Origin: Pedobacter cryophilus
GTDB taxonomy: Bacteria > Bacteroidota > Bacteroidia > Sphingobacteriales > Sphingobacteriaceae
Direction of reading: 5' to 3'
DNA length: 64,000 bases
Assembly: GCF_005116455.1 (NCBI RefSeq)
Contig: NZ_SWBP01000001.1
Span: forward strand, 310,001-374,000
Below, piece by piece: positions 1-64,000 of this stretch. Within the stretch, counting starts at the first letter, position 1. Every line of letters begins with the position of its first letter. The position numbers and the translations under genes were made by a program. The notes beneath the pieces were generated by a model that was given only the letters and a program-made list of their open reading frames with translations, searched no databases and had not been told where the DNA came from.

Positions 1-1
1 G

Positions 2-1132
2 AAAGGTGAGAAAATAAACCTTCAGGCTTTTCAAAAAAATGTGGAGGAAGAGCTTCAGGCAGTCACACATAATATTTCTAAAGCTCATGAATATGCTAAA
101 CCAGGCTTAGGTAGATTAGGCTCTTTTATAAGAGATGTGGTTACTGGTTTGTTAAAATTTTTAGGTGGTACAGGAAAACTAATCCTAAAAATTATTGGTG
201 TTTTGATCATCACTTTTGTTGGATTTTTACTTATCGCCGCTTTTATTGCGCTATTAGTGTTTTTAGGTTATGCTGGTAATACAGATGTTTCTACCATTTT
301 TCCTATTAATGCACTTACGCCGGCACTAAGACCAGCCATATACGTTTGTGCTTTCTTGGTTATTTTTATTCCGCTTTTAGGGATTATCCTTTTCATTATA
401 AGAGTACTTTTTAATAGCAGAAAACTAACCAGAACCATTGGTTTTAGCCTATTAATGACCTGGGTTTTAGCCTTAGCTGTTGGCATCTTTTGTATTGCCA
501 AAAATGCTACAGATTTTAAAGAAGAAGCCAGCTTTAGCGAAGCCACAGGATTAAAAACTAACACGCAAAATATTTATTACCTACAAATGGGCGAAGAAAG
601 AACCATACAAGAGGATTTTGTAGATGGCAATAGAACCAAAATTATTACTATAACAGGAAATGACAGAGATTTTGATACGCCAAACAGAGTTGATATTGAT
701 TTACATTTAGTAGAAAGTGGTACACCTACTTTAACCAAAACATATTCGGCAAGAGGTAAAAACTTTGATATGGCTTTGCGTAATGCTAGGCAAATAGAAT
801 ATTATTATACCCAAAAAGATTCTCTATTAGTTTTTGATTCTCACTCTGAATTAAAAGAAGGAAGTTTATGGCGCAACCAAGAGGTTAGATTAAAACTCAA
901 TATCCCAATTGGAACAGTCCTCTATATTCAAAAACAATTTGCTAGTCGCTTTTTCCAAAGTCAAATGTATGATTGTTTAGACTATGATGATGACAATGAG
1001 GATTTGATTAAAGTTGTGGCCACTAAAGAAGGTTTTACCTGCCAAAAAACAGATAAAGCAATAGCAAGACAAAAAGAGTATAACCAAGAAAATGAAATTA
1101 AAGACTCGGTAAGCACTATACTTAAATTTTAA
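2..1132 (+). CDS. PspC-family envelope stress membrane protein, C-terminal part
   Basis: The reading frame is open to the left edge, so the start lies outside the window; a GTG at 41 is in frame but unlikely to be the real start because coding sequence continues upstream of it. The visible part has a short charged linker, about three hydrophobic membrane segments (roughly residues 45-78, 98-125 and 132-153 counted from the GTG) and a soluble C-terminal half rich in beta-type sequence. This matches the C-terminal part of long Bacteroidota PspC proteins, whose N-terminal PspC domain would lie upstream. Such proteins sit in the inner membrane and are linked to envelope stress. The family call is from overall pattern; the diagnostic PspC domain itself is not in view. 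Confidence 0.6.
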   Translation, partial: KGEKINLQAFQKNVEEELQAVTHNISKAHEYAKPGLGRLGSFIRDVVTGLLKFLGGTGKLILKIIGVLIITFVGFLLIAAFIALLVFLGYAGNTDVSTIFPINALTPALRPAIYVCAFLVIFIPLLGIILFIIRVLFNSRKLTRTIGFSLLMTWVLALAVGIFCIAKNATDFKEEASFSEATGLKTNTQNIYYLQMGEERTIQEDFVDGNRTKIITITGNDRDFDTPNRVDIDLHLVESGTPTLTKTYSARGKNFDMALRNARQIEYYYTQKDSLLVFDSHSELKEGSLWRNQEVRLKLNIPIGTVLYIQKQFASRFFQSQMYDCLDYDDDNEDLIKVVATKEGFTCQKTDKAIARQKEYNQENEIKDSVSTILKF

Positions 1133-1144
1133 AAATTTTTAGCC

Positions 1145-1163
1145 AAAAGGTGTAACCTTTTTT
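1145..1163 (+). terminator. Weak intrinsic terminator after the PspC-like gene
   Basis: AAAAGGT and ACCTTTT form a 7-bp stem with a 3-nt loop, followed by more T residues, 12 bases after the stop codon of the preceding gene. Confidence 0.5.
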
Positions 1164-1198
1164 AAAGTTTATACATCTAATCTAAAAACACAAACTCA

Positions 1199-1264
1199 CC
1201 CGTTAAGAAATCTTAACAATTTGATAATCAAATTAAAAGAAAATTTTAGGATTTTCTTAACGGG
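1199..1264. repeat. Nested inverted repeats in the leader of the first outer-membrane gene
   Basis: A perfect 12-bp inverted repeat (CCCGTTAAGAAA at 1199-1210 and its complement at 1253-1264) encloses 42 bases. Inside are a 17-bp palindrome with 8-bp arms (AATTTGAT-A-ATCAAATT, 1218-1234) and, overlapping the left arm, TTAAGA-AA-TCTTAA. The right arm ends 16 bases before the ATG at 1281, so the whole structure could form in the 5' leader or act as a protein-binding region. Confidence 0.6.
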
Positions 1265-1280
1265 ATAAATATTGCTCAAA

Positions 1281-3713
1281 ATGAAGACTTTAAAAACTTT
1301 AATTTACATTTTTGTCGCCCTCTTTACCATTGGAAAAGTAAGCGCACAAAACACAACCCGCATCAATGGAAAAGCCGAATTAAAAAACGGAAGCTCGGCA
1401 GATTTTGCCACCATTACTTTATATAAATCTGCAGATTCTACTTTAGTTAAAGGAGGTTTTAGTGATGATAGCGGAAAATTTACCTTCGAAAACATCAAAT
1501 CTGGATCTTATTATATTGAAGTGAGTTTAATGGGATTTCAAAATACAAAATCCGCGTTTTTTGAGGTGAACGGACAAGAGAAATTAGATCTCCCAACTAT
1601 AATATTAACTGATCAGAGTAGAAGTTTAAAAGAAGTTGTAGTAACAGCAAGTAAGCCTTTTATAGAAAGAAAATTAGATAAAATGGTGATGAATGTTGAA
1701 AACAGCAGTTTAAACGTAGGGAACAATGCCTTAGAAATACTTGAAAAAGCACCTGGTGTAACTATAGATAAAGATGATAATCTGGCTATGAAAGGGAAAC
1801 AAGGCGTTTTAGTGATGATGGATGGAAAACCAACCTATATGAGCAATGCTGATTTGGCTAATATGCTACGTAATACGCCTAGCGCAAACATTGAAAGTAT
1901 TGAGCTCATCACCAATCCATCTGCTAAATATGATGCTGCCGGAAATGCAGGTATCATCAATATCAAAACCAAGAAAAATAAAAATTATGGTTTAAACGGA
2001 AGCATATCAGCCGGAAGTGGGTATGGCCAAACTTCTAAATATAATACTGGAGTAAACCTTAATTATCGCAAAAACAAAATCAATGTTTTTGGAAACTATA
2101 ATTATGGTAATAATGGCAATTTAAGTAGCTTAAAACTACAAAGAGCGGTTAATTACCAAACTCAAACCACAAACTTTCAACAAAATACAGATTGGGAAAG
2201 ACGCCGAAACAGCAATTCTTATAAAATAGGAGTCGATTTTTATGCAACGCCTAAAACCACTATAGGTGTTTTGTATAATGGCTACCAAAATGGAGTTGAT
2301 GGAAGCAGTTTAAGCGGGACTAACATGTCAAACGGTGCTTTTCAGCTCGATTCTTCTATTGCCGTAAGTAGCAACAATTTAGAACGATATAGAAACAATG
2401 CTTTCAATGCTAATTACAAAACCACTTTTGACAGCTTAGGTAATGAATTAAGTGTAGACGTAGATTATTCTAATTATTTTGGAAACGGAAATGAATTTAG
2501 AAATAACAGCTACTTTAAAAGTGATGGAAGCATCAATAAAAATCCATTAAACATTAATTTTTCGACTCCAAGTCAAATAGAAATTAAATCAGCAAAAGCA
2601 GATTTTACGCATCCCATTAGTAAAGCCTCCCGCTTAGAAATTGGCTGGAAAAGCAGTTGGGTAACTACCGATAATAATTTCAAATTCTCAAATTTAGTAA
2701 GTAACGAGTGGCAAAACGACATCAGCAAAAGCAATCATTTTGTGTACGAAGAAAACATTAATGCCGGCTATTTAAATTTTAATACCGAAATTAAAAAAAC
2801 AAGTCTTCAATTTGGCTTAAGAGCCGAGCAAACCGTATCAAAAGGAAACTCGGTAACTTTAAACAAAGTAGTGGATAGAAATTATTTAGAGTGGTTTCCA
2901 AGTGTGGCCATCTCTCAGCAATTATCAAAAAACCATCAGTTAGGATTAACCTACAGCCGCAGAATAGACAGACCGGCTTATGATGATTTAAATCCTTTTA
3001 GAGATTTTTTAGATGAATTTACTTATCAGGAAGGAAACCCATTTCTTAACCCTCAATTTACTAACGCATTTGAAGCATCTTACACCTATAAAAGCAAATA
3101 CACGCTTGGTGTGAATTACAATATCACTAATGACGCCATTACAACCGTTACTGAGCAAAATGATGAAACCAAGGTTACCATAGCAAAAAACATAAATCTT
3201 GATACGCAAAAACAATATGGGGTTTCTGTTTATGCACCTTTTAACATTACTAAAGGGTGGAGCGTTAATAACAATTTAATGGTTTTTTACATGAGCTTTA
3301 GTTCGGCAATTGCGGGCAGTCAATTACAGGCTGGCCAAACCGCCTATAACTTTAGTAGCAACCAAAATTTTGTATTGAGTAAAACAAGTAGTGCTGAAAT
3401 GTCTTTCAACTATCAATCTGGACTGAAATATGGTATTTTCACTATTAAACCACAATACGGTTTAAACTTAGGTTTCAAACAAAATGTGTTAAAAAATAAA
3501 GGAAGCCTAAAACTGAGTATAAATGATGTGTTTAATACTCGAATTCAAAGAATTTCTACAAACTTTAGTAACATGAATATAAGCTTTAATGAAAAACGAG
3601 AAACTCAAACACTTAATTTATCTTTCAATTATAGGTTTGGTAAAAACACTGTAAAAGCAGCCAGAAAAAGAGCTACCGGCTTAGAAGATGAATCTAACAG
3701 GATAAAAAACTAA
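1281..3713 (+). CDS. Outer membrane beta-barrel family protein (TonB-receptor-like), paralog 1
   Basis: An 810-residue exported protein. Residues 1-23 form a signal peptide ending in VSAQ. A carboxypeptidase-regulatory-like beta-sandwich follows (about 27-112), then a plug-like domain beginning LKEVVVTA (about 113-235), then a long barrel rich in alternating aromatic strands ending in the C-terminal OMP_b-brl_3 type region. It resembles TonB-dependent receptors, but no SusD partner or known substrate enzyme is nearby, so the ligand is unknown. I chose ATG 1281 over an in-frame TTG at 1272 because it begins the signal peptide. The next gene is a paralog with the same architecture; a terminator separates them, so they are probably transcribed independently. 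Confidence 0.85.
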   Translation: MKTLKTLIYIFVALFTIGKVSAQNTTRINGKAELKNGSSADFATITLYKSADSTLVKGGFSDDSGKFTFENIKSGSYYIEVSLMGFQNTKSAFFEVNGQEKLDLPTIILTDQSRSLKEVVVTASKPFIERKLDKMVMNVENSSLNVGNNALEILEKAPGVTIDKDDNLAMKGKQGVLVMMDGKPTYMSNADLANMLRNTPSANIESIELITNPSAKYDAAGNAGIINIKTKKNKNYGLNGSISAGSGYGQTSKYNTGVNLNYRKNKINVFGNYNYGNNGNLSSLKLQRAVNYQTQTTNFQQNTDWERRRNSNSYKIGVDFYATPKTTIGVLYNGYQNGVDGSSLSGTNMSNGAFQLDSSIAVSSNNLERYRNNAFNANYKTTFDSLGNELSVDVDYSNYFGNGNEFRNNSYFKSDGSINKNPLNINFSTPSQIEIKSAKADFTHPISKASRLEIGWKSSWVTTDNNFKFSNLVSNEWQNDISKSNHFVYEENINAGYLNFNTEIKKTSLQFGLRAEQTVSKGNSVTLNKVVDRNYLEWFPSVAISQQLSKNHQLGLTYSRRIDRPAYDDLNPFRDFLDEFTYQEGNPFLNPQFTNAFEASYTYKSKYTLGVNYNITNDAITTVTEQNDETKVTIAKNINLDTQKQYGVSVYAPFNITKGWSVNNNLMVFYMSFSSAIAGSQLQAGQTAYNFSSNQNFVLSKTSSAEMSFNYQSGLKYGIFTIKPQYGLNLGFKQNVLKNKGSLKLSINDVFNTRIQRISTNFSNMNISFNEKRETQTLNLSFNYRFGKNTVKAARKRATGLEDESNRIKN

Positions 3714-3726
3714 CCAACTTTTTCGC

Positions 3727-3764
3727 AAAAAAACGTTCTTAAAAAATTTAAGGACGTTTTTTTT
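3727..3764 (+). terminator. Intrinsic terminator between the two outer-membrane paralogs
   Basis: AAAACGTTCTTAAA pairs with TTTAAGGACGTTTT (one G-T wobble) and is followed by a run of eight T residues. Confidence 0.8.
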
Positions 3765-3818
3765 GTTTAGTTGATGCTTGATATTTAAGATTTTACGTAC
3801 TTTTCAGGTCTGTAACAA

Positions 3819-3826
3819 TATTTTTG
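3819..3826 (+). promoter_or_regulatory. Bacteroidota -7 box before the second outer-membrane gene
   Basis: TATTTTTG fits TAnnTTTG and lies 15 bases before the ATG at 3842. No clear TTG -33 element is seen at the usual distance. Confidence 0.4.
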
Positions 3827-3841
3827 TACTAATACCTACCT

Positions 3842-6268
3842 ATGGTTAAAAAATTACGTTTTCTATTTACATTGTTAATCATCAATAATGCGCTTGTCTA
3901 TTGTCAAACTTCAGATTTTAAAATTACTGGTAAAGTATTTGCCAAATCAGAAAATATAGAGAATGTAAACGTTATTCTAATTACTGTTAAAGATTCTACA
4001 GTAGTAAAAAGTGTATTATCAGATGCTATTGGCAATTATGAAATTCTCAATATAAAGCCAGGCAATTACCGTCTTTCCTTTATTAAAACTGGTTATCAAA
4101 CTGTATTTACTGATGAATTACAGCTTAATCAAAAAGGTTTGGGGCTAACCATTCCTTTAATAGAAATAATTAAGCAACCAAAACAACTAAAAGAAGTGGT
4201 GGTGCAGGCAAAAATACCTTATATAGAAAGAAGAGCCGGCAAAACTGTAATCAATGTAGAAAACAGTGTTTTTGGATTGGGCAGTTCGGGTTTAGAAGTA
4301 TTACAAACCGTACCTGGCATTAGAATTGAAAATAACGACCAACTTTCTATCCAAGGGAAAAACAATGTAGCTGTTTATATAGATGGCAAACCCAGCAACC
4401 TATCGGGAATTAATTTAGTAGAGTTTCTTAAAAACATCCCCACCAATAATATAGAACAAATAGAATTATTAAATGGCTCTTCGGCCAGATATGATGCTGC
4501 GAATAACGGTGGAATCATCAACATCAAATTCAAAAAAGGAAAAAATATTGGCGCAAACGGTACCGCTTCTTTTGGCGGTGGCTTAGGCCGAAATTATAGA
4601 TATAATGCTGGTTTGAGCTTAAATAACAGAACCGAGAAATCTAATATCTATTTCAATTATGATTTTAGCGAAATTAAAGCAGTTGATGATAACTACCTAC
4701 GTAGAAACATAAATAACCCCAGTTTAAAAACTCTTTTTGATATAAAAAACAACGATTTAAAGACGAGGACTAATCATAATTTTTTGTTGGGATTAGATTA
4801 TAACCTGAATAAAAATCATGCGGTAGGTTTTTTGGTGAATGCCTTTAGCAATAAAATGCTGTCTGATGAGCATAACAAAAGCTTAATTTTTAATAATAGT
4901 ATTCAAGATTCTACCATTTTATCTACCTCTTTAGAAAACAGAAGAATTAACAATATTTCTACCAACATTAATTATGCTGGCAATCTTGGTAAAAAAGGCA
5001 CCAGCTTAAAAGCCGATGTAGATTACCTTAATTACGCCAGAAAATCTGACGAAAATTTAGGAAGCATTTATTTAGACAACAACGGTTTTGAGTTTAAATC
5101 CCCATTGCAATTTAACAACTTAAGCCCTTCTCAAATTGATATTTTGTCTATTAAAGCTGATATTTCAAATCCTATTAATAAAAATTCATCATTAGATGCC
5201 GGTTTAAAAAGCAGTTGGGTAAAAACATCAAGCCAAAGAAATATAAATATTACCTCTGGCCAAAATTATATTTTTAACCCAAGTACTTTATTTAATTATA
5301 AAGAGCAAATTTATGCCGGCTTTATAAGCTTTAAAACTAAAACAGAAAAAAGCAATTTAGAAATAGGTTTAAGAGCCGAACAAACCATTGCCAAGGGAGA
5401 TACTTCTTTAACAACTAAGTTAATAGATAGAAACTACCTCAACCTTTTCCCAAATTTATTATATGCTTTAGATTTCAACCAAAATCATAAAATTAGCTTT
5501 TCATTTAGCCGAGGAATCACCAGACCACGTTATGAAGATCTTAATCCGTTTTACTATTTTTTAGATCAATACACCTATAATCAAGGAAATCCTTCGCTTT
5601 CGCCATCCTACATTAATGCCTCTAAAATAAACTGGGAAATTAAGTCGAAATACAATTTTAGCTTGCAGTACAACTACATCAAAGACTTTGCTTACGTTGT
5701 TTATGAACAAGATAACGCCACACAAACCGCAACAACCAGCCGAAATAATTTTGATTACCGCCAAACCTTAGGTTTTGAAATTGGCATTCCAATCACCCTT
5801 GCATCTTGGTGGGATATAGATTTTAACACCCAAGCTTATTACGAATTTTTTAAATACACCAACAACCAAAAAAAACAAATTAATAACGAGAGCACTAGCT
5901 TTTTAGTCACTCTAAATCATACTTTAACGCTTCCAAAAGGTTTTAATGCTATGGCTAATATGCATTACGAAAGCCCTACTTCTTATGGCATTTTCACCTT
6001 TAAGCCGCTTTATTATGTCAACTTTGGCATCTCTAAATCTATTTTAAATAAACAAGGAAGCATTAGGTTTTTAGCTACCGATTTGTTTGACACCAACAGC
6101 AACAGATACGGTACCAACTTTTACAATTTAGATTTAAACGCCAAAGAGAAAGCCGAAACCCGTAGTTTCAGACTCAGCTTTAGCTATAAATTTGGTAAAA
6201 AAGAAGTGAAAGCCTATCGACAAAGAAAAGTTGGCGCAGCCGAAGAAAAATCTAGAGTAGGACAATAA
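3842..6268 (+). CDS. Outer membrane beta-barrel family protein (TonB-receptor-like), paralog 2
   Basis: An 808-residue exported protein with the same order of parts as its upstream neighbour: signal peptide (1-22, ending VYCQ), carboxypeptidase-regulatory-like domain (about 25-110), plug-like region beginning LKEVVVQA (about 115-235) and a C-terminal barrel. Matching stretches include PYIERRAGKTVINVENS, YDAANNGGIINIK and RPRYEDLNPF, which align with equivalent segments of paralog 1. The two genes therefore arose by tandem duplication, long ago judging by the divergence. The function is presumably uptake or surface binding of an unknown ligand; the assignment rests on architecture only. Confidence 0.85.
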   Translation: MVKKLRFLFTLLIINNALVYCQTSDFKITGKVFAKSENIENVNVILITVKDSTVVKSVLSDAIGNYEILNIKPGNYRLSFIKTGYQTVFTDELQLNQKGLGLTIPLIEIIKQPKQLKEVVVQAKIPYIERRAGKTVINVENSVFGLGSSGLEVLQTVPGIRIENNDQLSIQGKNNVAVYIDGKPSNLSGINLVEFLKNIPTNNIEQIELLNGSSARYDAANNGGIINIKFKKGKNIGANGTASFGGGLGRNYRYNAGLSLNNRTEKSNIYFNYDFSEIKAVDDNYLRRNINNPSLKTLFDIKNNDLKTRTNHNFLLGLDYNLNKNHAVGFLVNAFSNKMLSDEHNKSLIFNNSIQDSTILSTSLENRRINNISTNINYAGNLGKKGTSLKADVDYLNYARKSDENLGSIYLDNNGFEFKSPLQFNNLSPSQIDILSIKADISNPINKNSSLDAGLKSSWVKTSSQRNINITSGQNYIFNPSTLFNYKEQIYAGFISFKTKTEKSNLEIGLRAEQTIAKGDTSLTTKLIDRNYLNLFPNLLYALDFNQNHKISFSFSRGITRPRYEDLNPFYYFLDQYTYNQGNPSLSPSYINASKINWEIKSKYNFSLQYNYIKDFAYVVYEQDNATQTATTSRNNFDYRQTLGFEIGIPITLASWWDIDFNTQAYYEFFKYTNNQKKQINNESTSFLVTLNHTLTLPKGFNAMANMHYESPTSYGIFTFKPLYYVNFGISKSILNKQGSIRFLATDLFDTNSNRYGTNFYNLDLNAKEKAETRSFRLSFSYKFGKKEVKAYRQRKVGAAEEKSRVGQ

Positions 6269-6277
6269 GAATAATTT

Positions 6278-6400
6278 GAAAAGCAAGTTCCTGTTCAACT
6301 ATTAGCGGTAGCCCCGCTTTACGCATTACAGGCCTTCTCTCACAAAACCCATTACGGTAATTGCTGCAATCGGGTTTAGCTTACATAGGCTTGTGCTACT
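6278..6400 (+). repeat. Dispersed intergenic element R1, copy a
   Basis: 123 bp beginning GAAAAGCAA nine bases after a stop codon. It contains CCCCG, later ATCGGGTTTAGCTTAC, and ends TTGTGCTACT. It shares its skeleton with copies at 29969, 51878 and 61731. Left-end AAG...CCT can pair with right-end AGG-CTT, and CCCG with CGGG. It sits between convergent genes. Confidence 0.6.
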
Positions 6401-6429
6401 TATTCAAATTCAAGCCAACCTCAGTCTAT

Positions 6430-6475
6430 AAAAAAAGCAGGGCTAACTTAAATTTAAGTTGAACCCTGCTTTTCC
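6430..6475. terminator. Bidirectional terminator between convergent genes
   Basis: AGCAGGGCTAACTTAAA pairs with TTTAAGTTGAACCCTGCT over a long stem, flanked by A residues on the left and T residues on the right, so it can serve both the outer-membrane gene and the peptidase. Confidence 0.8.
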
Positions 6476-6489
6476 AAAAATATTTTTAA

Positions 6490-9009
6490 TTATTGCCCAA
6501 CCATAAAAACGGCATTGCTAAACAACAATTTTCCGTTTTCCCAAAAGCTTCTAAACAATGGGTTATCAGCCATGTAAACTACAGAGCCTCTTCCAATTTC
6601 TTCAACGGCCAATAAAGTTCCGTCTTGAATTTTCTTTTTGGTTTGAGTTCCGGCAAAACCAGTTACATAGTTATTCTTTTTAACGGTTCCAACATTCCAA
6701 CCATTTTCTAAGAAATTATAGGTGTTGGCATCTAACTTTAAAGTGTAATAATAAGAGGGGAAACCAAAACCTAATGGGTGCGTATTGTCTAAATCAATTT
6801 TATAAATAGCCCCAGGAATGTTGTTTACAATACTGGCTCGCTCTCTATCAGCGTAAGGCTTAATTAGATCATAAGCATCTTTTTTGGCAGCGTCCTTTTC
6901 TCCTTCTTTTTTCTCTTCTTTAGATTTTAAAGAAAACCCTTTTTTGTCTGCCAGTTGCTTTACAGCACCATCAATGGCAATTAATTTACCGCCAGCTTTA
7001 ATCCATTCCTGAATTTTCTCGTTATCTAAATTTTGGTAGTAACCATCAGGCGCAATAAGTACTTGAATATCGTTCCATACTACTCTACCTAAATCAGAAG
7101 TTTTAATTACCGTAATTGGATACCCAATTTGTTGCTCAAAAAAGTGCCAAACTTCGCCAAAAGCTAAAGAATTTACTTCATCTCCAGCTAAAACTGCTAC
7201 AGTTGGTTTGTTTATAAATCTAATTTTATCAGATCCAAAATCAGCACCTTTATCTACAAAACCACTGTTTATTTTGGTTAAATCTTCTCCACTTTCATTG
7301 GCTATTTTCATTAAAGAAGCTTCTAATTTATCGCCCATAGCTTCATTACTGGTTTTAGCAATAATTAAAGACCCGGCTCCAAATTTTTTACCATTTACTT
7401 CAAAAGGCACTTCGGTATATCTTACTTTAATGTTGTTTTTAAGCAAGGCCGCTAAAAATTTAACATCATTTAAAGACTTCCATTCGGCAATCCAGGCATA
7501 AGCACTTCCAGTAACCTCTGGGGCTTTTGGAGGCATTGGTGGTGCAATTTGCTGTGTAGCTTTAATAGATTCTTTAATGGCGTAAGCCTGCAAACCATAA
7601 GCGTAAGGTAAAGCCCAAGCAGTAATATCATAAGTATTAGAATCGGCAACAAAAGTGCGGGGTTCTAATAATACTTTAGCCAAAACAGATTTTGGTTGAT
7701 ATAAATTCACTATCAAATCTGAAGAAGCGATGTTAAAAGTCTCGGTTTTACCAGAAAAATAATTGAATCCACTGGCAGATTTTGAAACTCCGTAACCTAC
7801 TTCTATTCCGTTAGTCTTCAATAATGAAGCTAATTTATTGGCATTATCTGTATTCTCGCTTTTAATTACATAGGTTTTATACTCGCTTTGAGGATTGTTT
7901 TTTGAATCGTTAAAGAATTTTTTAAACTCAACCACTACTTTATCTGCATGGTTAGCAGTAGCTTCTACAGTAGAAAGTCCGGTAGTGTAATGGTGTGCAA
8001 TTCTATCTTTTAATGTTAAAGTATCTCCTTCTTCATTCAAAATAGCTAAACCTGCTACTCCACCGCCACCTTGTTCAAAAGTCATCCCAATAGACCCATT
8101 GTAAATTGGATAAGTATCTCCATAAGAAGGGTACAATAAATCAAAACGTTCTTTAGTAAAGTACATCCAACCTTTTTGATCAAAATATTTGGCGTTATTT
8201 TTTCCTATAATGGTTTGAAACTCTCTTTGCCAAGGCGTAATTACCTGATGAAAAGGCTCGGCAGCAGGCGCAAAATAATAAGGTTCGTTTACGCCTTGCT
8301 CATGAAAATCAACATGAATTTGGGGTAACCAACTGCTATATAAAGCTAATCTTTGCTTGGTTTCTATTTGTGTTTGCCAAGCCCAATCTCTGTTTAAATC
8401 AAAATAATAATGATTTGCTCTACCTCCTGGCCAAGGCTCTCTATGCTCACGGGCGTAAGCCTTTGGATCTGAAATTAAATTAGCCACCGGATTATAAAAA
8501 TTCACATATCTATCTCTCCCATCAGGGTTAATACATGGGTCTATCACCACAACGGTATTTTTTAACCATGCTTTAGTTTTGGTATTAGTTGGGTCTAACA
8601 AATCATAAATGGTTTTCATAGAAGCTTCTGTAGAAACCGACTCGTTACCATGTACATTATAACTCAACCATACAATTGCAGGCTGATTAGCCATTGCCGT
8701 TCCGCCTTCAAAACCAGCGTTAGCTAAATTACTTTTTCTAATTTCTTCTAATTTGTTGATGTTTTCATCATTGGCTACCATTGCCACTAAAAGCTCTCTG
8801 CCTTCGTTTGTTTTACCATAATATTGCAACTTTACATTTTTAGAGTTTGCGGCTAAATATTGGTAATACTGCACCACTTTATAGTGAAGCGTAAATTTAG
8901 ACCCTAGCGGGTAACCTAAAAATTCATCAGGAGATTGCAGTTTTTGTTGCGCAAATGTGAAGGATATACCTGTAATGAGCAAGCAAAAGGAAAATAGAAG
9001 TTTTTTCAT
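6490..9009 (-). CDS. M14-family zinc carboxypeptidase, exported
   Basis: An 839-residue protein with a signal peptide (1-21, ending FAQ) and an N-terminal M14 peptidase domain. The zinc site is readable: H120 and E123 in VHGNES, a later His in VDFHEQG (H236), and the likely catalytic Glu in MTFEQGG (E312). The substrate-carboxylate region NPDGRDRY (161-168) is also present. The remaining ~450 residues carry a second globular region and end in IGRGSVVYMADNPLFRSFW-type sequence, as in the large Bacteroidota M14 proteins. It probably degrades peptides in the periplasm or outside the cell. It stands alone on this strand and is divergent from murF. Confidence 0.9.
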   Translation of the reverse strand: MKKLLFSFCLLITGISFTFAQQKLQSPDEFLGYPLGSKFTLHYKVVQYYQYLAANSKNVKLQYYGKTNEGRELLVAMVANDENINKLEEIRKSNLANAGFEGGTAMANQPAIVWLSYNVHGNESVSTEASMKTIYDLLDPTNTKTKAWLKNTVVVIDPCINPDGRDRYVNFYNPVANLISDPKAYAREHREPWPGGRANHYYFDLNRDWAWQTQIETKQRLALYSSWLPQIHVDFHEQGVNEPYYFAPAAEPFHQVITPWQREFQTIIGKNNAKYFDQKGWMYFTKERFDLLYPSYGDTYPIYNGSIGMTFEQGGGGVAGLAILNEEGDTLTLKDRIAHHYTTGLSTVEATANHADKVVVEFKKFFNDSKNNPQSEYKTYVIKSENTDNANKLASLLKTNGIEVGYGVSKSASGFNYFSGKTETFNIASSDLIVNLYQPKSVLAKVLLEPRTFVADSNTYDITAWALPYAYGLQAYAIKESIKATQQIAPPMPPKAPEVTGSAYAWIAEWKSLNDVKFLAALLKNNIKVRYTEVPFEVNGKKFGAGSLIIAKTSNEAMGDKLEASLMKIANESGEDLTKINSGFVDKGADFGSDKIRFINKPTVAVLAGDEVNSLAFGEVWHFFEQQIGYPITVIKTSDLGRVVWNDIQVLIAPDGYYQNLDNEKIQEWIKAGGKLIAIDGAVKQLADKKGFSLKSKEEKKEGEKDAAKKDAYDLIKPYADRERASIVNNIPGAIYKIDLDNTHPLGFGFPSYYYTLKLDANTYNFLENGWNVGTVKKNNYVTGFAGTQTKKKIQDGTLLAVEEIGRGSVVYMADNPLFRSFWENGKLLFSNAVFMVGQ

Positions 9010-9064
9010 ATTACTAAACTAACTATTTAGCCTTGTTAAAAAAACGATGTTTAATAATTCCTCT

Positions 9065-9072
9065 TATTTTTG
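9065..9072 (+). promoter_or_regulatory. -7 box before murF
   Basis: TATTTTTG fits TAnnTTTG and lies 45 bases before the chosen murF start. No good -33 element is visible. Confidence 0.35.
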
Positions 9073-9117
9073 GGAAATAAGCCCTACAAAACTAATATTG
9101 TAAATAAAAAATTACAC

Positions 9118-10416
9118 ATGACCATTGCGCAATTGTATCAACATTACCTTTTACACCCAACAATTTGTACCGATACCAGAAAAATTACTCCGGGTTGTTT
9201 ATTTTTTGCCTTAAAAGGTGAAAATTTTAACGCCAACACTTTTGCTTTACAAGCGTTAGAAAACGGAGCTGCTTTTGCAGTGATAGACGATGTTGAATAT
9301 CAAAAAGACAATAGGTTTATATTGGTAAATGATACTTTAATAGCTTTGCAGCAATTGGCTAAGCACCATAGAACGCAACTTAACATACCGATAATTGGGC
9401 TTACGGGCTCTAACGGAAAAACCACTACCAAAGAATTAATTTACAGTGTACTTTCTCAAAAACTGAATACACATGCCACCAAAGGGAATTTCAATAACCA
9501 CATTGGCGTACCCTTAACGCTTTTAGAAATTAAACCCGAGGCGGAAGTTGCGATAATAGAAATGGGCGCTAATCACCAAAAAGAAATTGAGCTGTTATGT
9601 GATATTTGCCAACCCAATTACGGCTTAATTACCAATGTTGGAAAAGCACATTTAGAAGGTTTTGGCGGTTTTGAAGGCGTAAAAAAGGGGAAGGGAGAAC
9701 TCTATAATTTTTTGGAAAAGAACCACGGTACGGCATTTATCAATAAAGACAATACGCATTTATTAGGCATGGCCGAAACTAGAAAGCTAGATAAAATTGT
9801 TTATTACGGCACTCATCCTTCTAATGATGTAAGTGGCGAATTAATTAAAAACGACCCTTTTTTGGAAGTGAAATGGAGACATCAAGGAGAAAACTATACG
9901 GTACATTCTAAACTGACGGGTATTTACAATTTTGAAAATATTTTAGCCGCTGTTACTATTGGTTTAGCGTTTGGCCTATCGGCTGATGAAATAAACCAAG
10001 GGATTAACACTTATGAACCGCAAAATAACCGATCTCAAATTATTAAAACAGCAAACAACACCGTAATTGGCGACTATTATAATGCCAACCCAAGCAGCAT
10101 GTTGGTTGCCATAGAAAATTTAGCCAAGCTAGCTGCCAACGAAAAGGTGATTATTTTAGGAGATATGTTTGAACTTGGCGATGAAGCCGCTGCTGAGCAT
10201 GAAAATATCCTACAAAAAGCTTTAGAGCAACATTTTTATAAGACTATTTTTATAGGGCAAGAATTTTACAAGCTGAATGCATCAGCTGATACTTTTTTCT
10301 TTAAAACCACTTTAGAAGCAGCTGCCGAATTAAAGAAAAAACCAATTAAAAACGCTTTAGTTTTGTTAAAAGGCAGTAGAAGTATGAAGTTAGAAAGCCT
10401 GATGGAGTTATTATAA
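9118..10416 (+). CDS. murF: UDP-N-acetylmuramoyl-tripeptide--D-alanyl-D-alanine ligase
   Basis: A 432-residue Mur ligase that adds D-Ala-D-Ala to the UDP-MurNAc tripeptide in the cytoplasm, the last soluble step of peptidoglycan precursor synthesis. The ATP-binding loop GLTGSNGKTTT is at 94-104, the Mur central-domain motif NHIGVPLTLL follows, and the C-terminal domain has DYYNANPSSM. An in-frame TTG 48 bases upstream overlaps the -7 box, so the ATG at 9118, which begins MTIAQLYQHY, is the better start. It is isolated from the usual dcw cell-division cluster, as often in this group. Confidence 0.95.
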   Translation: MTIAQLYQHYLLHPTICTDTRKITPGCLFFALKGENFNANTFALQALENGAAFAVIDDVEYQKDNRFILVNDTLIALQQLAKHHRTQLNIPIIGLTGSNGKTTTKELIYSVLSQKLNTHATKGNFNNHIGVPLTLLEIKPEAEVAIIEMGANHQKEIELLCDICQPNYGLITNVGKAHLEGFGGFEGVKKGKGELYNFLEKNHGTAFINKDNTHLLGMAETRKLDKIVYYGTHPSNDVSGELIKNDPFLEVKWRHQGENYTVHSKLTGIYNFENILAAVTIGLAFGLSADEINQGINTYEPQNNRSQIIKTANNTVIGDYYNANPSSMLVAIENLAKLAANEKVIILGDMFELGDEAAAEHENILQKALEQHFYKTIFIGQEFYKLNASADTFFFKTTLEAAAELKKKPIKNALVLLKGSRSMKLESLMELL

Positions 10417-10426
10417 CTAATGAAAT

Positions 10427-11428
10427 TTACCGGGGTATCCTAAATAAAATACCTAAAGACATGCTCTGGCTAGATTGTATTTTTCCGCTAAAATCATCAT
10501 CGTACAAAGCAGTGCCGTTAACCGTAACATTAATCAATCTGTTTACTTTTGCTGTTATGGTTACATCTAATCTTTGATCTATGTTGTTTAATTTTTCATA
10601 GGCTGCAAAAAGCAGATACCTCGATTTTAAATTTAAATTTTCGGCAATATCCTTATCAAAATTTGCTACAGCCTGAAAAGCCAGCTCATTTCTAAATGTT
10701 GCGCCAACGGGTACCCCAAAGTTTTTTGGATTATTTCTATACAAAGCAGTATCTATCATAAAAGTTTGCCTAGCCGTTCCTGTACCCAATCTTAAACTAA
10801 AATACTTTTTTGGCTTATATTCAAACCCAAAAGATTCGGTTAAATATCCCGGAGCTAAAAAATTAGAGATAACTTTTCTGGTTTCTTTTCCCTGAGCATC
10901 TTTTCCAAAGCTATAACCTAAATCAAACTGAGATTCAAAACTTATAGAACCAAATACACTCCAGTTTTTAGATAAAGACATGGCAGCTTTATTATCAAAA
11001 AATATTCTGTCGTTGGTTTTTCTTTCTAACTGCCCTTGGTTCTTTAGTTTTCCATATTGCATTAATATCTCCGACGTAAAATTCATTCCGTCTTTATTAT
11101 ACTCGCCTTTATAATTCACCAATGCCCCTAAAGCAATAGAATTTACCCCTCCGCTACTCCAGTTATCACTAAAAGCAGCCTGATTAAGGTTAATTCCAAA
11201 ACTACCTTTGGTTTTCCAATAATTAACTTTGAGGTTTAAAACACTTAAAGAAAGGTTTCTTTTATAAATATAAAATAAGGGAGGCCGGGTATAAAATGGA
11301 TTCTTTTTAGGCTGCAAACTGCTTACCTCAACAGGTTCTATTTTTTCTCTTTGAGCCAAAACCGACTTAAAAGACAATAAAAAAGCAACTATTAAAAGAA
11401 AGCAAACACTGAATTTGCATTTATTCAT
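10427..11428 (-). CDS. DUF3078 outer-membrane-type protein
   Basis: A 333-residue exported protein with a signal peptide (1-25, ending VLAQ). After an extended segment with a NPFYTRPP motif comes a beta-rich region containing GINLNQAAFSDNWSSGGVNS, the hallmark of DUF3078, and strands typical of a barrel, ending in an aliphatic-aromatic strand LGILFRIPR. The function of the family is unknown; its form suggests an outer-membrane protein. It converges with murF with only 10 bases between the stops and no evident terminator. Confidence 0.85.
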   Translation of the reverse strand: MNKCKFSVCFLLIVAFLLSFKSVLAQREKIEPVEVSSLQPKKNPFYTRPPLFYIYKRNLSLSVLNLKVNYWKTKGSFGINLNQAAFSDNWSSGGVNSIALGALVNYKGEYNKDGMNFTSEILMQYGKLKNQGQLERKTNDRIFFDNKAAMSLSKNWSVFGSISFESQFDLGYSFGKDAQGKETRKVISNFLAPGYLTESFGFEYKPKKYFSLRLGTGTARQTFMIDTALYRNNPKNFGVPVGATFRNELAFQAVANFDKDIAENLNLKSRYLLFAAYEKLNNIDQRLDVTITAKVNRLINVTVNGTALYDDDFSGKIQSSQSMSLGILFRIPR

Positions 11429-11688
11429 ACCGCAAAGGAAATAATTTAAGAAGGATTACTGAAATCTAATTGAAATTAATGATGAGAAAGGCTTAAATTA
11501 AACCTCCTAAATTAAAATTTGAGCTAATGTGCTTTTAGCTTTATCTGTTTAATAATATTACTATTATCAAATCTGTATCTTTAGTTTCATTTACTCGTAA
11601 TACCTTTATCCTCATGAAATACTCTATACAGAAACTCTAGATAAATATCTATTGTATTTAAAAAAATCATCTTCAACAAATTTTAATT

Positions 11689-12207
11689 ATGAAAAAATTA
11701 ACTTTTTTTACTCTCATTCTTAGTTGTTTTCTTTTATCATGTGAGAAAGAGAAATTAACTAAAGCTACTCAAATAGGAGCGAATACTTTTTCTTGTAAAG
11801 TAAACGGACAAATCCTAATTCCTAATAATGAAGCTTTTTCAGTTGATGCAATAAGTACTTCACTTGTCTTAAATGAAGATCCGAATTTCTACAATCTCAA
11901 AATTTTAACTAATTACTCGAAAACAAATCCATCCAAAAAAATTTATTTAACGATTTATAAAATCAATTCAATCGGCGTGTATATATTCAGCGGTAGCGAT
12001 TTTAGATATGGGGAGTATTTCATTAGTGCCCCAGACAATAAAGAATATAATTCTAGAACATCAAATATTGGAGAAGTAAAAATCACTAAACTAGATTTAG
12101 CAAATAAAATTGTATCTGGTACTTTTTCATTTGAAGCCACTAATAAAAACGATCCAAATGACAAAGTTTCCATTACAGATGGAAGGTTTGATTTAAGATT
12201 AAGATAA
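11689..12207 (+). CDS. Small lipoprotein, DUF6252-like
   Basis: A 172-residue lipoprotein: hydrophobic leader and lipobox LLSC with Cys18, then EKEK. The mature part includes NTFSCKVNGQILIP near residues 33-46, the type of start seen in DUF6252 proteins, and alternating beta-strands to the end. The function is unknown; it probably sits on the outer membrane. The gene's stop is one base away from a duplicated fragment of the mfd 3' end, which suggests it may have arrived with that fragment. About 260 bases upstream hold no other gene and no convincing promoter. Confidence 0.75.
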   Translation: MKKLTFFTLILSCFLLSCEKEKLTKATQIGANTFSCKVNGQILIPNNEAFSVDAISTSLVLNEDPNFYNLKILTNYSKTNPSKKIYLTIYKINSIGVYIFSGSDFRYGEYFISAPDNKEYNSRTSNIGEVKITKLDLANKIVSGTFSFEATNKNDPNDKVSITDGRFDLRLR

Positions 12208-12208
12208 T

Positions 12209-12280
12209 CTAAATTAAAACAGGATCTCTCATTTGCTCTAAGGCCATCATGGCATCATCAATATTTCTAACGTCTTCAAT
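12209..12280 (-). pseudogene. Duplicated 3' fragment of mfd
   Basis: Read on the minus strand, these 72 bases encode IEDVRNIDDAMMALEQMRDP followed by VLI and a stop, identical in protein to the last 23 residues of the intact mfd at 12489. The nucleotide differences I see are GTT/GTA, AGA/AGG and stop TAG/TAA, all silent. Similarity stops abruptly at 12280. There is no start codon or upstream coding part, so it is a fragment only. The 208 bases between it and mfd contain a short hairpin, a palindrome at 12412 and nothing that I can read as a gene. Confidence 0.85.
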
Positions 12281-12411
12281 ACCATCCTCGTTTAAGTGTT
12301 CCGCTAGGATCACTTAAATGCTTTTTAAAAACTGAGGACTGTGTCCGGAATAATATCACCACATTCTTTCTATTGGCAATAAACCTATAACAGTAACGTG
12401 ATGCTATAAAT

Positions 12412-12443
12412 AATTAAGATAATTTTAATAATTATCTTTAATT
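12412..12443. terminator. AT-rich palindrome downstream of mfd
   Basis: AATTAAGATAATT and AATTATCTTTAATT form a long A/T-only stem around a short loop, 46 bases beyond the mfd stop on the minus strand. It could be the mfd terminator, but it lacks a GC-rich stem. Confidence 0.4.
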
Positions 12444-12488
12444 ACTGAACGGAACTGAAATTTATCAGAAATTATAAATGAGAAACAA

Positions 12489-15400
12489 TTAAATTAAAAC
12501 AGGATCTCTCATTTGCTCTAAGGCCATCATGGCATCATCAATATTCCTTACGTCTTCAATCGCAATACGTAAAGTACTTTTTACTTCTTTCAAATTTACT
12601 TTTCTAGGGTTTTGTTGTGCATACTGTAAAATCCTACCAAAAGATTCGGTCTCAAAATATTTTGATTGCTTATCGCTGATAAAATAACCTCTTAATACTC
12701 CTTTTTTCCAGCTAATTTTTTCTAAGCCAATTTCCTTACCAATCCATTGCAGCTCCACGGTTCTTAATAAATCTCGCACTTGCCTTGGCATTGGCCCAAA
12801 ACGATCATGCAATTCTCTACCGAAAGCTTCTAAATCATTTTGATTTTCAATTTTTGAAAGCTCAGTATATAAGTTATATCGTTCTTGAATGTTGGTGACA
12901 TATTCATCCGGAATTAATAATTCCATATCGGTTTCTACCTGCGTAAAACTCACAAAAGCTCTAGGTTTATCATCAGGAAAAACACCTTTAAACTCGTCTT
13001 CTTTTAATTCCTGAATGGCTTCGTCCAAAATTTTATGGTACATATCAAAACCAATTTCGGCAATAAAACCACTTTGCTCGGCTCCTAAAAGATTCCCGCT
13101 TCCGCGGATGTCTAAATCTCGCATAGCCACGTTGAAACCGCTACCCAAATCAGAAAACTCCTCAATAGCACTTAATCTTTTTCTAGCCTCGGGAGTTAAA
13201 GTAGATAACGGCGGACTTAACAAATAGCAAAAAGCTTTTTTGTTAGAACGTCCTACCCTGCCTCGCATTTGGTGTAAATCACTCAAACCAAACATGTGGG
13301 CATGGTTAATTAACATGGTATTTGCATTGGGCACATCTAAACCTGCTTCTATAATGGTGGTGGCCACTAAAACATCGTATTTACCATCAATAAAAGCCAG
13401 CATAATATCTTCTAACTGGTCGCCTTCTAACTGCCCATGCGCAATAGCTATTTTTGCCTTTGGAACTAATTTCTGAATCAATCCACCTAATTGCCTTAAA
13501 TCTGCTACTCGGTTATGAATAAAGAAAACCTGTCCATCTCTATCCAATTCAAATTCTACCGCTTCTTTAATCAATTTTTCATTAAAAACATGTAATTCTG
13601 TTAAAACGGGTTGCCTGTTTGGTGGCGGGGTTTGCATAATAGATAAATCTCTGGCGCCCATTAAAGAGAAGTGCAATGTTCTTGGTATTGGAGTAGCGGT
13701 AAGCGTAAGCGTATCTACATTGGCTCTAAATTGCTTTAATTTTTCTTTAACGGTTACCCCAAACTTTTGCTCTTCATCAATAATTAAAAGACCTAAATCT
13801 TTAAATTTTACATCCTTACTTACCAGTTTGTGCGTTCCTATAATGATATCTACTTTACCAGCTTTTAAGGCTTCTAAAGTGTCCTTAACTTGTTTTGATG
13901 ATTTAAATCTGTTGATATAATCTATCCTTACGGGGAAATCAGCTAATCTTTCGTTAAAAGTTTTGTAATGCTGCATCGCCAAAATAGTGGTAGGCACTAA
14001 AATAGCCACCTGTTTGCCATCTGTTGCGGCTTTAAAGGCTGCCCTTATGGCAATTTCTGTTTTTCCGAAGCCTACATCACCACAAACCAACCTATCCATT
14101 GGGTGCGGAGATTCCATATCCTTTTTTACATCGGCTGTAGCTTTTTCCTGATCTGGCGTATCTTCATAAATAAAAGATGCTTCTAACTCATTTTGCAAAT
14201 AGGTATCAGGCGAGAAAGCCATTCCCATTTGAGTTTTACGCAAAGCATAAAGTTTAATCAGGTCTCGGGCAATATCTTTAACTTTTTTTTTTGTGGTTTT
14301 CTTCAGTTTATCCCAAACATCTGTCCCTAATTTGTTCATTTTAGGCACATGGCCATCTTTACCGGTATATTTAGAAATGCGGTTTAAAGAGTTAATATTT
14401 ACATAAAGCAAATCATTATCGGCGTAAACCAGCCTAATCATTTCTTGCACTTTATCATTTACCGTCACCTTTTCTAAACCAGCATATTTTCCAATTCCGT
14501 GGTCTATATGGGTTATGTAATCGCCTGGTTTTAGGTCTCTAAGTTCTTTTAAAGTGATGGCTTGGGAACGGGCATAACCTCGCTTCAATTTATATTTATA
14601 AAACCTATCAAATATTTGATGATCTGTATAACAAGCTATTTTTTGTTCGTGATCTATAAACCCTTCTCTGATAGAAATATTGATGGGCGCAAACTTCACT
14701 GTTTTATCTAAATCGTCAAAAATGGCAAATAAACGTTCTTGCTGTTTGGCGGAATCAGTAAGGATAAAATTATTGATTCTTTGAGCTTCGTTTTGTTTGA
14801 TATTATGGATAAGCAAGGTAAAATCTTTATTAAAAGACGGCTGTGGCCTTGCATCAAAATTAATTACGGTGGTTGCATGGTAAAAAAACTGCTTTCCAAA
14901 CTCTATCACCGGAAAATCATTCAGCTGATCTGAAATCATTTTCTCATCTGTAAAAGCAAATTTTGGATCAATCCAATCTGGGTTTTGTTGCTTTTGTTCG
15001 GCAGATAAAGCTTTCCATAATTCGGTAGACTTTTTATAACCTGCTTTAATCACATCGAGTGTAAACTCTACATCTTTAAACCATACAATGGCATCTTTAT
15101 CCAAAAATTCTAATATAGAGATATTACTTTCTGTTAAAAATTTAGCCTGCACATTAGGTACAATCGTAATAGATTTTACTTGTTCTACCGAAAGCTGACT
15201 TTCAATCTCAAAAGTTCTGATGGTTTCAATATGATCTCCAAAAAACTCTATTCTGTACGGTAAATCATGCGAGAAAGAAAAAATATCTACAATGCCTCCA
15301 CGAACAGAAAATTGACCAGGCTGATAAACAAAATCTGTACGATCAAAATCATAATCAATTAAAAACTCATTAATAAATTCGATACTGAGCTTATTGTTGA

Positions 15401-15839
15401 TAGAAATTTCTAAGGTGTTTTTAATGAGCGAATTTCTATCAATTACTTTTTCTGCTAAAGCTTCGGGATAGGTTACAATTAGGTTTCCAAATTCAGTGGC
15501 ATGATTAAGATCATTTAAAACCTCGGCTCGCATGAGTACATTTGCAGAGTCGGTTTGGGTAAAGTCGAAAGATTTTCTGTAAGATGATGGAAAAACCAAC
15601 ACCGTTTTATCCATTAAACTTTCTAAATCTGCCTGAAAGTAATTGGCTTCTTCCCTATCTGGCAGCACAAAAACCATATTGCTATGATTTAAACAATAAA
15701 GTGCCGCAGCAGCAAATGCATCTAAAGAACCTATTAAGCCTTTTAACTGAACTCTTGAATTTTTTGATTGAACAACTTTTGCCAAAGCAAGTACTCGCTC
15801 ATCAGTTTTATATAAATCTAATATCTCTTTAATATTCAT
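12489..15839 (-). CDS. mfd: Transcription-repair coupling factor Mfd
   Basis: A 1116-residue protein of normal family length. The N-terminal part is the UvrB-like module, followed by the RNA-polymerase-interacting domain with GDYITHIDHGIGKYAG, then a superfamily 2 translocase with GDVGFGKTEIA (Walker A), LLIIDEEQKFGV (motif II) and TATPIPRTLHFSLMGARD, the RecG-like signature QMRGRVGRS, and the C-terminal TRCF domain. It releases stalled RNA polymerase and recruits UvrA to the lesion. It has its own promoter, divergent from the DUF4199 gene. Its last 23 codons are duplicated 208 bases downstream. Confidence 0.97.
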   Translation of the reverse strand: MNIKEILDLYKTDERVLALAKVVQSKNSRVQLKGLIGSLDAFAAAALYCLNHSNMVFVLPDREEANYFQADLESLMDKTVLVFPSSYRKSFDFTQTDSANVLMRAEVLNDLNHATEFGNLIVTYPEALAEKVIDRNSLIKNTLEISINNKLSIEFINEFLIDYDFDRTDFVYQPGQFSVRGGIVDIFSFSHDLPYRIEFFGDHIETIRTFEIESQLSVEQVKSITIVPNVQAKFLTESNISILEFLDKDAIVWFKDVEFTLDVIKAGYKKSTELWKALSAEQKQQNPDWIDPKFAFTDEKMISDQLNDFPVIEFGKQFFYHATTVINFDARPQPSFNKDFTLLIHNIKQNEAQRINNFILTDSAKQQERLFAIFDDLDKTVKFAPINISIREGFIDHEQKIACYTDHQIFDRFYKYKLKRGYARSQAITLKELRDLKPGDYITHIDHGIGKYAGLEKVTVNDKVQEMIRLVYADNDLLYVNINSLNRISKYTGKDGHVPKMNKLGTDVWDKLKKTTKKKVKDIARDLIKLYALRKTQMGMAFSPDTYLQNELEASFIYEDTPDQEKATADVKKDMESPHPMDRLVCGDVGFGKTEIAIRAAFKAATDGKQVAILVPTTILAMQHYKTFNERLADFPVRIDYINRFKSSKQVKDTLEALKAGKVDIIIGTHKLVSKDVKFKDLGLLIIDEEQKFGVTVKEKLKQFRANVDTLTLTATPIPRTLHFSLMGARDLSIMQTPPPNRQPVLTELHVFNEKLIKEAVEFELDRDGQVFFIHNRVADLRQLGGLIQKLVPKAKIAIAHGQLEGDQLEDIMLAFIDGKYDVLVATTIIEAGLDVPNANTMLINHAHMFGLSDLHQMRGRVGRSNKKAFCYLLSPPLSTLTPEARKRLSAIEEFSDLGSGFNVAMRDLDIRGSGNLLGAEQSGFIAEIGFDMYHKILDEAIQELKEDEFKGVFPDDKPRAFVSFTQVETDMELLIPDEYVTNIQERYNLYTELSKIENQNDLEAFGRELHDRFGPMPRQVRDLLRTVELQWIGKEIGLEKISWKKGVLRGYFISDKQSKYFETESFGRILQYAQQNPRKVNLKEVKSTLRIAIEDVRNIDDAMMALEQMRDPVLI

Positions 15840-15854
15840 TTACGGTAATTGCTG

Positions 15855-15883
15855 CAAATATAACTATTGACAAAGTAAACCAA
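15855..15883 (-). promoter_or_regulatory. mfd promoter (-33/-7)
   Basis: On the minus strand TTG (15883-15881), an 18-base spacer and TATATTTG (15862-15855) match the Bacteroidota TTTG-N19-TAnnTTTG pattern, 15 bases before the mfd ATG. It overlaps the divergent candidate promoter of the next gene. Confidence 0.6.
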
Positions 15884-15900
15884 CATAGAAGATAAATTTG
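15867..15900 (+). promoter_or_regulatory. Candidate promoter of the DUF4199-DUF2752-TM2 operon
   Basis: TTG at 15867-15869 and TAAATTTG at 15893-15900, spacer 23 (slightly long), 57 bases before the ATG at 15958. Confidence 0.4.
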
Positions 15901-15957
15901 CCAATAAAATTGATAAATCTTATATTTAATTAAAGATTTCTACAAATTTAAAAAAAT

Positions 15958-16365
15958 ATGAAAAACGCAGTCATATCGGGAATAATCATAGGCATAGTAT
16001 CTGCCTTATGGATTATAATTATGCAAGCAGCTGGTTATAATCCGCAAAATTTAGAAGATTCTAAAAATAGCTGGTTAGAATACACCTCCATTTTAATTCC
16101 GTTTTTTGGTCTTTATTTTGGAATAAGAGGCTTAAAAAAACAACAAGGGAATAAACTTACTTTTTTTGAAGGACTGTTTGAAGGCTTTAAAATTTTAGCT
16201 GTAGGAGGCTTGTTGGCTGCTGCTTTTAGCTTTATATATGTAAGCTTATACGCCAAAGACCTTACAGTTGATTATATGGAGCGTATTTTTGGAGCATTAA
16301 TTATTGGCTTATTATTCACTTTAGCCAATTCTTTGTTATTAATGAATAGCCCAAAAGATTTATAA
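15958..16365 (+). CDS. DUF4199-family membrane protein
   Basis: A 135-residue integral membrane protein with about four hydrophobic segments (near 4-24, 45-60, 78-99 and 108-130) and a TFFEGLFEGFK stretch between the second and third, typical of DUF4199. No catalytic residues are apparent and the family function is unknown. It is the first gene of a coupled trio: its stop codon overlaps the ATG of the next gene by one base (TAATG). It likely acts with those small membrane proteins, but that is inference from coupling. Confidence 0.75.
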   Translation: MKNAVISGIIIGIVSALWIIIMQAAGYNPQNLEDSKNSWLEYTSILIPFFGLYFGIRGLKKQQGNKLTFFEGLFEGFKILAVGGLLAAAFSFIYVSLYAKDLTVDYMERIFGALIIGLLFTLANSLLLMNSPKDL

Positions 16366-16667
16366 TGTTGTTGGGATATTTAAAAAAAGCACCCCTTGAA
16401 CTCCTTTTTTTCACCTCAGCTTTAGTGTGTTTGTTTTTTTTAGACACCAATAAACCTCATTTTACTTTATGCCCATTGGCGGCTGCCGGATTTGATTTTT
16501 GCCCTGGTTGCGGTTTAGGTCGTTCTCTTCATCATTTAATGCATTTTGAGCTTCATCAATCTTGGAAAATCCATCCTTTAGGTTTTTTTGCATTGATTGT
16601 AATAACTCATAGAATTTATACTCTAACAATAAAACAAATCAAGCTTTTTAAACCGTTAAAACCATGA
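16365..16667 (+). CDS. DUF2752-family membrane protein
   Basis: A 100-residue membrane protein with the DUF2752 signature: two hydrophobic segments around a cysteine-containing loop, here CPLAAAGFDFCPGCGLGRS (about 37-55), with FCPGCGLGRS as the recognisable core. The paired cysteines could bind metal or form a disulfide; the family has no assigned function. The start overlaps the stop of the upstream DUF4199 gene, and the end overlaps the next ATG (ATGA), so translation of all three is probably coupled. Confidence 0.85.
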   Translation: MLLGYLKKAPLELLFFTSALVCLFFLDTNKPHFTLCPLAAAGFDFCPGCGLGRSLHHLMHFELHQSWKIHPLGFFALIVITHRIYTLTIKQIKLFKPLKP

Positions 16668-17026
16668 ATATAAATTACTTATTTAATTTCTCTAACATCA
16701 CTGTTGAAGAAATGATGTATCTGAAAGAACTTATTGCAAACTTAAATGAAGAAGAACAAAAAACTTTTGCCATGATTTATTCTGGAAAAAGAAGAGATCC
16801 TCAACATCTTCTTTTATTTGCTATTTTAGGTTTTTTTGGTGTTGCGGGTGTTCAACGTTTTGTAACCAACCAAATAGGAATGGGCATTTTGTATTTTTTA
16901 ACGGCTGGTTTATGCTTTATAGGAACTATTATTGATTTAGTGAACTACAAAAGCTTGGCTAATGAGTACAATCATAAAATGGCAATAGAATCTAGAAGGT
17001 TTATGGAAATGATGAAAAAAAATTAA
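16664..17026 (+). CDS. TM2 domain-containing protein
   Basis: A 120-residue protein with a soluble N-terminal helix pair (1-45) and a TM2 domain (about 47-95): two membrane segments with LLFAILGFFGVAGVQRF and GILYFLTAGLCFIGTIIDL, followed by a charged tail. TM2 proteins are small membrane proteins of unclear role. The ATG overlaps the DUF2752 stop. Its own stop overlaps the stop of the convergent TPR gene by three bases in an ATTAAT palindrome, leaving no room for a terminator between them. Confidence 0.85.
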   Translation: MNINYLFNFSNITVEEMMYLKELIANLNEEEQKTFAMIYSGKRRDPQHLLLFAILGFFGVAGVQRFVTNQIGMGILYFLTAGLCFIGTIIDLVNYKSLANEYNHKMAIESRRFMEMMKKN

Positions 17027-18465
17027 TCATCAATCATTTTATTAATTTGATTGATGGTTGCATCTAAAGATTGAGCTTCTGATTCCAATAGATTTAGATA
17101 CTCTTTCTTTTCGCCTTCATCCTTCAATAAAAAAATTAATCCTAAAATATTAGCTAAATGCTTTCTTAATTTATGTGAATTAAAATAAGCCAATTCCTTT
17201 AATTTTTTATTTTTCAGAAAAATGGTGTCGGTTCTTGTTGCTACCGTTTCCTCTAGGTTAGCATTGTGCTTTTTGATAATTAAATTAGCTTCGTGAAGTT
17301 TTGCATAAGCTTTATTTCTCTTTTTAAAGTTTGAAAAGGCAATAAATCCTAAACAAACAGACACAGTTATTCCCCCTAAAAGAATAATGAGTATTATTTT
17401 TTGTTTAGATAATTCATTTTCCTTTACAACGGCATCCATTCTTAACACATCATTCTCTAAATCTTTTTGTTCTGTAATAATGCTATTTAAATCGCTAATT
17501 ATTTTACCAGATGTTTGGTAACCCAAAAGCGCATCTTTTAACGTATCCTTTTTACTCATATAATTAATGGTAGATTTATAATCCTTCATTAACAATGATA
17601 AATTACTTAAGCCTTCGTAAATTTTAATCAACTCAAATTGGGCGTTTGATTGATTTGCGATGACTAGAGCTTTGTCAAAAAACATTTTACTTTCATTAAA
17701 TGAGCCTTTATCTTTCGCTAAAGTGGCTAAACCATAATAAGCAGTTATAACTTGGTCTGGTTCTGCTGGTTCAAATTTTAAAACCTTTTTAAAGGCTATT
17801 TCTGCCGAATCAACAATTCCAGCTCTCAAATAAATGTCTCCCAATTCTGTGTTAAAAAAACCCTCATCAAAAATCCCGATTACTCCCTCCGCTGTTTCTT
17901 TTGCATCGTATAAATGAGTTAAAGCTTTGCTGTGTATATTTTGAGCACTATATATTCTAGCCATTAGCATTAATGAAATTGACGTTGATTTCTTATTCTT
18001 ATACTTTTGATTGAGGCTGTAAGCTTGTGCTATATATTTTTTAGCATTTTCAACATCTCCCATTTTCAACAAAACCTCGGCTATATTATTTAAATTTTTG
18101 GGAGTTTCGTCTTCAATTCCTGCCTTTTTATTTGCGTTAAGAGCCGCCAAATAATTTTGCAAAGCTTTATCTAACTTACCTATAGAAGAGTAGCTTAAAC
18201 CTATAAAATTATAAGATTTTGCAATCCCTCTGGGATAGTTAATTCGCTTTGCAAGTTTTAAAGCTTCGGTAGAGTAATAAAGACTTCTAGTAAAATCTAC
18301 ATATTGGTATACAAAAGAGAGCTTCCCCATAATTTGTACCTTTACAGCATCGTTGGTTTCTGATTTTAATTCCTTTATACTTGCTTTAATACTAGAATCT
18401 TGAGAACTAAAACAAGCACAAGAAAAAAACATCAAAAAAACAAGCAAGATATATTTTAAAGTCAT
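17023..18465 (-). CDS. TPR-repeat sensor-like membrane protein with orphan histidine box
   Basis: A 480-residue protein: signal peptide (1-20), tandem tetratricopeptide repeats (about 40-310, for example AKSYNFIGLSYSSIGKLDKALQNY), one membrane segment (about 355-377), a coiled coil, and a C-terminal segment AYFNSHKLRKHLANILGL with H431, like the dimerisation/phospho-acceptor box of histidine kinases. It then ends after about 50 residues with no ATPase domain. The TPR part would be periplasmic and the histidine box cytoplasmic. Either it is a truncated kinase or it is phosphorylated by another kinase. No response regulator is adjacent. Confidence 0.75.
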   Translation of the reverse strand: MTLKYILLVFLMFFSCACFSSQDSSIKASIKELKSETNDAVKVQIMGKLSFVYQYVDFTRSLYYSTEALKLAKRINYPRGIAKSYNFIGLSYSSIGKLDKALQNYLAALNANKKAGIEDETPKNLNNIAEVLLKMGDVENAKKYIAQAYSLNQKYKNKKSTSISLMLMARIYSAQNIHSKALTHLYDAKETAEGVIGIFDEGFFNTELGDIYLRAGIVDSAEIAFKKVLKFEPAEPDQVITAYYGLATLAKDKGSFNESKMFFDKALVIANQSNAQFELIKIYEGLSNLSLLMKDYKSTINYMSKKDTLKDALLGYQTSGKIISDLNSIITEQKDLENDVLRMDAVVKENELSKQKIILIILLGGITVSVCLGFIAFSNFKKRNKAYAKLHEANLIIKKHNANLEETVATRTDTIFLKNKKLKELAYFNSHKLRKHLANILGLIFLLKDEGEKKEYLNLLESEAQSLDATINQINKMIDD

Positions 18466-18576
18466 TCAGTTGTTTTTTGTAAAAAATTACCGTTATTTTT
18501 TTGAGAGGTTTTAATAAGAATTAGAATAAATTTATAAACAAATAGCATATAACAAACAATTATATAAATTAATAAA

Positions 18577-19674
18577 ATGCGCCTAAAGGAATTAATTGAT
18601 TGTTTAGAAGAATTTGCCCCTTTAAATTATCAAGAAAGTTATGATAATTCAGGTTTAATAATTGGAAATCAAGAAAATGAGATTCATAAAGCGCTCATTA
18701 GTTTAGACTGTACTGAAGAAATAGTTGATGAAGCCATTGCAAACCAATGCGACATTATTATTTCACACCATCCTATTGTTTTTAAAGGTTTAAAAAAGTT
18801 TAATGGAAATAATTATGTAGAAAGAGTAATTATTAAAGCCATAGAAAATAGAATCGCCATTTATGCTATTCATACCAATTTAGATAGCGTTTTAAATGGC
18901 GTAAACGGAAAAATTTGCGAGAAAATAGGCCTCAAAAACTGTAAAATTTTAGCTCCAAAAACTGGCCTACTCAAAAAATTAGTGTTTTTTGTTCCTCTTA
19001 AAAACGCAACAGAGGTTAGAAATGCAGTTTTTGAGGCTGGTGCAGGTAGTATAGGTAATTATAGTGAATGTAGCTTTAACACATCCGGGCAAGGTACTTT
19101 TAAAGCAAATAATGAAGCTAAACCTTTTGTAGGAGAGCTTAATAAATTGCATGAAGAAAATGAAATGCGGGTGGAAGTGATTTATCCGGCCCCTGCCGAA
19201 AAAAAAATTATGACTGCTTTATGGGAAAATCATCCTTATGAAGAAGTAGCTTATGATATTTATGCTTTAGAAAATACACATCAACAAGTGGGGTCTGGAA
19301 TGATTGGCGAACTGGAAACAGAAATTTCTGGCTTAGATTTTCTTCATCAATTAAAAGAAAAAATGGGCTTATCTGTTATTAGACATACCAAAATACTAGA
19401 TAAAAAAATAAAAATAATCGCCGTTTGTGGCGGTTCAGGTAGCTTTTTGTTACCCAAAGCTATTCAGGCTAAAGCCGATATTTTTATCACTGCAGATTTT
19501 AAATATCATGAGTTTTTTGATGCTGATGAAAAAATACTAATTGCCGACATTGGACATTTTGAAAGTGAGCAGTTTACACAAGAATTACTATTAGAAATAA
19601 TTACAAAAAAATTTCCTAACTTTGCGGTCCGTTTAACAGGAAATAATACAAACCCAATAAAATATTTGTCTTAA
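18577..19674 (+). CDS. NIF3-like dinuclear metal center protein
   Basis: A 365-residue member of the NIF3/YqfO family. The N-terminal half has the metal-ligand sequence IISHHPIVFKGLKKF (near 60-75) and HTNLDSVLNGVNG (near 98-110). An inserted YqfO-type PII-like domain lies in the middle (about 125-235), and the second metal half contains ITADFKYHEFFDA and DIGHFESEQ. The proteins form hexamers around a two-metal site; their cellular role is unsettled. The stop codon overlaps the ATG of the zinc-ribbon gene, a conserved pairing in Bacteroidota. Confidence 0.92.
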   Translation: MRLKELIDCLEEFAPLNYQESYDNSGLIIGNQENEIHKALISLDCTEEIVDEAIANQCDIIISHHPIVFKGLKKFNGNNYVERVIIKAIENRIAIYAIHTNLDSVLNGVNGKICEKIGLKNCKILAPKTGLLKKLVFFVPLKNATEVRNAVFEAGAGSIGNYSECSFNTSGQGTFKANNEAKPFVGELNKLHEENEMRVEVIYPAPAEKKIMTALWENHPYEEVAYDIYALENTHQQVGSGMIGELETEISGLDFLHQLKEKMGLSVIRHTKILDKKIKIIAVCGGSGSFLLPKAIQAKADIFITADFKYHEFFDADEKILIADIGHFESEQFTQELLLEIITKKFPNFAVRLTGNNTNPIKYLS

Positions 19675-20429
19675 TGGAACAAACCGTAGAACAAAAGCTT
19701 GAAGCTTTATACGAGCTACAGACTATCCACACTAAAATTGATAAAATCCGTCAGACACGTGGGGAACTTCCAATGGAAGTAGCAGATTTAGAAGATGACG
19801 TTGCCGGATTAGAAACTCGTATCCAAAAAATCAAAACCGAATTAGATGATTTAGAAGATTCAATTGTGAATCGTAAAAACATCATCAAAGAATCTTTGGC
19901 TTTGGTTAAAAAATACGAAACACAGCAAAACAACGTAAAAAACAATCGTGAATTTGATGCAATTTCAAAAGAAATTGAAATTCAAGGTTTAGAAGTACAA
20001 GTTTGCGAGAAAAAAATCAAAGAATTTCAGTTTGAGATTAACAACAAAACTGAAGTTTACGATAAGGCACTTTCTGATTTAGAGGAAAGAAAAAGCGATC
20101 TTGAAATCAAAAGAACTGAATTAGCTAATATTACTTCTGAAACTGAAAAAGAAGAAGAAGTTTTAATTAAGGATTCAGAAAAAGCTGAAGAAAAAATTGA
20201 TGCTCGTTTAAGAGTGGCTTACAACCGTTTAAGAGGAAACTTTAAAAATGGTTTAGCGGTAGTAACTATCGAGCGTGATTCTTGCTCAGGATGTTTCAAC
20301 CAAATCCCACCTCAACGTCAGTCTGATATTCGCCAACGCAAAAAAGTGATTGTTTGCGAGCATTGTGGTAGAATTTTAGTTGATGAAACTATGGCTGAAG
20401 ACATTAAAAACGTAGCAACTACAGTTTAA
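19674..20429 (+). CDS. Coiled-coil protein with C4-type zinc ribbon
   Basis: A 251-residue protein. Residues 1 to about 180 are a long antiparallel coiled coil rich in Glu and Lys. The C-terminal zinc ribbon has C204-x2-C207 in CSGCFNQIPPQ and C228-x2-C231 in CEHCGRIL. This is the family often listed as C4-type zinc-ribbon or CT398-like protein. A nucleic-acid or protein scaffold role is likely but unproven. Its overlap with the NIF3-like gene and the strong terminator just after it define a two-gene unit. Confidence 0.9.
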   Translation: MEQTVEQKLEALYELQTIHTKIDKIRQTRGELPMEVADLEDDVAGLETRIQKIKTELDDLEDSIVNRKNIIKESLALVKKYETQQNNVKNNREFDAISKEIEIQGLEVQVCEKKIKEFQFEINNKTEVYDKALSDLEERKSDLEIKRTELANITSETEKEEEVLIKDSEKAEEKIDARLRVAYNRLRGNFKNGLAVVTIERDSCSGCFNQIPPQRQSDIRQRKKVIVCEHCGRILVDETMAEDIKNVATTV

Positions 20430-20448
20430 TCATCTTATTTTTAGATAT

Positions 20449-20483
20449 AAAAAAAGACCCAAACGTTGTTTGGGTCTTTTTTT
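20449..20483. terminator. Bidirectional terminator after the NIF3/zinc-ribbon pair
   Basis: AAAAGACCCAAAC and GTTTGGGTCTTTT form a perfect stem with a very small loop, with A and T runs on the two sides. It serves the forward pair and the convergent NTF2-like gene. Confidence 0.9.
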
Positions 20484-20501
20484 ATATGTGTTACTCCGGT
20501 A

Positions 20502-20963
20502 TTACTCGCAATTCTCTTTTCTTCTGGTATCAGCTATCTGAATAATTTTCCAATTGTTGTTTTCCTCCTTAAAAAGCTGAAAAATATTTACGCCACAATG
20601 GCTTAGTTTATTGTTGACATAAAATTGATAAGGCGTCCATGCGGTGGCTAAATTACCATCAATCTTAATTTCAAAAGATAAAATCCTTTCTTCAATATTA
20701 ACTGACAATGGAATGGAAGCAATTTGCTTTAAAAAATCTGACACATGATCATCCTTCAAAACAGATTTTCCATTTTTATCAAATGAAGCACTTTGCAACC
20801 TTGCTGATTGATGCATCACCGACTTTATTTTTACAGAATCTTTACTAGCCATGCTACTAAATAAAGCCTCAATGCTTTGCTTTACTTTTAATTCTTCAGG
20901 AGTCTGAGCCATTGCAAAAAAGCTGAAAAACACAATTAAACCTATTAATATAGTTTTCATCAT
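20502..20963 (-). CDS. Exported NTF2-like (nuclear transport factor 2 fold) protein
   Basis: A 153-residue protein with a signal peptide (ending FAMAQ) and a single NTF2-like domain: VKQSIEALFSSMASKDSVKIKSVMH at the start and a C-terminal strand set ending NNWKIIQIADTRR. No catalytic residue is evident; NTF2-fold proteins bind or convert small ligands. I chose the ATG at 20963 because the longer frame start at 20990 would lie inside the upstream gene. Only four bases separate it from that FabH-like gene, so the two are cotranscribed and may share a pathway. Confidence 0.75.
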   Translation of the reverse strand: MMKTILIGLIVFFSFFAMAQTPEELKVKQSIEALFSSMASKDSVKIKSVMHQSARLQSASFDKNGKSVLKDDHVSDFLKQIASIPLSVNIEERILSFEIKIDGNLATAWTPYQFYVNNKLSHCGVNIFQLFKEENNNWKIIQIADTRRKENCE

Positions 20964-20967
20964 GAGT

Positions 20968-22047
20968 TTAAAACTGATAAACCATTGCATTGATGTTCAT
21001 TCCAGCACCAACAGAAGCAAGTAATGCCACATCTCCTTTTTCTAAATGCTGACCATCCATTTCATTTTTTAAGATAATATCTAACAAAGTAGGAACTGTT
21101 GCTACCGATGAATTTCCCAATTTGGCAATGGTCATAGGCATAATAGCTGCTGGAGGAGTATCAACCCCGTATAATTTAAAAAACCTTTTTAAAATGGCTT
21201 CATCCATCTTTCCATTGGCTTGATGAACCAATACTTTGGTGATTTTATCTAAAGAAACACCAGCTTTTTCAACTGCTGCTTTCATTACTAAAGGAACATT
21301 AATTAAAGCATACTCATACACTTTACGTCCATCCATTTTTAGATAAAGATCGTCTTCTGCTTCATAATCTTCTTTATAAGAACCTTCCATACGTAAAAAC
21401 CAAGCTTCGTTTTGAGTATGTGTTTGAGATTTATGACTTAAAATTCCAGCCTCTCCTTCAACAGAAGCTGATAAAATAGTAGCTCCAGCTCCGTCAGAAT
21501 AAATCATACTATCCCTATCATGCGGATCGGTAATTCTTGATAAAGCTTCGGAGCCAATTATCAAAACCTTTTTAGCATCTCCAGATCTGATGAAATAATC
21601 AGCCTGAATCATTCCTTGTAACCATCCTGGGCAACCAAAAGGCAAATCATAAGCCACACAATCTGGATTTTGGATATTCAATTTGTGCTTTACTCTGCTG
21701 GCCAAAGTAGGAACCATATCTGTTCTATTTCCGCCAAAATTAATATCACCAAAATTATGTGCTACTATAATATAATCTAATTCTTCTGGATTTTCTCCAG
21801 AACTATCTAAAGCATCTTTTGCAGCAAAGTAAGCTAAATCAGATGTGTTTTCATCTGCTTCGGCATATCTTCTCTCCTCAATTTCTGTAATAGCCTGAAA
21901 CTTATTTATAACGTCGGTATTGTTTCTTAAAACTAATGAACCATCTTTCTCAAAAAAGGTGTGACTTAAAAAATCTTCATTCTTAATCACTTTTTTTGGA
22001 ACATATTTCCCTGTTCCGCTTATCACTGACTTTATCTTATGAACCAT
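20968..22047 (-). CDS. Beta-ketoacyl-ACP synthase III-like (FabH-family) enzyme
   Basis: A 359-residue thiolase-fold protein. The catalytic triad can be placed: Cys139 in LPFGCPGW, His in VLVHQANGKMDE and Asn in KLGNSSVATVP. It would condense an acyl-CoA or acyl-ACP with malonyl-ACP. The segment around the Cys differs from the usual housekeeping FabH (which has a CAGF-type motif), so it may be a divergent paralog with another acyl substrate. ATG 22047 is preferred to a GTG two codons upstream. The NTF2-like gene follows four bases later; a LUD gene lies upstream, separated by 234 bases. Confidence 0.85.
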   Translation of the reverse strand: MVHKIKSVISGTGKYVPKKVIKNEDFLSHTFFEKDGSLVLRNNTDVINKFQAITEIEERRYAEADENTSDLAYFAAKDALDSSGENPEELDYIIVAHNFGDINFGGNRTDMVPTLASRVKHKLNIQNPDCVAYDLPFGCPGWLQGMIQADYFIRSGDAKKVLIIGSEALSRITDPHDRDSMIYSDGAGATILSASVEGEAGILSHKSQTHTQNEAWFLRMEGSYKEDYEAEDDLYLKMDGRKVYEYALINVPLVMKAAVEKAGVSLDKITKVLVHQANGKMDEAILKRFFKLYGVDTPPAAIMPMTIAKLGNSSVATVPTLLDIILKNEMDGQHLEKGDVALLASVGAGMNINAMVYQF

Positions 22048-22281
22048 AAACACACTATATAGACTAAAAACTTAATTGGTATAAAGTTAAAGTTAGGAAT
22101 TAATATTAATTCGGCAACTGCTCTTCATAAATATTAAAATTTTAAACGGAGAAAATTAATAAAAGATTTGTTGGGAATAAAATTACGGTCGAGAATCCTT
22201 AGATTTTAGGAAAAAAAATATTAGGGTCAGCTAATTTTTCTCAAAATTATTGACAAATCACATCAATTTAAATAAGGGTAT

Positions 22282-22929
22282 TTATTTGGGACTATCGTCT
22301 AATAAAAAAACATATAACTCTTTAGGACCATGGGCTCCTAAAACTAAAGTTTTTTCAATATCAGCAGTTCTGCTTGGCCCCGTAATGGTAGAAAGCATGG
22401 ATGGCAATTGATTACCATATCTCTCCTTAATAATTTTAAAAGCATCTTTTAAATCCATTACCAATTGGGAAGTATAGGCCACTACAATATGTTGATGAGG
22501 ATAAATGCTTAATCGTCTGCCGGCCGCATTGGCGTTACTTACCAATACTGATCCATTTCTGGCAATTAATGCTTCACATAACGTTAAACCTACTTCTGCA
22601 AGCTCAAAATCCTTATCTGTAGCGTAAAAAGGATATTCATATTGATTTAACAATTCTTGCAAAGCTGGCTCCCAGCAATAGATTTTTCGCCATTTTTTCT
22701 GTTCTGCTAATAAAAGAATATTTTCTATAAACTGTATTTCGTCTTCACAAAAAACAAATTGACCACTTACTTTGCTAAGTTCTTCTGCAAAAACTACTTC
22801 CAAAATTTCTGAGTTTGGAGGATAAAGAGGAAGTTCTTCTAGATTTGGATAGGGATTCTCTCTTTTTTCTAGTAAAGCTTTTCTGATTTTTTTAAGCAAT
22901 TTTTCTTTAGAGGTGGTACTATCCTTCAT
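22282..22929 (-). CDS. LUD-domain (LutC/YkgG-family) protein
   Basis: A 215-residue LUD-domain protein. The C-terminal signature TGPSRTADIEKTLVLGAHGP is clear, and the central NGSVLVSNANAAGRRLSIYPH fits the fold. LutC proteins belong to the iron-sulfur lactate-oxidising complex LutABC, but no lutA or lutB is here, and in Bacteroidota a lone LUD gene commonly follows ftsH. Its actual role is therefore uncertain. A hairpin between ftsH and this gene may reduce read-through from upstream. Confidence 0.8.
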   Translation of the reverse strand: MKDSTTSKEKLLKKIRKALLEKRENPYPNLEELPLYPPNSEILEVVFAEELSKVSGQFVFCEDEIQFIENILLLAEQKKWRKIYCWEPALQELLNQYEYPFYATDKDFELAEVGLTLCEALIARNGSVLVSNANAAGRRLSIYPHQHIVVAYTSQLVMDLKDAFKIIKERYGNQLPSMLSTITGPSRTADIEKTLVLGAHGPKELYVFLLDDSPK

Positions 22930-22969
22930 TCATGCTAAGTTAAAGCGATTTTTTCTTTTATACTTTAAA

Positions 22970-23005
22970 TAAAAAGCCCCTCGGATGGTTAATCCGAGAG
23001 GCGCT
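22970..23005 (-). terminator. Terminator between ftsH and the LUD gene
   Basis: CTCGGAT and ATCCGAG form the stem core, extended by a GCC/GGC arm with one bulge. On the minus strand it is followed by CTTTTTATTT. Confidence 0.65.
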
Positions 23006-23014
23006 TTAAATAAT

Positions 23015-25105
23015 TTACTTTATTTCTGCCGTATCACTATTCAATGGTTCGGTAGAATCTCCAACCGGTTCGGTATGGATGTTTTCTGCAATAATGCTTT
23101 GGTCTCCACCTTCAATTCCATTCACAAATTCATCATAAGTGGTACGGTTATCAAATGGTCTTTTACCTAATATTTCTTCCAAATCACTTTGAAAAAGAAT
23201 TTCCTTCTCTAAAAGTTTAACCGCCAAAGCTTCTAACCCTTCTTGCTTATCTTTTAATAAAGCCTTAGTTTTTTGATAAACGCCATCAATTAAGGTTCTA
23301 ACTTCGCTATCAATTAACTCAGCTGTTTTATCTGAATATGGCTTATTAAAGTTGTATTCTCCTCCTTGATCATTAAAAGAAACGTTACCAACTTTTTCAC
23401 TCATCCCGTAAACGGTAACCATTGCATAAGCTAGTTTGGTGATTCTTTCTAAATCGTTTTGCGCACCAGTAGATATCTTACCAAAGGTAATGTCTTCTGC
23501 AACCCTACCACCCATGGTCATACACATCCCATCAGAAAGTTGCTCTGTAGTGTACAAAAATTGTTCTTTAGGTAAATATTGCGCATAACCCAATGCTGCT
23601 ACCCCACGAGGAACAATAGACACTTTAACCAATGGATCTGCATGTTCTAAAAACCAACCTGCAATTGCATGTCCGGCTTCATGATAAGCAACTATCTTTT
23701 TCTCTTCTGGAGAGATAATTTTGTTTTTCTTCTCTAAACCACCAATTACACGGTCAACAGCATCTTGAAAATCTTGCATATCAACTGCTTCTTTGTTTTT
23801 ACGAGCCGCAATTAAAGCTGCTTCATTACAAACATTGGCAATTTCTGCCCCAGCAAAACCTGGAGTTTGTGCAGATAATTTTTTAGGATCTACGCCTTCA
23901 GCTAATTTTAGTGGTTGTAAGTGAACTTTAAAAATTTGCTCTCTACCTACTAAATCTGGTTTGTCAATAGAAATTTGTCTATCAAAACGACCTGGTCTTA
24001 ACAATGCAGAGTCTAATACATCTGGCCTGTTGGTTGCTGCCATAATGATAATCCCTGAATCAGTTCCAAAACCATCCATCTCAACTAAAAGTTGATTTAA
24101 AGTATTTTCGCGTTCATCATTTCCACCTACCATACTATTTTTTCCACGAGCTCTGCCTATGGCATCAATCTCATCAATAAAAATAATACAAGGTGCTTTT
24201 TCTTTGGCTTGTTTAAATAAATCTCTTACTCTTGAAGCTCCAACGCCAACAAACATCTCTACAAAATCAGATCCTGATAAAGAAAAGAATGGTACTTGAG
24301 CTTCACCAGCAACAGCTTTTGCCATTAAGGTTTTACCTGTTCCGGGCGAACCTACTAAAAGAGCTCCTTTAGGTATTTTACCTCCTAAATTGGTATACTT
24401 CTTAGGGTTTTTAAGGAAATCTACAATTTCCATTACCTCTTGTTTGGCTTCTTCTAGGCCTGCAACATCACTAAAAGTAATATTTACCTGAGATTCTTTA
24501 TCAAACAAAGTTGCTTTAGATTTACCAATATTAAAGATTTGACCACCAGCACCTCCGCCAGCTCCTCCGCCCATCTTTCTCATGATAAATATCCAAATCA
24601 GTGCAAATAATACTACTGGAAAAATGATTGTCCAAAAGATATTAGACAAAGGATTACTTCTAGATTCGTAGCTTAAAGGTACTTTTAAGTTTTCGGGAGT
24701 CTCTTTTTGTGAGTTATTTAATCTTGCTTGTAAGGATTCAAAAGAGCCATCGGTAAAGTAATATTGAGGGTTGCTTCCGCTTACCGAAAAATTATTTTTA
24801 CCTTGAGAATCTTTATATTTCTCGGCATTTAATTTTTCCTTTTTGATGTAAACTTCTGCAATTACCAGCTCCTCTTGCTTATAAGCCACAACTTTCTCTA
24901 CATCTCCCGACTTAAGCATTTCGTTTTCAAACTTTTGATAAGTAATTAAACGAGCACTGCTGCCGCTCATAAAAAATTGTATGGCTAAAATACTAACAAT
25001 GATGATTCCATAAAGCCACATAATATTAAACTTTGGTGGCTTAGGAATAATTTTTTTCCCAGGAACTTTCTTGATTAATTTCTTTTTATCTAAACTTTCT
25101 TTCAT
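23015..25105 (-). CDS. ftsH: ATP-dependent zinc metalloprotease FtsH
   Basis: A 696-residue membrane AAA+ protease. Two membrane segments (about 28-48 and 157-175) bracket a periplasmic domain, a glycine-rich linker follows (178-188), then Walker A GSPGTGKT (252-259), Walker [10 protein letters not shown] (307-315), the second region of homology with RPGRFDRQ (370-377) and the zinc motif HEAGH (475-479). It degrades damaged membrane and regulatory proteins at the cytoplasmic face. It follows rsfS by 21 bases, an arrangement found widely in Bacteroidota, and ends before a hairpin terminator. Confidence 0.97.
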
Positions 25106-25126
25106 TTCTTTAATTTGGAAACGCCC

Positions 25127-25504
25127 TTATGCGCTTTGATAATGTTTCATTTCTGCGTCGCCCCATAAATCTTCAATACCGTAATATTCTCTCTTATCGG
25201 TTTTAAAAATATGAACAACTGCGTCGCCATAGTCTAATATGATCCATTCGGCATTTTGAAACCCCTCTTTTCTAATTGGGTCTTCTTTTAGCGCTTTAAA
25301 TACCTCTTCTTCTACGCTATCGGCAATAGCTTTTACCTGCGTAGTTGAGTCTGCATTACAAACAATAAAATAATCGGCAACAGAACTGTGAATGTTTCTT
25401 AGATCTAATCTCACGATATCATTTCCCTTCTTTTCCTGTATTCCGTGAACGATAGCTTCGGATATATTGGTAGATTGGATAGCAATTTTACTTTTTACCA
25501 TCAA
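25127..25504 (-). CDS. rsfS: Ribosomal silencing factor RsfS
   Basis: A 125-residue DUF143/RsfS protein with the conserved features DLRNIHSSVADYFIVCNADS, WIILDYGDAVVHIF and YYGIEDLWGDAE. It binds ribosomal protein L14 and blocks subunit joining when nutrients are scarce. It heads the rsfS-ftsH unit and is divergent from birA with only 41 bases between, so promoters for both must overlap. Confidence 0.95.
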   Translation of the reverse strand: MMVKSKIAIQSTNISEAIVHGIQEKKGNDIVRLDLRNIHSSVADYFIVCNADSTTQVKAIADSVEEEVFKALKEDPIRKEGFQNAEWIILDYGDAVVHIFKTDKREYYGIEDLWGDAEMKHYQSA

Positions 25505-25545
25505 AAAAAATTAGTTTTGAGCAATTAAATTAATATGATTAAACA

Positions 25546-26316
25546 TTGCAAAATAACACAAATTTAGCGCTATTTGTTGGACATAGTTTAGTAAAATTAC
25601 ATGAAATTGATTCTACTAATACTTATCTTAAAAACTTACTTTCAAATTCTAAGCCATTAATAGAGGGAACTGTTATTATGGCAGACCATCAATATGCTGG
25701 CAGAGGGCAAAACCAGAATGTTTGGGAAAGCGAAGCTGGTAAAAATTTAACCATTAGTATTTACCTAAAACCTAGTTTTTTAGCTGTAAATGAACAATTT
25801 GATTTAAACAAAGCTGTTTCTCTTGGAATAATAGATTGTTTAAACAACGTTTTAGGGGAAAATTGCCACATAAAATGGCCTAATGATATTTATTTTCATG
25901 ACAAAAAAATTGGTGGAATATTGATCGAAAATGTCACTAAAGGCTATAATTTAAAAGAAAGTGTTATTGGAATTGGAATAAACGTAAACCAAATAAATTT
26001 TCCAAATCAACTAGGTAGGGTAAGTTCCATTTCAAAGGTCTTACATAAAGATTATAAACTTGAAAAATTATTAGCGCAAATTTGTAAAAATATTGAAAGC
26101 AGGTATTTGCAATTAAAAGCAGGAAAAAAAGAACTTTTAGCTCACGACTATAAAAACAATTTATTCAGACTAAATGAACAGCATTATTTTGAAATTGAAA
26201 ATGATGTTGTTTTAGGAACAATTAAAGGTGTAACAACAACAGGTAAGTTATTATTACAAGTTGGTAAAGAACTTAAAGAATTAGATTTAAAAGAAGTGAA
26301 ATTCATTTTCGATTAG
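25546..26316 (+). CDS. birA: Biotin--[acetyl-CoA carboxylase] ligase (class I BirA), TTG start
   Basis: A 256-residue biotin protein ligase without an N-terminal DNA-binding domain, so a class I enzyme. Key motifs are GRGQ (52-55), KWPND (110-114) and KKIGGIL (120-126), and a small C-terminal domain closes the protein. It makes biotinyl-AMP and transfers biotin to the carboxylase carrier. The start is probably TTG: an ATG at 25535 is out of frame and runs into a stop, and the first in-frame ATG lies beyond essential sequence. It leads a forward run to gmhA. Confidence 0.93.
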   Translation: MQNNTNLALFVGHSLVKLHEIDSTNTYLKNLLSNSKPLIEGTVIMADHQYAGRGQNQNVWESEAGKNLTISIYLKPSFLAVNEQFDLNKAVSLGIIDCLNNVLGENCHIKWPNDIYFHDKKIGGILIENVTKGYNLKESVIGIGINVNQINFPNQLGRVSSISKVLHKDYKLEKLLAQICKNIESRYLQLKAGKKELLAHDYKNNLFRLNEQHYFEIENDVVLGTIKGVTTTGKLLLQVGKELKELDLKEVKFIFD

Positions 26317-26345
26317 CCATTCAAAACTATTAAAATCATAAATTA

Positions 26346-28394
26346 ATGAAAAAATTTATTGCCATTACGGTATTTATTTTGGCCAGTTTATCTGGATTTA
26401 CTCAAATTTTAAAGCCAGTAAAATGGTCGTTCAGCTCAGAAACTATCAATGAAAAAGAAGCTTTTATTCTTTTAACTGCCAACATAGATCAAGGTTGGCA
26501 TGTTTATTCTCAATTTATAGAAGAAGGAGGCCCAATACCCACAGCTTTTATTTTTAATAAAAGTGCAGATTACAAACTCCTAGGTAAAACTTCAGAAACA
26601 CCTAAAGCCACATCAGCATTTGATAACAACTTTGGAATGCAAATTTCTTGGCATGAGCGCAAAGTAGTTTTCAAACAAAAAATAAGCTTGAACAAGCCAG
26701 AAGTTAAAGTAAATGGCACTTTAGAGTTTATGGTTTGTAACGATAAACAATGTTTACCGCCTGAAGAATTAGAGTTTTCATTAGTGGTAAAAGCAGGGAA
26801 ATCAGCAATAATTGCCACTACTCCTGTTGCGACAACTGTACCCATTGAAAACATTTCGGATAGTACTACATTAATTGACACCAGTAATAAGATAGTCTCT
26901 ACAACTATTAAACCTACAAAAATCGAGATTAATGATGCTACCAATCAAACATCCAACCCATCACTCTGGGCCATTTTTTTAGCCGGATTTATTGGTGGCC
27001 TATTAGCATTGATTATGCCTTGCATTTTTCCAATGTTGCCTTTAACGGTAAGTTATTTTACCAAAAAAGCCGGAAGCAGACGTAAAGCCATTTCACATGC
27101 CGGTATTTATGGATTATCCATCATTGTGATTTACGTAGCCTTAGGAATGATTATTACCTTAATTTTTGGTTCTGACGCTTTAAATGAATTAGCCAGCAAC
27201 GGCATTTTCAATTTTCTGTTTTTTGTTTTGTTGGTTGTTTTTGCTATTTCATTTTTTGGAGCCTTTGAAATTAACCTTCCTAGTTCATGGATCAATAAAA
27301 TAGACGCACAATCTGATAAAGGCGGATTGGTAGGATTATTTTTTATGGCTTTTGCATTAGCATTAGTTTCATTTTCTTGTACCGGACCAATTATTGGAAC
27401 ATTATTGGTTCAAGCTGCCGCAATGGGAGAATTAATGGGCCCAGCAATAGGAATGTTAGGCTTCTCTTTAGCTTTAGCCATTCCTTTTACACTATTTGCC
27501 AGCTTTCCTTCTTTACTTAAATCTTTACCAAAATCTGGCGGATGGTTAAATAGTGTGAAAGTTACTTTAGGTTTTATAGAATTGGCTTTAGCCTTTAAAT
27601 TCTTATCAAACGTAGATTTAGCTTACCATTGGGAATTTTTAGACCGAGAAATATTTTTAGTGCTATGGATTGTGATTTTTGCCATGATGGGTTTCTATTT
27701 ATTAGGAAAACTAAAGTTCTCTCACGATAGTGATTTACCTTTTATTACCATTCCAAGGCTTTTTTTAGCCATTATTACTTTGGCTTTTACCATTTACATG
27801 ATTCCCGGCTTATGGGGCGCTCCACTAAAAGCAATTAGTGCTTGGCTGCCTCCACAAACCACACAAGATTTTGATTTATATACGAATACTTTATCTTCGC
27901 CAGAAGTTAAGCAAGATACTGTTAAGAAAAAATACGGAGGCTTATTTAAAGCGCCACACAATTTAAATGCGTTCTTTGATTACGAGCAAGGTTTAGCTTA
28001 TGCAAAACAACAAAACAAACCAGTATTAATAGATTTTACTGGTCATAGTTGTGTGAATTGCAGAAAAATGGAAGCTGCCGTTTGGAGCGAACCAGAGGTT
28101 TTAGAGCGATTAAAAAAAGATTACGTTCTAATATCGCTTTATGTTGATGATAAAACAGATTTACCAGAAAATGAAAAATATATTTCTAAATTTTCTGGCA
28201 AAAAAATCAAAACTATTGGCAATAAATGGAGCGATTTTCAAGCTTCAACATTTCAAACCAACTCGCAACCTTATTACGTGATTGTGAATAGCGAAGGAAA
28301 TGTATTAGTTGAACCACAAGCTTTTAATCTCGACATTAAAAATTATGTGAATTTTCTTGATAGTGGTTTAGCAGCTTATCAAAATAAAAAATAA
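26346..28394 (+). CDS. DsbD-like protein-disulfide reductase (thiol transporter)
   Basis: A 682-residue membrane protein: signal peptide (ending GFTQ), a DsbD N-terminal-like beta domain with MVCNDKQCLPPEE (two Cys), a Pro/Thr linker, about eight membrane segments with the CcdA-type motifs MPCIFPMLPL and FSCTGPIIGTLL, and a C-terminal thioredoxin-like domain whose active site is CVNC in HSCVNCRKME (about C568, C571). It passes electrons from cytoplasmic thioredoxin to exported proteins. It starts 29 bases after birA and ends two bases before pfkA. Confidence 0.92.
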   Translation: MKKFIAITVFILASLSGFTQILKPVKWSFSSETINEKEAFILLTANIDQGWHVYSQFIEEGGPIPTAFIFNKSADYKLLGKTSETPKATSAFDNNFGMQISWHERKVVFKQKISLNKPEVKVNGTLEFMVCNDKQCLPPEELEFSLVVKAGKSAIIATTPVATTVPIENISDSTTLIDTSNKIVSTTIKPTKIEINDATNQTSNPSLWAIFLAGFIGGLLALIMPCIFPMLPLTVSYFTKKAGSRRKAISHAGIYGLSIIVIYVALGMIITLIFGSDALNELASNGIFNFLFFVLLVVFAISFFGAFEINLPSSWINKIDAQSDKGGLVGLFFMAFALALVSFSCTGPIIGTLLVQAAAMGELMGPAIGMLGFSLALAIPFTLFASFPSLLKSLPKSGGWLNSVKVTLGFIELALAFKFLSNVDLAYHWEFLDREIFLVLWIVIFAMMGFYLLGKLKFSHDSDLPFITIPRLFLAIITLAFTIYMIPGLWGAPLKAISAWLPPQTTQDFDLYTNTLSSPEVKQDTVKKKYGGLFKAPHNLNAFFDYEQGLAYAKQQNKPVLIDFTGHSCVNCRKMEAAVWSEPEVLERLKKDYVLISLYVDDKTDLPENEKYISKFSGKKIKTIGNKWSDFQASTFQTNSQPYYVIVNSEGNVLVEPQAFNLDIKNYVNFLDSGLAAYQNKK

Positions 28395-28396
28395 CA

Positions 28397-29377
28397 ATGA
28401 GTGAAATTAAAAAAATAGGTGTTTTTACTTCGGGCGGAGATGCCCCAGGAATGAATGCTGCCATAAGAGCAGTGGTTAGAACTGCTTTATATTATAATGT
28501 AGAAGTAGTTGGTATTGGACGTGGATATGAAGGGATGATTAACGGCGAATTCTACCCAATGAACCGACGATCTGTAGCCAACATTATACAAAGAGGAGGA
28601 ACTATATTAAAAACTGCCAGAAGCAAAGCTTTTATGACCCCTGAAGGTAGAAAAGAAGCTTATAATCAACTTACAAATCAAGGTATTGATGCTTTAGTGG
28701 CTATTGGTGGAGACGGAACTTTTACTGGTGCAAAAATTTTTGGTGAAGAATACAACATTCCAATTTTAGGCTTAGCAGGTACTATTGATAACGATTTGTA
28801 CGGAACCGATTTTACCATTGGATATGATACCGCTATTAACACCGTAACTGATGCTGTGGATAAAATTAGAGATACTGCCGAATCTCATGATCGTGTTTTT
28901 ATAGTTGAGGTAATGGGTAGAGATTCGGGTTTAATTGCTTTAAGAAGTGGAATTAGCATTGGTGCTGAGTCTATCATGATTCCTGAAACTAAAACTGATA
29001 TTGAAGCTTTGCTCAACCGCTTAGAAATGAGCAGAAAAGATAAATCTTCAAGAATCATTATCGTTGCCGAAGGTGAAGAAGATTCTGGTGGAGCCTTTCA
29101 TGTTGCTGATGTGATTAAAAATCGTTTTCCAACTTTTGACACCCGAGTTTCTATTCTTGGCCATATACAAAGAGGCGGAAAACCAACCGCAATGGATAGA
29201 GTTTTAGCTTGCAGAGTCGGTGTTGCTGCAGTTGAAGAACTTTTAAAAGGAAGAAAAGCCGAAATGGTGGGTTTAGTACATGGAAAAATAGCTTTCACGC
29301 CTTTTGATCATGCCATTAAACATCACGTAGAAATTAACCAAAATCTACTTAGAATAGTAGAAATTTTATCGTTGTAA
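28397..29377 (+). CDS. pfkA: ATP-dependent 6-phosphofructokinase
   Basis: A 326-residue enzyme of the bacterial PfkA type. GGDAPGMN (13-20) and GGDGTF (104-109) form the nucleotide site; TIDND with T129, D131 and D133 is the catalytic segment, and PGT-like context (AGTIDND) differs slightly from the usual PGT. GHIQRGG closes the fructose-6-phosphate site. The glycine at 108 in GGDGTF fits an ATP rather than PPi enzyme. It is embedded in the birA-gmhA operon with two- and four-base gaps. Confidence 0.96.
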
Positions 29378-29381
29378 AATT

Positions 29382-29954
29382 ATGAGCCATCAACAAATTA
29401 AATCCCATTTTGAAGAAGCAGAAAACGTGTTGGTTAATTTTTTAGCCAATGAGCAAAACTTCATTAACATAGAAAAAGCTGGGATTTTTATGGTTGATGC
29501 CATCAAAAACAATAAAAAAATCATCTCTTGCGGCAACGGAGGTTCCATGTGTGATGCCATGCATTTTGCCGAAGAACTCTCTGGCCGCTACCGCGATGAC
29601 AGAAAAGCTTTACCCGCCATTGCCATTGCAGATGCTTCACACATTACCTGCGTAGGCAACGATTACGGCTTTGATCATATTTTCTCTCGTTTTGTGGAAG
29701 GTTTAGGCAACCAAGGCGATGTTCTTTTGGCCATTAGTACCAGCGGAAACTCTGCAAATGTGCTCAATGCCATTAAAGCCGCAAAAGATAAAGGGATAAA
29801 AGTAATTGGCTTAACCGGTAAAGACGGTGGTAAAATGGCTTCTTTATGTGATGTTGAAATTAGAGCGCCATTCTCTAAATACTCCGACCGGGTGCAAGAA
29901 ATTCACATCAAAGTCATTCATTCTTTGATAGATTATATAGAGCAAAATCACTAA
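29382..29954 (+). CDS. gmhA: Sedoheptulose 7-phosphate isomerase
   Basis: A 190-residue SIS-domain protein. The phosphosugar-binding run [20 protein letters not shown] (about 50-69) and [10 protein letters not shown] (about 120-129) match GmhA. It makes D-glycero-D-manno-heptose 7-phosphate, the first step to ADP-heptose for lipopolysaccharide. The hldE/gmhB partners are not in the window. It is the last gene of the forward operon, followed by repeat R1 and a hairpin terminator. Confidence 0.93.
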
Positions 29955-29968
29955 GTTTTATTTTTTTA

Positions 29969-30100
29969 GAAAAGCAAATGCTATGGTTTTTTAAGGACCG
30001 ACAGTCTGGTTTTCCGCTGTATTTTTTGCCCAAAAACACAAAGCCAACCAGCAAAAAGATGCCGCTGCACCCCAGTTTATTTTACTTAATGCAGTGCAAT
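29969..30100 (+). repeat. Dispersed intergenic element R1, copy d
   Basis: 132 bp starting GAAAAGCAA 14 bases after the gmhA stop, containing TCTGGTTTTCCGCT and CCCCAGTTTATTTTACTTAA and ending GTGCAAT. Relative to copy b, the left CCCG is CTGG here and the right CGGG is CCAG, so two base pairs of the putative stem change together. Confidence 0.55.
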
Positions 30101-30131
30101 AACCAAAATAAACCGGATTGAAGTGGAAATC

Positions 30132-30165
30132 CCTGCCTGTCCGGCAAGGCAGGCTTTTTGTTTTT
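30132..30165 (+). terminator. Hairpin terminator after gmhA/R1
   Basis: CCTGCCT and AGGCAGG (7 bp) around an 8-nt loop, followed by CTTTTTGTTTTT. Confidence 0.7.
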
Positions 30166-30233
30166 CACAAAAAGATTGCAACAAAAAGCCGGACTAGCCT
30201 TTCTTAAAAAGCAGTACAGCGCCTTTTCAAAAA

Positions 30234-31775
30234 TTATTTTTTCTTTTTCAGCCTTAAATCGTAAAAATCAGTTCTTCTGTCTTTTAAGTTTTTAACGCTT
30301 CCAAACTCATGAAGTTCTTTCAATAAATCTAGGTTAACATCTGCAATCAAGATATTTTCTGTATTCGGAGTAGTTTCGGCAACTATGGCGTTAGAAGGAA
30401 AAGCAAAATCTGATGGCGAAAAAATGGCGGATTGTGCGTACTGCAAATCCATATTATTAACCTTTGGCAAATTACCCACAGAACCTGTAATGGCTACATA
30501 GCATTCGTTTTCTACGGCTCGGGCCATGGCGCAAAGTCTTACTCGGTTATAAGCATTTTGGGTATCTGTCCAAAACGGAACAAAAAGAATATCCATTTTT
30601 TCTAAGGCAAGTAAACGGCCTAGTTCAGGAAACTCTACATCGTAACAAATTAAAATTCCAATTCTACCGGCATCGGTATCAAAAACCCGAAGATCGTTTC
30701 CTCCCCTCATCCCCCAAGAACTAATTTCTGAAGGTGTTGGATGCACTTTAATGTAGCGGTCAAAACTTCCATCTCGGCGACACAAATAAGACACGTTAAA
30801 CAATTGATCATCTTCTAACAAAGGCATACTGCCAGAAATGATATTTACGTTGTATGAAACCGCAAGTTCACAAAATTTATTACGGATAGATTCTGTGTAG
30901 TTTGCTAATTCTCTAATGGCTTTTGCCTCGCCCAAATGGTTATAATCTGCCATTAAAGGCGCATTAAAAAACTCGGGAAAAACCACAAAATCTGAAGAAT
31001 AATCGCTTACCGCATCAACAAAATACTCGGCACTTTCCATTAAAGCTTTCACGTTTGGAAACAAGCGCATTTGCCATTGTACCAAACCTATTCTTACCGT
31101 AGATTTCTTTAATAGGTTATCTTTTTTCTCATCTATATAGTAAATATTATTCCACTCTAAAAGCGTGGCAAATTCTTTAGATTGCTGATCTTCTGGTAAA
31201 TAGTTTTTGAGAATTTTCTTTACGTGAAAATCATTAGAGATTTGAAAAGTTAAGGTGGGATCGTAAATTTCCTTCATTTTCACCTTATCAATATATTGAC
31301 GAGGGGTGAGTGTATCATGAAATTTTTCATAATTAGGAATTCGGCCCCCCAAAATAATTGATTTCAGGTTTAGGTTTTCGCAAAGCAATTTACGGGCATC
31401 GTATAATCTTCTGGCTAATCTTAATCCTCTATAATCTTGATGAACAAAAACTTCTATCCCATATAAAACATCTCCTTCATTATCATGTGTGCTAAAGGTA
31501 TAATTCCCTGTGGCTTGTGCGTAAGTATGGGTTTCTCCTAATTTGGCATAATCAACAATAATGCTTAAAGCGGTAGCTATCACTTTTCCATTTACTTTTA
31601 TACAAAGCTGGCCTTCTGGAAATATTTCAATCAAACGTTCAATAGATTTTTCTCTCCAATAGCTTTCTCCCATTTCTTCATATGCAGAAATCATGGCCGA
31701 TTTTAATTCTAGATAATCAGCTTGCTTTAAGGTTAGCAATTCAACTGTTTCTATTTGTATTGGTTTCATTTTCAT
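30234..31775 (-). CDS. GNAT acetyltransferase fused to a carbon-nitrogen hydrolase
   Basis: A 513-residue two-domain protein. Residues about 10-200 are a GNAT fold with the acetyl-CoA loop VHQDYRGLRLARRLYDAR (111-128). Residues about 225-505 are a nitrilase-superfamily amidohydrolase with the full triad: E268 in FPEFF, K343 in YIKVHPTP and C377 in LICYDVEFPE. The pairing could acetylate an amine and hydrolyse an amide in linked steps; the substrate is not known. Such bifunctional proteins are known in bacterial genomes, but their reaction is largely uncharacterised. It has no operon partner. Confidence 0.93.
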   Translation of the reverse strand: MKMKPIQIETVELLTLKQADYLELKSAMISAYEEMGESYWREKSIERLIEIFPEGQLCIKVNGKVIATALSIIVDYAKLGETHTYAQATGNYTFSTHDNEGDVLYGIEVFVHQDYRGLRLARRLYDARKLLCENLNLKSIILGGRIPNYEKFHDTLTPRQYIDKVKMKEIYDPTLTFQISNDFHVKKILKNYLPEDQQSKEFATLLEWNNIYYIDEKKDNLLKKSTVRIGLVQWQMRLFPNVKALMESAEYFVDAVSDYSSDFVVFPEFFNAPLMADYNHLGEAKAIRELANYTESIRNKFCELAVSYNVNIISGSMPLLEDDQLFNVSYLCRRDGSFDRYIKVHPTPSEISSWGMRGGNDLRVFDTDAGRIGILICYDVEFPELGRLLALEKMDILFVPFWTDTQNAYNRVRLCAMARAVENECYVAITGSVGNLPKVNNMDLQYAQSAIFSPSDFAFPSNAIVAETTPNTENILIADVNLDLLKELHEFGSVKNLKDRRTDFYDLRLKKKK

Positions 31776-31792
31776 AATATTTTATATAAACG

Positions 31793-31822
31793 AAAAACCC
31801 GAAAAGGACATTTTCGGGTTTT
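31793..31822 (-). terminator. Terminator after the T9SS-sorted protein gene
   Basis: AAAACCCGAAAA and TTTTCGGGTTTT form a perfect stem around a short loop, followed on the minus strand by T residues. Confidence 0.85.
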
Positions 31823-31843
31823 CAATATCTCTTAGTTTAATAA

Positions 31844-32635
31844 TTACTTTAAAATTAATTTCCTTGTGGCTCTTTTGTCTCCACTAATAATTCGCATTAA
31901 ATACATGCCTCTGTTTAAAGAGGTGAGATCGGTTTCTTGTTCACCGTTAAGATTATTATTTTCAAAAACCTTTCTACCAGAGGTATCATAAAACTCTAAA
32001 TTGTAACGTTCAGAAAAATTAGTGTGTAAACTAGTTACTACTGGGTTTGGATAAAAACTAAATGTTTTGAAACGGGCATCCTCTCTAATTGCTGTTGTAA
32101 AATAATTGATAGGATCTGAAAATGTACTGCAACCAGTAGCCGTATTTTTTGCTTCTACCCTATATACACCACTTTGCGTTGGATTATAGGTTTGTGAAAT
32201 GGCCCCAATAATTAATGTGTTAGAAACGTACCATTGATAACTTGTAGAAGTAGTGGAAGTTAAAGTTGTTGCAGTTTGTGAAATAACAGGTTTGGCAGGA
32301 GATGCCGAAACAGCAACTGTTTTTGAAACCACAGGACCAGCACAAGGCCCGTTAGTTTGATTAATAGGCGTAACTTGTATGGTTACATTTGCGCTGGCAA
32401 AAACAATACTATATTCTGTATCTGAAACTCGGGTGAAATCTTGTGCTCCGGTAATTACCCAATTGTAAGTGGTGGCATTGCTTACACCAGAAATGGTATA
32501 AGTAGCTACTCTATCTGTACAACCTGTTGCGCCTCCATTAATAACTCCTCCTGCCGGAATAACACAAGTTTGCGCTATAGAATAGATAGGGAGTAAAAAT
32601 GTTAAAACAAAAAGAAAAGGTAGTAATTTCTTCAT
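31844..32635 (-). CDS. Secreted protein with type IX secretion C-terminal sorting domain
   Basis: A 263-residue exported protein. A signal peptide (ending SIAQT) is followed by a PKD-like/immunoglobulin-type region (about 35-110), a second Ig-like region with TSYQWYV (about 120-170) and a C-terminal type A sorting domain starting FKTFSFYPNPV and ending LNRGMYLMRIISGDKRATRKLILK-type sequence. The type IX system would carry it across the outer membrane. No enzyme domain is present, so a binding or adhesive role is possible. It is a single gene with its own terminator. Confidence 0.88.
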   Translation of the reverse strand: MKKLLPFLFVLTFLLPIYSIAQTCVIPAGGVINGGATGCTDRVATYTISGVSNATTYNWVITGAQDFTRVSDTEYSIVFASANVTIQVTPINQTNGPCAGPVVSKTVAVSASPAKPVISQTATTLTSTTSTSYQWYVSNTLIIGAISQTYNPTQSGVYRVEAKNTATGCSTFSDPINYFTTAIREDARFKTFSFYPNPVVTSLHTNFSERYNLEFYDTSGRKVFENNNLNGEQETDLTSLNRGMYLMRIISGDKRATRKLILK

Positions 32636-32791
32636 ATAATTAAATTTGCCTAAAGTTAGCTAAAATATTATTTAACTGATTAATTAATTGAAATATTCAT
32701 TTATTGTAACCAATCTGCAATAAGTACAATTAAATACTTCATTTAGTTATGGTCTTATACCCCTTTTATAGGAAATAGATTCATAAATGTT

Positions 32792-32799
32792 TAATTTTG
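32792..32799 (+). promoter_or_regulatory. -7 box very close to def
   Basis: TAATTTTG fits TAnnTTTG but ends only four bases before the ATG, so transcription would begin at or just inside the gene unless the second Met codon (32810) is used. Confidence 0.25.
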
Positions 32800-32803
32800 C
32801 ATC

Positions 32804-33373
32804 ATGAAAATGCCAATTATAGCTTACGGAGATCCGGTTCTTAAGAAAGTTGCTGAAGACATTACTAAAGAATATGATCAACTTACCACCCTTATTGAAA
32901 ACATGTTTGAAACCATGTATGCAGCTAATGGCGTAGGTTTAGCGGCTCCACAAATAGGGCTTCCCATTAGACTTTTTGTAATTGATGCAACACCTTTTTT
33001 TGAAGACGAAACTAAATCTACTGGCTTAAAAAAAGTTTTTATAAATGCTACAATCTCAGAAGAAAAAGGAGAAAAATGGATATTTAATGAAGGCTGTTTA
33101 AGTATTCCTGATGTGAGGGAAGATGTAAGCCGTCATCCAGATATTTTCATATCTTATTATGATGAGAACTGGAATTTTCATGAGGAAAGTTTTACTGGTT
33201 TAATAGCCAGAGTAATTCAGCATGAATATGATCATATAGAAGGAAAACTGTTTACTGATAGAATTAATCCTTTAAGAAAAACAATGCTTAGAGGGAAGCT
33301 TGATGCGATTACCAAAGGATTAATAAAGGTTGATTATAAAATGAGGTTTCCGTTCTTAAAAAAGAGAAGGTAA
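32804..33373 (+). CDS. def: Peptide deformylase
   Basis: A 189-residue metalloenzyme that removes the formyl group from new proteins. The three family motifs are all present: GVGLAAPQ (43-50), EGCLS with metal ligand C98 (96-100) and QHEYDH with metal ligands H140 and H144 and catalytic E141. MKMPIIAYG at the N-terminus is typical of Bacteroidota. Its stop codon abuts the stop of the convergent gene with no gap. Confidence 0.97.
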   Translation: MKMPIIAYGDPVLKKVAEDITKEYDQLTTLIENMFETMYAANGVGLAAPQIGLPIRLFVIDATPFFEDETKSTGLKKVFINATISEEKGEKWIFNEGCLSIPDVREDVSRHPDIFISYYDENWNFHEESFTGLIARVIQHEYDHIEGKLFTDRINPLRKTMLRGKLDAITKGLIKVDYKMRFPFLKKRR

Positions 33374-34000
33374 TTAATCCTTATTTCTATTTTTATCTCC
33401 ATCCATAATCTGCTTAATTAAAGCACCCCAAGCAAATGGGTTTAATAATGGATTAGTTTGAACCATATTTTTGTTAGATAAACCTATATGGTTATTGTTA
33501 AAACTAGACCCTGAAAACTCTCGACCATCTCTGGGTAAACTAGCAGATAATTCGGTTAAACTAGTTTTAGATAAGTTTTTTCTAGCAATTTCTAAATCAT
33601 CATCAGCAAATTTCATCGTCAAGAATTCTTTTTTGAATTCATCAGTGCTAGCCCAGGGAAAAACCCTAACCGTAGGCAACTGAATATTATCAGATTTCAT
33701 CTTAATAATAACAGTAAATTTTTTCTCCTTTAAATTAGTTGGAATAATTACTTCTACTCTTTTATATCCTATGGAACTAAAAATAATGCTATCCCCTTCT
33801 TTGGCTACAAAAGAGAAATAACCTTTAAAGTTAGCAGAGTAACTTTTTTTCTCGCTAATGTTTCTTAAAGTTACGTAAGGAACTACGGTATTGCTATCCA
33901 AATCATAAATAACACCCGAAAACTGGACCAAAGGCTTACTTTGCTGTGCAAAAGCCCCACATCCAACAAACATTAGTATTATGATTATTAATTTTTTCAA
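33374..34000 (-). CDS. Exported protein with carboxypeptidase-regulatory-like domain
   Basis: A 208-residue exported protein with a signal peptide (1-18, ending AFAQ) and a CarboxypepD_reg-like beta-sandwich (about 25-110) containing SGVIYDLDSNTVVPYVTLRN and ISSIGYKRVE-type motifs. The C-terminal half is polar with no recognised domain. In outer-membrane receptors this domain precedes a barrel; here it stands alone, as in many small Bacteroidota proteins of unknown function. It follows nifU-like on the same strand but after a terminator. Confidence 0.8.
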   Translation of the reverse strand: MKKLIIIILMFVGCGAFAQQSKPLVQFSGVIYDLDSNTVVPYVTLRNISEKKSYSANFKGYFSFVAKEGDSIIFSSIGYKRVEVIIPTNLKEKKFTVIIKMKSDNIQLPTVRVFPWASTDEFKKEFLTMKFADDDLEIARKNLSKTSLTELSASLPRDGREFSGSSFNNNHIGLSNKNMVQTNPLLNPFAWGALIKQIMDGDKNRNKD

Positions 34001-34064
34001 TGTTCTAATTTTAAAATTTAAATTTATAACAAACCTTTTAATTATAAAGTTAAATATTGTTAAA

Positions 34065-34103
34065 GAAAAAAGCCTTCATCAGTATTAACGATGAGGCTTT
34101 TTT
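34065..34103 (-). terminator. Terminator after the NifU-like gene
   Basis: AAAAAAGCCT-CATC and GATGAGGCTTTTTT form a stem with one extra T. It lies 22 bases past the stop of the minus-strand gene. Confidence 0.75.
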
Positions 34104-34124
34104 AATGTTTTACTTTTAATAAAA

Positions 34125-34415
34125 TTACTTCATATTTTGTGGTAAAACCGCATGCGGATCATCTATTGCGGTGATATTAATTGCCTCTACCCCAATTATT
34201 TCTGGTACTGCTTTTAACACCGCTTGTTCTATCCCGGCTTTTAAAGTCATGATACTCATTGGGCAAGATTCGCAAGAACCTAATAATCTAATTTTTAAAA
34301 TTTTATCTTCTGTAATTTCTACAATTGAAACATTACCCGCATCGGCTTCTAGATAAGGCCTAATGGTATTTAATGCCTCTTCTACCTTTTGTAATAAGCT
34401 TTCTTGAGTATTCAT
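34125..34415 (-). CDS. NifU C-terminal-domain iron-sulfur carrier
   Basis: A 96-residue NifU-like (Nfu) protein that carries a 4Fe-4S cluster to client proteins. The ligand pair is C48-x2-C51 in LLGSCESCPMS, preceded by RPYLEADAGNV. It lies 42 bases downstream of the Mrp-type ATPase on the same strand; both are iron-sulfur carriers, so cotranscription makes sense. Confidence 0.93.
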   Translation of the reverse strand: MNTQESLLQKVEEALNTIRPYLEADAGNVSIVEITEDKILKIRLLGSCESCPMSIMTLKAGIEQAVLKAVPEIIGVEAINITAIDDPHAVLPQNMK

Positions 34416-34457
34416 TTAATTTAATTTTGGTAAAATATTTTTTTTTGTAGCCTCAAA

Positions 34458-35540
34458 TTAGCTGTTTGAAGCAGTTTTAGCTTTGTCGTTTTGTATAGCT
34501 ACTTGTTGCGCTACTTTTTGTGCAAGTTGTAAAAAAGCTTGAGCCATTGGGTTGTCTTTTTCCAGAATTACAGGCTTGCCCGCATCTCCTGCTTCACTAA
34601 TACTTTGCACCAAAGGAATCTCGCCTAAAAATGGAGCATTATAGCTTGAAGCCAGTTCTTGACCTCCATTTTTACCAAAAATATAGTATTTATTTTCTGG
34701 GAGTTCGGCAGGTGTGAAATATGACATGTTCTCTACAATGCCCAATAGAGGCACATTTATAGCATTCATCATAAACATTCCTATCCCTTTTCTAGCATCA
34801 GCCAAAGCTACTTGTTGCGGAGTGGTTACTATTACCGCTCCGGCAATTGGGAAACTTTGTGTAACCGTAATATGAATATCTCCTGTTCCTGGTGGCAGAT
34901 CAACTACTAAGTAATCTAACTCGCCCCAATCAGCATCATTAAATAACTGCTTAACTGCTGTGGATATCATAGGACCTCTCCATGGCACTGGTTGATTAGG
35001 ATCTGTAAAAAAACCAATAGATAATAATTTGATTCCGTATTTTTCAATAGGTTCTATAGTAGTTTTTCCGTTTATTTCTGATGCTTTTGGCCTTGCGCTT
35101 TCCAAACCAAACATAATAGGTACTGAAGGCCCATAAATATCAGCATCAATTAATCCAACTTTTGCGCCATTTAAACTTAATCCTATGGCTAGGTTAGCCG
35201 CTACCGTAGATTTCCCTACTCCACCTTTGCCAGAAGCTACTACAATAATATTTTTAATATTACTAGAAAACTGCTGTTGAGGTGTGGTTACTCTACTAGT
35301 CATTTTTATGCTAATCTCTGCATCTTTACTTACAAAATGCTTTACCGCATTACTGCAAGCGTTTTCTAACATCTCTTTCATTGGGCAAGCTGGCGTAGTT
35401 AAAACAACTGTAAAACTCACTTTGTTTCCGTCAATAACTACGTCTTCTATCATGTTGAGCGTTACCAAATCCTTTTTCAGATCAGGATCCTCTACATTTT
35501 TTAAAGCACTAAATATATTTTCTCTGGTAATAAGCATCAT
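34458..35540 (-). CDS. Mrp/NBP35-type iron-sulfur cluster carrier ATPase
   Basis: A 360-residue protein: an N-terminal MIP18/DUF59 domain (1-80) with TTPACPM, then a deviant-Walker ATPase (about 95-345) with SGKGGVGKST (103-112), DADIYGPS and VDLPPGTGD. A C-x2-C-type pair is not obvious in the C-terminal part I inspected, apart from family resemblance. It assembles and transfers 4Fe-4S clusters in the cytosol. The NifU-like gene follows 42 bases later. Confidence 0.92.
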   Translation of the reverse strand: MMLITRENIFSALKNVEDPDLKKDLVTLNMIEDVVIDGNKVSFTVVLTTPACPMKEMLENACSNAVKHFVSKDAEISIKMTSRVTTPQQQFSSNIKNIIVVASGKGGVGKSTVAANLAIGLSLNGAKVGLIDADIYGPSVPIMFGLESARPKASEINGKTTIEPIEKYGIKLLSIGFFTDPNQPVPWRGPMISTAVKQLFNDADWGELDYLVVDLPPGTGDIHITVTQSFPIAGAVIVTTPQQVALADARKGIGMFMMNAINVPLLGIVENMSYFTPAELPENKYYIFGKNGGQELASSYNAPFLGEIPLVQSISEAGDAGKPVILEKDNPMAQAFLQLAQKVAQQVAIQNDKAKTASNS

Positions 35541-35584
35541 TAATTAAATTATCTTCGAAATTACAAAAACTCGCCCGATTACTT

Positions 35585-35616
35585 TTTGTTTCGGCTTGGT
35601 TTTTAAGATAACTTTG
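35585..35616 (+). promoter_or_regulatory. Promoter of the GT51 transglycosylase gene
   Basis: TTTG (35585-35588), a 20-base spacer and TAACTTTG (35609-35616) match the Bacteroidota pattern, 50 bases before the ATG. Confidence 0.6.
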
Positions 35617-35666
35617 AAAATTATTTAAATGCACCAAAATACAGCAGCCCAACGTTTTTTCTTCTT

Positions 35667-37808
35667 ATGAAAAATATATTTAAAAATTTCTCTTTCAGGA
35701 AATATAAAAAAACTTTGCTCATTGTGTTTGCAAGCGTCTTTTTATTGTTTTTTGTGGGTGGGGTAATTGCTTATTCTAAAAGAGAAGCATTGCTTAAAAC
35801 TGTGATTGAAAAAAGCATTGCCAAAGCAAAATCCAAGTATAATTTGAATGTAAAAATAGGTTCTTATCGTTTTAGCGGCTTAAGTACAGTACATTTTGAA
35901 AATATTACCGTAGTGCCAAACCAAAGAGACAGCTTAGCGAATATTAAAAATTTAACTATAGGAGTTAAATTATTCCCTCTAATATTTGGAAAGGTAAAAA
36001 TATCAGAATTAGGTATTGAAAACTCACTTATTTCACTCACTAAAAAGGACAGCATTAGTAATTACGATTTTATTTTCAAAAAAGACAAAAAAGATTCTAC
36101 TAAGAAATCTGCTATTGATCTTTCAGATTTAGCTAATAAACTGATTAACCAAACATTAGATAAAATTCCTGAAGAAATGAATATTAAACAATTCATGATC
36201 AGGTTTGATGAGGACACTACTCATGTTAGTTTATTAACAGAAACTGCAACTATTAATAACGGAGAAGTAAATTCTACTTTAAAGGTGAACGGTAATGAAG
36301 CTATTTGGCATGTTGCAGGTACGGCTGATCCCTCCAATCAGCAATTAGATTTAAAATTCTATGGCGATCGTAAAAAAGTTGAATTCCCTTATTTGGAAAA
36401 TAAATACGCTTTAAAACTGAATTTTGATACTGTTAGAACCATTATGACTAGTGCAAAAAAGGTTGGAGACGAATTTGAGATTGAAGGAAGTTGGTCGGTG
36501 AAAAATCTTTTAATTAATCATATGCGAATAGCTGCAAATGATGTGATTATTAAAGATGGTTCTATTGATGCAAAAATATTAGTAGGCAGCAATTATGTTG
36601 GTTTAGACAGTACATCGGTGATTTATTTAGGTAAGGCGCAAATAAATCCTTTTATCAAATACACCATTAAACCTCACAAAATTTATGAAATGCAGCTTCA
36701 TGCTTTTGACCAAGAAGCACAAGACATTTTTGATGCTTTTCCTGTCGGATTATTTGAATCTTTAGAAGGTATAAAAGTGAATGGAAGATTAAGGTACGAT
36801 CTTAACTTTTATTTGGATAGTAGTAACCCCGACAAGGTTATTTTTAATTCGGCTTTAACAGGAAGTGATGATTTTAAAATCACCCAATTTGGCAAAACCA
36901 ATTTTCAGAAAATAAATAGTGCATTTATTTATACTCCTTTTGAAAAAGGGAAGCCTGTACGTCCAATTTTAATAGGTCCAGAAAATCCAAATTACACTCC
37001 AATAGATCAAATTTCTCCTAACATTAGAAATGCGCTACTTACGTCTGAAGATCCTTCGTTTTACACACACAACGGTTTTGTAGAAGAATCTATCAGGCAA
37101 TCTATAGCTACAAATTTTAAAGCAAAATCTTTCAAAAGAGGCGGAAGTACCATTTCTATGCAATTGGTAAAAAATGTTTATCTCAACAGACAAAAAAACT
37201 TGGCTCGTAAAATTGAAGAAATATTAATTGTATGGCTCATAGAAAATCAAAAATTAACCCCAAAATCCAGACTGTATGAAGTGTATTTAAACATTATAGA
37301 ATGGGGAAGAAATGTTTACGGAATTGGAGAAGCGGCTAGATATTATTTTAGTAAAACTCCAGCTGAGCTTACCATAGGAGAAGCTATTTATTTAGCTCAT
37401 ATTGTTCCTAAACCAAAATCATCTTTATATGCGTGGCAGTCTGACGGATCTTTAAAGCCATACCTATCAGGATATTACAGATTAATTGGGGGATTAATGG
37501 CCCGAAGAGGTTATACCACCAATGATAGTAGTAATTATGGTTACTACGGCGTGAGGCTAAAGGAAAGTTTGAGGCAACAAATTGCTCCATCAGATTTTAT
37601 TCCTGATAGTTTAAGTGAAGAAGAAGATAATAACTTCTTTAATCTCAATATTTTTAACCCCTCAAAAAAAGATTCGCTATCAAAAAAAGAACCTTTCTCA
37701 AATAAATCAATTGTTTCGCCAGAAAACAAAAAAGATACCACCAACAAAACGCCTAAGGAACTTAGGCTAGAAAAAAGACAAAAAAGGAAAGAAAATATCA
37801 TTAATTAA
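35667..37808 (+). CDS. GT51 peptidoglycan transglycosylase with AsmA-like N-terminal region
   Basis: A 713-residue inner-membrane protein: one membrane segment (about 17-37), a long beta-rich region (about 40-420) resembling AsmA-type sequence with repeated small strands, then a GT51 transglycosylase domain (about 440-600). The GT51 motifs are SEDPSFYTHNG (catalytic Glu near 460), KRGGSTISMQLVKN and RKIEEILIVWLIE. There is no transpeptidase domain, so it polymerises glycan strands without cross-linking. The tail after 650 is Ser/Lys-rich and low complexity. It is a single gene. Confidence 0.88.
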   Translation: MKNIFKNFSFRKYKKTLLIVFASVFLLFFVGGVIAYSKREALLKTVIEKSIAKAKSKYNLNVKIGSYRFSGLSTVHFENITVVPNQRDSLANIKNLTIGVKLFPLIFGKVKISELGIENSLISLTKKDSISNYDFIFKKDKKDSTKKSAIDLSDLANKLINQTLDKIPEEMNIKQFMIRFDEDTTHVSLLTETATINNGEVNSTLKVNGNEAIWHVAGTADPSNQQLDLKFYGDRKKVEFPYLENKYALKLNFDTVRTIMTSAKKVGDEFEIEGSWSVKNLLINHMRIAANDVIIKDGSIDAKILVGSNYVGLDSTSVIYLGKAQINPFIKYTIKPHKIYEMQLHAFDQEAQDIFDAFPVGLFESLEGIKVNGRLRYDLNFYLDSSNPDKVIFNSALTGSDDFKITQFGKTNFQKINSAFIYTPFEKGKPVRPILIGPENPNYTPIDQISPNIRNALLTSEDPSFYTHNGFVEESIRQSIATNFKAKSFKRGGSTISMQLVKNVYLNRQKNLARKIEEILIVWLIENQKLTPKSRLYEVYLNIIEWGRNVYGIGEAARYYFSKTPAELTIGEAIYLAHIVPKPKSSLYAWQSDGSLKPYLSGYYRLIGGLMARRGYTTNDSSNYGYYGVRLKESLRQQIAPSDFIPDSLSEEEDNNFFNLNIFNPSKKDSLSKKEPFSNKSIVSPENKKDTTNKTPKELRLEKRQKRKENIIN

Positions 37809-38018
37809 TTTCAATATACCTGTCTCCATTTTTTTTGTGAGCTGCTTTGTTTGCTATAACAATGGAAATAACTTTTTTTTAGGACAGGCAGGTAGCTAAT
37901 GGCTTATTCTTTCTCTATTTTTAACAAAAAATTATCCAAATCCCCCTAAAAAGTCCTTTTAACTTCATCATTTATAAGTCATAACAAATTAAAAAAAACA
38001 TTTGCATGTTTAAACACA

Positions 38019-38026
38019 TATATTTG
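38019..38026 (+). promoter_or_regulatory. -7 box before the nitroreductase gene
   Basis: TATATTTG fits TAnnTTTG and lies 17 bases before the ATG. A TTTG at 38001 is closer than usual (14-base spacer). Confidence 0.4.
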
Positions 38027-38043
38027 CATAAAATAAATTTGAA

Positions 38044-38691
38044 ATGGAAAATACACAAACAGAAAATATTATTAGCTCTTTAGATTGGAGATACGCCACC
38101 AAATCATTTGATGCTACTAAAAAATTAAACAATCAACAGTTAGACTTATTACTAAGTGCTGTTCAATTAAGTCCTAGTTCTTACGGTTTACAACCCTACC
38201 AAATCATTGTAGTAAGCAATCAAGAAATTAAGGAGCAATTGAAAGCCGCCGCTTATGGACAAGCACAATTAGCTGATGCCTCTCATGTTTTTGTTTTTGC
38301 AAGAACCAAGAATTTCGGCACTCAACATGTTGATGAATATGCGGATAACATTGCAAAAACAAGAGGAACTTCTATTGATGCTATTAAAGGATTTGTTGAT
38401 GTGATGAAAGGTACTGTAGATAGCCGTAGTCAAGAAGAATTAGCAAATTGGAATGCTCGCCAGGCATATATTTCTTTAGGAATTTTATTACAAACTGCTT
38501 CACTTACAGCGATTGATGCTTGCCCTATGGAAGGATTTGACAGCTCTAAATTTGATGAAATATTAGGTCTTGATGAAAAAAACCTGACTGCCGTAGTAAT
38601 AGCTCCAGTTGGTTTTAGATCAGAAGATGATGCTTACCAACATTTTCAGAAAGTAAGAAAATCAAAAGAAGATCTTTTCATACATATCTAA
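38044..38691 (+). CDS. Nitroreductase-family NAD(P)H-dependent oxidoreductase
   Basis: A 215-residue flavoprotein of the NfsB-like type. Visible features are the N-terminal RYATKSFD FMN-contact segment (about 17-24), LSPSSYGLQPYQIIVV (about 42-57) and the C-terminal ACPMEGFDSSKFDEIL segment. It probably reduces quinones or nitro compounds with FMN in the cytoplasm. It is a single gene flanked by a promoter box and a terminator. Confidence 0.93.
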   Translation: MENTQTENIISSLDWRYATKSFDATKKLNNQQLDLLLSAVQLSPSSYGLQPYQIIVVSNQEIKEQLKAAAYGQAQLADASHVFVFARTKNFGTQHVDEYADNIAKTRGTSIDAIKGFVDVMKGTVDSRSQEELANWNARQAYISLGILLQTASLTAIDACPMEGFDSSKFDEILGLDEKNLTAVVIAPVGFRSEDDAYQHFQKVRKSKEDLFIHI

Positions 38692-38706
38692 AAAATACAA
38701 TTTCAT

Positions 38707-38742
38707 AAAAAAAGCTTCCTGAAATTTCAGGAAGCTTTTTTT
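38707..38742. terminator. Bidirectional terminator between nitroreductase gene and rpsP
   Basis: AAAGCTTCCTGAAA and TTTCAGGAAGCTTT form a perfect 14-bp stem with almost no loop, flanked by A and T runs. Confidence 0.9.
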
Positions 38743-38763
38743 GTGCCTTAAAGTTTAGAAAAC

Positions 38764-39324
38764 TTATTCAGCAGCTGGAGTTTCTTCAGACGCATCGTCA
38801 GCAGCTACTTCAGCTTCTGCCGTTACTTCTTCTTCTACTTCTGCAACTGGTTCTTCTTCAACAACTGGAGCATTTTTAGCCGCTACAGCAGCTGCTACAG
38901 CTTCTTTCTTTTTAGTTTCAGCTTCTAAAGCGACTTTCTTCTCAGATTCTTTCTTAGAAAGTAAACCGTCTTTTTTAGTTTGAATTTTTCCTTCTTTACC
39001 TTCTAACCAAGTAGCAAATTTAGCATCTGCTTGTTCTTGAGTTAAAGCGCCTTTAGTAATACCACCGTTTAAGTGATTTTTGTAAAGTACACCTTTGTAA
39101 GAAAGGATAGCTTTTGCCGTATCTGTTGGAGTAGCACCTGTACTTACCCATTCTACAGCTTTTTCGAAGTTTAATTCGATAGTAGCTGGGTTAGTGTTTG
39201 GATTGTAAGAACCTAATCTTTCAATAAATTTACCATCTCTTGGAGCTCTTCCGTCTGCTACCACGATGTAATAAAAAGGTTTACCCTTTTTACCATGTCT
39301 TTGTAATCTAATTTTAGTTGCCAT
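38764..39324 (-). CDS. rpsP: 30S ribosomal protein S16 with long acidic/alanine tail
   Basis: A 186-residue S16. Residues 1 to about 85 are the ribosomal domain (MATKIRLQRHGKKGKPFYYIVV-type start; RDGKFIERLGSYNP). A further ~100 residues form a Lys-rich then Ala/Glu/Val-rich low-complexity tail ending SEETPAAE. Such tails occur in Bacteroidota S16 and are of unknown use. It is monocistronic here, whereas in many bacteria rpsP is followed by rimM and trmD. An inverted repeat covers its promoter and leader. Confidence 0.97.
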   Translation of the reverse strand: MATKIRLQRHGKKGKPFYYIVVADGRAPRDGKFIERLGSYNPNTNPATIELNFEKAVEWVSTGATPTDTAKAILSYKGVLYKNHLNGGITKGALTQEQADAKFATWLEGKEGKIQTKKDGLLSKKESEKKVALEAETKKKEAVAAAVAAKNAPVVEEEPVAEVEEEVTAEAEVAADDASEETPAAE

Positions 39325-39340
39325 TTTTTAAATACATTAA

Positions 39341-39383
39341 AGTTTTGCAATATTCCTTTTTCTCGAAAAGGAATGCAAAAGTA
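39341..39383 (-). promoter_or_regulatory. rpsP promoter and leader inverted repeat
   Basis: On the minus strand the -7 box TACTTTTG (39383-39376) runs into an imperfect inverted repeat: TTTTGCA-TTCCTTTT and AAAAGGAA-TATTGCAAAA around CGAGA. The inner arms (TTCCTTTT) would form an RNA hairpin at the very 5' end of the transcript; the whole repeat also overlaps the promoter, so an operator or a leader-based control of S16 synthesis is possible. Confidence 0.5.
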
Positions 39384-39465
39384 CCATTTATAAACTATAA
39401 AACAGTGTTGGTCAGAAAATTATTTTTTTTATCAATAACTTATGAAATGTCTGTACTTTTATCAA

Positions 39466-40002
39466 ATGGTTCATAAATCGGTATTCATAACACTCGCCTT
39501 TTGTTTTTGCTTATTGCTGTCACAAGCTCAAGAAAACAGAATTTTAATCACTTATCAAAATAAAGAGACCAAATCTTTAAAAAAAGGAGATAATATTCGT
39601 GTTTCTTATCCAACAGCCAAGCTTGATCTAAAAAAAGACAATAGAAATCCAGAAATTTTAGGCTTTAGGGGAAAAATAGACTCCATTAGCGCTAATCAAA
39701 TATGGCTAAAAACCGATAAAAGAAGCTCTAAGAACCTTGCCTTAAACGTAAATGATTTGATAGCGCTAAAAAAAATATCAGGTAGTTCTACCTTTTTTAC
39801 TTTTTTAGCAACATATGCAATTATAGGAACCGGAGCAATTCTGTATACGAATTCTTTGGATATTAATTCTGGCGTTACTGCATTTGCGGGTGCTTTTTCT
39901 ATTTTCCCTGCCGCAGTTATTACTGCAAACGTGTTTTATCCGGCTAAACCGCACAAAAAAATAGGTAATGGATACACTATTAAGGTGATTACCATCAACT
40001 AA
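39466..40002 (+). CDS. Hypothetical exported membrane protein
   Basis: A 178-residue protein beginning MVHKSVFITL with a signal peptide ending LLLSQAQ, then a beta-rich region (KSLKKGDNIRVSYP, GKIDSISANQIWL, about 30-105) and two hydrophobic stretches (about 113-131 and 138-160) containing TFFTFLATYAIIGTGAIL. I do not recognise a family. I chose ATG 39466 over 39442 because it begins directly at the basic end of the signal peptide. The YbjQ-like gene follows after 63 bases on the same strand. Confidence 0.65.
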   Translation: MVHKSVFITLAFCFCLLLSQAQENRILITYQNKETKSLKKGDNIRVSYPTAKLDLKKDNRNPEILGFRGKIDSISANQIWLKTDKRSSKNLALNVNDLIALKKISGSSTFFTFLATYAIIGTGAILYTNSLDINSGVTAFAGAFSIFPAAVITANVFYPAKPHKKIGNGYTIKVITIN

Positions 40003-40065
40003 ATTTTAGAATTTGGAAGTAACATTTTCAAAGTAACACTATCTAAATTGATAAAAAACAAGAAC

Positions 40066-40386
40066 ATGATTATTACAACAACTCATAGTATAGAAGGAAA
40101 AAAAATAGTTAAATATCTAGGATTGGTTTCTGGAGAGGCTATTATTGGGGCTAACCTTGTAAAAGATTTTTTTGCTGGGATAAGAGATATAGTTGGCGGA
40201 AGAGCTGGCTCTTATGAAGAAGGTTTAAGAGAAGCTAAAAACATTGCATTGGCCGAAATGCAAGAACACGCAGCAAGGTTAGGCGCAAATGCAATAGTTG
40301 GAATAGATTTAGATTACGAAACAATGGGAGGCAGTGGCAGCATGCTTATGGTGTCAGCAAGTGGAACGGCTGTAATTGTAGAATAA
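40066..40386 (+). CDS. YbjQ-family (UPF0145/DUF74) protein
   Basis: A 106-residue cytoplasmic protein spanning one YbjQ domain: [20 protein letters not shown] at the start, then the family core [21 protein letters not shown] and [14 protein letters not shown], ending with a strand [11 protein letters not shown]. Members assemble as pentamers and some are annotated as heavy-metal binding, but the function is unclear. The in-frame TTG at 40048 is ignored in favour of the ATG. Confidence 0.92.
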
Positions 40387-40406
40387 TTTTATTTTCAAGA
40401 AGCAAG

Positions 40407-40442
40407 TAGTTCAAGTATCAAAAATGCTTGAACTATTTTTTT
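40407..40442. terminator. Bidirectional terminator, overlapping the end of a small gene
   Basis: TAGTTCAAG and CTTGAACTA form a 9-bp stem with an 11-nt loop and a T tract. The right arm contains the stop codon of the minus-strand FeoB-associated peptide. Confidence 0.75.
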
Positions 40443-40585
40443 GTTTCAATTTGCGAAAAATCTACGCCGCATTTGCAACTAGAACCACATCCTTTTTTAG
40501 CTTTTAAGCTTAGAAAAACTGATCTTGAGATATAAAAAACCGCTCCCAAAAAAAGAATAAATATAATTATGATTTGAAAATCCAT
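40433..40585 (-). CDS. FeoB-associated Cys-rich membrane peptide
   Basis: A 50-residue peptide starting MDFQIIIIFILFLGAVFYIS: one N-terminal membrane segment (3-20), a basic stretch with KAKKGCGSSCKCGVDFSQIE (29-47), and three cysteines at 33, 37 and 39. This matches the FeoB-associated Cys-rich family of small membrane peptides. No feoB or feoA is in the window, so here it is an orphan. It may take part in ferrous iron uptake, on family grounds only. Confidence 0.85.
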   Translation of the reverse strand: MDFQIIIIFILFLGAVFYISRSVFLSLKAKKGCGSSCKCGVDFSQIETKK

Positions 40586-40671
40586 GATGTTATAAAGTTA
40601 AATTATTATTAATTATACATAGTCATATAAAATTCAAATGATTAACCTGCTGAAAGTTCCAATTTAAACCC

Positions 40672-40679
40672 TAACTTTG
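40672..40679 (+). promoter_or_regulatory. -7 box before typA
   Basis: TAACTTTG fits TAnnTTTG, 26 bases before the ATG; no clear -33 element. Confidence 0.4.
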
Positions 40680-40705
40680 CAAAAATTTTTTTAGAGCTTT
40701 TTTTA

Positions 40706-42517
40706 ATGCAAAAGATAAGGAATATTGCGATTATCGCACACGTTGACCACGGTAAAACCACATTGGTTGACAAAATTTTACACTCTTGTTCTATCTTTAG
40801 AGATAACGAATCTACAGGAGAATTAATATTAGACAACAATGATTTGGAGCGTGAACGTGGTATTACTATCGTTTCTAAAAACGTTTCTGTTCAATATAAA
40901 GATGTAAAAATCAACATTATTGACACTCCTGGTCACGCTGATTTTGGCGGTGAAGTAGAGCGTGTATTGAAAATGGCTGATGGAGTTTTAATACTTTGTG
41001 ATGCTTTTGAAGGCGCCATGCCTCAAACTCGTTTTGTAACTCAAAAAGCTTTAGCATTAGGCTTAAAGCCAATTGTTGTTGTAAACAAAGTAGATAAAGA
41101 AAATTGCCGACCAGAAGAGGTTTATGAGCAAATTTTCGAATTATTTTTCAACTTAGAAGCCACAGAAGATCAATTAGATTTCCAAGTAATTTACGGATCT
41201 TCTAAACAAGGTTGGATGAGTACTGATTGGAAAGTTCCTACAGATAATATTTTTCCATTGATGGATGCTATCTTAGAAAACATTCCTCCAGCTCCTATTC
41301 AAGAAGGTACTTTGCAAATGCAAATTACTTCTTTAGATTATTCTTCTTTCGTTGGTCGTATTGCAGTTGGTAGAGTTGCCCGTGGTACTATCAAAGAAAA
41401 CATGCCAGTTTCTTTAGTGAAACGTGATGGTAAAATTGTAAAATCAAGAATTAAAGAATTATACACATTTGAAGGGTTAGGTAAGGTTAAAGTTACCGAG
41501 GTTTCTTCGGGTGATATTTGTGCTGTAGTTGGTATTGAAGGTTTTGACATTGGTGATACCATTGCCGATTTCAACAATCCTGAGCAATTAGAAGTTATCC
41601 ATATTGATGAGCCAACAATGAATATGTTGTTTACTATCAATAACTCTCCTTTCTTTGGTAAAGAAGGGAAATTTGTAACCTCACAACGTTTACGTGAGCG
41701 TTTATACAAAGAGATGGAGAAAAACTTAGCCTTAAAGGTGGTAGAAACAGAATCTCCTGATGCTTATTTAGTTTACGGACGTGGAATTCTGCATTTATCG
41801 GTTTTAATTGAAACCATGCGTAGAGAAGGTTACGAAATGCAGGTTGGTCAGCCACAAGTTATTGTGAAAATGATTGACGGCGTTAAATGCGAACCAGTTG
41901 AAACCTTAATTGTAGATGTACCAGGTGAAGTTGCTGGTAAAGTAATTGAATTGGTAACTCAGCGTAAAGGTGATTTATTAATTATGGAGCCTAAAGGCGA
42001 TTTACAACATTTAGAATTTGAAATCCCAGCTCGTGGCATCATTGGATTAAGAAATAATGTTTTAACTGCTACTGCAGGTGAAGCGATTATGGCACACCGT
42101 TTTAAAGCTTACGAGCCTTGGAAAGGTCCAATTCCTGGAAGAGGAAATGGTGTTTTAATTTCTATGGATAAGGGTATGACAACTGCTTATGCGATTGATA
42201 AATTACAAGACAGAGGGCGTTTCTTTATTGATCCAGGAGTTGATATTTACGAAGGTCAAATTTTAGGAGAGCACATTCGTGATAATGATTTGGTAATTAA
42301 CATCACAAAAGGAAAGCAATTAACCAACATGAGAGCTTCTGGTACTGATGACAACGTTCGTATTGCACCAGCTATTAAATTCTCTTTAGAAGAATGTATG
42401 GAATACATACAAGCTGATGAATATATTGAGGTTACACCAGCGAGCATCCGTTTACGTAAAATTTACTTAACAGAAAATGAGCGTAAAGTGAATGGCAAAA
42501 AGTTTGTGAATCAATAA
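40706..42517 (+). CDS. typA: Translational GTPase TypA/BipA
   Basis: A 603-residue ribosome-binding GTPase. G-domain motifs are AHVDHGKTT (10-18), RGITI (about 51-55), DTPGHADFG (about 72-80) and NKVDKENCRP (about 127-136), followed by EF-Tu-like and EF-G-like domains and the TypA-specific C-terminal domain (about 480-603) with YEPWKGPIPGRGNGVLIS. It helps 50S assembly and growth under stress or cold. It is a single gene with strong terminator and codon use like a well-expressed gene. Confidence 0.97.
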   Translation: MQKIRNIAIIAHVDHGKTTLVDKILHSCSIFRDNESTGELILDNNDLERERGITIVSKNVSVQYKDVKINIIDTPGHADFGGEVERVLKMADGVLILCDAFEGAMPQTRFVTQKALALGLKPIVVVNKVDKENCRPEEVYEQIFELFFNLEATEDQLDFQVIYGSSKQGWMSTDWKVPTDNIFPLMDAILENIPPAPIQEGTLQMQITSLDYSSFVGRIAVGRVARGTIKENMPVSLVKRDGKIVKSRIKELYTFEGLGKVKVTEVSSGDICAVVGIEGFDIGDTIADFNNPEQLEVIHIDEPTMNMLFTINNSPFFGKEGKFVTSQRLRERLYKEMEKNLALKVVETESPDAYLVYGRGILHLSVLIETMRREGYEMQVGQPQVIVKMIDGVKCEPVETLIVDVPGEVAGKVIELVTQRKGDLLIMEPKGDLQHLEFEIPARGIIGLRNNVLTATAGEAIMAHRFKAYEPWKGPIPGRGNGVLISMDKGMTTAYAIDKLQDRGRFFIDPGVDIYEGQILGEHIRDNDLVINITKGKQLTNMRASGTDDNVRIAPAIKFSLEECMEYIQADEYIEVTPASIRLRKIYLTENERKVNGKKFVNQ

Positions 42518-42534
42518 GCAATAGCTATTTTTAT

Positions 42535-42574
42535 AAAAGCCCTTCAAGTTTAAAACTTGAAGGGCTTTTTTTTT
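42535..42574. terminator. Terminator between typA and the LamG lipoprotein gene
   Basis: GCCCTTCAAGTTT and AAACTTGAAGGGC form a perfect stem, followed by nine T residues and preceded by A residues, so it may act both ways. Confidence 0.9.
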
Positions 42575-42591
42575 GTGATATTTTTATCTCT

Positions 42592-43584
42592 TTATTCCAA
42601 AACATGACATAACTTATTAATTTCAGAAACACTTAAAACTCTATTATAAATTCTAAATTCGTCTATTTTTCCTTTTAAAGGAAAAGAACCATCATATCTG
42701 CAACCTAATTTTGCTATTACTTCATTGTTGCTATAAAATGGCAGAACATTAAAACTTGATGATACTTCACCTACTAAATTACAATCGACAAATAGTTTTA
42801 AGGTATTATCGGACCTTGTTGCAATCAATAGATACCATTTTTTAGCCTCTAAAGGAATATTACTTGCCTTAAAAAAAGAATTGTAATTTTTATTGTAAGC
42901 TCCAATAGCCCACCCATCTCCATCAGATACATTATTCATAGCTTGAAAATGTTGATCTCCACCAATATTTCCTATTGAAAAAGGCATAAACTGACTAGAA
43001 AATACTGGAACTTGATCTAAATAAACCCATAAACAATAGGTGTAATTATTTAAAATAAGTTTTTCTGAAGGTATCTTAATATAGCTATTGGCACTTCCAT
43101 TAAATTGATAAGCAGAATTCAAAACACCTGCTTTACCAGTCGTAAGCAAAACTTGACTTGAATTTCCGTGGATCAAATTTCCAGACTTATCATTAGTGTT
43201 TCCATCAAAATCATAGTGAAGTACTAATCCTTTTTTTAAAATATTATTCACTTGAATAATTACCTTAACCTCTACAGAATCTTTTCCATCTTTTGAATAA
43301 ACCATAAGTTTAGCGGCTGAAAACCCTTCTCTAAAATACTTAACAACTGGACTTAATTCCTTAGATTGATTTGGAGATCCTCCTTCAAATGTCCACTTAA
43401 ATTTAGCGTCTTTAAATAGACTTGACGTATTGGTGAATTTGATACTGTCTCCTTCAAAAATATTAGTGTTTGAGACTTCAAATGAAACTTTAGTTTTAAA
43501 ATCATCATCAACCACAATAGAATCTTTCTTTTTACAAGAATAAAATACAGTTATAAAAAGAAGGATAAAACAAAGATTTTTCAT
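42592..43584 (-). CDS. Surface lipoprotein with PKD-like and LamG (concanavalin-like) domains
   Basis: A 330-residue lipoprotein: leader and lipobox FYSC with Cys17, then KKKDS. Residues about 30-105 form a PKD-like domain (FEGDSIKFTNTSSLFKDAKFKW). Residues about 115-325 form a LamG/jellyroll domain with YDFDGNTNDKSG, NYTYCLWVYLDQ and IDEFRIYNRVLS. Such proteins bind sugars or other ligands at the cell surface. I chose the ATG at 43584, which begins the lipoprotein leader, over an in-frame ATG at 43650 with a non-leader sequence. Confidence 0.85.
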   Translation of the reverse strand: MKNLCFILLFITVFYSCKKKDSIVVDDDFKTKVSFEVSNTNIFEGDSIKFTNTSSLFKDAKFKWTFEGGSPNQSKELSPVVKYFREGFSAAKLMVYSKDGKDSVEVKVIIQVNNILKKGLVLHYDFDGNTNDKSGNLIHGNSSQVLLTTGKAGVLNSAYQFNGSANSYIKIPSEKLILNNYTYCLWVYLDQVPVFSSQFMPFSIGNIGGDQHFQAMNNVSDGDGWAIGAYNKNYNSFFKASNIPLEAKKWYLLIATRSDNTLKLFVDCNLVGEVSSSFNVLPFYSNNEVIAKLGCRYDGSFPLKGKIDEFRIYNRVLSVSEINKLCHVLE

Positions 43585-43725
43585 AAAAAGAAATTTATTA
43601 AATCTACTTAATTCAAAATAAAATATTGTGAGGATATGATTTATGATCAAACTTAATTAGCCAACGGTAAAATTTATGAAATTAAACATCCTCTTTATTA
43701 AGTATCTATTATTTTGTTAAAAAAG

Positions 43726-43733
43726 TATATTTG
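43726..43733 (+). promoter_or_regulatory. -7 box at the head of the polysaccharide locus
   Basis: TATATTTG fits TAnnTTTG and lies 22 bases before the ATG at 43756. No -33 element at the expected distance is clear. Confidence 0.45.
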
Positions 43734-43755
43734 CATTTAATTTAAAGATTGTTGA

Positions 43756-44436
43756 ATGGCAGATGACAGGTTAAATCCCACCCTTTTTCATACTCGATAT
43801 GTCGTTTTAACGCAGTTAAGAGATACAACTGTGGCTAAAATAAAAGAACTTACATCTAGTAAAAGGGATCAAATTCTTGTAGATTTTGGATGTGGAGATA
43901 TGCCTTATAGAAGTATTATTGAACCTCTGGTTGGTAAATATTTAGGCGTTGATTTAGATATTAACCCAAAAGCTGAGCATTTTATTGATTTTGACAGTAA
44001 AACCAGCCTGCCAGATAATTATGCTGATATTATTTTATCTAATCAGGTATTGGAACATGTGGACACTCCAAGTGGCTATTTAAAAGAAGCATTAAGAATT
44101 TTAAAGCCTGGCGGATCTATAATTTTAACTACACATGGATATTGGTTTTATCATCCTACACCAAATGATTACTGGAGATGGACAAGTGCGGGGCTAAGAA
44201 AAATTATAGAAGCAGAAGGTTATAAAATTGACTCATTTTATGGAATACTAGGTTTAGCGGCTAGTGGTTTGCAATTATTGCAAGATGGTATAGTTTTAAA
44301 ATTACCAAAATTCTTAATCCCACCTGTTGCTTTAGTAATGCAATCGCTCATTCGTCTTTTTAATAAAATAAACTCACAAACGCAGCGCAACCGAGATGGG
44401 GCACTATATGTAGTAGTTGCTCGAAAACAATTATAA
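43756..44436 (+). CDS. Class I SAM-dependent methyltransferase (polysaccharide locus)
   Basis: A 226-residue methyltransferase. Motif I is LVDFGCGD (41-48), motif II LGVDLDINP, and the post-I segment ADIILSNQVLEHVD (about 93-106) fits a small-molecule or sugar methylase (Methyltransf_11/25). It opens a forward run of five genes to 48789 and probably modifies a sugar or lipid intermediate. The substrate cannot be read from the sequence. Confidence 0.85.
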   Translation: MADDRLNPTLFHTRYVVLTQLRDTTVAKIKELTSSKRDQILVDFGCGDMPYRSIIEPLVGKYLGVDLDINPKAEHFIDFDSKTSLPDNYADIILSNQVLEHVDTPSGYLKEALRILKPGGSIILTTHGYWFYHPTPNDYWRWTSAGLRKIIEAEGYKIDSFYGILGLAASGLQLLQDGIVLKLPKFLIPPVALVMQSLIRLFNKINSQTQRNRDGALYVVVARKQL

Positions 44437-44475
44437 TATCGAAATTATACCTTTCATTTTTTTTGCTAATACTAA

Positions 44476-45243
44476 ATGTCTGAAAAAATAACCCATAATA
44501 ATGTTGTCTCTTATTATGATGAACACACAAAATTCAAAATAAACGATTTTGTTAAAGTAAATCCTCGAGTTGAGGAAGCTTGGCAAACATTAATCAAAAA
44601 CACCCCAGCTAAACCAAAACGCATATTAGAAGTTGGTTGCGGAGTAGGAAGTATTTGTGCCAGAATGAGCAAAAAATGGCCAGATGCACAAATTACAGGC
44701 ATAGATATTAGTGTTCAATCAATAGCTGCCGCTCAAAAATTATTCGCAAATCACAAAGTTAATTTTATTGTTTCCTTACTTTCTGAAGAAACTTTTGATG
44801 AAAAGTTTGACCTCATTGTCTTTATGGATGTATATGAACACATTGCAATAACAGACAGGCCTTTTGTAAATACTGCTCTTAAAAAGATTTTAAATAACAA
44901 AGGGAAAATATTCTTATCAGTTCCTACACCACAAAATCTAAAATGGTCATTAATTCATAAGCCAGAGACTATGCAACCTGTTGATGAGCATATTTCTTTT
45001 GATGTGATTAATAAATTAGCCTTAGATACAGATACAGAAGTACAATTGTATCAAGTAAAAAGTATTTGGAATACAGGGGATTATTCTCACGTAGTACTCG
45101 AGAAAAATGATGATTTTGAGTCTGCTTTTTTCTCTAACAAACCTGTAACCAAGTCTGAAAGAGCAAAACGAATCCTCAATAAAATAAAAAATATGCTTAC
45201 TCAACCTTTAAGACGTTACTTAGTGGTTAAGAAATTAGGATAA
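44476..45243 (+). CDS. Class I SAM-dependent methyltransferase (polysaccharide locus)
   Basis: A 255-residue methyltransferase with motif I LEVGCGVGS (51-59), ITGIDISVQSI (about 70-80) and LIVFMDVYEHIA (about 107-118). The C-terminal tail is basic and lacks another domain. Its stop codon overlaps the ATG of the next glycosyltransferase gene (TAATG), so the two are translated together. The target is unknown; a monosaccharide or a glycolipid intermediate is likely from context. Confidence 0.85.
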   Translation: MSEKITHNNVVSYYDEHTKFKINDFVKVNPRVEEAWQTLIKNTPAKPKRILEVGCGVGSICARMSKKWPDAQITGIDISVQSIAAAQKLFANHKVNFIVSLLSEETFDEKFDLIVFMDVYEHIAITDRPFVNTALKKILNNKGKIFLSVPTPQNLKWSLIHKPETMQPVDEHISFDVINKLALDTDTEVQLYQVKSIWNTGDYSHVVLEKNDDFESAFFSNKPVTKSERAKRILNKIKNMLTQPLRRYLVVKKLG

Positions 45244-46370
45244 TGAATGATATCGATTTTAATTTATGCATCATTAAACCTAATGCTTCTGTTTACTCCG
45301 AAACATTTATTCAAAACCATATTGACAATTTACCGGGGAACGTTTCTCTATTATACGGAGGTGCGTTTCCTGTTTATGAACAAGACGGCAGGTATCTAAT
45401 AAAATCCAAACTAGATTTATTAATCTACCTATTTCAGAAGAAGATTTTAAAAAAAACAAATATTAAAGTTAGAAACAAAGCTCTTGTTCATTATTTAAAA
45501 AGTAATAAAATTGATGTTGTTTTAGCAGAATACGGGATGGTTGGAGCTTCTGTTTGCAATGCTTGTGAACAAGCAAATGTCCCACTTATTATTCATTTTC
45601 ATGGTGCAGATGCTCATCATTCTCCAACAATTAATAAGTTTAAATTCTCTTATAAAAACGCATTTAGATATGCAAGTGCCGTAATTTGCGTATCTAAATT
45701 CATGTATCAAGCTTTACTAAAACTTGGCGCATCTCCTGAAAAATTATTCTTAAATCCATATGGAGTAAATTTAAATAAGTTTGAGATTTCACATCCAGAA
45801 AACAACTCCCCTATTCTTTTTTTTGCAGGTAGATTTGTAGCTAAGAAAGCCCCTCAAATAATAATTAAAGCTTTCTCAATTGTGAAGAAAGAAATGCAAG
45901 ATGCTAAACTTATTATGGCTGGTGATGGGCCCTTATTAGCAGAAAGTAAATTATTGGCACAATCATTAAACCTCGAAAATGATATTGAATTTCCTGGCGT
46001 TTATACTCATGAAAAAGTGGCAGAAAAATTAAAATTTGCTAGGGCGTTTGTGCAACACTCAGTTACCGCATCTGACGGCGATAGTGAAGGAACTCCAAAT
46101 AGTATTTTGGAAGCATCTGCCTGTGGTTTACCTGTGATTTCTACCAAACATGCAGGAATAAATGAAGCTGTACTAAATGAAAAAACTGGATTATTATCTG
46201 ATGAATATGATATAGATACTTTTGCGAAAAATATGTTACGTGTTTTAAAAGATCCTACATTAGCTTCTGAATTAGGAAAAAATGGAGCTTTACATATCAA
46301 AGAAAATTATGACTTAAGTTCTCAAATTTTATCACTTAGTCAAATTATAAAAAATGCTGTCTCAAAGTAA
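45243..46370 (+). CDS. Glycosyltransferase, GT4 family
   Basis: A 375-residue GT-B-fold enzyme. The C-terminal nucleotide-sugar domain has LFFAGRFVAKKAPQII, then IMAGDGPLL and the Glu-x7-Glu motif EGTPNSILEASACGLPVIS, typical of retaining GT4 enzymes. N-terminal HFHGADAHHSP (about 116-126) is the acceptor side. It transfers a sugar to a growing lipid-linked oligosaccharide. The gene overlaps the upstream methyltransferase by one base. Confidence 0.92.
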   Translation: MNDIDFNLCIIKPNASVYSETFIQNHIDNLPGNVSLLYGGAFPVYEQDGRYLIKSKLDLLIYLFQKKILKKTNIKVRNKALVHYLKSNKIDVVLAEYGMVGASVCNACEQANVPLIIHFHGADAHHSPTINKFKFSYKNAFRYASAVICVSKFMYQALLKLGASPEKLFLNPYGVNLNKFEISHPENNSPILFFAGRFVAKKAPQIIIKAFSIVKKEMQDAKLIMAGDGPLLAESKLLAQSLNLENDIEFPGVYTHEKVAEKLKFARAFVQHSVTASDGDSEGTPNSILEASACGLPVISTKHAGINEAVLNEKTGLLSDEYDIDTFAKNMLRVLKDPTLASELGKNGALHIKENYDLSSQILSLSQIIKNAVSK

Positions 46371-46394
46371 AAATATCTTTCTTAAACATTCAAC

Positions 46395-47882
46395 ATGAAC
46401 CTCCTCAAAAAACAAGGCTTTTACAATAGTATCACTTTATATGTGGGTACTCTGCTTGGTTTCTTGAATCTCATAATCCTGTTTCAACGCTACTTACAAA
46501 TTGAGGAAATTGGTTATTTTAGTTTACTCATTGCCATATCGTTGTTGTACACACAATTATCTTTATTGGGTTTTGGAAGTGTAATTACACGCTATTTTCC
46601 GTTTTATAGATCAAATGATAAAAAACATGGCGGATTTGCAACCTTAACTTTCTTATTCGCTTTAATTGGTTTCGCTATAATCACCATTGGTTTTATTGGC
46701 TTAAAGCAACTTATTATTGGCCTACATCAAGAAGATAAAGGTTCATCCCTACTCAACCAATATTACTATTATATTATCCCGGTTGCATTATTTACCATGC
46801 TATTTAGCATACAAGAAACCTTTGCTCGCACTACCTTTCACAACATTTTTCCTGCTTTTTTAAGAGAAGTATTTTTAAAATTGAGTACCACCGTTGGAAT
46901 CATATTAATTGGTTTCAATATCTTAAATTTTGAAGGCTTTATCACCTATTATGTTGCCGCCAACCTTTTCATTTTATTAGCTATCACCTGGTATATCAAT
47001 AAAATTAATAGTTATAAGCTTTCGCCGATAGAAACCGCTTTAAAATCGCAGACTAAAAGCATGTTGAAATACGGATTGTATTCTACCCTAGCTGGAGGCT
47101 CTGTAGCACTGATCCAAAACTTAGACATCATCTTTTTAAAGTTCTTTACTGATGAAAAAATGGTAGGAATTTACAGCACTTTTTTTGGAATGGCTTTAGT
47201 GATTAGTCTACCGGCTAAAGCTTTAAATACAACTTCTTATCAAATTATTGCCGAAGCATGGAAAAACAACGACCTTCAAAAAATCGCAAAGATTTACCAT
47301 AAAACATCTGTAGTACAATTTCTTATTGGCTGTTTATTACTTGTCGGACTCATCGCCAATTGGCAAAACATTTTAATCCTTTTACATAAACCTATTTACA
47401 GCTCTTATTTTTCTGTTTTTGTAATTATTGGGCTCGCTTTTTTAGCCGACATTACCGGAGGTTTAAACGGTGCCATTATTAGTTTTTCTAAAAACTATAA
47501 AAATGTGATGTACTTTTTAATTAGTGCAGCAATACTTTGCGTTTTACTCAACATCATTTTAATCCCAATTTATAAATTACCCGGAGCAGCTATGGCTTAC
47601 CTATTTACCATGATAGCACTCAACTTTGCCTATTGGCTATACAATAAAGTAAAATTTAATCTACAACCTTTCGATTCCTCATTTATCAAAATTATCATCA
47701 TCAGTGCTGTTGCGTTAACCCCCGGAATATTTTTACCGAAAATAGATTTTTATATTTTGGATATCTTATTTAGATCTGGCTTAGTTGGCGGAATTTTTGT
47801 TGGTTTAGTTTATACCATGAAAATCTCTGCAGACATTAACGAGTTTTTAGAGCAAATCATCAGTAAAATTAAATTTAGATAA
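46395..47882 (+). CDS. Oligosaccharide flippase (Wzx-like, MATE/MOP superfamily)
   Basis: A 495-residue protein with about 12-14 membrane segments throughout, from LYVGTLLGFLNLIIL to LFRSGLVGGIFVGLVYTM. It matches the polysaccharide-biosynthesis flippase family, with LGFGSVITRYFP (about 57-68) and GLYSTLAGGSVALIQNLDI (about 226-244). It would move lipid-linked sugar repeat units across the inner membrane. Its place among the glycosyltransferases supports a Wzx-type role. No Wzy polymerase is recognised nearby. Confidence 0.88.
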   Translation: MNLLKKQGFYNSITLYVGTLLGFLNLIILFQRYLQIEEIGYFSLLIAISLLYTQLSLLGFGSVITRYFPFYRSNDKKHGGFATLTFLFALIGFAIITIGFIGLKQLIIGLHQEDKGSSLLNQYYYYIIPVALFTMLFSIQETFARTTFHNIFPAFLREVFLKLSTTVGIILIGFNILNFEGFITYYVAANLFILLAITWYINKINSYKLSPIETALKSQTKSMLKYGLYSTLAGGSVALIQNLDIIFLKFFTDEKMVGIYSTFFGMALVISLPAKALNTTSYQIIAEAWKNNDLQKIAKIYHKTSVVQFLIGCLLLVGLIANWQNILILLHKPIYSSYFSVFVIIGLAFLADITGGLNGAIISFSKNYKNVMYFLISAAILCVLLNIILIPIYKLPGAAMAYLFTMIALNFAYWLYNKVKFNLQPFDSSFIKIIIISAVALTPGIFLPKIDFYILDILFRSGLVGGIFVGLVYTMKISADINEFLEQIISKIKFR

Positions 47883-47886
47883 AGCG

Positions 47887-48789
47887 ATGCAAAATTTAGC
47901 TCCAATTGCACTTTTCGTATATAACAGGCCCGATCATACCCGAAGAACATTAAAATTTTTACAAGCTAATTTTCTAGCCGAAGAATCTCGTCTTTTTATT
48001 TATGCCGATGCAGCCAAAACAACTAAAGAAACAGAAGCGGTAAAAGAAGTTGAAGACATTATACATGCTGCAGAAGGTTTTAAATCGATAAAAATCATAG
48101 TCCAAAAACAAAATTTAGGTTTAGCACAATCTATTATCAATGGCGTAACAGAATTAGTGAATGAATATGGTAAAGTAATTGTTTTTGAAGATGATTTATT
48201 GAGCTCGCCTTATACTTTAGAATATTTTAATGAAGCTTTAGATCTTTATAAAAACGATTCAAAACTTATGCACATTAGTGCTTACATGTATCCTTTGGCT
48301 AAGGCCGATGATTTGCCCGAAACTTTTGTTTACCGAGCAGCACATAGCTGGGGATGGGCAACTTGGAAAAGAGCTTGGGATCATTTCAATCCAGATATAG
48401 ACCACATCATTGCTCAGTTTGACGCTAAAAAAATCAAAGATTTTTCTATTGATGGAAAAATGAATTTTTGGAAACAAATACAAGGTTTTAAAGCTGGTAA
48501 AAATAATTCGTGGGCCATTAGATGGTACGCTTCTGTATTTTTAAATAACGGTTTAAGTTTAAATCCTTCCAAATCATTAATCAATAATATTGGGCATGAT
48601 GGTACAGGCATACACTCTATTATAGAAAACACCTACGCAGTAGAAATTCACAAACATGCTATTAAAGAATTTCCAAAAACCACAAAAGAAAACCCAATAG
48701 CTTATAAAATGGTGAAAGACTTTTTAGCCAAAAGAAAAGGAAATATCCTTCAAAGAGTTATCAGATTTATTAAACAGAGAATACGTTAA
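47887..48789 (+). CDS. Glycosyltransferase, GT-A fold (GT2/GNT-I-like)
   Basis: A 300-residue enzyme starting APIALFVYNRPDHTRRTL, the nucleotide-binding start of GT-A enzymes, with VFEDDLLSS (about 99-107) as the metal-binding DXD-type site and HSWGWATWKRAWD (about 153-165) typical of this subgroup. It probably adds one sugar in the same polysaccharide pathway. It follows the flippase by four bases and is the last gene of the forward run. Confidence 0.85.
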   Translation: MQNLAPIALFVYNRPDHTRRTLKFLQANFLAEESRLFIYADAAKTTKETEAVKEVEDIIHAAEGFKSIKIIVQKQNLGLAQSIINGVTELVNEYGKVIVFEDDLLSSPYTLEYFNEALDLYKNDSKLMHISAYMYPLAKADDLPETFVYRAAHSWGWATWKRAWDHFNPDIDHIIAQFDAKKIKDFSIDGKMNFWKQIQGFKAGKNNSWAIRWYASVFLNNGLSLNPSKSLINNIGHDGTGIHSIIENTYAVEIHKHAIKEFPKTTKENPIAYKMVKDFLAKRKGNILQRVIRFIKQRIR

Positions 48790-48791
48790 TC

Positions 48792-49541
48792 TTATCTATT
48801 CGCCTTTAAAACAATGTAAGGTGATAATAATTTACTTTCTACCGGAATAATACGAGTAATAATTTTACCTGCGTACCAAATGCCTTTAACTAAAAATTTG
48901 GTCATAAAAGATTTCTCTTCTTTATTTTCTAACCAAGTACTAAATCTTCCAAAATAATAGGCTTCTATATTTTTTAATCCTAATTGCTTAGCAATTTGAG
49001 CTAAATGAACAGGATTCATACATTCTAAAACATGCTTATCATAGTTGTAACGGTCAAAAGTTTTTTGAACCCAACCATTTACTCCTTTAAAATTTGGGAG
49101 CGTAATTAATAGCGTTCCATTTGCATTTAGAAAGGGAATATGTTTAGCAATAATTTCTTCTGTGTTTTTAAAATGCTCAATTAATCCGCAAGAAAGCACT
49201 AAATCATATTGTTTAGTGGGCTGGTGATTAAACAAATCTGCTTCAATGACTTCTACATCTTTCTCATCCAAATTATTCACCGTTAAAACCTCTTTTAAAA
49301 TTTTGGGATGAATAAAATAATCTAAAAGTGAAGCTTCAATACCAAAATACTTTTTTAGAAAAATGGCATAATAACCCGGAAAACCGCCTAATTCTATGGC
49401 CGAAGCCATCTTTTTTTCTTTTGTGATTTGCTGAATAATTTGATAAAAAGTATAATTTTCTGGTACTTTAAAAGCCAATCCTTTTTTAGATTCCCAGTAA
49501 TTTGCCCAAAACTGCTTATCGGTTAATTCGTTCTCCGTCAT
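48792..49541 (-). CDS. Class I SAM-dependent methyltransferase, opposite strand
   Basis: A 249-residue methyltransferase with motif I AIELGGFPGY (48-57), an unusual glycine-rich loop lacking the common GxGxG form, and LVLSCGLIEHFKNTEEII (about 115-132). It is the only minus-strand gene of the polysaccharide locus and its stop is two bases from the stop of the GT2-like gene. It may have been inverted or inserted into the locus; the substrate is unknown. Confidence 0.82.
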   Translation of the reverse strand: MTENELTDKQFWANYWESKKGLAFKVPENYTFYQIIQQITKEKKMASAIELGGFPGYYAIFLKKYFGIEASLLDYFIHPKILKEVLTVNNLDEKDVEVIEADLFNHQPTKQYDLVLSCGLIEHFKNTEEIIAKHIPFLNANGTLLITLPNFKGVNGWVQKTFDRYNYDKHVLECMNPVHLAQIAKQLGLKNIEAYYFGRFSTWLENKEEKSFMTKFLVKGIWYAGKIITRIIPVESKLLSPYIVLKANR

Positions 49542-49627
49542 TTCAACAAAGAAAACAAAAAGAAAAGCGCTTTCAAAAATTAAAATAGCGAATAGTTAAA
49601 GTGAGTCTAAATTTCCAATTGATGAGT

Positions 49628-49760
49628 GCGTTAACGATTGAAGCGATATACTTTTTATTTGATTTTAGATTTGTCAACTCTCTAAATGATTTGGCAAGAG
49701 AGTTGACAAATCTTCAAATAAAAAGATTTAGCGAAAAGCGTGTTAAAACGCCCAAATAAA
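49628..49760. repeat. Dispersed hairpin element R2, copy a (long hairpin form)
   Basis: 133 bp. The left arm GCGTTAACGATTGAAGCG and the right arm AAAGCGTGTTAAAACGCCC are shared with the copy at 58955; their ends pair (GCGTT with AACGC). Between them is a near-perfect stem of about 29 bp from 49651 (CTTTTTATTTGA) to 49724 (TCAAATAAAAAG), with a 13-nt loop. The 306-base gap between the genes at 49541 and 49848 contains no gene. Confidence 0.65.
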
Positions 49761-49847
49761 CATTCAACAGCTCAATTTAATCTTAACTAGCGCAAATCAA
49801 TTGCATAGTCTTATCAAATCACACAAAGAATTGTATTTTTACAACTC

Positions 49848-51110
49848 ATGAAAGTGATTCACCTTAATACTTATGATGGCAACGGAGGTGCAGGCAGGGC
49901 TTGTTACAGGTTAAATACCGCCTTACAAAATGCCGGCTTAGAAAGTGAAATGTACACTTTTATGAAATTTAGCCAAAAGCCAAATATCCACGCTTTATAT
50001 CCAAATTTGGTTCAGCGGGCTTTAGCTACCACCAATATTTTAGCCGAAAGGTATTTGCCAAAGTTTTATACCAAAGACTTAAAGCTTCCGTTTTCGCTAT
50101 CTCTTTTTGGGATAGATATTCATCAACATCCGGCAGTTAAAGCAGCAGATATTATCCATTTACATTGGGTAAATCATGGATTTTTAAATCCGGCGGCGTT
50201 AGAAAAACTCGCACTTTTAAATAAACCCATAGTTTGGACCATTCATGATAGTAACACCTTTACCGGAGGTTGCCATGTAAGGTTTAATTGCCAGCAATAT
50301 TTAAATGCTTGTGGTTTTTGCCCCTTGTTAAAAAAACCAGCTAGTAATGATATTTCCAATCAAATTTGGCTAAAAAAGCAAAAAGCTTATCAAAAAATAA
50401 AACCACAAATTATTAGTCCGAGTACTTGGTTAGCTGAAGCCGCCGGGCAAAGTGGACTGCTAAAAAATGCTTCTATAAACGTAATTCCAAATACTTTAGA
50501 AACGCAAATTTTTAAGCCCACCAATAAATCAGCAGCTAAAAAAGCTTTAAATATTCAAGAAAATCAATTTGTTCTACTCAGCGGATTTATGCCATCAAAA
50601 AAAGATGCGCACAAAGGAACCGCTTACTTAGTAAATGCTTTAGACCTTTGGATTACAAAAAACCCTGATTTAAAAGATAAAGCAACACTGCTTATATTTG
50701 GTAACCGACAAACAGAAACGAACTTGCCTTTTAAAATACCAGTTCAGTTTTTAGGGACCATTAATGATGATGAAAAATTAGCTATAGCTTATGCCGCTGC
50801 TGATGTTTTTTTAACCACTTCTTTAGAAGACAATCTGCCAAATACAGTAATGGAAAGCTTGGCCTGTGGCACTCCAGTGGTTTCTTTCACTACGGGCGGC
50901 ATTCCAGATATGGTTATTCACCAGCAAAACGGTTATTTGGCCGAATATAAAAATACCGAAGATTTTACCCGAGGAATTCACTGGGTTTACCAACATCCTG
51001 AAAAGGAAAAACTAAATACCAATGCTCGCGAAACGGTAATGAACAAGTTTTCAGAAGAAATTATAGCGCAACAACATCTTAAGTTATACCAGCAAATCTT
51101 AAATAAATGA
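49848..51110 (+). CDS. Glycosyltransferase, GT4 family
   Basis: A 420-residue GT-B enzyme. The N-terminal domain begins MKVIHLNTYDGNGGAGRACY, an acceptor-side glycine-rich loop, with HLHWVNHGFL and WTIHDSNTFTGGCHV (about 123-137). The donor domain has LSGFMPSKKDAHKGT and EDNLPNTVMESLACGTPVVS with the E-x7-E motif. This layout resembles WcaL/WcaC-type colanic-acid transferases. Its stop overlaps the ATG of the next gene by four bases (ATGA), so the two act together. Confidence 0.9.
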   Translation: MKVIHLNTYDGNGGAGRACYRLNTALQNAGLESEMYTFMKFSQKPNIHALYPNLVQRALATTNILAERYLPKFYTKDLKLPFSLSLFGIDIHQHPAVKAADIIHLHWVNHGFLNPAALEKLALLNKPIVWTIHDSNTFTGGCHVRFNCQQYLNACGFCPLLKKPASNDISNQIWLKKQKAYQKIKPQIISPSTWLAEAAGQSGLLKNASINVIPNTLETQIFKPTNKSAAKKALNIQENQFVLLSGFMPSKKDAHKGTAYLVNALDLWITKNPDLKDKATLLIFGNRQTETNLPFKIPVQFLGTINDDEKLAIAYAAADVFLTTSLEDNLPNTVMESLACGTPVVSFTTGGIPDMVIHQQNGYLAEYKNTEDFTRGIHWVYQHPEKEKLNTNARETVMNKFSEEIIAQQHLKLYQQILNK

Positions 51111-51871
51111 CCAATCAAGAATTCAAACCTCTTTTGTCAGTCATTACGGTGGTATATAACAACGCAAAAGATATTGAACGCACCATTAACTCGGTATTGC
51201 AGCAAAATTATGCCAACATAGAGTATATTGTGATTGATGGCGGCTCAACCGATGGCACTTTAGAAATTATTCATCAATTTAAAAACAGATTAGCTCAATT
51301 TATTTCAGAGCCTGATAAAGGAATTTATGATGCCATGAATAAAGGTTTGCAACTTGCCACCGGAGATTATGTGTTGTTTATGAACTCTGGCGACGAGATT
51401 TATGAAAAAGATACCGTTCAAAAAGTTTTTAGTAGCGCCCCAAATGCCGATATTTATTATGGAGAGACTGAAATGCTAAATGAACGACTTTTAAGCGAAG
51501 GCAGGCGACGACATCAATCTCCCGAAGAGCTAACCTTAAAAAGCTTTAAATACGGCATGAGCGTAAGCCACCAAGCCATTTACATTAAACGTAACCTTAC
51601 TAAACTTTACGATGCTCAATACCAACTCAGCGCAGATATTGATTGGATTTTATCAGCAATTAAGCAATCTAATAAAGTAGTGAATACGCAACAGTATGTA
51701 GCTAAATATTTAATGGGCGGAATGTCTAAAAAGAAACATCGTCAAAGTTTGTTAGAACGTTACCGCATTTTTAGAAAATACTACGGCTTTTTACCTAATA
51801 TTTTCCATCATTTCATCATCTCCTATAGGTTAATGAGCTATTGGTTGGCTAATAAAAAGACAAACGATTAA
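51107..51871 (+). CDS. Glycosyltransferase, GT2 family
   Basis: A 254-residue GT-A enzyme: LSVITVVYNNAKDIERTINSV (about 10-30), the nucleotide-binding DGGSTDGT (about 45-52), EPDKGIYDAMNKGLQLATGDY (about 66-86) and FMNSGDE as the metal site. The pattern resembles WcaA/WcaE-type transferases. It is translationally coupled to the GT4 gene and ends six bases before repeat R1 copy b. Confidence 0.92.
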   Translation: MTNQEFKPLLSVITVVYNNAKDIERTINSVLQQNYANIEYIVIDGGSTDGTLEIIHQFKNRLAQFISEPDKGIYDAMNKGLQLATGDYVLFMNSGDEIYEKDTVQKVFSSAPNADIYYGETEMLNERLLSEGRRRHQSPEELTLKSFKYGMSVSHQAIYIKRNLTKLYDAQYQLSADIDWILSAIKQSNKVVNTQQYVAKYLMGGMSKKKHRQSLLERYRIFRKYYGFLPNIFHHFIISYRLMSYWLANKKTND

Positions 51872-51877
51872 TTTTTA

Positions 51878-52000
51878 GAAAAGCAACAACAGTGGTTCTT
51901 AAATTCCGCTAGTCCCGTCTTCCGCTTATACTACACAAGGCCTTATTCTTGAGGCCGGTAAACGCTTCAACCGGGTTTATTTTACTTAAACTATTGCAAT
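51878..52000 (+). repeat. Dispersed intergenic element R1, copy b
   Basis: 123 bp from GAAAAGCAA (six bases after the stop of the GT2 gene) to CTATTGCAAT. It contains TAGTCCCGTCTTCCGCT, GGCCGGTAAACGCT and ACCGGGTTTATTTTAC. It is the same length as copy a. Confidence 0.65.
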
Positions 52001-52019
52001 AAAAAAAGCCCTAAAAATA

Positions 52020-52049
52020 GAAATCCCGATCTTTTTGAATCGGGATTTT
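52020..52049. terminator. Bidirectional terminator after R1 copy b
   Basis: AAATCCCGAT and ATCGGGATTT form a perfect 10-bp stem with an 8-nt loop, with T-rich sequence on the right. Confidence 0.8.
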
Positions 52050-52069
52050 CTCTTATAAAACTGGTTAGT

Positions 52070-54532
52070 TTAAGCTGGTTGCTTACGGGATTTTGCTTGG
52101 TATATTGCAAAACCTAAGATTAAAGTTAAGAGAATAGATCCAATTAATGAAATATTTTCTCCTAAAAAATAACTTTGAGGTTCAAATCGCCATTCAACTT
52201 TGTGATTTCCACCCGGTAAAACAGCTGCTCTTAAAATATAATTTGCTCTAAAATAAGGCTTTTCTTCCCCGTCAACGTACATTTTCCAACCTTTAGGATA
52301 CCAAATTTCTGAGAATACAGCTACCACATCTTTATCAGAAGTATATTCATATTTTAATAGATCTGGATGGTAACTTGTTAAAACAATACCACCATTTTGG
52401 GCAACTCCTACTTTTTTAACATCAATTAACGACTTAAATTCTTGATGAACAATAGCTTCTTTCTTAGGATCAAAAGAACTAATGGCTTTCATCTCCTGAT
52501 CATTGTTATCCGCAAATTGAATGCTTTGTACAAACCAAGCGTGACCACTAGCCGTTGGGTTTACTTGCATAGAAACATTTTGCCCATCTTTACCCTGAGT
52601 GATAAAGTATTTGGTATTCAACATATCCAAAACATCCTGATTAAGACTCCCAGTAAACTGCTTATCAATCACTTCTTGAAAACGCTTTAATTTTGCGGCA
52701 TGATAACCTCCAATAGTTTTATGAAAATTAGTAGCATCAGCACTTTGGAAAGTAGAAATAGTTAAATCAAGTACTCTAAAATTAGGGTCTTTATCTCTTA
52801 AAATAAATTCATCTACTTCTCTAGGCTTAGCTTGTTGAGTCATAATGGCTTTGGCTACAAACTTTTCATCATTTAGGTATCTTTTATCTACCGACCATAA
52901 ATCTGTAAGGATAATTAAACCAATAATGATAAAGCCGATAGGCTGACTAACTTTTTTATTGATCAATGCCCAAAGCACTCCTATTCCAACAGCAATAAAT
53001 AAGAACGAACGGAAAGCATCTGCTCTAAATAAAGACATCCTATCTTCTACCAAGGCTTGAGCTATACCAGCACCAAAACTTTGGTCGCCACCAGCCATTT
53101 GATTTAATTGGTTTAAAAGATCTTGATGCGTATCTGATTTAAAAGAGAACAGTAGAGAAGGTAAACCTATCATTACTATTAATATTCCTAAAACTATGTA
53201 AGCACTGGTTTTAAGTTTTTTAATGATTTCTTTTTGATCAACCCCTGCTTTTGTAGCTTCAAATACGGCTAGACACGCTAAAATTGGTACACATAAACTG
53301 GCTATAACTAAATTAAATTCTACCGATCTAAACTTATTGTAAAGTGGGAAATAGTTAAAGAACAAATCAGAAACTACACTAAAATTCTTCCCAAATGAAA
53401 GCAAAATACTTAAGATAGTAGCGCTTAACAACCACCATTTTAACCTGCTTTTTACTACAAACAAACCAAAAACAAATAGAAATAAAACAAAGGCTCCAAA
53501 ATACCATGGACCAGAAGTAAAAGGTTTTGGACCCCAATAAACGGGCATTTGCTGTGCAAATCCAAAAGCTTGTTGTGCGTCTGCCCCCTTGGCTTGTAGG
53601 GCTTTTGCTACTTGAGAATCTTCTTTTAAAATTGGGGATGATGCGCCTCCGTAAGCATTAGGAATTAATAAAGTAATGGTTTCTCCTACTCCCTGGCTCC
53701 ATTGGTAAGCATAATCTTTATCTAAACCATTATTAGGTTGAGCGCTATCTGTGGTGATGTTAGATTTTCCTCTGGTAGAAAACTGTCCGTATTCATAAGT
53801 TGTCCATAATGTACCTGCATTTACTGCGATGGCTAAAACAACTCCTAAAGTTAAAAATCCAAAAGCTTTACCAAATTGGGGTAATGTTTTGTTTTTATAA
53901 GCATGATAAAATTCTATCCCAACTAAAATAAGCAAGGCTATAAAAAGATAAAAGGTCATTTGAATGTGGTTAGACCTAATTTCCATAGCAATAAAGAAAG
54001 CTGTTAAAGCTGCCCCAAGCCAATATTTTCCACGTAAGGTGAGCAAAATACCTGCTAAAATTGGAGGAAAAAAAGCAATTGCCATAGCTTGATTGCTATG
54101 CCCCGCTTCTAGAAATATGAAATTATAAGAAGAAAATGCAAATGCGATGGCACCTGCTGCTGCTAACCAAGGACTCAACCCTAAAACCAGCAGTAAAAAA
54201 TAAGTTCCTAAAAGGTAAATTAAAACAGTATCTACCGGGTTTGGAAATGTAACCTTTAAAAAAGTAATAACATGAGTAGTAATGTTTTTAGGATACTTTA
54301 ACCAAATTTGATAAGTGGGCATTCCGCCAAACATACTGTTTGTCCATAACGGAGATTTACCGTCTATGGCCTTGTATTTCATAATTTCGCTTTGCGTAGC
54401 TGCTGCTTTTTGCACATCGCTTTGCATTAATACTTTACCCTGAAACGCGGGTGCAAAATACACAAAACATAAGGCTACAAAAAAAGCTGCAATAGCTAAA
54501 TGTATACCATTCTTCTTAAACCAATTATTCAT
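52070..54532 (-). CDS. YfhO-family membrane protein
   Basis: An 820-residue protein with about 12 membrane segments in its first 550 residues and a soluble beta-rich C-terminal part (GWKMYVDGEEKPYFRANYILRAAVLPGG, about 745-772). The N-terminus has the family pattern FAPAFQGKVLMQSD and SMFGGMPTYQ (about 68-77), resembling GT-C-fold glycosyltransferases; YfhO of Bacillus is implicated in glycosylating lipoteichoic acid. A glycosyl transfer role from a polyprenyl-phosphate sugar is plausible, and it sits next to the polysaccharide genes. Confidence 0.9.
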   Translation of the reverse strand: MNNWFKKNGIHLAIAAFFVALCFVYFAPAFQGKVLMQSDVQKAAATQSEIMKYKAIDGKSPLWTNSMFGGMPTYQIWLKYPKNITTHVITFLKVTFPNPVDTVLIYLLGTYFLLLVLGLSPWLAAAGAIAFAFSSYNFIFLEAGHSNQAMAIAFFPPILAGILLTLRGKYWLGAALTAFFIAMEIRSNHIQMTFYLFIALLILVGIEFYHAYKNKTLPQFGKAFGFLTLGVVLAIAVNAGTLWTTYEYGQFSTRGKSNITTDSAQPNNGLDKDYAYQWSQGVGETITLLIPNAYGGASSPILKEDSQVAKALQAKGADAQQAFGFAQQMPVYWGPKPFTSGPWYFGAFVLFLFVFGLFVVKSRLKWWLLSATILSILLSFGKNFSVVSDLFFNYFPLYNKFRSVEFNLVIASLCVPILACLAVFEATKAGVDQKEIIKKLKTSAYIVLGILIVMIGLPSLLFSFKSDTHQDLLNQLNQMAGGDQSFGAGIAQALVEDRMSLFRADAFRSFLFIAVGIGVLWALINKKVSQPIGFIIIGLIILTDLWSVDKRYLNDEKFVAKAIMTQQAKPREVDEFILRDKDPNFRVLDLTISTFQSADATNFHKTIGGYHAAKLKRFQEVIDKQFTGSLNQDVLDMLNTKYFITQGKDGQNVSMQVNPTASGHAWFVQSIQFADNNDQEMKAISSFDPKKEAIVHQEFKSLIDVKKVGVAQNGGIVLTSYHPDLLKYEYTSDKDVVAVFSEIWYPKGWKMYVDGEEKPYFRANYILRAAVLPGGNHKVEWRFEPQSYFLGENISLIGSILLTLILGFAIYQAKSRKQPA

Positions 54533-54553
54533 TTTAAATTAAATTACGAGCAT

Positions 54554-54561
54554 CAAAAATA
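54554..54561 (-). promoter_or_regulatory. -7 box before the YfhO gene
   Basis: TATTTTTG on the minus strand fits TAnnTTTG and lies 21 bases before the ATG; a TTG further upstream is spaced too far (24 bases). Confidence 0.35.
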
Positions 54562-54887
54562 GAAATATACTCCTTGAAAAGAAATCAACAGGTCCAAAAT
54601 AATGAATATGATACCGATATTAACTGTTTTAATTTTAAAAGCTACTGTTTAACCTATCATAACCCTAATTAATTGGCTTAAAATCTTTTTCATTTAGGTT
54701 TGGCATCTAAAATTTACAATCAAAAAAGCCAAATGCTAAAACAATAACATCGCTCATCAAAAGGTTTAAATTTCAGTTAGTTATAAAAAAATATGAATTT
54801 ATTTTCAGTTTAACAGAATCTATTAGTAGATTAGAATTTTTTCTATCTACTACCTCCTTAAATTACCTAAATTTTTTTATCCATTTA
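54562..54887. other. Gene-free stretch between the YfhO gene and the SNF2 helicase gene
   Basis: AT-rich, with no recognisable gene. The one structure I see is a 10-bp imperfect hairpin (GTAGATTAGAA and TTCTATCTAC, 54826-54850) about 40 bases before the helicase ATG. Confidence 0.6.
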
Positions 54888-57782
54888 ATGTTAAGAGTTG
54901 CAACAGATAAACCCTGTAAGCTAGTATATTCATTTGCTAAGCATGAGTATTTAGGCTTTTTAATTGAACCTCATATTGTTCAGTTAAATCCTGACGGGGA
55001 TTTTTCTCTCACCTACCAAAGACTTTTTACCAGTACGGCAAAAGAATTTACCAAATGGCTTGATCCTACTGATTTTAAGCTAATAAAACTTTTAGAGGAT
55101 GTAGAACAAGATAGCATCATTAAAAAATTCTACAAAAAACCCATTAGAGCTACCGAATTTTTTAGTAAAAACTGGGATGAAAAATTTTATGATGCTGTAA
55201 GACCAAAAATTGAACAAAAATTAAGTGACGCTTTACTCCTTTTAAGAAATAAAGAAGTTTATGTGATGAGTAAAGAAGGTTGGCCGGTAGAAAAACAAAT
55301 ACATTTTGCAGAAGAGCCTGCAACCGTTTTATTTCATTTTAGAAGAAACGAAACAGAAACGAGATACTTCCCGACTATAAAATATTTAGAAAAAAGAATA
55401 GATTTCATGTTTAAAGATGCACAGGTGATTATCAATCATCCTGCTTATTTATTATTGGATGATGTCCTTTACAATTTTGAACAAGACTTAGAAGGTAAAA
55501 AATTATTGCCTTTTTTAAATAAGCGTTTTATTTCTATCCCAAAATCATCAGAGGCCACTTATTTTGAAAAATTTGTTGCTCCCTTGATTGAGAAATACCA
55601 TGTTTATGCAGAAGGATTTACCATCCATACCGAAAAACATGAAGCAAAACCTATTTTAAAAGTGGTTTATGTATCTGGCGGAGTATCAGAAATCCAGCTA
55701 TTTTTTAAATATGGAAATTACGTTTTTGCGGCTGGTGGCGATTTAGCCGTAACCGTAAGGATGGAAAAGGAAGATGATAATTATGTTTTTCACAGGATAA
55801 AAAGATCATTAAGCTGGGAGAAAAAGAAATTAGAGGAGCTTTTGGCTATGGGTTTAACCAAGCAAAGCGAATTATTTGTTCATTTAGAAGTTGCCCAAGT
55901 GAATGAAGAAAGCGATCGTTCTTTTTCTGTTTTTGACTTTATTAGCGAAAATCATGATGTTTTAATTGAAAAGGGTTTTGAGTTTGAACAAGATACCAGC
56001 GCTAAAAAATATGTTATTGGCAGCAGCAAAATAGACCTCGAGATTAAAGAGAAAAACGATTGGTTTGATATTGAAGCCATTGTACAATTTGGGAATTATA
56101 AAATTCCGTTTATTCAGCTAAAGCATCATATCCTCAATAAAAAAAGAGAATTTACTTTACCCAACGGAGAGATTGCTATTATTCCTGAAAAATGGTTTTC
56201 TCAGTATGGAAATCTGTTAAACTTTACAGAAGGCGATGAGGAGCTACGGTTAAAGAAGCTGCATGTAGGCTTGGTACATGATTTTGCCAATAGCGAGTTG
56301 GCTACCATTACCATGGACAGAAAATTACAACGCCTTTCTGATTTTGATAATATTGAAGAAATAGCTGCTCCAATTAATTTTAAAGGAGCTTTGCGTCCTT
56401 ACCAAAAAGCAGGTTATGATTGGTTTCACTTTCTGCAAAAGTATAATTTTGGTGGTTGTTTAGCTGATGACATGGGTTTGGGGAAAACCATTCAAACTTT
56501 AGCCTTACTTCAAAAAGGAAAAGAAGAGCAAGCAGAACAAGGAATACACACTACATCATTAATTGTGATGCCTACCTCATTAATTTACAATTGGGTAAAT
56601 GAAGCTAAAAAGTTTACCCCAAAACTAAAAATCCATACCCATACCGGAACTTTTAGAGATAAAAATATTGCTGTTTTTGATAAATACGATGTAGTAATTA
56701 CCACCTATGGCATTACCAGAGTAGACATTGACGTGATAAAAGAAATGTATTTCCATTACATTATTTTAGATGAAAGTCAGAATATTAAAAACCCATCATC
56801 TAAATCTTTTAAGGCTGTAAAACAGTTAAAATCTAAGCATAAATTGATTTTATCGGGCACACCGGTAGAAAATACCGTGAATGATCTTTGGACACAAATG
56901 TCATTTATTAACCCAGGCTTATTGGGTTCGCAAACTTTCTTTTTAAAAGATTTTGTACAGCCTATAGAAAAGAAAAAAGATGAGGAAATGGCCCAAAAGC
57001 TACAGGTATTGATTAAGCCTTTTGTAATGCGAAGGACCAAAGAACAAGTAGCAACAGAATTGCCTCCAAAAACAGAAAACTTATTCTTTAGTGAAATGAC
57101 TGAAGATCAGCTAGAGATTTATGAGCAAACAAAATCAGATTACCGCAACGAAATATTAAAGGCTTTAGAAACTGGTGATTACAGCAAATCGCCCATTCAA
57201 ATGCTACAAGGCTTAACCAAATTACGCCAAATTGCTAATCACCCTGCTTTAGTAGATGCGGATTACAAAGGAGAATCGGGTAAATTTGAAGACGTAATTG
57301 ATAAATTAAAAAGCGTAGTAGAAGCTGGGCATAAAGTTTTGGTTTTTTCTCAGTTTGTGAAACAATTAGATCTTTACAGAAAATATTTAGAACGTCATCA
57401 TTACAAATATTCTTATTTAGACGGCGCTACCACCAACCGTGGAAAAGTAGTAGAAGAATTTAAAGCCGAACAAGACATTCAAATATTTTTAATCTCTATT
57501 AAAGCTGGCGGTGTTGGTTTAAACCTTACCGAGGCAGATTATGTATTTATTTTAGACCCTTGGTGGAACCCCGCGGTAGAACAACAAGCTATAGATAGAA
57601 CCCACCGAATTGGGCAAAAAAAGAATGTGTTTATCTATAAATTTATCACTAGAGACACGGTGGAAGAAAAAATTCTGGCTTTACAAAATAAAAAACTACG
57701 AGTAGCCAAAAGCTTAATTACTACAGAAGATAGCTTTATGAAATCTTTATCAGAGGCTGATATTAAAGAGATTTTAGCCTAA
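54888..57782 (+). CDS. SNF2-family DEAD/DEAH-box helicase
   Basis: A 964-residue protein. The N-terminal ~500 residues are a family-specific region with no motif that I recognise. The Swi2/Snf2 ATPase follows: GGCLADDMGLGKTIQTL (Walker A near 527), MPTSLIYNW (Ia), ILDESQNIKNP (motif II, about 625-635; DESQ rather than the common DEAQ/DEAH), LSGTPVENTVNDLW (III) and the helicase C-terminal motifs GVGLNLTEADYVFILDPWWNP and DRTHRIGQ (V-VI). It probably remodels DNA-protein complexes. It stands alone. Confidence 0.92.
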   Translation: MLRVATDKPCKLVYSFAKHEYLGFLIEPHIVQLNPDGDFSLTYQRLFTSTAKEFTKWLDPTDFKLIKLLEDVEQDSIIKKFYKKPIRATEFFSKNWDEKFYDAVRPKIEQKLSDALLLLRNKEVYVMSKEGWPVEKQIHFAEEPATVLFHFRRNETETRYFPTIKYLEKRIDFMFKDAQVIINHPAYLLLDDVLYNFEQDLEGKKLLPFLNKRFISIPKSSEATYFEKFVAPLIEKYHVYAEGFTIHTEKHEAKPILKVVYVSGGVSEIQLFFKYGNYVFAAGGDLAVTVRMEKEDDNYVFHRIKRSLSWEKKKLEELLAMGLTKQSELFVHLEVAQVNEESDRSFSVFDFISENHDVLIEKGFEFEQDTSAKKYVIGSSKIDLEIKEKNDWFDIEAIVQFGNYKIPFIQLKHHILNKKREFTLPNGEIAIIPEKWFSQYGNLLNFTEGDEELRLKKLHVGLVHDFANSELATITMDRKLQRLSDFDNIEEIAAPINFKGALRPYQKAGYDWFHFLQKYNFGGCLADDMGLGKTIQTLALLQKGKEEQAEQGIHTTSLIVMPTSLIYNWVNEAKKFTPKLKIHTHTGTFRDKNIAVFDKYDVVITTYGITRVDIDVIKEMYFHYIILDESQNIKNPSSKSFKAVKQLKSKHKLILSGTPVENTVNDLWTQMSFINPGLLGSQTFFLKDFVQPIEKKKDEEMAQKLQVLIKPFVMRRTKEQVATELPPKTENLFFSEMTEDQLEIYEQTKSDYRNEILKALETGDYSKSPIQMLQGLTKLRQIANHPALVDADYKGESGKFEDVIDKLKSVVEAGHKVLVFSQFVKQLDLYRKYLERHHYKYSYLDGATTNRGKVVEEFKAEQDIQIFLISIKAGGVGLNLTEADYVFILDPWWNPAVEQQAIDRTHRIGQKKNVFIYKFITRDTVEEKILALQNKKLRVAKSLITTEDSFMKSLSEADIKEILA

Positions 57783-57863
57783 ACAAGTTTACCTCTCCAA
57801 TTTCTGAGATCATTTTTTAAAAAATTTTAACGTTTTTATTCTTAAATAAAAACATCTTTCGCG

Positions 57864-57885
57864 TTTACATGTTCGAACATGTAAA
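57864..57885. promoter_or_regulatory. 22-bp perfect palindrome before the dienelactone hydrolase gene
   Basis: TTTACATGTTC followed directly by its complement GAACATGTAAA, a perfect 22-bp palindrome without a spacer, ending 13 bases before the ATG. It looks like an operator or a leader hairpin. There is no T tract, so it is not a terminator. Confidence 0.6.
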
Positions 57886-57898
57886 TAAAAATAAGATC

Positions 57899-58774
57899 AT
57901 GAAAAAAATTTATATCCTAGCCATAGCATTAATAGTTAGTGCTACGGCGTTTAGCCAAACCAAAATGGCATGTTGTAATACTGCGGCTTCCACTCCAGAT
58001 GGCTCAACAAAATCTACTGCAACAGTACAGTTTGCTTCTTTAGCAGATGATAAAAGTTTTGTTCAAGAACATCAAAACCCTTCTCCTTTTACAGCTACTA
58101 CAGATTTAGGCGAAAAAATTACTTTTAAAGCAGCTGATGGTACTGATGCGAGCGGCTTTATGATTAAAGCTGCAAACCCAACTAACAACTACATTTTTGT
58201 AATTCACGAGTGGTGGGGATTAAATGATTACATCAAAGAAGTATCAGGCAAATTATATAAAGATTTAGGCAACATCAATGTAATTGCTTTAGATCTTTAT
58301 GATGGAAAAGTAGCTACTACACAAGAAATGGCTGGTAAATTTATGCAAGGTGCTGATGAAAATAGGATCAAAAATATTATTAACGGGGCTATTAATTTAG
58401 CCGGTCCAAATGCTAAAATTGCAACTATTGGTTGGTGTTTTGGCGGAGGCTGGAGTTTACAAACTGCTATTATGGCTGGTAAACAAGCTGCTGGTTGTGT
58501 AATGTATTATGGTATGCCCGAAACTAATATAGAACGTTTACAAACTTTAAACACCGATGTTTTAGGGATATTTGCTAACAAAGACGGATGGATTACGCCT
58601 AAAGTTGCCGAAGATTTTCAGGCCAATATGAACAAAGCTGGAAAGAAATTAATACTAAAACAATATGATGCAGACCATGCTTTTGCAAATCCATCAAATC
58701 CAATTTACAATAGTGTTGCTGCTTCTGATGCTTATGCAGCAACTTTAAGTTTTTTAATGCCCCGATTGAAATAA
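57899..58774 (+). CDS. Exported dienelactone hydrolase-family protein
   Basis: A 291-residue alpha/beta-hydrolase with a signal peptide (1-20, ending AFSQ). Signature features: VIHEWWGLNDYIKEV (about 100-114) and the nucleophile elbow IGWCFGGGW with Cys near 179, plus Asp in NKDGWITPK and His in DADHAFANP, giving a Cys-Asp-His triad. Mature residues begin TKMACCNTAAST, with a CC pair unusual for this family. I chose ATG 57899 rather than 57869 because the longer form puts charged residues before the signal peptide. A palindrome lies just upstream. Confidence 0.9.
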   Translation: MKKIYILAIALIVSATAFSQTKMACCNTAASTPDGSTKSTATVQFASLADDKSFVQEHQNPSPFTATTDLGEKITFKAADGTDASGFMIKAANPTNNYIFVIHEWWGLNDYIKEVSGKLYKDLGNINVIALDLYDGKVATTQEMAGKFMQGADENRIKNIINGAINLAGPNAKIATIGWCFGGGWSLQTAIMAGKQAAGCVMYYGMPETNIERLQTLNTDVLGIFANKDGWITPKVAEDFQANMNKAGKKLILKQYDADHAFANPSNPIYNSVAASDAYAATLSFLMPRLK

Positions 58775-58795
58775 CATAAAGAATTTATAAATTAT

Positions 58796-58830
58796 AAAAG
58801 CTCCTTTCTTTTTGAATTGGAGCTTTTTTT
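58796..58830 (+). terminator. Terminator after the dienelactone hydrolase gene
   Basis: AAAAGCTCC and GGAGCTTTT with a loop of about 14 nt, followed by four more T residues. Confidence 0.75.
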
Positions 58831-58954
58831 ATGCCTTTAATATTCAATAAAAATTTAAAGCCTCATTAAGAATAATTTATAAGTTTGCAGAACTAAAATT
58901 TAGATAGATTTTGTATGCTTTTTTATTAGACGATTGAATCTAAATTTGCAGGTT

Positions 58955-59033
58955 GCGTTAACGATTGAAGCGGCATCCTTTTGGCTTTTCGCCAAAAGAT
59001 ACAGCGTAAAGCGTGTTAAAACGCCCAAATAAA
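58955..59033. repeat. Dispersed hairpin element R2, copy b (short hairpin form)
   Basis: 79 bp with the same left (GCGTTAACGATTGAAGCG) and right (AAAGCGTGTTAAAACGCCC) arms as the copy at 49628. The central hairpin is only CTTTTGGC-TTTT-GCCAAAAG. It ends 11 bases before the ATG of the amidase gene. Confidence 0.65.
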
Positions 59034-59044
59034 ATATTTTAAAA

Positions 59045-59863
59045 ATGAATCGTTTTCAAATCACCTTTACTCTTCTTATTCTAATTATTGCCGGCTGTTC
59101 ACCAAAGCCTTTTCAGCAAGCTCAAAAAATTCAGGAAGAAAAAGTAAAAGCAGTGGAAGAAAAAATGGAATTAAATGTAGCTCCATTTTTAGCAGATTCT
59201 TTTGGAAATGTTATTCCAACTTCTTATGTCCCTACGGTTAATTTTAGTAGTAGAAAACCTAATTTTGTAGTTATCCATCACACAGCGCAAGATTCGCTAG
59301 AACAAACCATTAAAACTTTTATTTTAGAACGCACACAAGTAAGTGCCCATTATGTAGTTGGCCGTAACGGGCATATTGTACAAATGTTAAATGACGAGTT
59401 AAGGGCATTTCATGCGGGTGTAAGTAAATGGGGAAATAATTACGATATGAATTCTTGTTCTATTGGGATAGAATTAGACAACAACGGTACAGAGCCTTTT
59501 AGCGACGCTCAAATTAATAGTTTATTAATTTTGTTAGCAAAACTAAAAACCACGTATAGTATTCCAACTCCTAATTTTATAGGTCATGCGGATATTGCAC
59601 CCAAACGTAAGTCAGATCCAAGCATTTTATTTCCATGGAAAACTTTAGCCGATAAAGGTTTTGGTTTATGGTATGACATTCCAAGTGCATTGCCTCCTAA
59701 AGATTTTGATGTAGAAAATGCTTTACACAGAATTGGCTATGATACCAGAGATTTACCCTCGGCAATCATCGCATTTAAAAGACATTTTGTGAAATTAGAT
59801 ATCAGCCCAATAATGAGCAGTTGGGATAAATGTGTGCTGTTTAATTTGTATAGAAAGTATTGA
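59045..59863 (+). CDS. N-acetylmuramoyl-L-alanine amidase lipoprotein (Amidase_2)
   Basis: A 272-residue lipoprotein: lipobox IAGC with Cys18, a charged linker (25-45), then an amidase_2/AmpD-type domain (about 65-215). Zinc ligands can be placed at a His in FVVIHHT (H78 or H79), a second His in FIGHADIAP and Asp in KSDPS. It cuts the bond between MurNAc and the stem peptide, probably from the outer membrane towards the wall. The C-terminal ~50 residues (NALHRIGYDTRDLPSAI) look like a small peptidoglycan-binding fold. It ends just before a hairpin shared with glnS. Confidence 0.92.
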   Translation: MNRFQITFTLLILIIAGCSPKPFQQAQKIQEEKVKAVEEKMELNVAPFLADSFGNVIPTSYVPTVNFSSRKPNFVVIHHTAQDSLEQTIKTFILERTQVSAHYVVGRNGHIVQMLNDELRAFHAGVSKWGNNYDMNSCSIGIELDNNGTEPFSDAQINSLLILLAKLKTTYSIPTPNFIGHADIAPKRKSDPSILFPWKTLADKGFGLWYDIPSALPPKDFDVENALHRIGYDTRDLPSAIIAFKRHFVKLDISPIMSSWDKCVLFNLYRKY

Positions 59864-59865
59864 TT

Positions 59866-59938
59866 GAGTTATAAGTTGTAGGTTATAAGTTCTAAGTACT
59901 CTGCCAACCTAAAACTTATAACCTAAAACTTAAAACTC
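59866..59938. terminator. Long hairpin filling the amidase-glnS gap
   Basis: The 73-bp gap between two convergent stops is almost wholly an imperfect inverted repeat: GAGTTATAAGTTGTAGGTTA and its near-complement ending TTAAAACTC, stem about 29 bp with a few mismatches and a loop of about 10. It may terminate both genes though it lacks a GC core. Confidence 0.6.
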
Positions 59939-61621
59939 TTATCTCAAAACTTCTTTAGCCCAAGTATCTTTTAAAGTTACAGTTCTGTTAAATACTAAAT
60001 GATCTTCTGTAGAATCTTTGTCTACACAAAAATATCCTTTTCTAATAAACTGGTAACGTCTATCGGGGTTTTCTTCTAATTGTTTACTCGCGTTGGCTAA
60101 ATCTGGTTCTATGTAGGCATTTTTCAATACCACTAAACTTTCTGGGTTGATATAGTCTTTAAAATCGCCTTCTTCACGGTCGGGTTCTTCAGATGTAAAT
60201 AACCTGTCGTACAACCGTACTTCGGCAGTTTTAGCATGTGGAACACTTACCCAATGCATAGTTCCTTTTACTTTTAAGCCCGATGTATCTTCTCCAGATT
60301 TAGAATCAGGGAAATAAGTACAATGAATTTCGGTTACATTTCCATCTGCATCTTTAACAAAAGAATCACATTGTACGATGTAAGCATTTTTTAAACGGCT
60401 CATTAAACCAGGCCCCAAACGGAAAAACTTTTTAGGCGGTTCTTCCATAAAATCTTCGCGTTCAATCCATAATTCTTTGCTAAAAGGAATTGCTCTTTCG
60501 CCATCATGACCCTCAACTTCTGGATTATTCTCGCCATGCAATAGTTCTTCTTGTCCTTCTGGATAATTGGTAATCACCATTTTAATGGGATCTAAAACCG
60601 CCATTCTTCTCCATGAAGTTTTGTTTAAATCCTCTCTGATAAAGAATTCTAACAAACTGTATTCTAATAAGTTATCACGTTTAGAAATCCCTGTTCTATC
60701 ACAAAAGTTTCTGATTGATGACGGCGTAAACCCTCTTCGGCGTAAGCCACTTATCGTTGGCATTCTTGGATCATCCCAACCATTCACATATTTTTCGGTT
60801 ACTAATTGCAACAATTTACGCTTGCTGGTAACGGTATAATTTAAATTTTTACGAGCAAACTCATATTGATGAGAAGGATAAATCTCCAATTGCTCAATCA
60901 GCCAATTATATAATTCGCGGTGCGGAATAAATTCTAAAGTACAAATGGAATGGGTTACATTTTCAATGGCATCACTTTGTCCGTGGGCAAAATCATACAT
61001 CGGGTAAATGCACCATTTATCTCCGGTACGGTGATGATGGGTATGTTTTATGCGGTATAAAATAGGATCACGCATCAACATATTTACATGCGCCATATCT
61101 ATTTTAGCTCTTAAAGTACGGCTTCCATCAGGGAATTCGCCGTTCTTCATGCGTTCAAATAGGTCTAAATTTTCTGCTGTAGAACGGTTTCTATATGGAC
61201 TATCTTTTCCAGGTTCGGTAGGTGTACCTTTCAAAGTTGCCATTTCTTCTGCACTAATCTCATCTACGTAAGCCAAACCTTTCTCAATCAGTTTTACTGC
61301 GTAAGTATAAAGCGTATCAAAATAATCTGACGCATAAAACTCATTTTCCCAAGTAAAACCTAACCATTTAATATCATTTTTAATACTCTCTACATACTCT
61401 GTATCTTCAGTTACAGGGTTGGTATCATCAAAACGGAGGTTGGTATAGCCATTAAACTTTTGCGTTAAACCAAAATTTAGGCAAATGCTACTCGCATGCC
61501 CAATATGTAAGTAACCATTGGGTTCTGGCGGAAAACGAGTGACAATTTGAGCGTATTTTCCACTTTTCAGATCGTTCTCTACAATCTCTTCAATAAAGTT
61601 TAATGATTTTTCTTCAGACAT
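59939..61621 (-). CDS. glnS: Glutamine--tRNA ligase
   Basis: A 560-residue class I synthetase. [14 protein letters not shown] contains the HIGH motif (39-42), NLRFDDTNP and [19 protein letters not shown] are GlnRS-specific, and VTSKRKLL replaces the KMSKS loop. The C-terminal anticodon-binding domain with [15 protein letters not shown] and GYFCVD is complete. It charges tRNA-Gln directly. I prefer ATG 61621 to the in-frame TTG at 61627. Confidence 0.97.
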
Positions 61622-61641
61622 CTTCAATAATTAACAAGTCA

Positions 61642-61649
61642 CAAAAGTA
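61642..61649 (-). promoter_or_regulatory. -7 box before glnS
   Basis: TACTTTTG on the minus strand fits TAnnTTTG and lies 20 bases before the ATG; no convincing -33 element. Confidence 0.35.
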
Positions 61650-61730
61650 AGAAAAAGGCGGGAAGCCTGTTTGTCATCCTTAATTTATTTCGGCAGCTGT
61701 AAATTAATGGTTTAAACTTTTTAATAATCA

Positions 61731-61877
61731 GAAAAGCAAAACCTATAATTCTTAGGTTATGATAGTCCCGTCATCCGCTCATACTGCACAACCTGTCCCG
61801 AATATCCATCGGGAGGCATTATTCGCAGGGCCGGTAAACGCTACTACCGGGTTTAGTTAACATAGGTTATTGCTACT
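61731..61877 (+). repeat. Dispersed intergenic element R1, copy c
   Basis: 147 bp from GAAAAGCAA to TATTGCTACT, containing TAGTCCCGTCATCCGCT, GGCCGGTAAACGCT and ACCGGGTTTAGTTAAC. Compared with copy b it has an extra piece with a TCCCGA/TCGGGA hairpin. AACCTAT near the left end pairs with ATAGGTT near the right end. It occupies the centre of the 401-base gap between glnS and the next gene; the rest of the gap has only the two promoter-like boxes. Confidence 0.65.
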
Positions 61878-61995
61878 ATCTAAAAAAACCATATATCATT
61901 CACAAATTTTAATCTTCACCGTAAATTGATATTAACTTAAAACTTAAATGATAATTATTTAACATTTTAATTAAACGGGCTTAACCACAGCGAAA

Positions 61996-62003
61996 TAGCT
62001 TTG
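61996..62003 (+). promoter_or_regulatory. -7 box before the choice-of-anchor I gene
   Basis: TAGCTTTG fits TAnnTTTG, 19 bases before the ATG; no clear -33 element. Confidence 0.35.
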
Positions 62004-62022
62004 GAAAAATTAAAATCCGAAT

Positions 62023-63522
62023 ATGAAATTAAAATTAATTACACTCTCTTTTATTTTATTAGCCTTTGCATCTTGTAAGAAAGATGAACCAGAATTTTTT
62101 GTTAATGAAGACGCCGCTACTTTTAGCGAGATAGGAAGTATAGATATTGGTGATGTTGGTGCAGCAGAAATTTCTGCTTTTGACCCTCAAACTAAAAGGT
62201 TATTTGTGGTAAATAACGGTACAGTTAACAAAATAGATGTGTTAGATTTTTCTGATCCTACAAATATTAAAGTAATTGCTACTATACCAACACTACCTTA
62301 TGGTGGCGTAGTAAATAGTGTAGCCGTAAATGATGGTAAACTAGCTGCTGCAATAGAATCAACAAATAAGCAAGCAAATGGTAAAGTAGTTGTTTTTAAA
62401 ACCAGCGATTACAGCGAGATTAAAGTAATAGAAGTTGGTGCATTGCCAGATATGATTACCTTTTCGCCAGATGGAAAATTTATTTTAACGGCTAATGAAG
62501 GTGAACCAAGTGACGATTATGCAAACGACCCGATGGGAACAATTTCTATTATAGCTGTAGAAAATTATACGGTAACCACCCTTAACTTTACTTCATTTGC
62601 AAGTCAGAGTGCGACCTTAAAAAGTAAAGGTTTCAGAATTTTTGGACCAAGCAATGATTTTGCTAAAGATATTGAACCAGAATACATCACCGTTTCTGAA
62701 GACTCTAAAACTGCTTGGGTTACGTTACAAGAAAACAATGGAATTGCAAAAGTAGATTTAAGCACAAAAACCATTACCAGCATCTTTCCTCTTGGTTTTA
62801 AAGATTATAATGTTGCAGGTAATGAAATTGACCCTAGCGATAAAGACAGTAAAATGAGTTTAACTAAATGGAAAGTAAAAGGCATTTATATGCCAGATGC
62901 TATTGCGGTTTTACAAAGCGGAGGAATTCCTTACCTTTTTACAGCTAACGAAGGTGATGCCAGAGAATATGCTGCCTTTGCAGAAATTAAAAGAGTCAAA
63001 GATATCAACTTAGATGCAACTGCTTTTCCAGACGGAGCCACTTTAAGAACTGATGCGCAATTAGGAAGATTAAATATTACCACTACTTTAGGAGATACTG
63101 ATGGAGACGGAGATTTTGATGCTCTTTATTCTTTAGGAGCAAGATCTTTTAGCGTTTGGAATGGGAATGATGGAAATTTAGTTTTTGACAGCAAAAACGA
63201 ATTAGATGCAAAAGCTATATCTGCTAATTTTTACGACGATGCAAGAAGCGATGATAAGGGTGCAGAACCAGAAGGAATAGCCATTGGAACCGTTGGAAAT
63301 AAAAAAGTAGCCTTTATTGGGATGGAAAGAGTTGATGCCGTTGCTATTTATGATGTAACAGTGCCAAGTGCCCCAGTATTTCTACAAATCATAAAATGTG
63401 GCGATGCCCCAGAAGGTGTGTTATTTATTGAGGCTAAAAACAGTCCAACCAAAAAGAGTTTATTGATTGTTAGTAGTGAAAACGATGGTGTTATAAAAAT
63501 TTACAGTCCAAGAACAATATAA
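62023..63522 (+). CDS. Choice-of-anchor I family beta-propeller lipoprotein
   Basis: A 499-residue lipoprotein with lipobox FASC (Cys18) followed by KKDE. The rest is a seven-bladed-propeller-like repeat region with AAEISAFDPQTKRLFVVN, FSPDGKFILTANEGEPSDDY, YLFTANEGDAREYAAF and AEPEGIAIGTVGNKKVAFIGMER, the hallmarks of the choice-of-anchor I domain found in many surface proteins and some alkaline-phosphatase-linked proteins. The acidic NEGE/NEGD motifs may bind calcium. The function is unknown. It has its own terminator. Confidence 0.9.
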   Translation: MKLKLITLSFILLAFASCKKDEPEFFVNEDAATFSEIGSIDIGDVGAAEISAFDPQTKRLFVVNNGTVNKIDVLDFSDPTNIKVIATIPTLPYGGVVNSVAVNDGKLAAAIESTNKQANGKVVVFKTSDYSEIKVIEVGALPDMITFSPDGKFILTANEGEPSDDYANDPMGTISIIAVENYTVTTLNFTSFASQSATLKSKGFRIFGPSNDFAKDIEPEYITVSEDSKTAWVTLQENNGIAKVDLSTKTITSIFPLGFKDYNVAGNEIDPSDKDSKMSLTKWKVKGIYMPDAIAVLQSGGIPYLFTANEGDAREYAAFAEIKRVKDINLDATAFPDGATLRTDAQLGRLNITTTLGDTDGDGDFDALYSLGARSFSVWNGNDGNLVFDSKNELDAKAISANFYDDARSDDKGAEPEGIAIGTVGNKKVAFIGMERVDAVAIYDVTVPSAPVFLQIIKCGDAPEGVLFIEAKNSPTKKSLLIVSSENDGVIKIYSPRTI

Positions 63523-63541
63523 AAACATAAACTAAATCTTT

Positions 63542-63572
63542 AAAAAGCCACTTTTAACCGAGTGGCTTTTTT
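63542..63572 (+). terminator. Terminator after the choice-of-anchor I gene
   Basis: AAAAGCCAC and GTGGCTTTT with a 10-nt loop and further T residues. Confidence 0.85.
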
Positions 63573-63749
63573 GTTGAAATTTATGCTCCTATTATGTGAA
63601 TTCTATAAATTATATTTTTAATTGGAGCAGCAAAAACATCAAAAAAAACATGAACAAAACGAAATTTTAAAAAAGATTTTAGAAATTCTGGAAAAGTCCC
63701 AATCAAATTAACCTAAGAGCGGTTATTTTTTTACCTAAAAACACCTATT

Positions 63750-64000
63750 TTAAATACCATAATCTTCACTATTATCTAACAAAACTGAACTAAAATCGTC
63801 TTCGTGATTTACGGCATAAATAATAGCTGTTTTAACAAAGTCATTTAAAGAAATATCATGTAAAGAAGCAAATGTTGCGGCCTTTTTATGTAAGCCTGCA
63901 GGTACTCTCACATTAAACATTCCTTTATAGGTTTTATCGGGAGTTTTACCTAAATTCTTACAGCTTTCGAAATAATCTTCTACTGCTTCTTTAAAAGCAG
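63750..64000 (-). CDS. HicB-like antitoxin, ribbon-helix-helix domain, 5' end outside window
   Basis: The minus-strand frame is open to the right edge and stops at 63750. The last 83 residues read AFKEAVEDYFESC, then GKTPDKTYKGMFNVRVP and AGLHKKAATFASLHDISLNDF, ending YGI. This matches the C-terminal half of HicB antitoxins: the end of the partial RNase-H-like fold followed by a ribbon-helix-helix DNA-binding segment. The start and any hicA toxin gene would lie past 64000. No hicA is seen on the visible side. Confidence 0.85.
   Translation of the reverse strand, partial: AFKEAVEDYFESCKNLGKTPDKTYKGMFNVRVPAGLHKKAATFASLHDISLNDFVKTAIIYAVNHEDDFSSVLLDNSEDYGI

Follow-up and report, generated by a model that had tools for sequence, protein, structure and literature searches.

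A dispersed palindromic repeat of Pedobacter cryophilus is a long-armed variant of Flavo-1, with features that suggest a mobile DNA hairpin

The intergenic repeat R1 of Pedobacter cryophilus is a long-armed variant of Flavo-1 (Rfam RF01705); it is a real element and not a categorically new one. The sequence-only reading of the window, the whole 64,000-nucleotide stretch of DNA analyzed here, had proposed a genome search with a covariance model. Such a model, built from 12 R1 copies, found about 107 full-length copies of about 125 bases each in the 4-Mb genome (G000). That reading had also offered a palindromic mobile repeat as one explanation, and this is supported by the copy number, by clean empty sites, by a covarying stem, and by the range of 0 to 31 copies per genome in 17 congeners. 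These data suggest that R1 is a mobile element that spread by hopping. In our judgment there is about an even chance that it is a non-autonomous, dispersed, REP-like palindromic DNA repeat and functions as a single strand in folded form. Apparently new are the complete anatomy of the element, its terminal pairing, the polymorphism of its insertions, and the evidence that speaks against a role as RNA.

Searching the genome with the signature GAAAAGCAA-N20-45-CCGCT gave 14 matches, 12 of which are true copies; the other two (L013 and L014) are coding-like sequence that lacks the rest of the element, and the reversed pattern, used as a control, gave none. Among the congeners, R1 is absent or nearly so from G001, G002, and G016. 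One sister genus of the same family has 68 copies, and 12 genomes of other families contained no match at E 1e-5. Of 119 genomes sampled from the class, 32 contain Flavo-1 itself. A protein search named relatives in Pedobacter, Pseudopedobacter, and Pelobium; the 566 kb of their loci hold no R1 match and serve here as empty sites only. Since R1 copies average 53% identity, the amplification in this genome is taken to be old.

The window contains five R1 copies and two copies of R2, a short-armed relative that matches the R1 covariance model over the core only. Four R1 copies lie on the plus strand and carry, as had been described, GAAAAGCAA, a CCCG-type block, CCGCT, a CGGGTTTA-type block, and a TTGC-like end, with TACGC in copy a in place of the TCCGCT of the others. 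Copy a (6278 to 6401; 84.4 bits with the covariance model) begins 9 nt past the stop codon of a TonB-type receptor gene (3842 to 6268), copy b (29969 to 30102; 102.7 bits) 14 nt past that of a SIS-domain gene (29382 to 29954), and copy c (51878 to 52002; 102 bits) 6 nt past that of a glycosyltransferase gene (51107 to 51871). Copy d (61731 to 61878; 102.4 bits) is flanked by two divergent genes: a class I (E and Q) tRNA synthetase gene on the minus strand (59939 to 61627), whose start is 103 nt away, and a plus-strand gene at 62023 to 63522. The earlier count of four missed copy e on the minus strand (30086 to 30228; 82 bits), 5 nt past the stop codon of the minus-strand gene at 30234 to 31775. 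Three copies were indeed placed correctly at 6 to 14 nt past a forward stop, provided that these are a, b, and c and not d. The stem variant CTGG/CCAG, which had been assigned to d, exists in b, and a, c, and d all have CCCG/CGGG. The R2 copies are both on the minus strand. One (49628 to 49753), with a T-run followed by GGGCGTT...AACGC, scores 40.2 bits, slightly below the Flavo-1 gathering score; the other (58955 to 59026) coincides with a Flavo-1 match of 52.5 bits at 58943 to 59022 on the plus strand. Copies b and e stand back to back and overlap by 17 nt (30086 to 30102) in a common palindromic 3′ arm (TGCAGTGCA), which suggests an insertion into the arm or recombination there.

When R1 loci were examined with cmscan, the core of the element proved to be Flavo-1 on the opposite strand. 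A comparison with Flavo-1 had been recommended, together with the remark that a match to an already described element would speak against the idea; the link is real, and R1 is in part such an element. Three of the first 12 R1 copies (L007, L011, and L006) score 57.8, 52.1, and 44.8 bits with the Rfam model, whose gathering score is 42 bits. Copy e, with its core at 30106 to 30199 on the plus strand, also reaches this score; L008, L002 (copy b), and L012 fall below it, as do the majority of R1 copies. In the whole genome, the Rfam model gives 86 matches above the cut-off, which are of two types, R1 and R2, when viewed in the R1 orientation. R1 has the consensus stem of Flavo-1 with the same mispaired internal loops, and a foot that reads TAAA in most copies and TAGC (UAGC as RNA) in some variants, as compared with UAGCC in Rfam. 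The R1-type layout is a T-run, GAAAAGCAA, a spacer of about 28 nt, AGTCCCG-stem-CGGGTTTA, and an arm of about 26 nt, whereas R2 consists of a T-run, GGGCGTT, a spacer of about 6 nt, the stem, and AACGC. Relative to Flavo-1, one end of R1 is extended by the T-run, GAAAAGCAA, and spacer and the opposite end by about 26 bases; the Rfam model has neither the arms nor the terminal pair, X-X′, described below.

We then considered the stem in an alignment of 102 distinct R1 copies. Column pairs 48-203, 49-202, 53-198, and 63-187 have a mutual information of 1.33 to 1.57 bits and are 93 to 98% Watson-Crick, percentages that an alignment fitted to the stem biases towards pairing; neither the mismatches nor the terminal pairs belonged to the model. 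None of 500 shuffles reached the observed covariation score, and all slid versions scored lower too. Covariation at these column pairs is near-perfect. A structured RNA made from the Flavo-1 strand, such as an sRNA or UTR element, would also be expected to show strong covariation. However, of 812 cells in eight core pairs, 771 are Watson-Crick, only 3 are G.U (0.4%), and 12 are A.C (1.5%), as opposed to G.U in 49 of 605 pairs (8.1%) in the tRNA stems of the same genome. Wobble is nearly absent whichever strand is read, and folding DNA fits this better than folding RNA.

The mismatches in the internal loops are conserved as well. On the Flavo-1 strand, column 200-51 is A.G in 72 copies and G.A in 26, column 196-54 is G.A in 100 of 102, column 194-56 is A.G or A.A in 97, and column 191-59 is G.A in 87. 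They are pyrimidine mismatches when the R1 strand is read, which makes the Flavo-1 strand the likelier one to fold. The opposite preference is seen at two positions of the upper stem: columns 64-186 and 65-185 (alignment A2) are T.G on the R1 strand and A.C on the Flavo-1 strand. Folding of single copies as DNA was mostly no better than that of shuffled sequences (z scores of -1.9 to +0.7), perhaps as a result of the penalty that the energy model places on G.A loops. Such G.A patterns are typical of RNA too.

Outside the stem, only one pairing covaries. The first bases of the element, GAAAA, pair with TTTA, which comes right after CGGG; in the alignment, columns 3 to 5 pair with columns 205 to 207, directly 3′ of the stem. 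In copy d, the X box GAAAA occupies 61731 to 61735, just past the left-hand junction, and the 3′ strand of the stem, CGGG, followed by X′ (TTTA), occupies 61848 to 61855, both on the plus strand. The terminal pair is AAA/TTT in 90 R1 copies, AAG/CTT in 7, and AGC/GCT in 2, with no mismatch in any complete copy. All 24 R2 copies pair in the same way with five sequence types (GGGCGTT/AACGC, GGGCATT/AATGC, GGGCGCT/AGCGC, GGGTGTT/AACAC, and GGGCGTG/CACGC). The pairing recurs in congeners and one sister genus, from which 47 copies were examined; four of these add AGA/TCT, and one is a G.T exception. In other families of the class, a T-run and GGAGC or GAAGC go with GCTA, with spacers that are short (about 5 nt) or long (about 38 nt). 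In terms of the Flavo-1 strand, the hairpin carries at its 5′ foot a few bases (TAAA, TAAG, TAGC, or TAGA; TAAA in copy d) that are complementary to the 3′ end of the element (GCTTTTC, GCTTC, and variants). Across the 102 copies there is no covariation of the left- and right-end pairing quoted earlier for copies a and c, and this led us to reject GCAA/TTGC and AACCTAT/ATAGGTT as end-to-end pairs; the latter, credited to c, is in fact in d.

We next turned to junctions and gene context. Each of the five positions before the element is 74 to 91% T, and TTTT occurs within the last 8 nt upstream in 78 of 102 copies, compared with 8% in the nearby background. After a sense gene, the distance from the stop codon is mostly 3 to 28 nt, or else 57 to 120 nt, and several copies sit past a terminator hairpin and its T-tract. 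We attribute the position after stop codons to the T-runs found there. The upstream gene is sense in 57 copies and antisense in 45, without orientation bias, and we rejected a role as a 3′ UTR or terminator on this basis.

Presence and absence could be compared between species at two loci. The gap between the glycosyltransferase and YfhO genes, where copy c resides, is 83 to 85 bp and empty in five relatives and 198 bp in the window. Copy c lies between the stop codon and a bidirectional terminator common to the relatives. No target duplication is evident at this one resolved site, where the flanks of the relatives have diverged, and none was seen in the other R1 flanks inspected. Copy b is absent from three congeners that keep the gene pair (G014, G005, and G007). 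All three have a minus-strand copy at this locus, and its stem has decayed in G005 and G007.

A structured RNA, often in 3′ UTRs, had been the other explanation offered for R1, and we consider it unlikely. Flavo-1 was listed in a discovery table in 2010 (PMC2864571), Rfam labels it an sRNA, and a 2022 review counts it among abundant sRNAs (PMC9029176). A transcriptome study of F. psychrophilum gave it no function and reported matches in both orientations (PMC9723704). Some of those matches coincide with 5′ transcribed regions, but they are sense and antisense to transcripts and many lie outside any (PMC9723704). Avoidance of G.U, the lack of orientation bias, decay at an orthologous site, and a range from 0 to about 107 copies within one genus all argue against an RNA. 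None of the open-access papers that we searched describes Flavo-1 as a DNA repeat that moves.

It is quite unlikely, too, that R1 is a DNA site that serves the host in protein binding, termination, or nucleoid structure and is copied by recombination instead of by a transposase. Pairing is kept in old, diverged copies, and many copies follow stop codons or terminators, as such a site might. Against this, three congeners do without the element or nearly so, copies decay at the orthologous site in G005 and G007, and the gene context is inconsistent, with the after-stop position accounted for by T-runs. R1 could also be a MITE derived from a classical DDE insertion sequence, in which case terminal inverted repeats and a target duplication are expected. 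A short, dispersed element with AT-rich targets and AGCAA/TTGCT-like ends would agree with this, but such an origin is very unlikely: no duplication was seen at the resolved site or in the inspected flanks, the motif at the ends shows no covariation of the inverted-repeat kind, and one mismatched hairpin whose foot bases are complementary is unlike the DDE design.

How would a folded single strand move? For the REP-like DNA repeat, we propose that a single hairpin, with the conserved G.A mismatches, forms on the Flavo-1 strand (minus relative to R1). Three to four bases at its 5′ foot would pair with the last 3′ bases of the element, next to an A-run of the host (the T-run of the R1 strand). 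A strand-specific nuclease or transposase would read the hairpin, and we infer that the foot bases act as a guide that selects the cut at the element end. This use of a guide is modeled on IS200/IS605 and REP transposases. The cut strand would then be pasted beside T-rich sites, often just past a stop codon or the T-tract of a terminator. Such an enzyme would have to work in trans and may have disappeared from many genomes.

With moderate confidence, by analogy, we suggest that R1 works like IS200/IS605 ends and REPs. We do not claim that it belongs to either family, since tests for both failed. The guide sequences of IS200/IS605, located 5′ of the palindrome, select cleavage sites by pairing with them (PMC8266576). 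R1 and these ends, with the non-autonomous elements derived from them, have in common a single-strand hairpin and bases 5′ of the hairpin that are complementary to the terminal bases, and perhaps a lack of target duplication, none being evident at the one resolved site; in R1 the complementarity is maintained in compensated variants, and cleavage there is predicted. Unlike IS200/IS605, which has one hairpin per end, R1 has a single hairpin, its junction is a T-run and not a fixed tetranucleotide, and no tnpA gene with R1 ends was found. REPs (RAYT/TnpA_REP; GTAG and CGTC families) are likewise many-copy, strand-specific, non-coding extragenic palindromes with conserved stem mismatches, which E. 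coli REPs require (PMC8266576), and with a conserved tag of a few bases at the 5′ foot. In contrast to REPs, which are 20 to 40 bases long, the elements here have 75 to 150 bases; the R1/R2 tag is TAAA, TAAG, TAGC, or TAGA and neither GTAG nor CGTC; the tag of the Flavo-1 element pairs with its distal end; and R1 and R2 were not found around RAYT genes.

A resident mobilizer did not emerge. Among 36 Y1_Tnp loci in 11 genomes, none is bracketed by R1 copies, and two have R1 nearby, about the background rate. We therefore rejected a RAYT or IS200 as the resident mobilizer; three IS200-like tnpA loci lack common ends, and no tnpA-bearing relative with the same ends as R1 was found. A full element bearing an ORF between closely spaced copies was rejected as well, as such intervals contain ordinary genes only or none. 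In genome G027, which has 23 matches to Flavo-1, no Y1_Tnp gene was detectable. On this ground we tentatively entertain, as a possibility short of an even chance, that Flavo-1 is a large Bacteroidota family of single-strand-DNA mobile elements whose hairpin foot encodes its own cut site through base pairing and whose enzyme is not a known Y1 (TnpA/RAYT). If Flavo-1 is a mobile DNA hairpin, its sRNA annotations and abundance counts are misleading. The cut site, apparently coded in the foot of the stem, offers a prediction that can be tested directly, and the enzyme that is missing could belong to a new class of single-strand transposases.

Subclass 2.6 TnpA_REP of Bacteroidetes is associated with "atypical secondary structures" that have copies elsewhere in the genome (PMC6006769), and R1 resembles these in host and in having atypical structures with dispersed copies. 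The likely members of this subclass here, assigned by motif only, are two group-5-like RAYT genes (L018 and L019); they differ in being flanked by another repeat, not R1 or R2. That repeat (L018, 1980 to 2170; L019, 1370 to 2160) contains GTCCGG and AGTCCTCGGTTTTCATAAAGCATTTAAGTG...CACTTAAACGAGGAGG, with tandem copies downstream of L019, and is probably their cognate atypical REP.

On contig C49 of genome G082 (L266, 1 to 700), two near-identical long-armed Flavo-1 copies with TTAG...CTAA ends stand 588 bp apart, which indicates either recent activity or an overlap of contig ends in the assembly. R2 occurs in similar intergenic places of other congeners, upstream of the tRNA synthetase gene (L360, L362, and L363) and near the CN-hydrolase gene (L340 and L341); at these five loci the hairpin tips are scrambled and the terminal pairing boxes are intact. 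Another dispersed sequence, of the CCTTCGACTCCGCTCAGGATG type, is found in the R2 hairpin tips of L033, L037, and L039 and in the right flank of L011, as if repeats were nested in one another.
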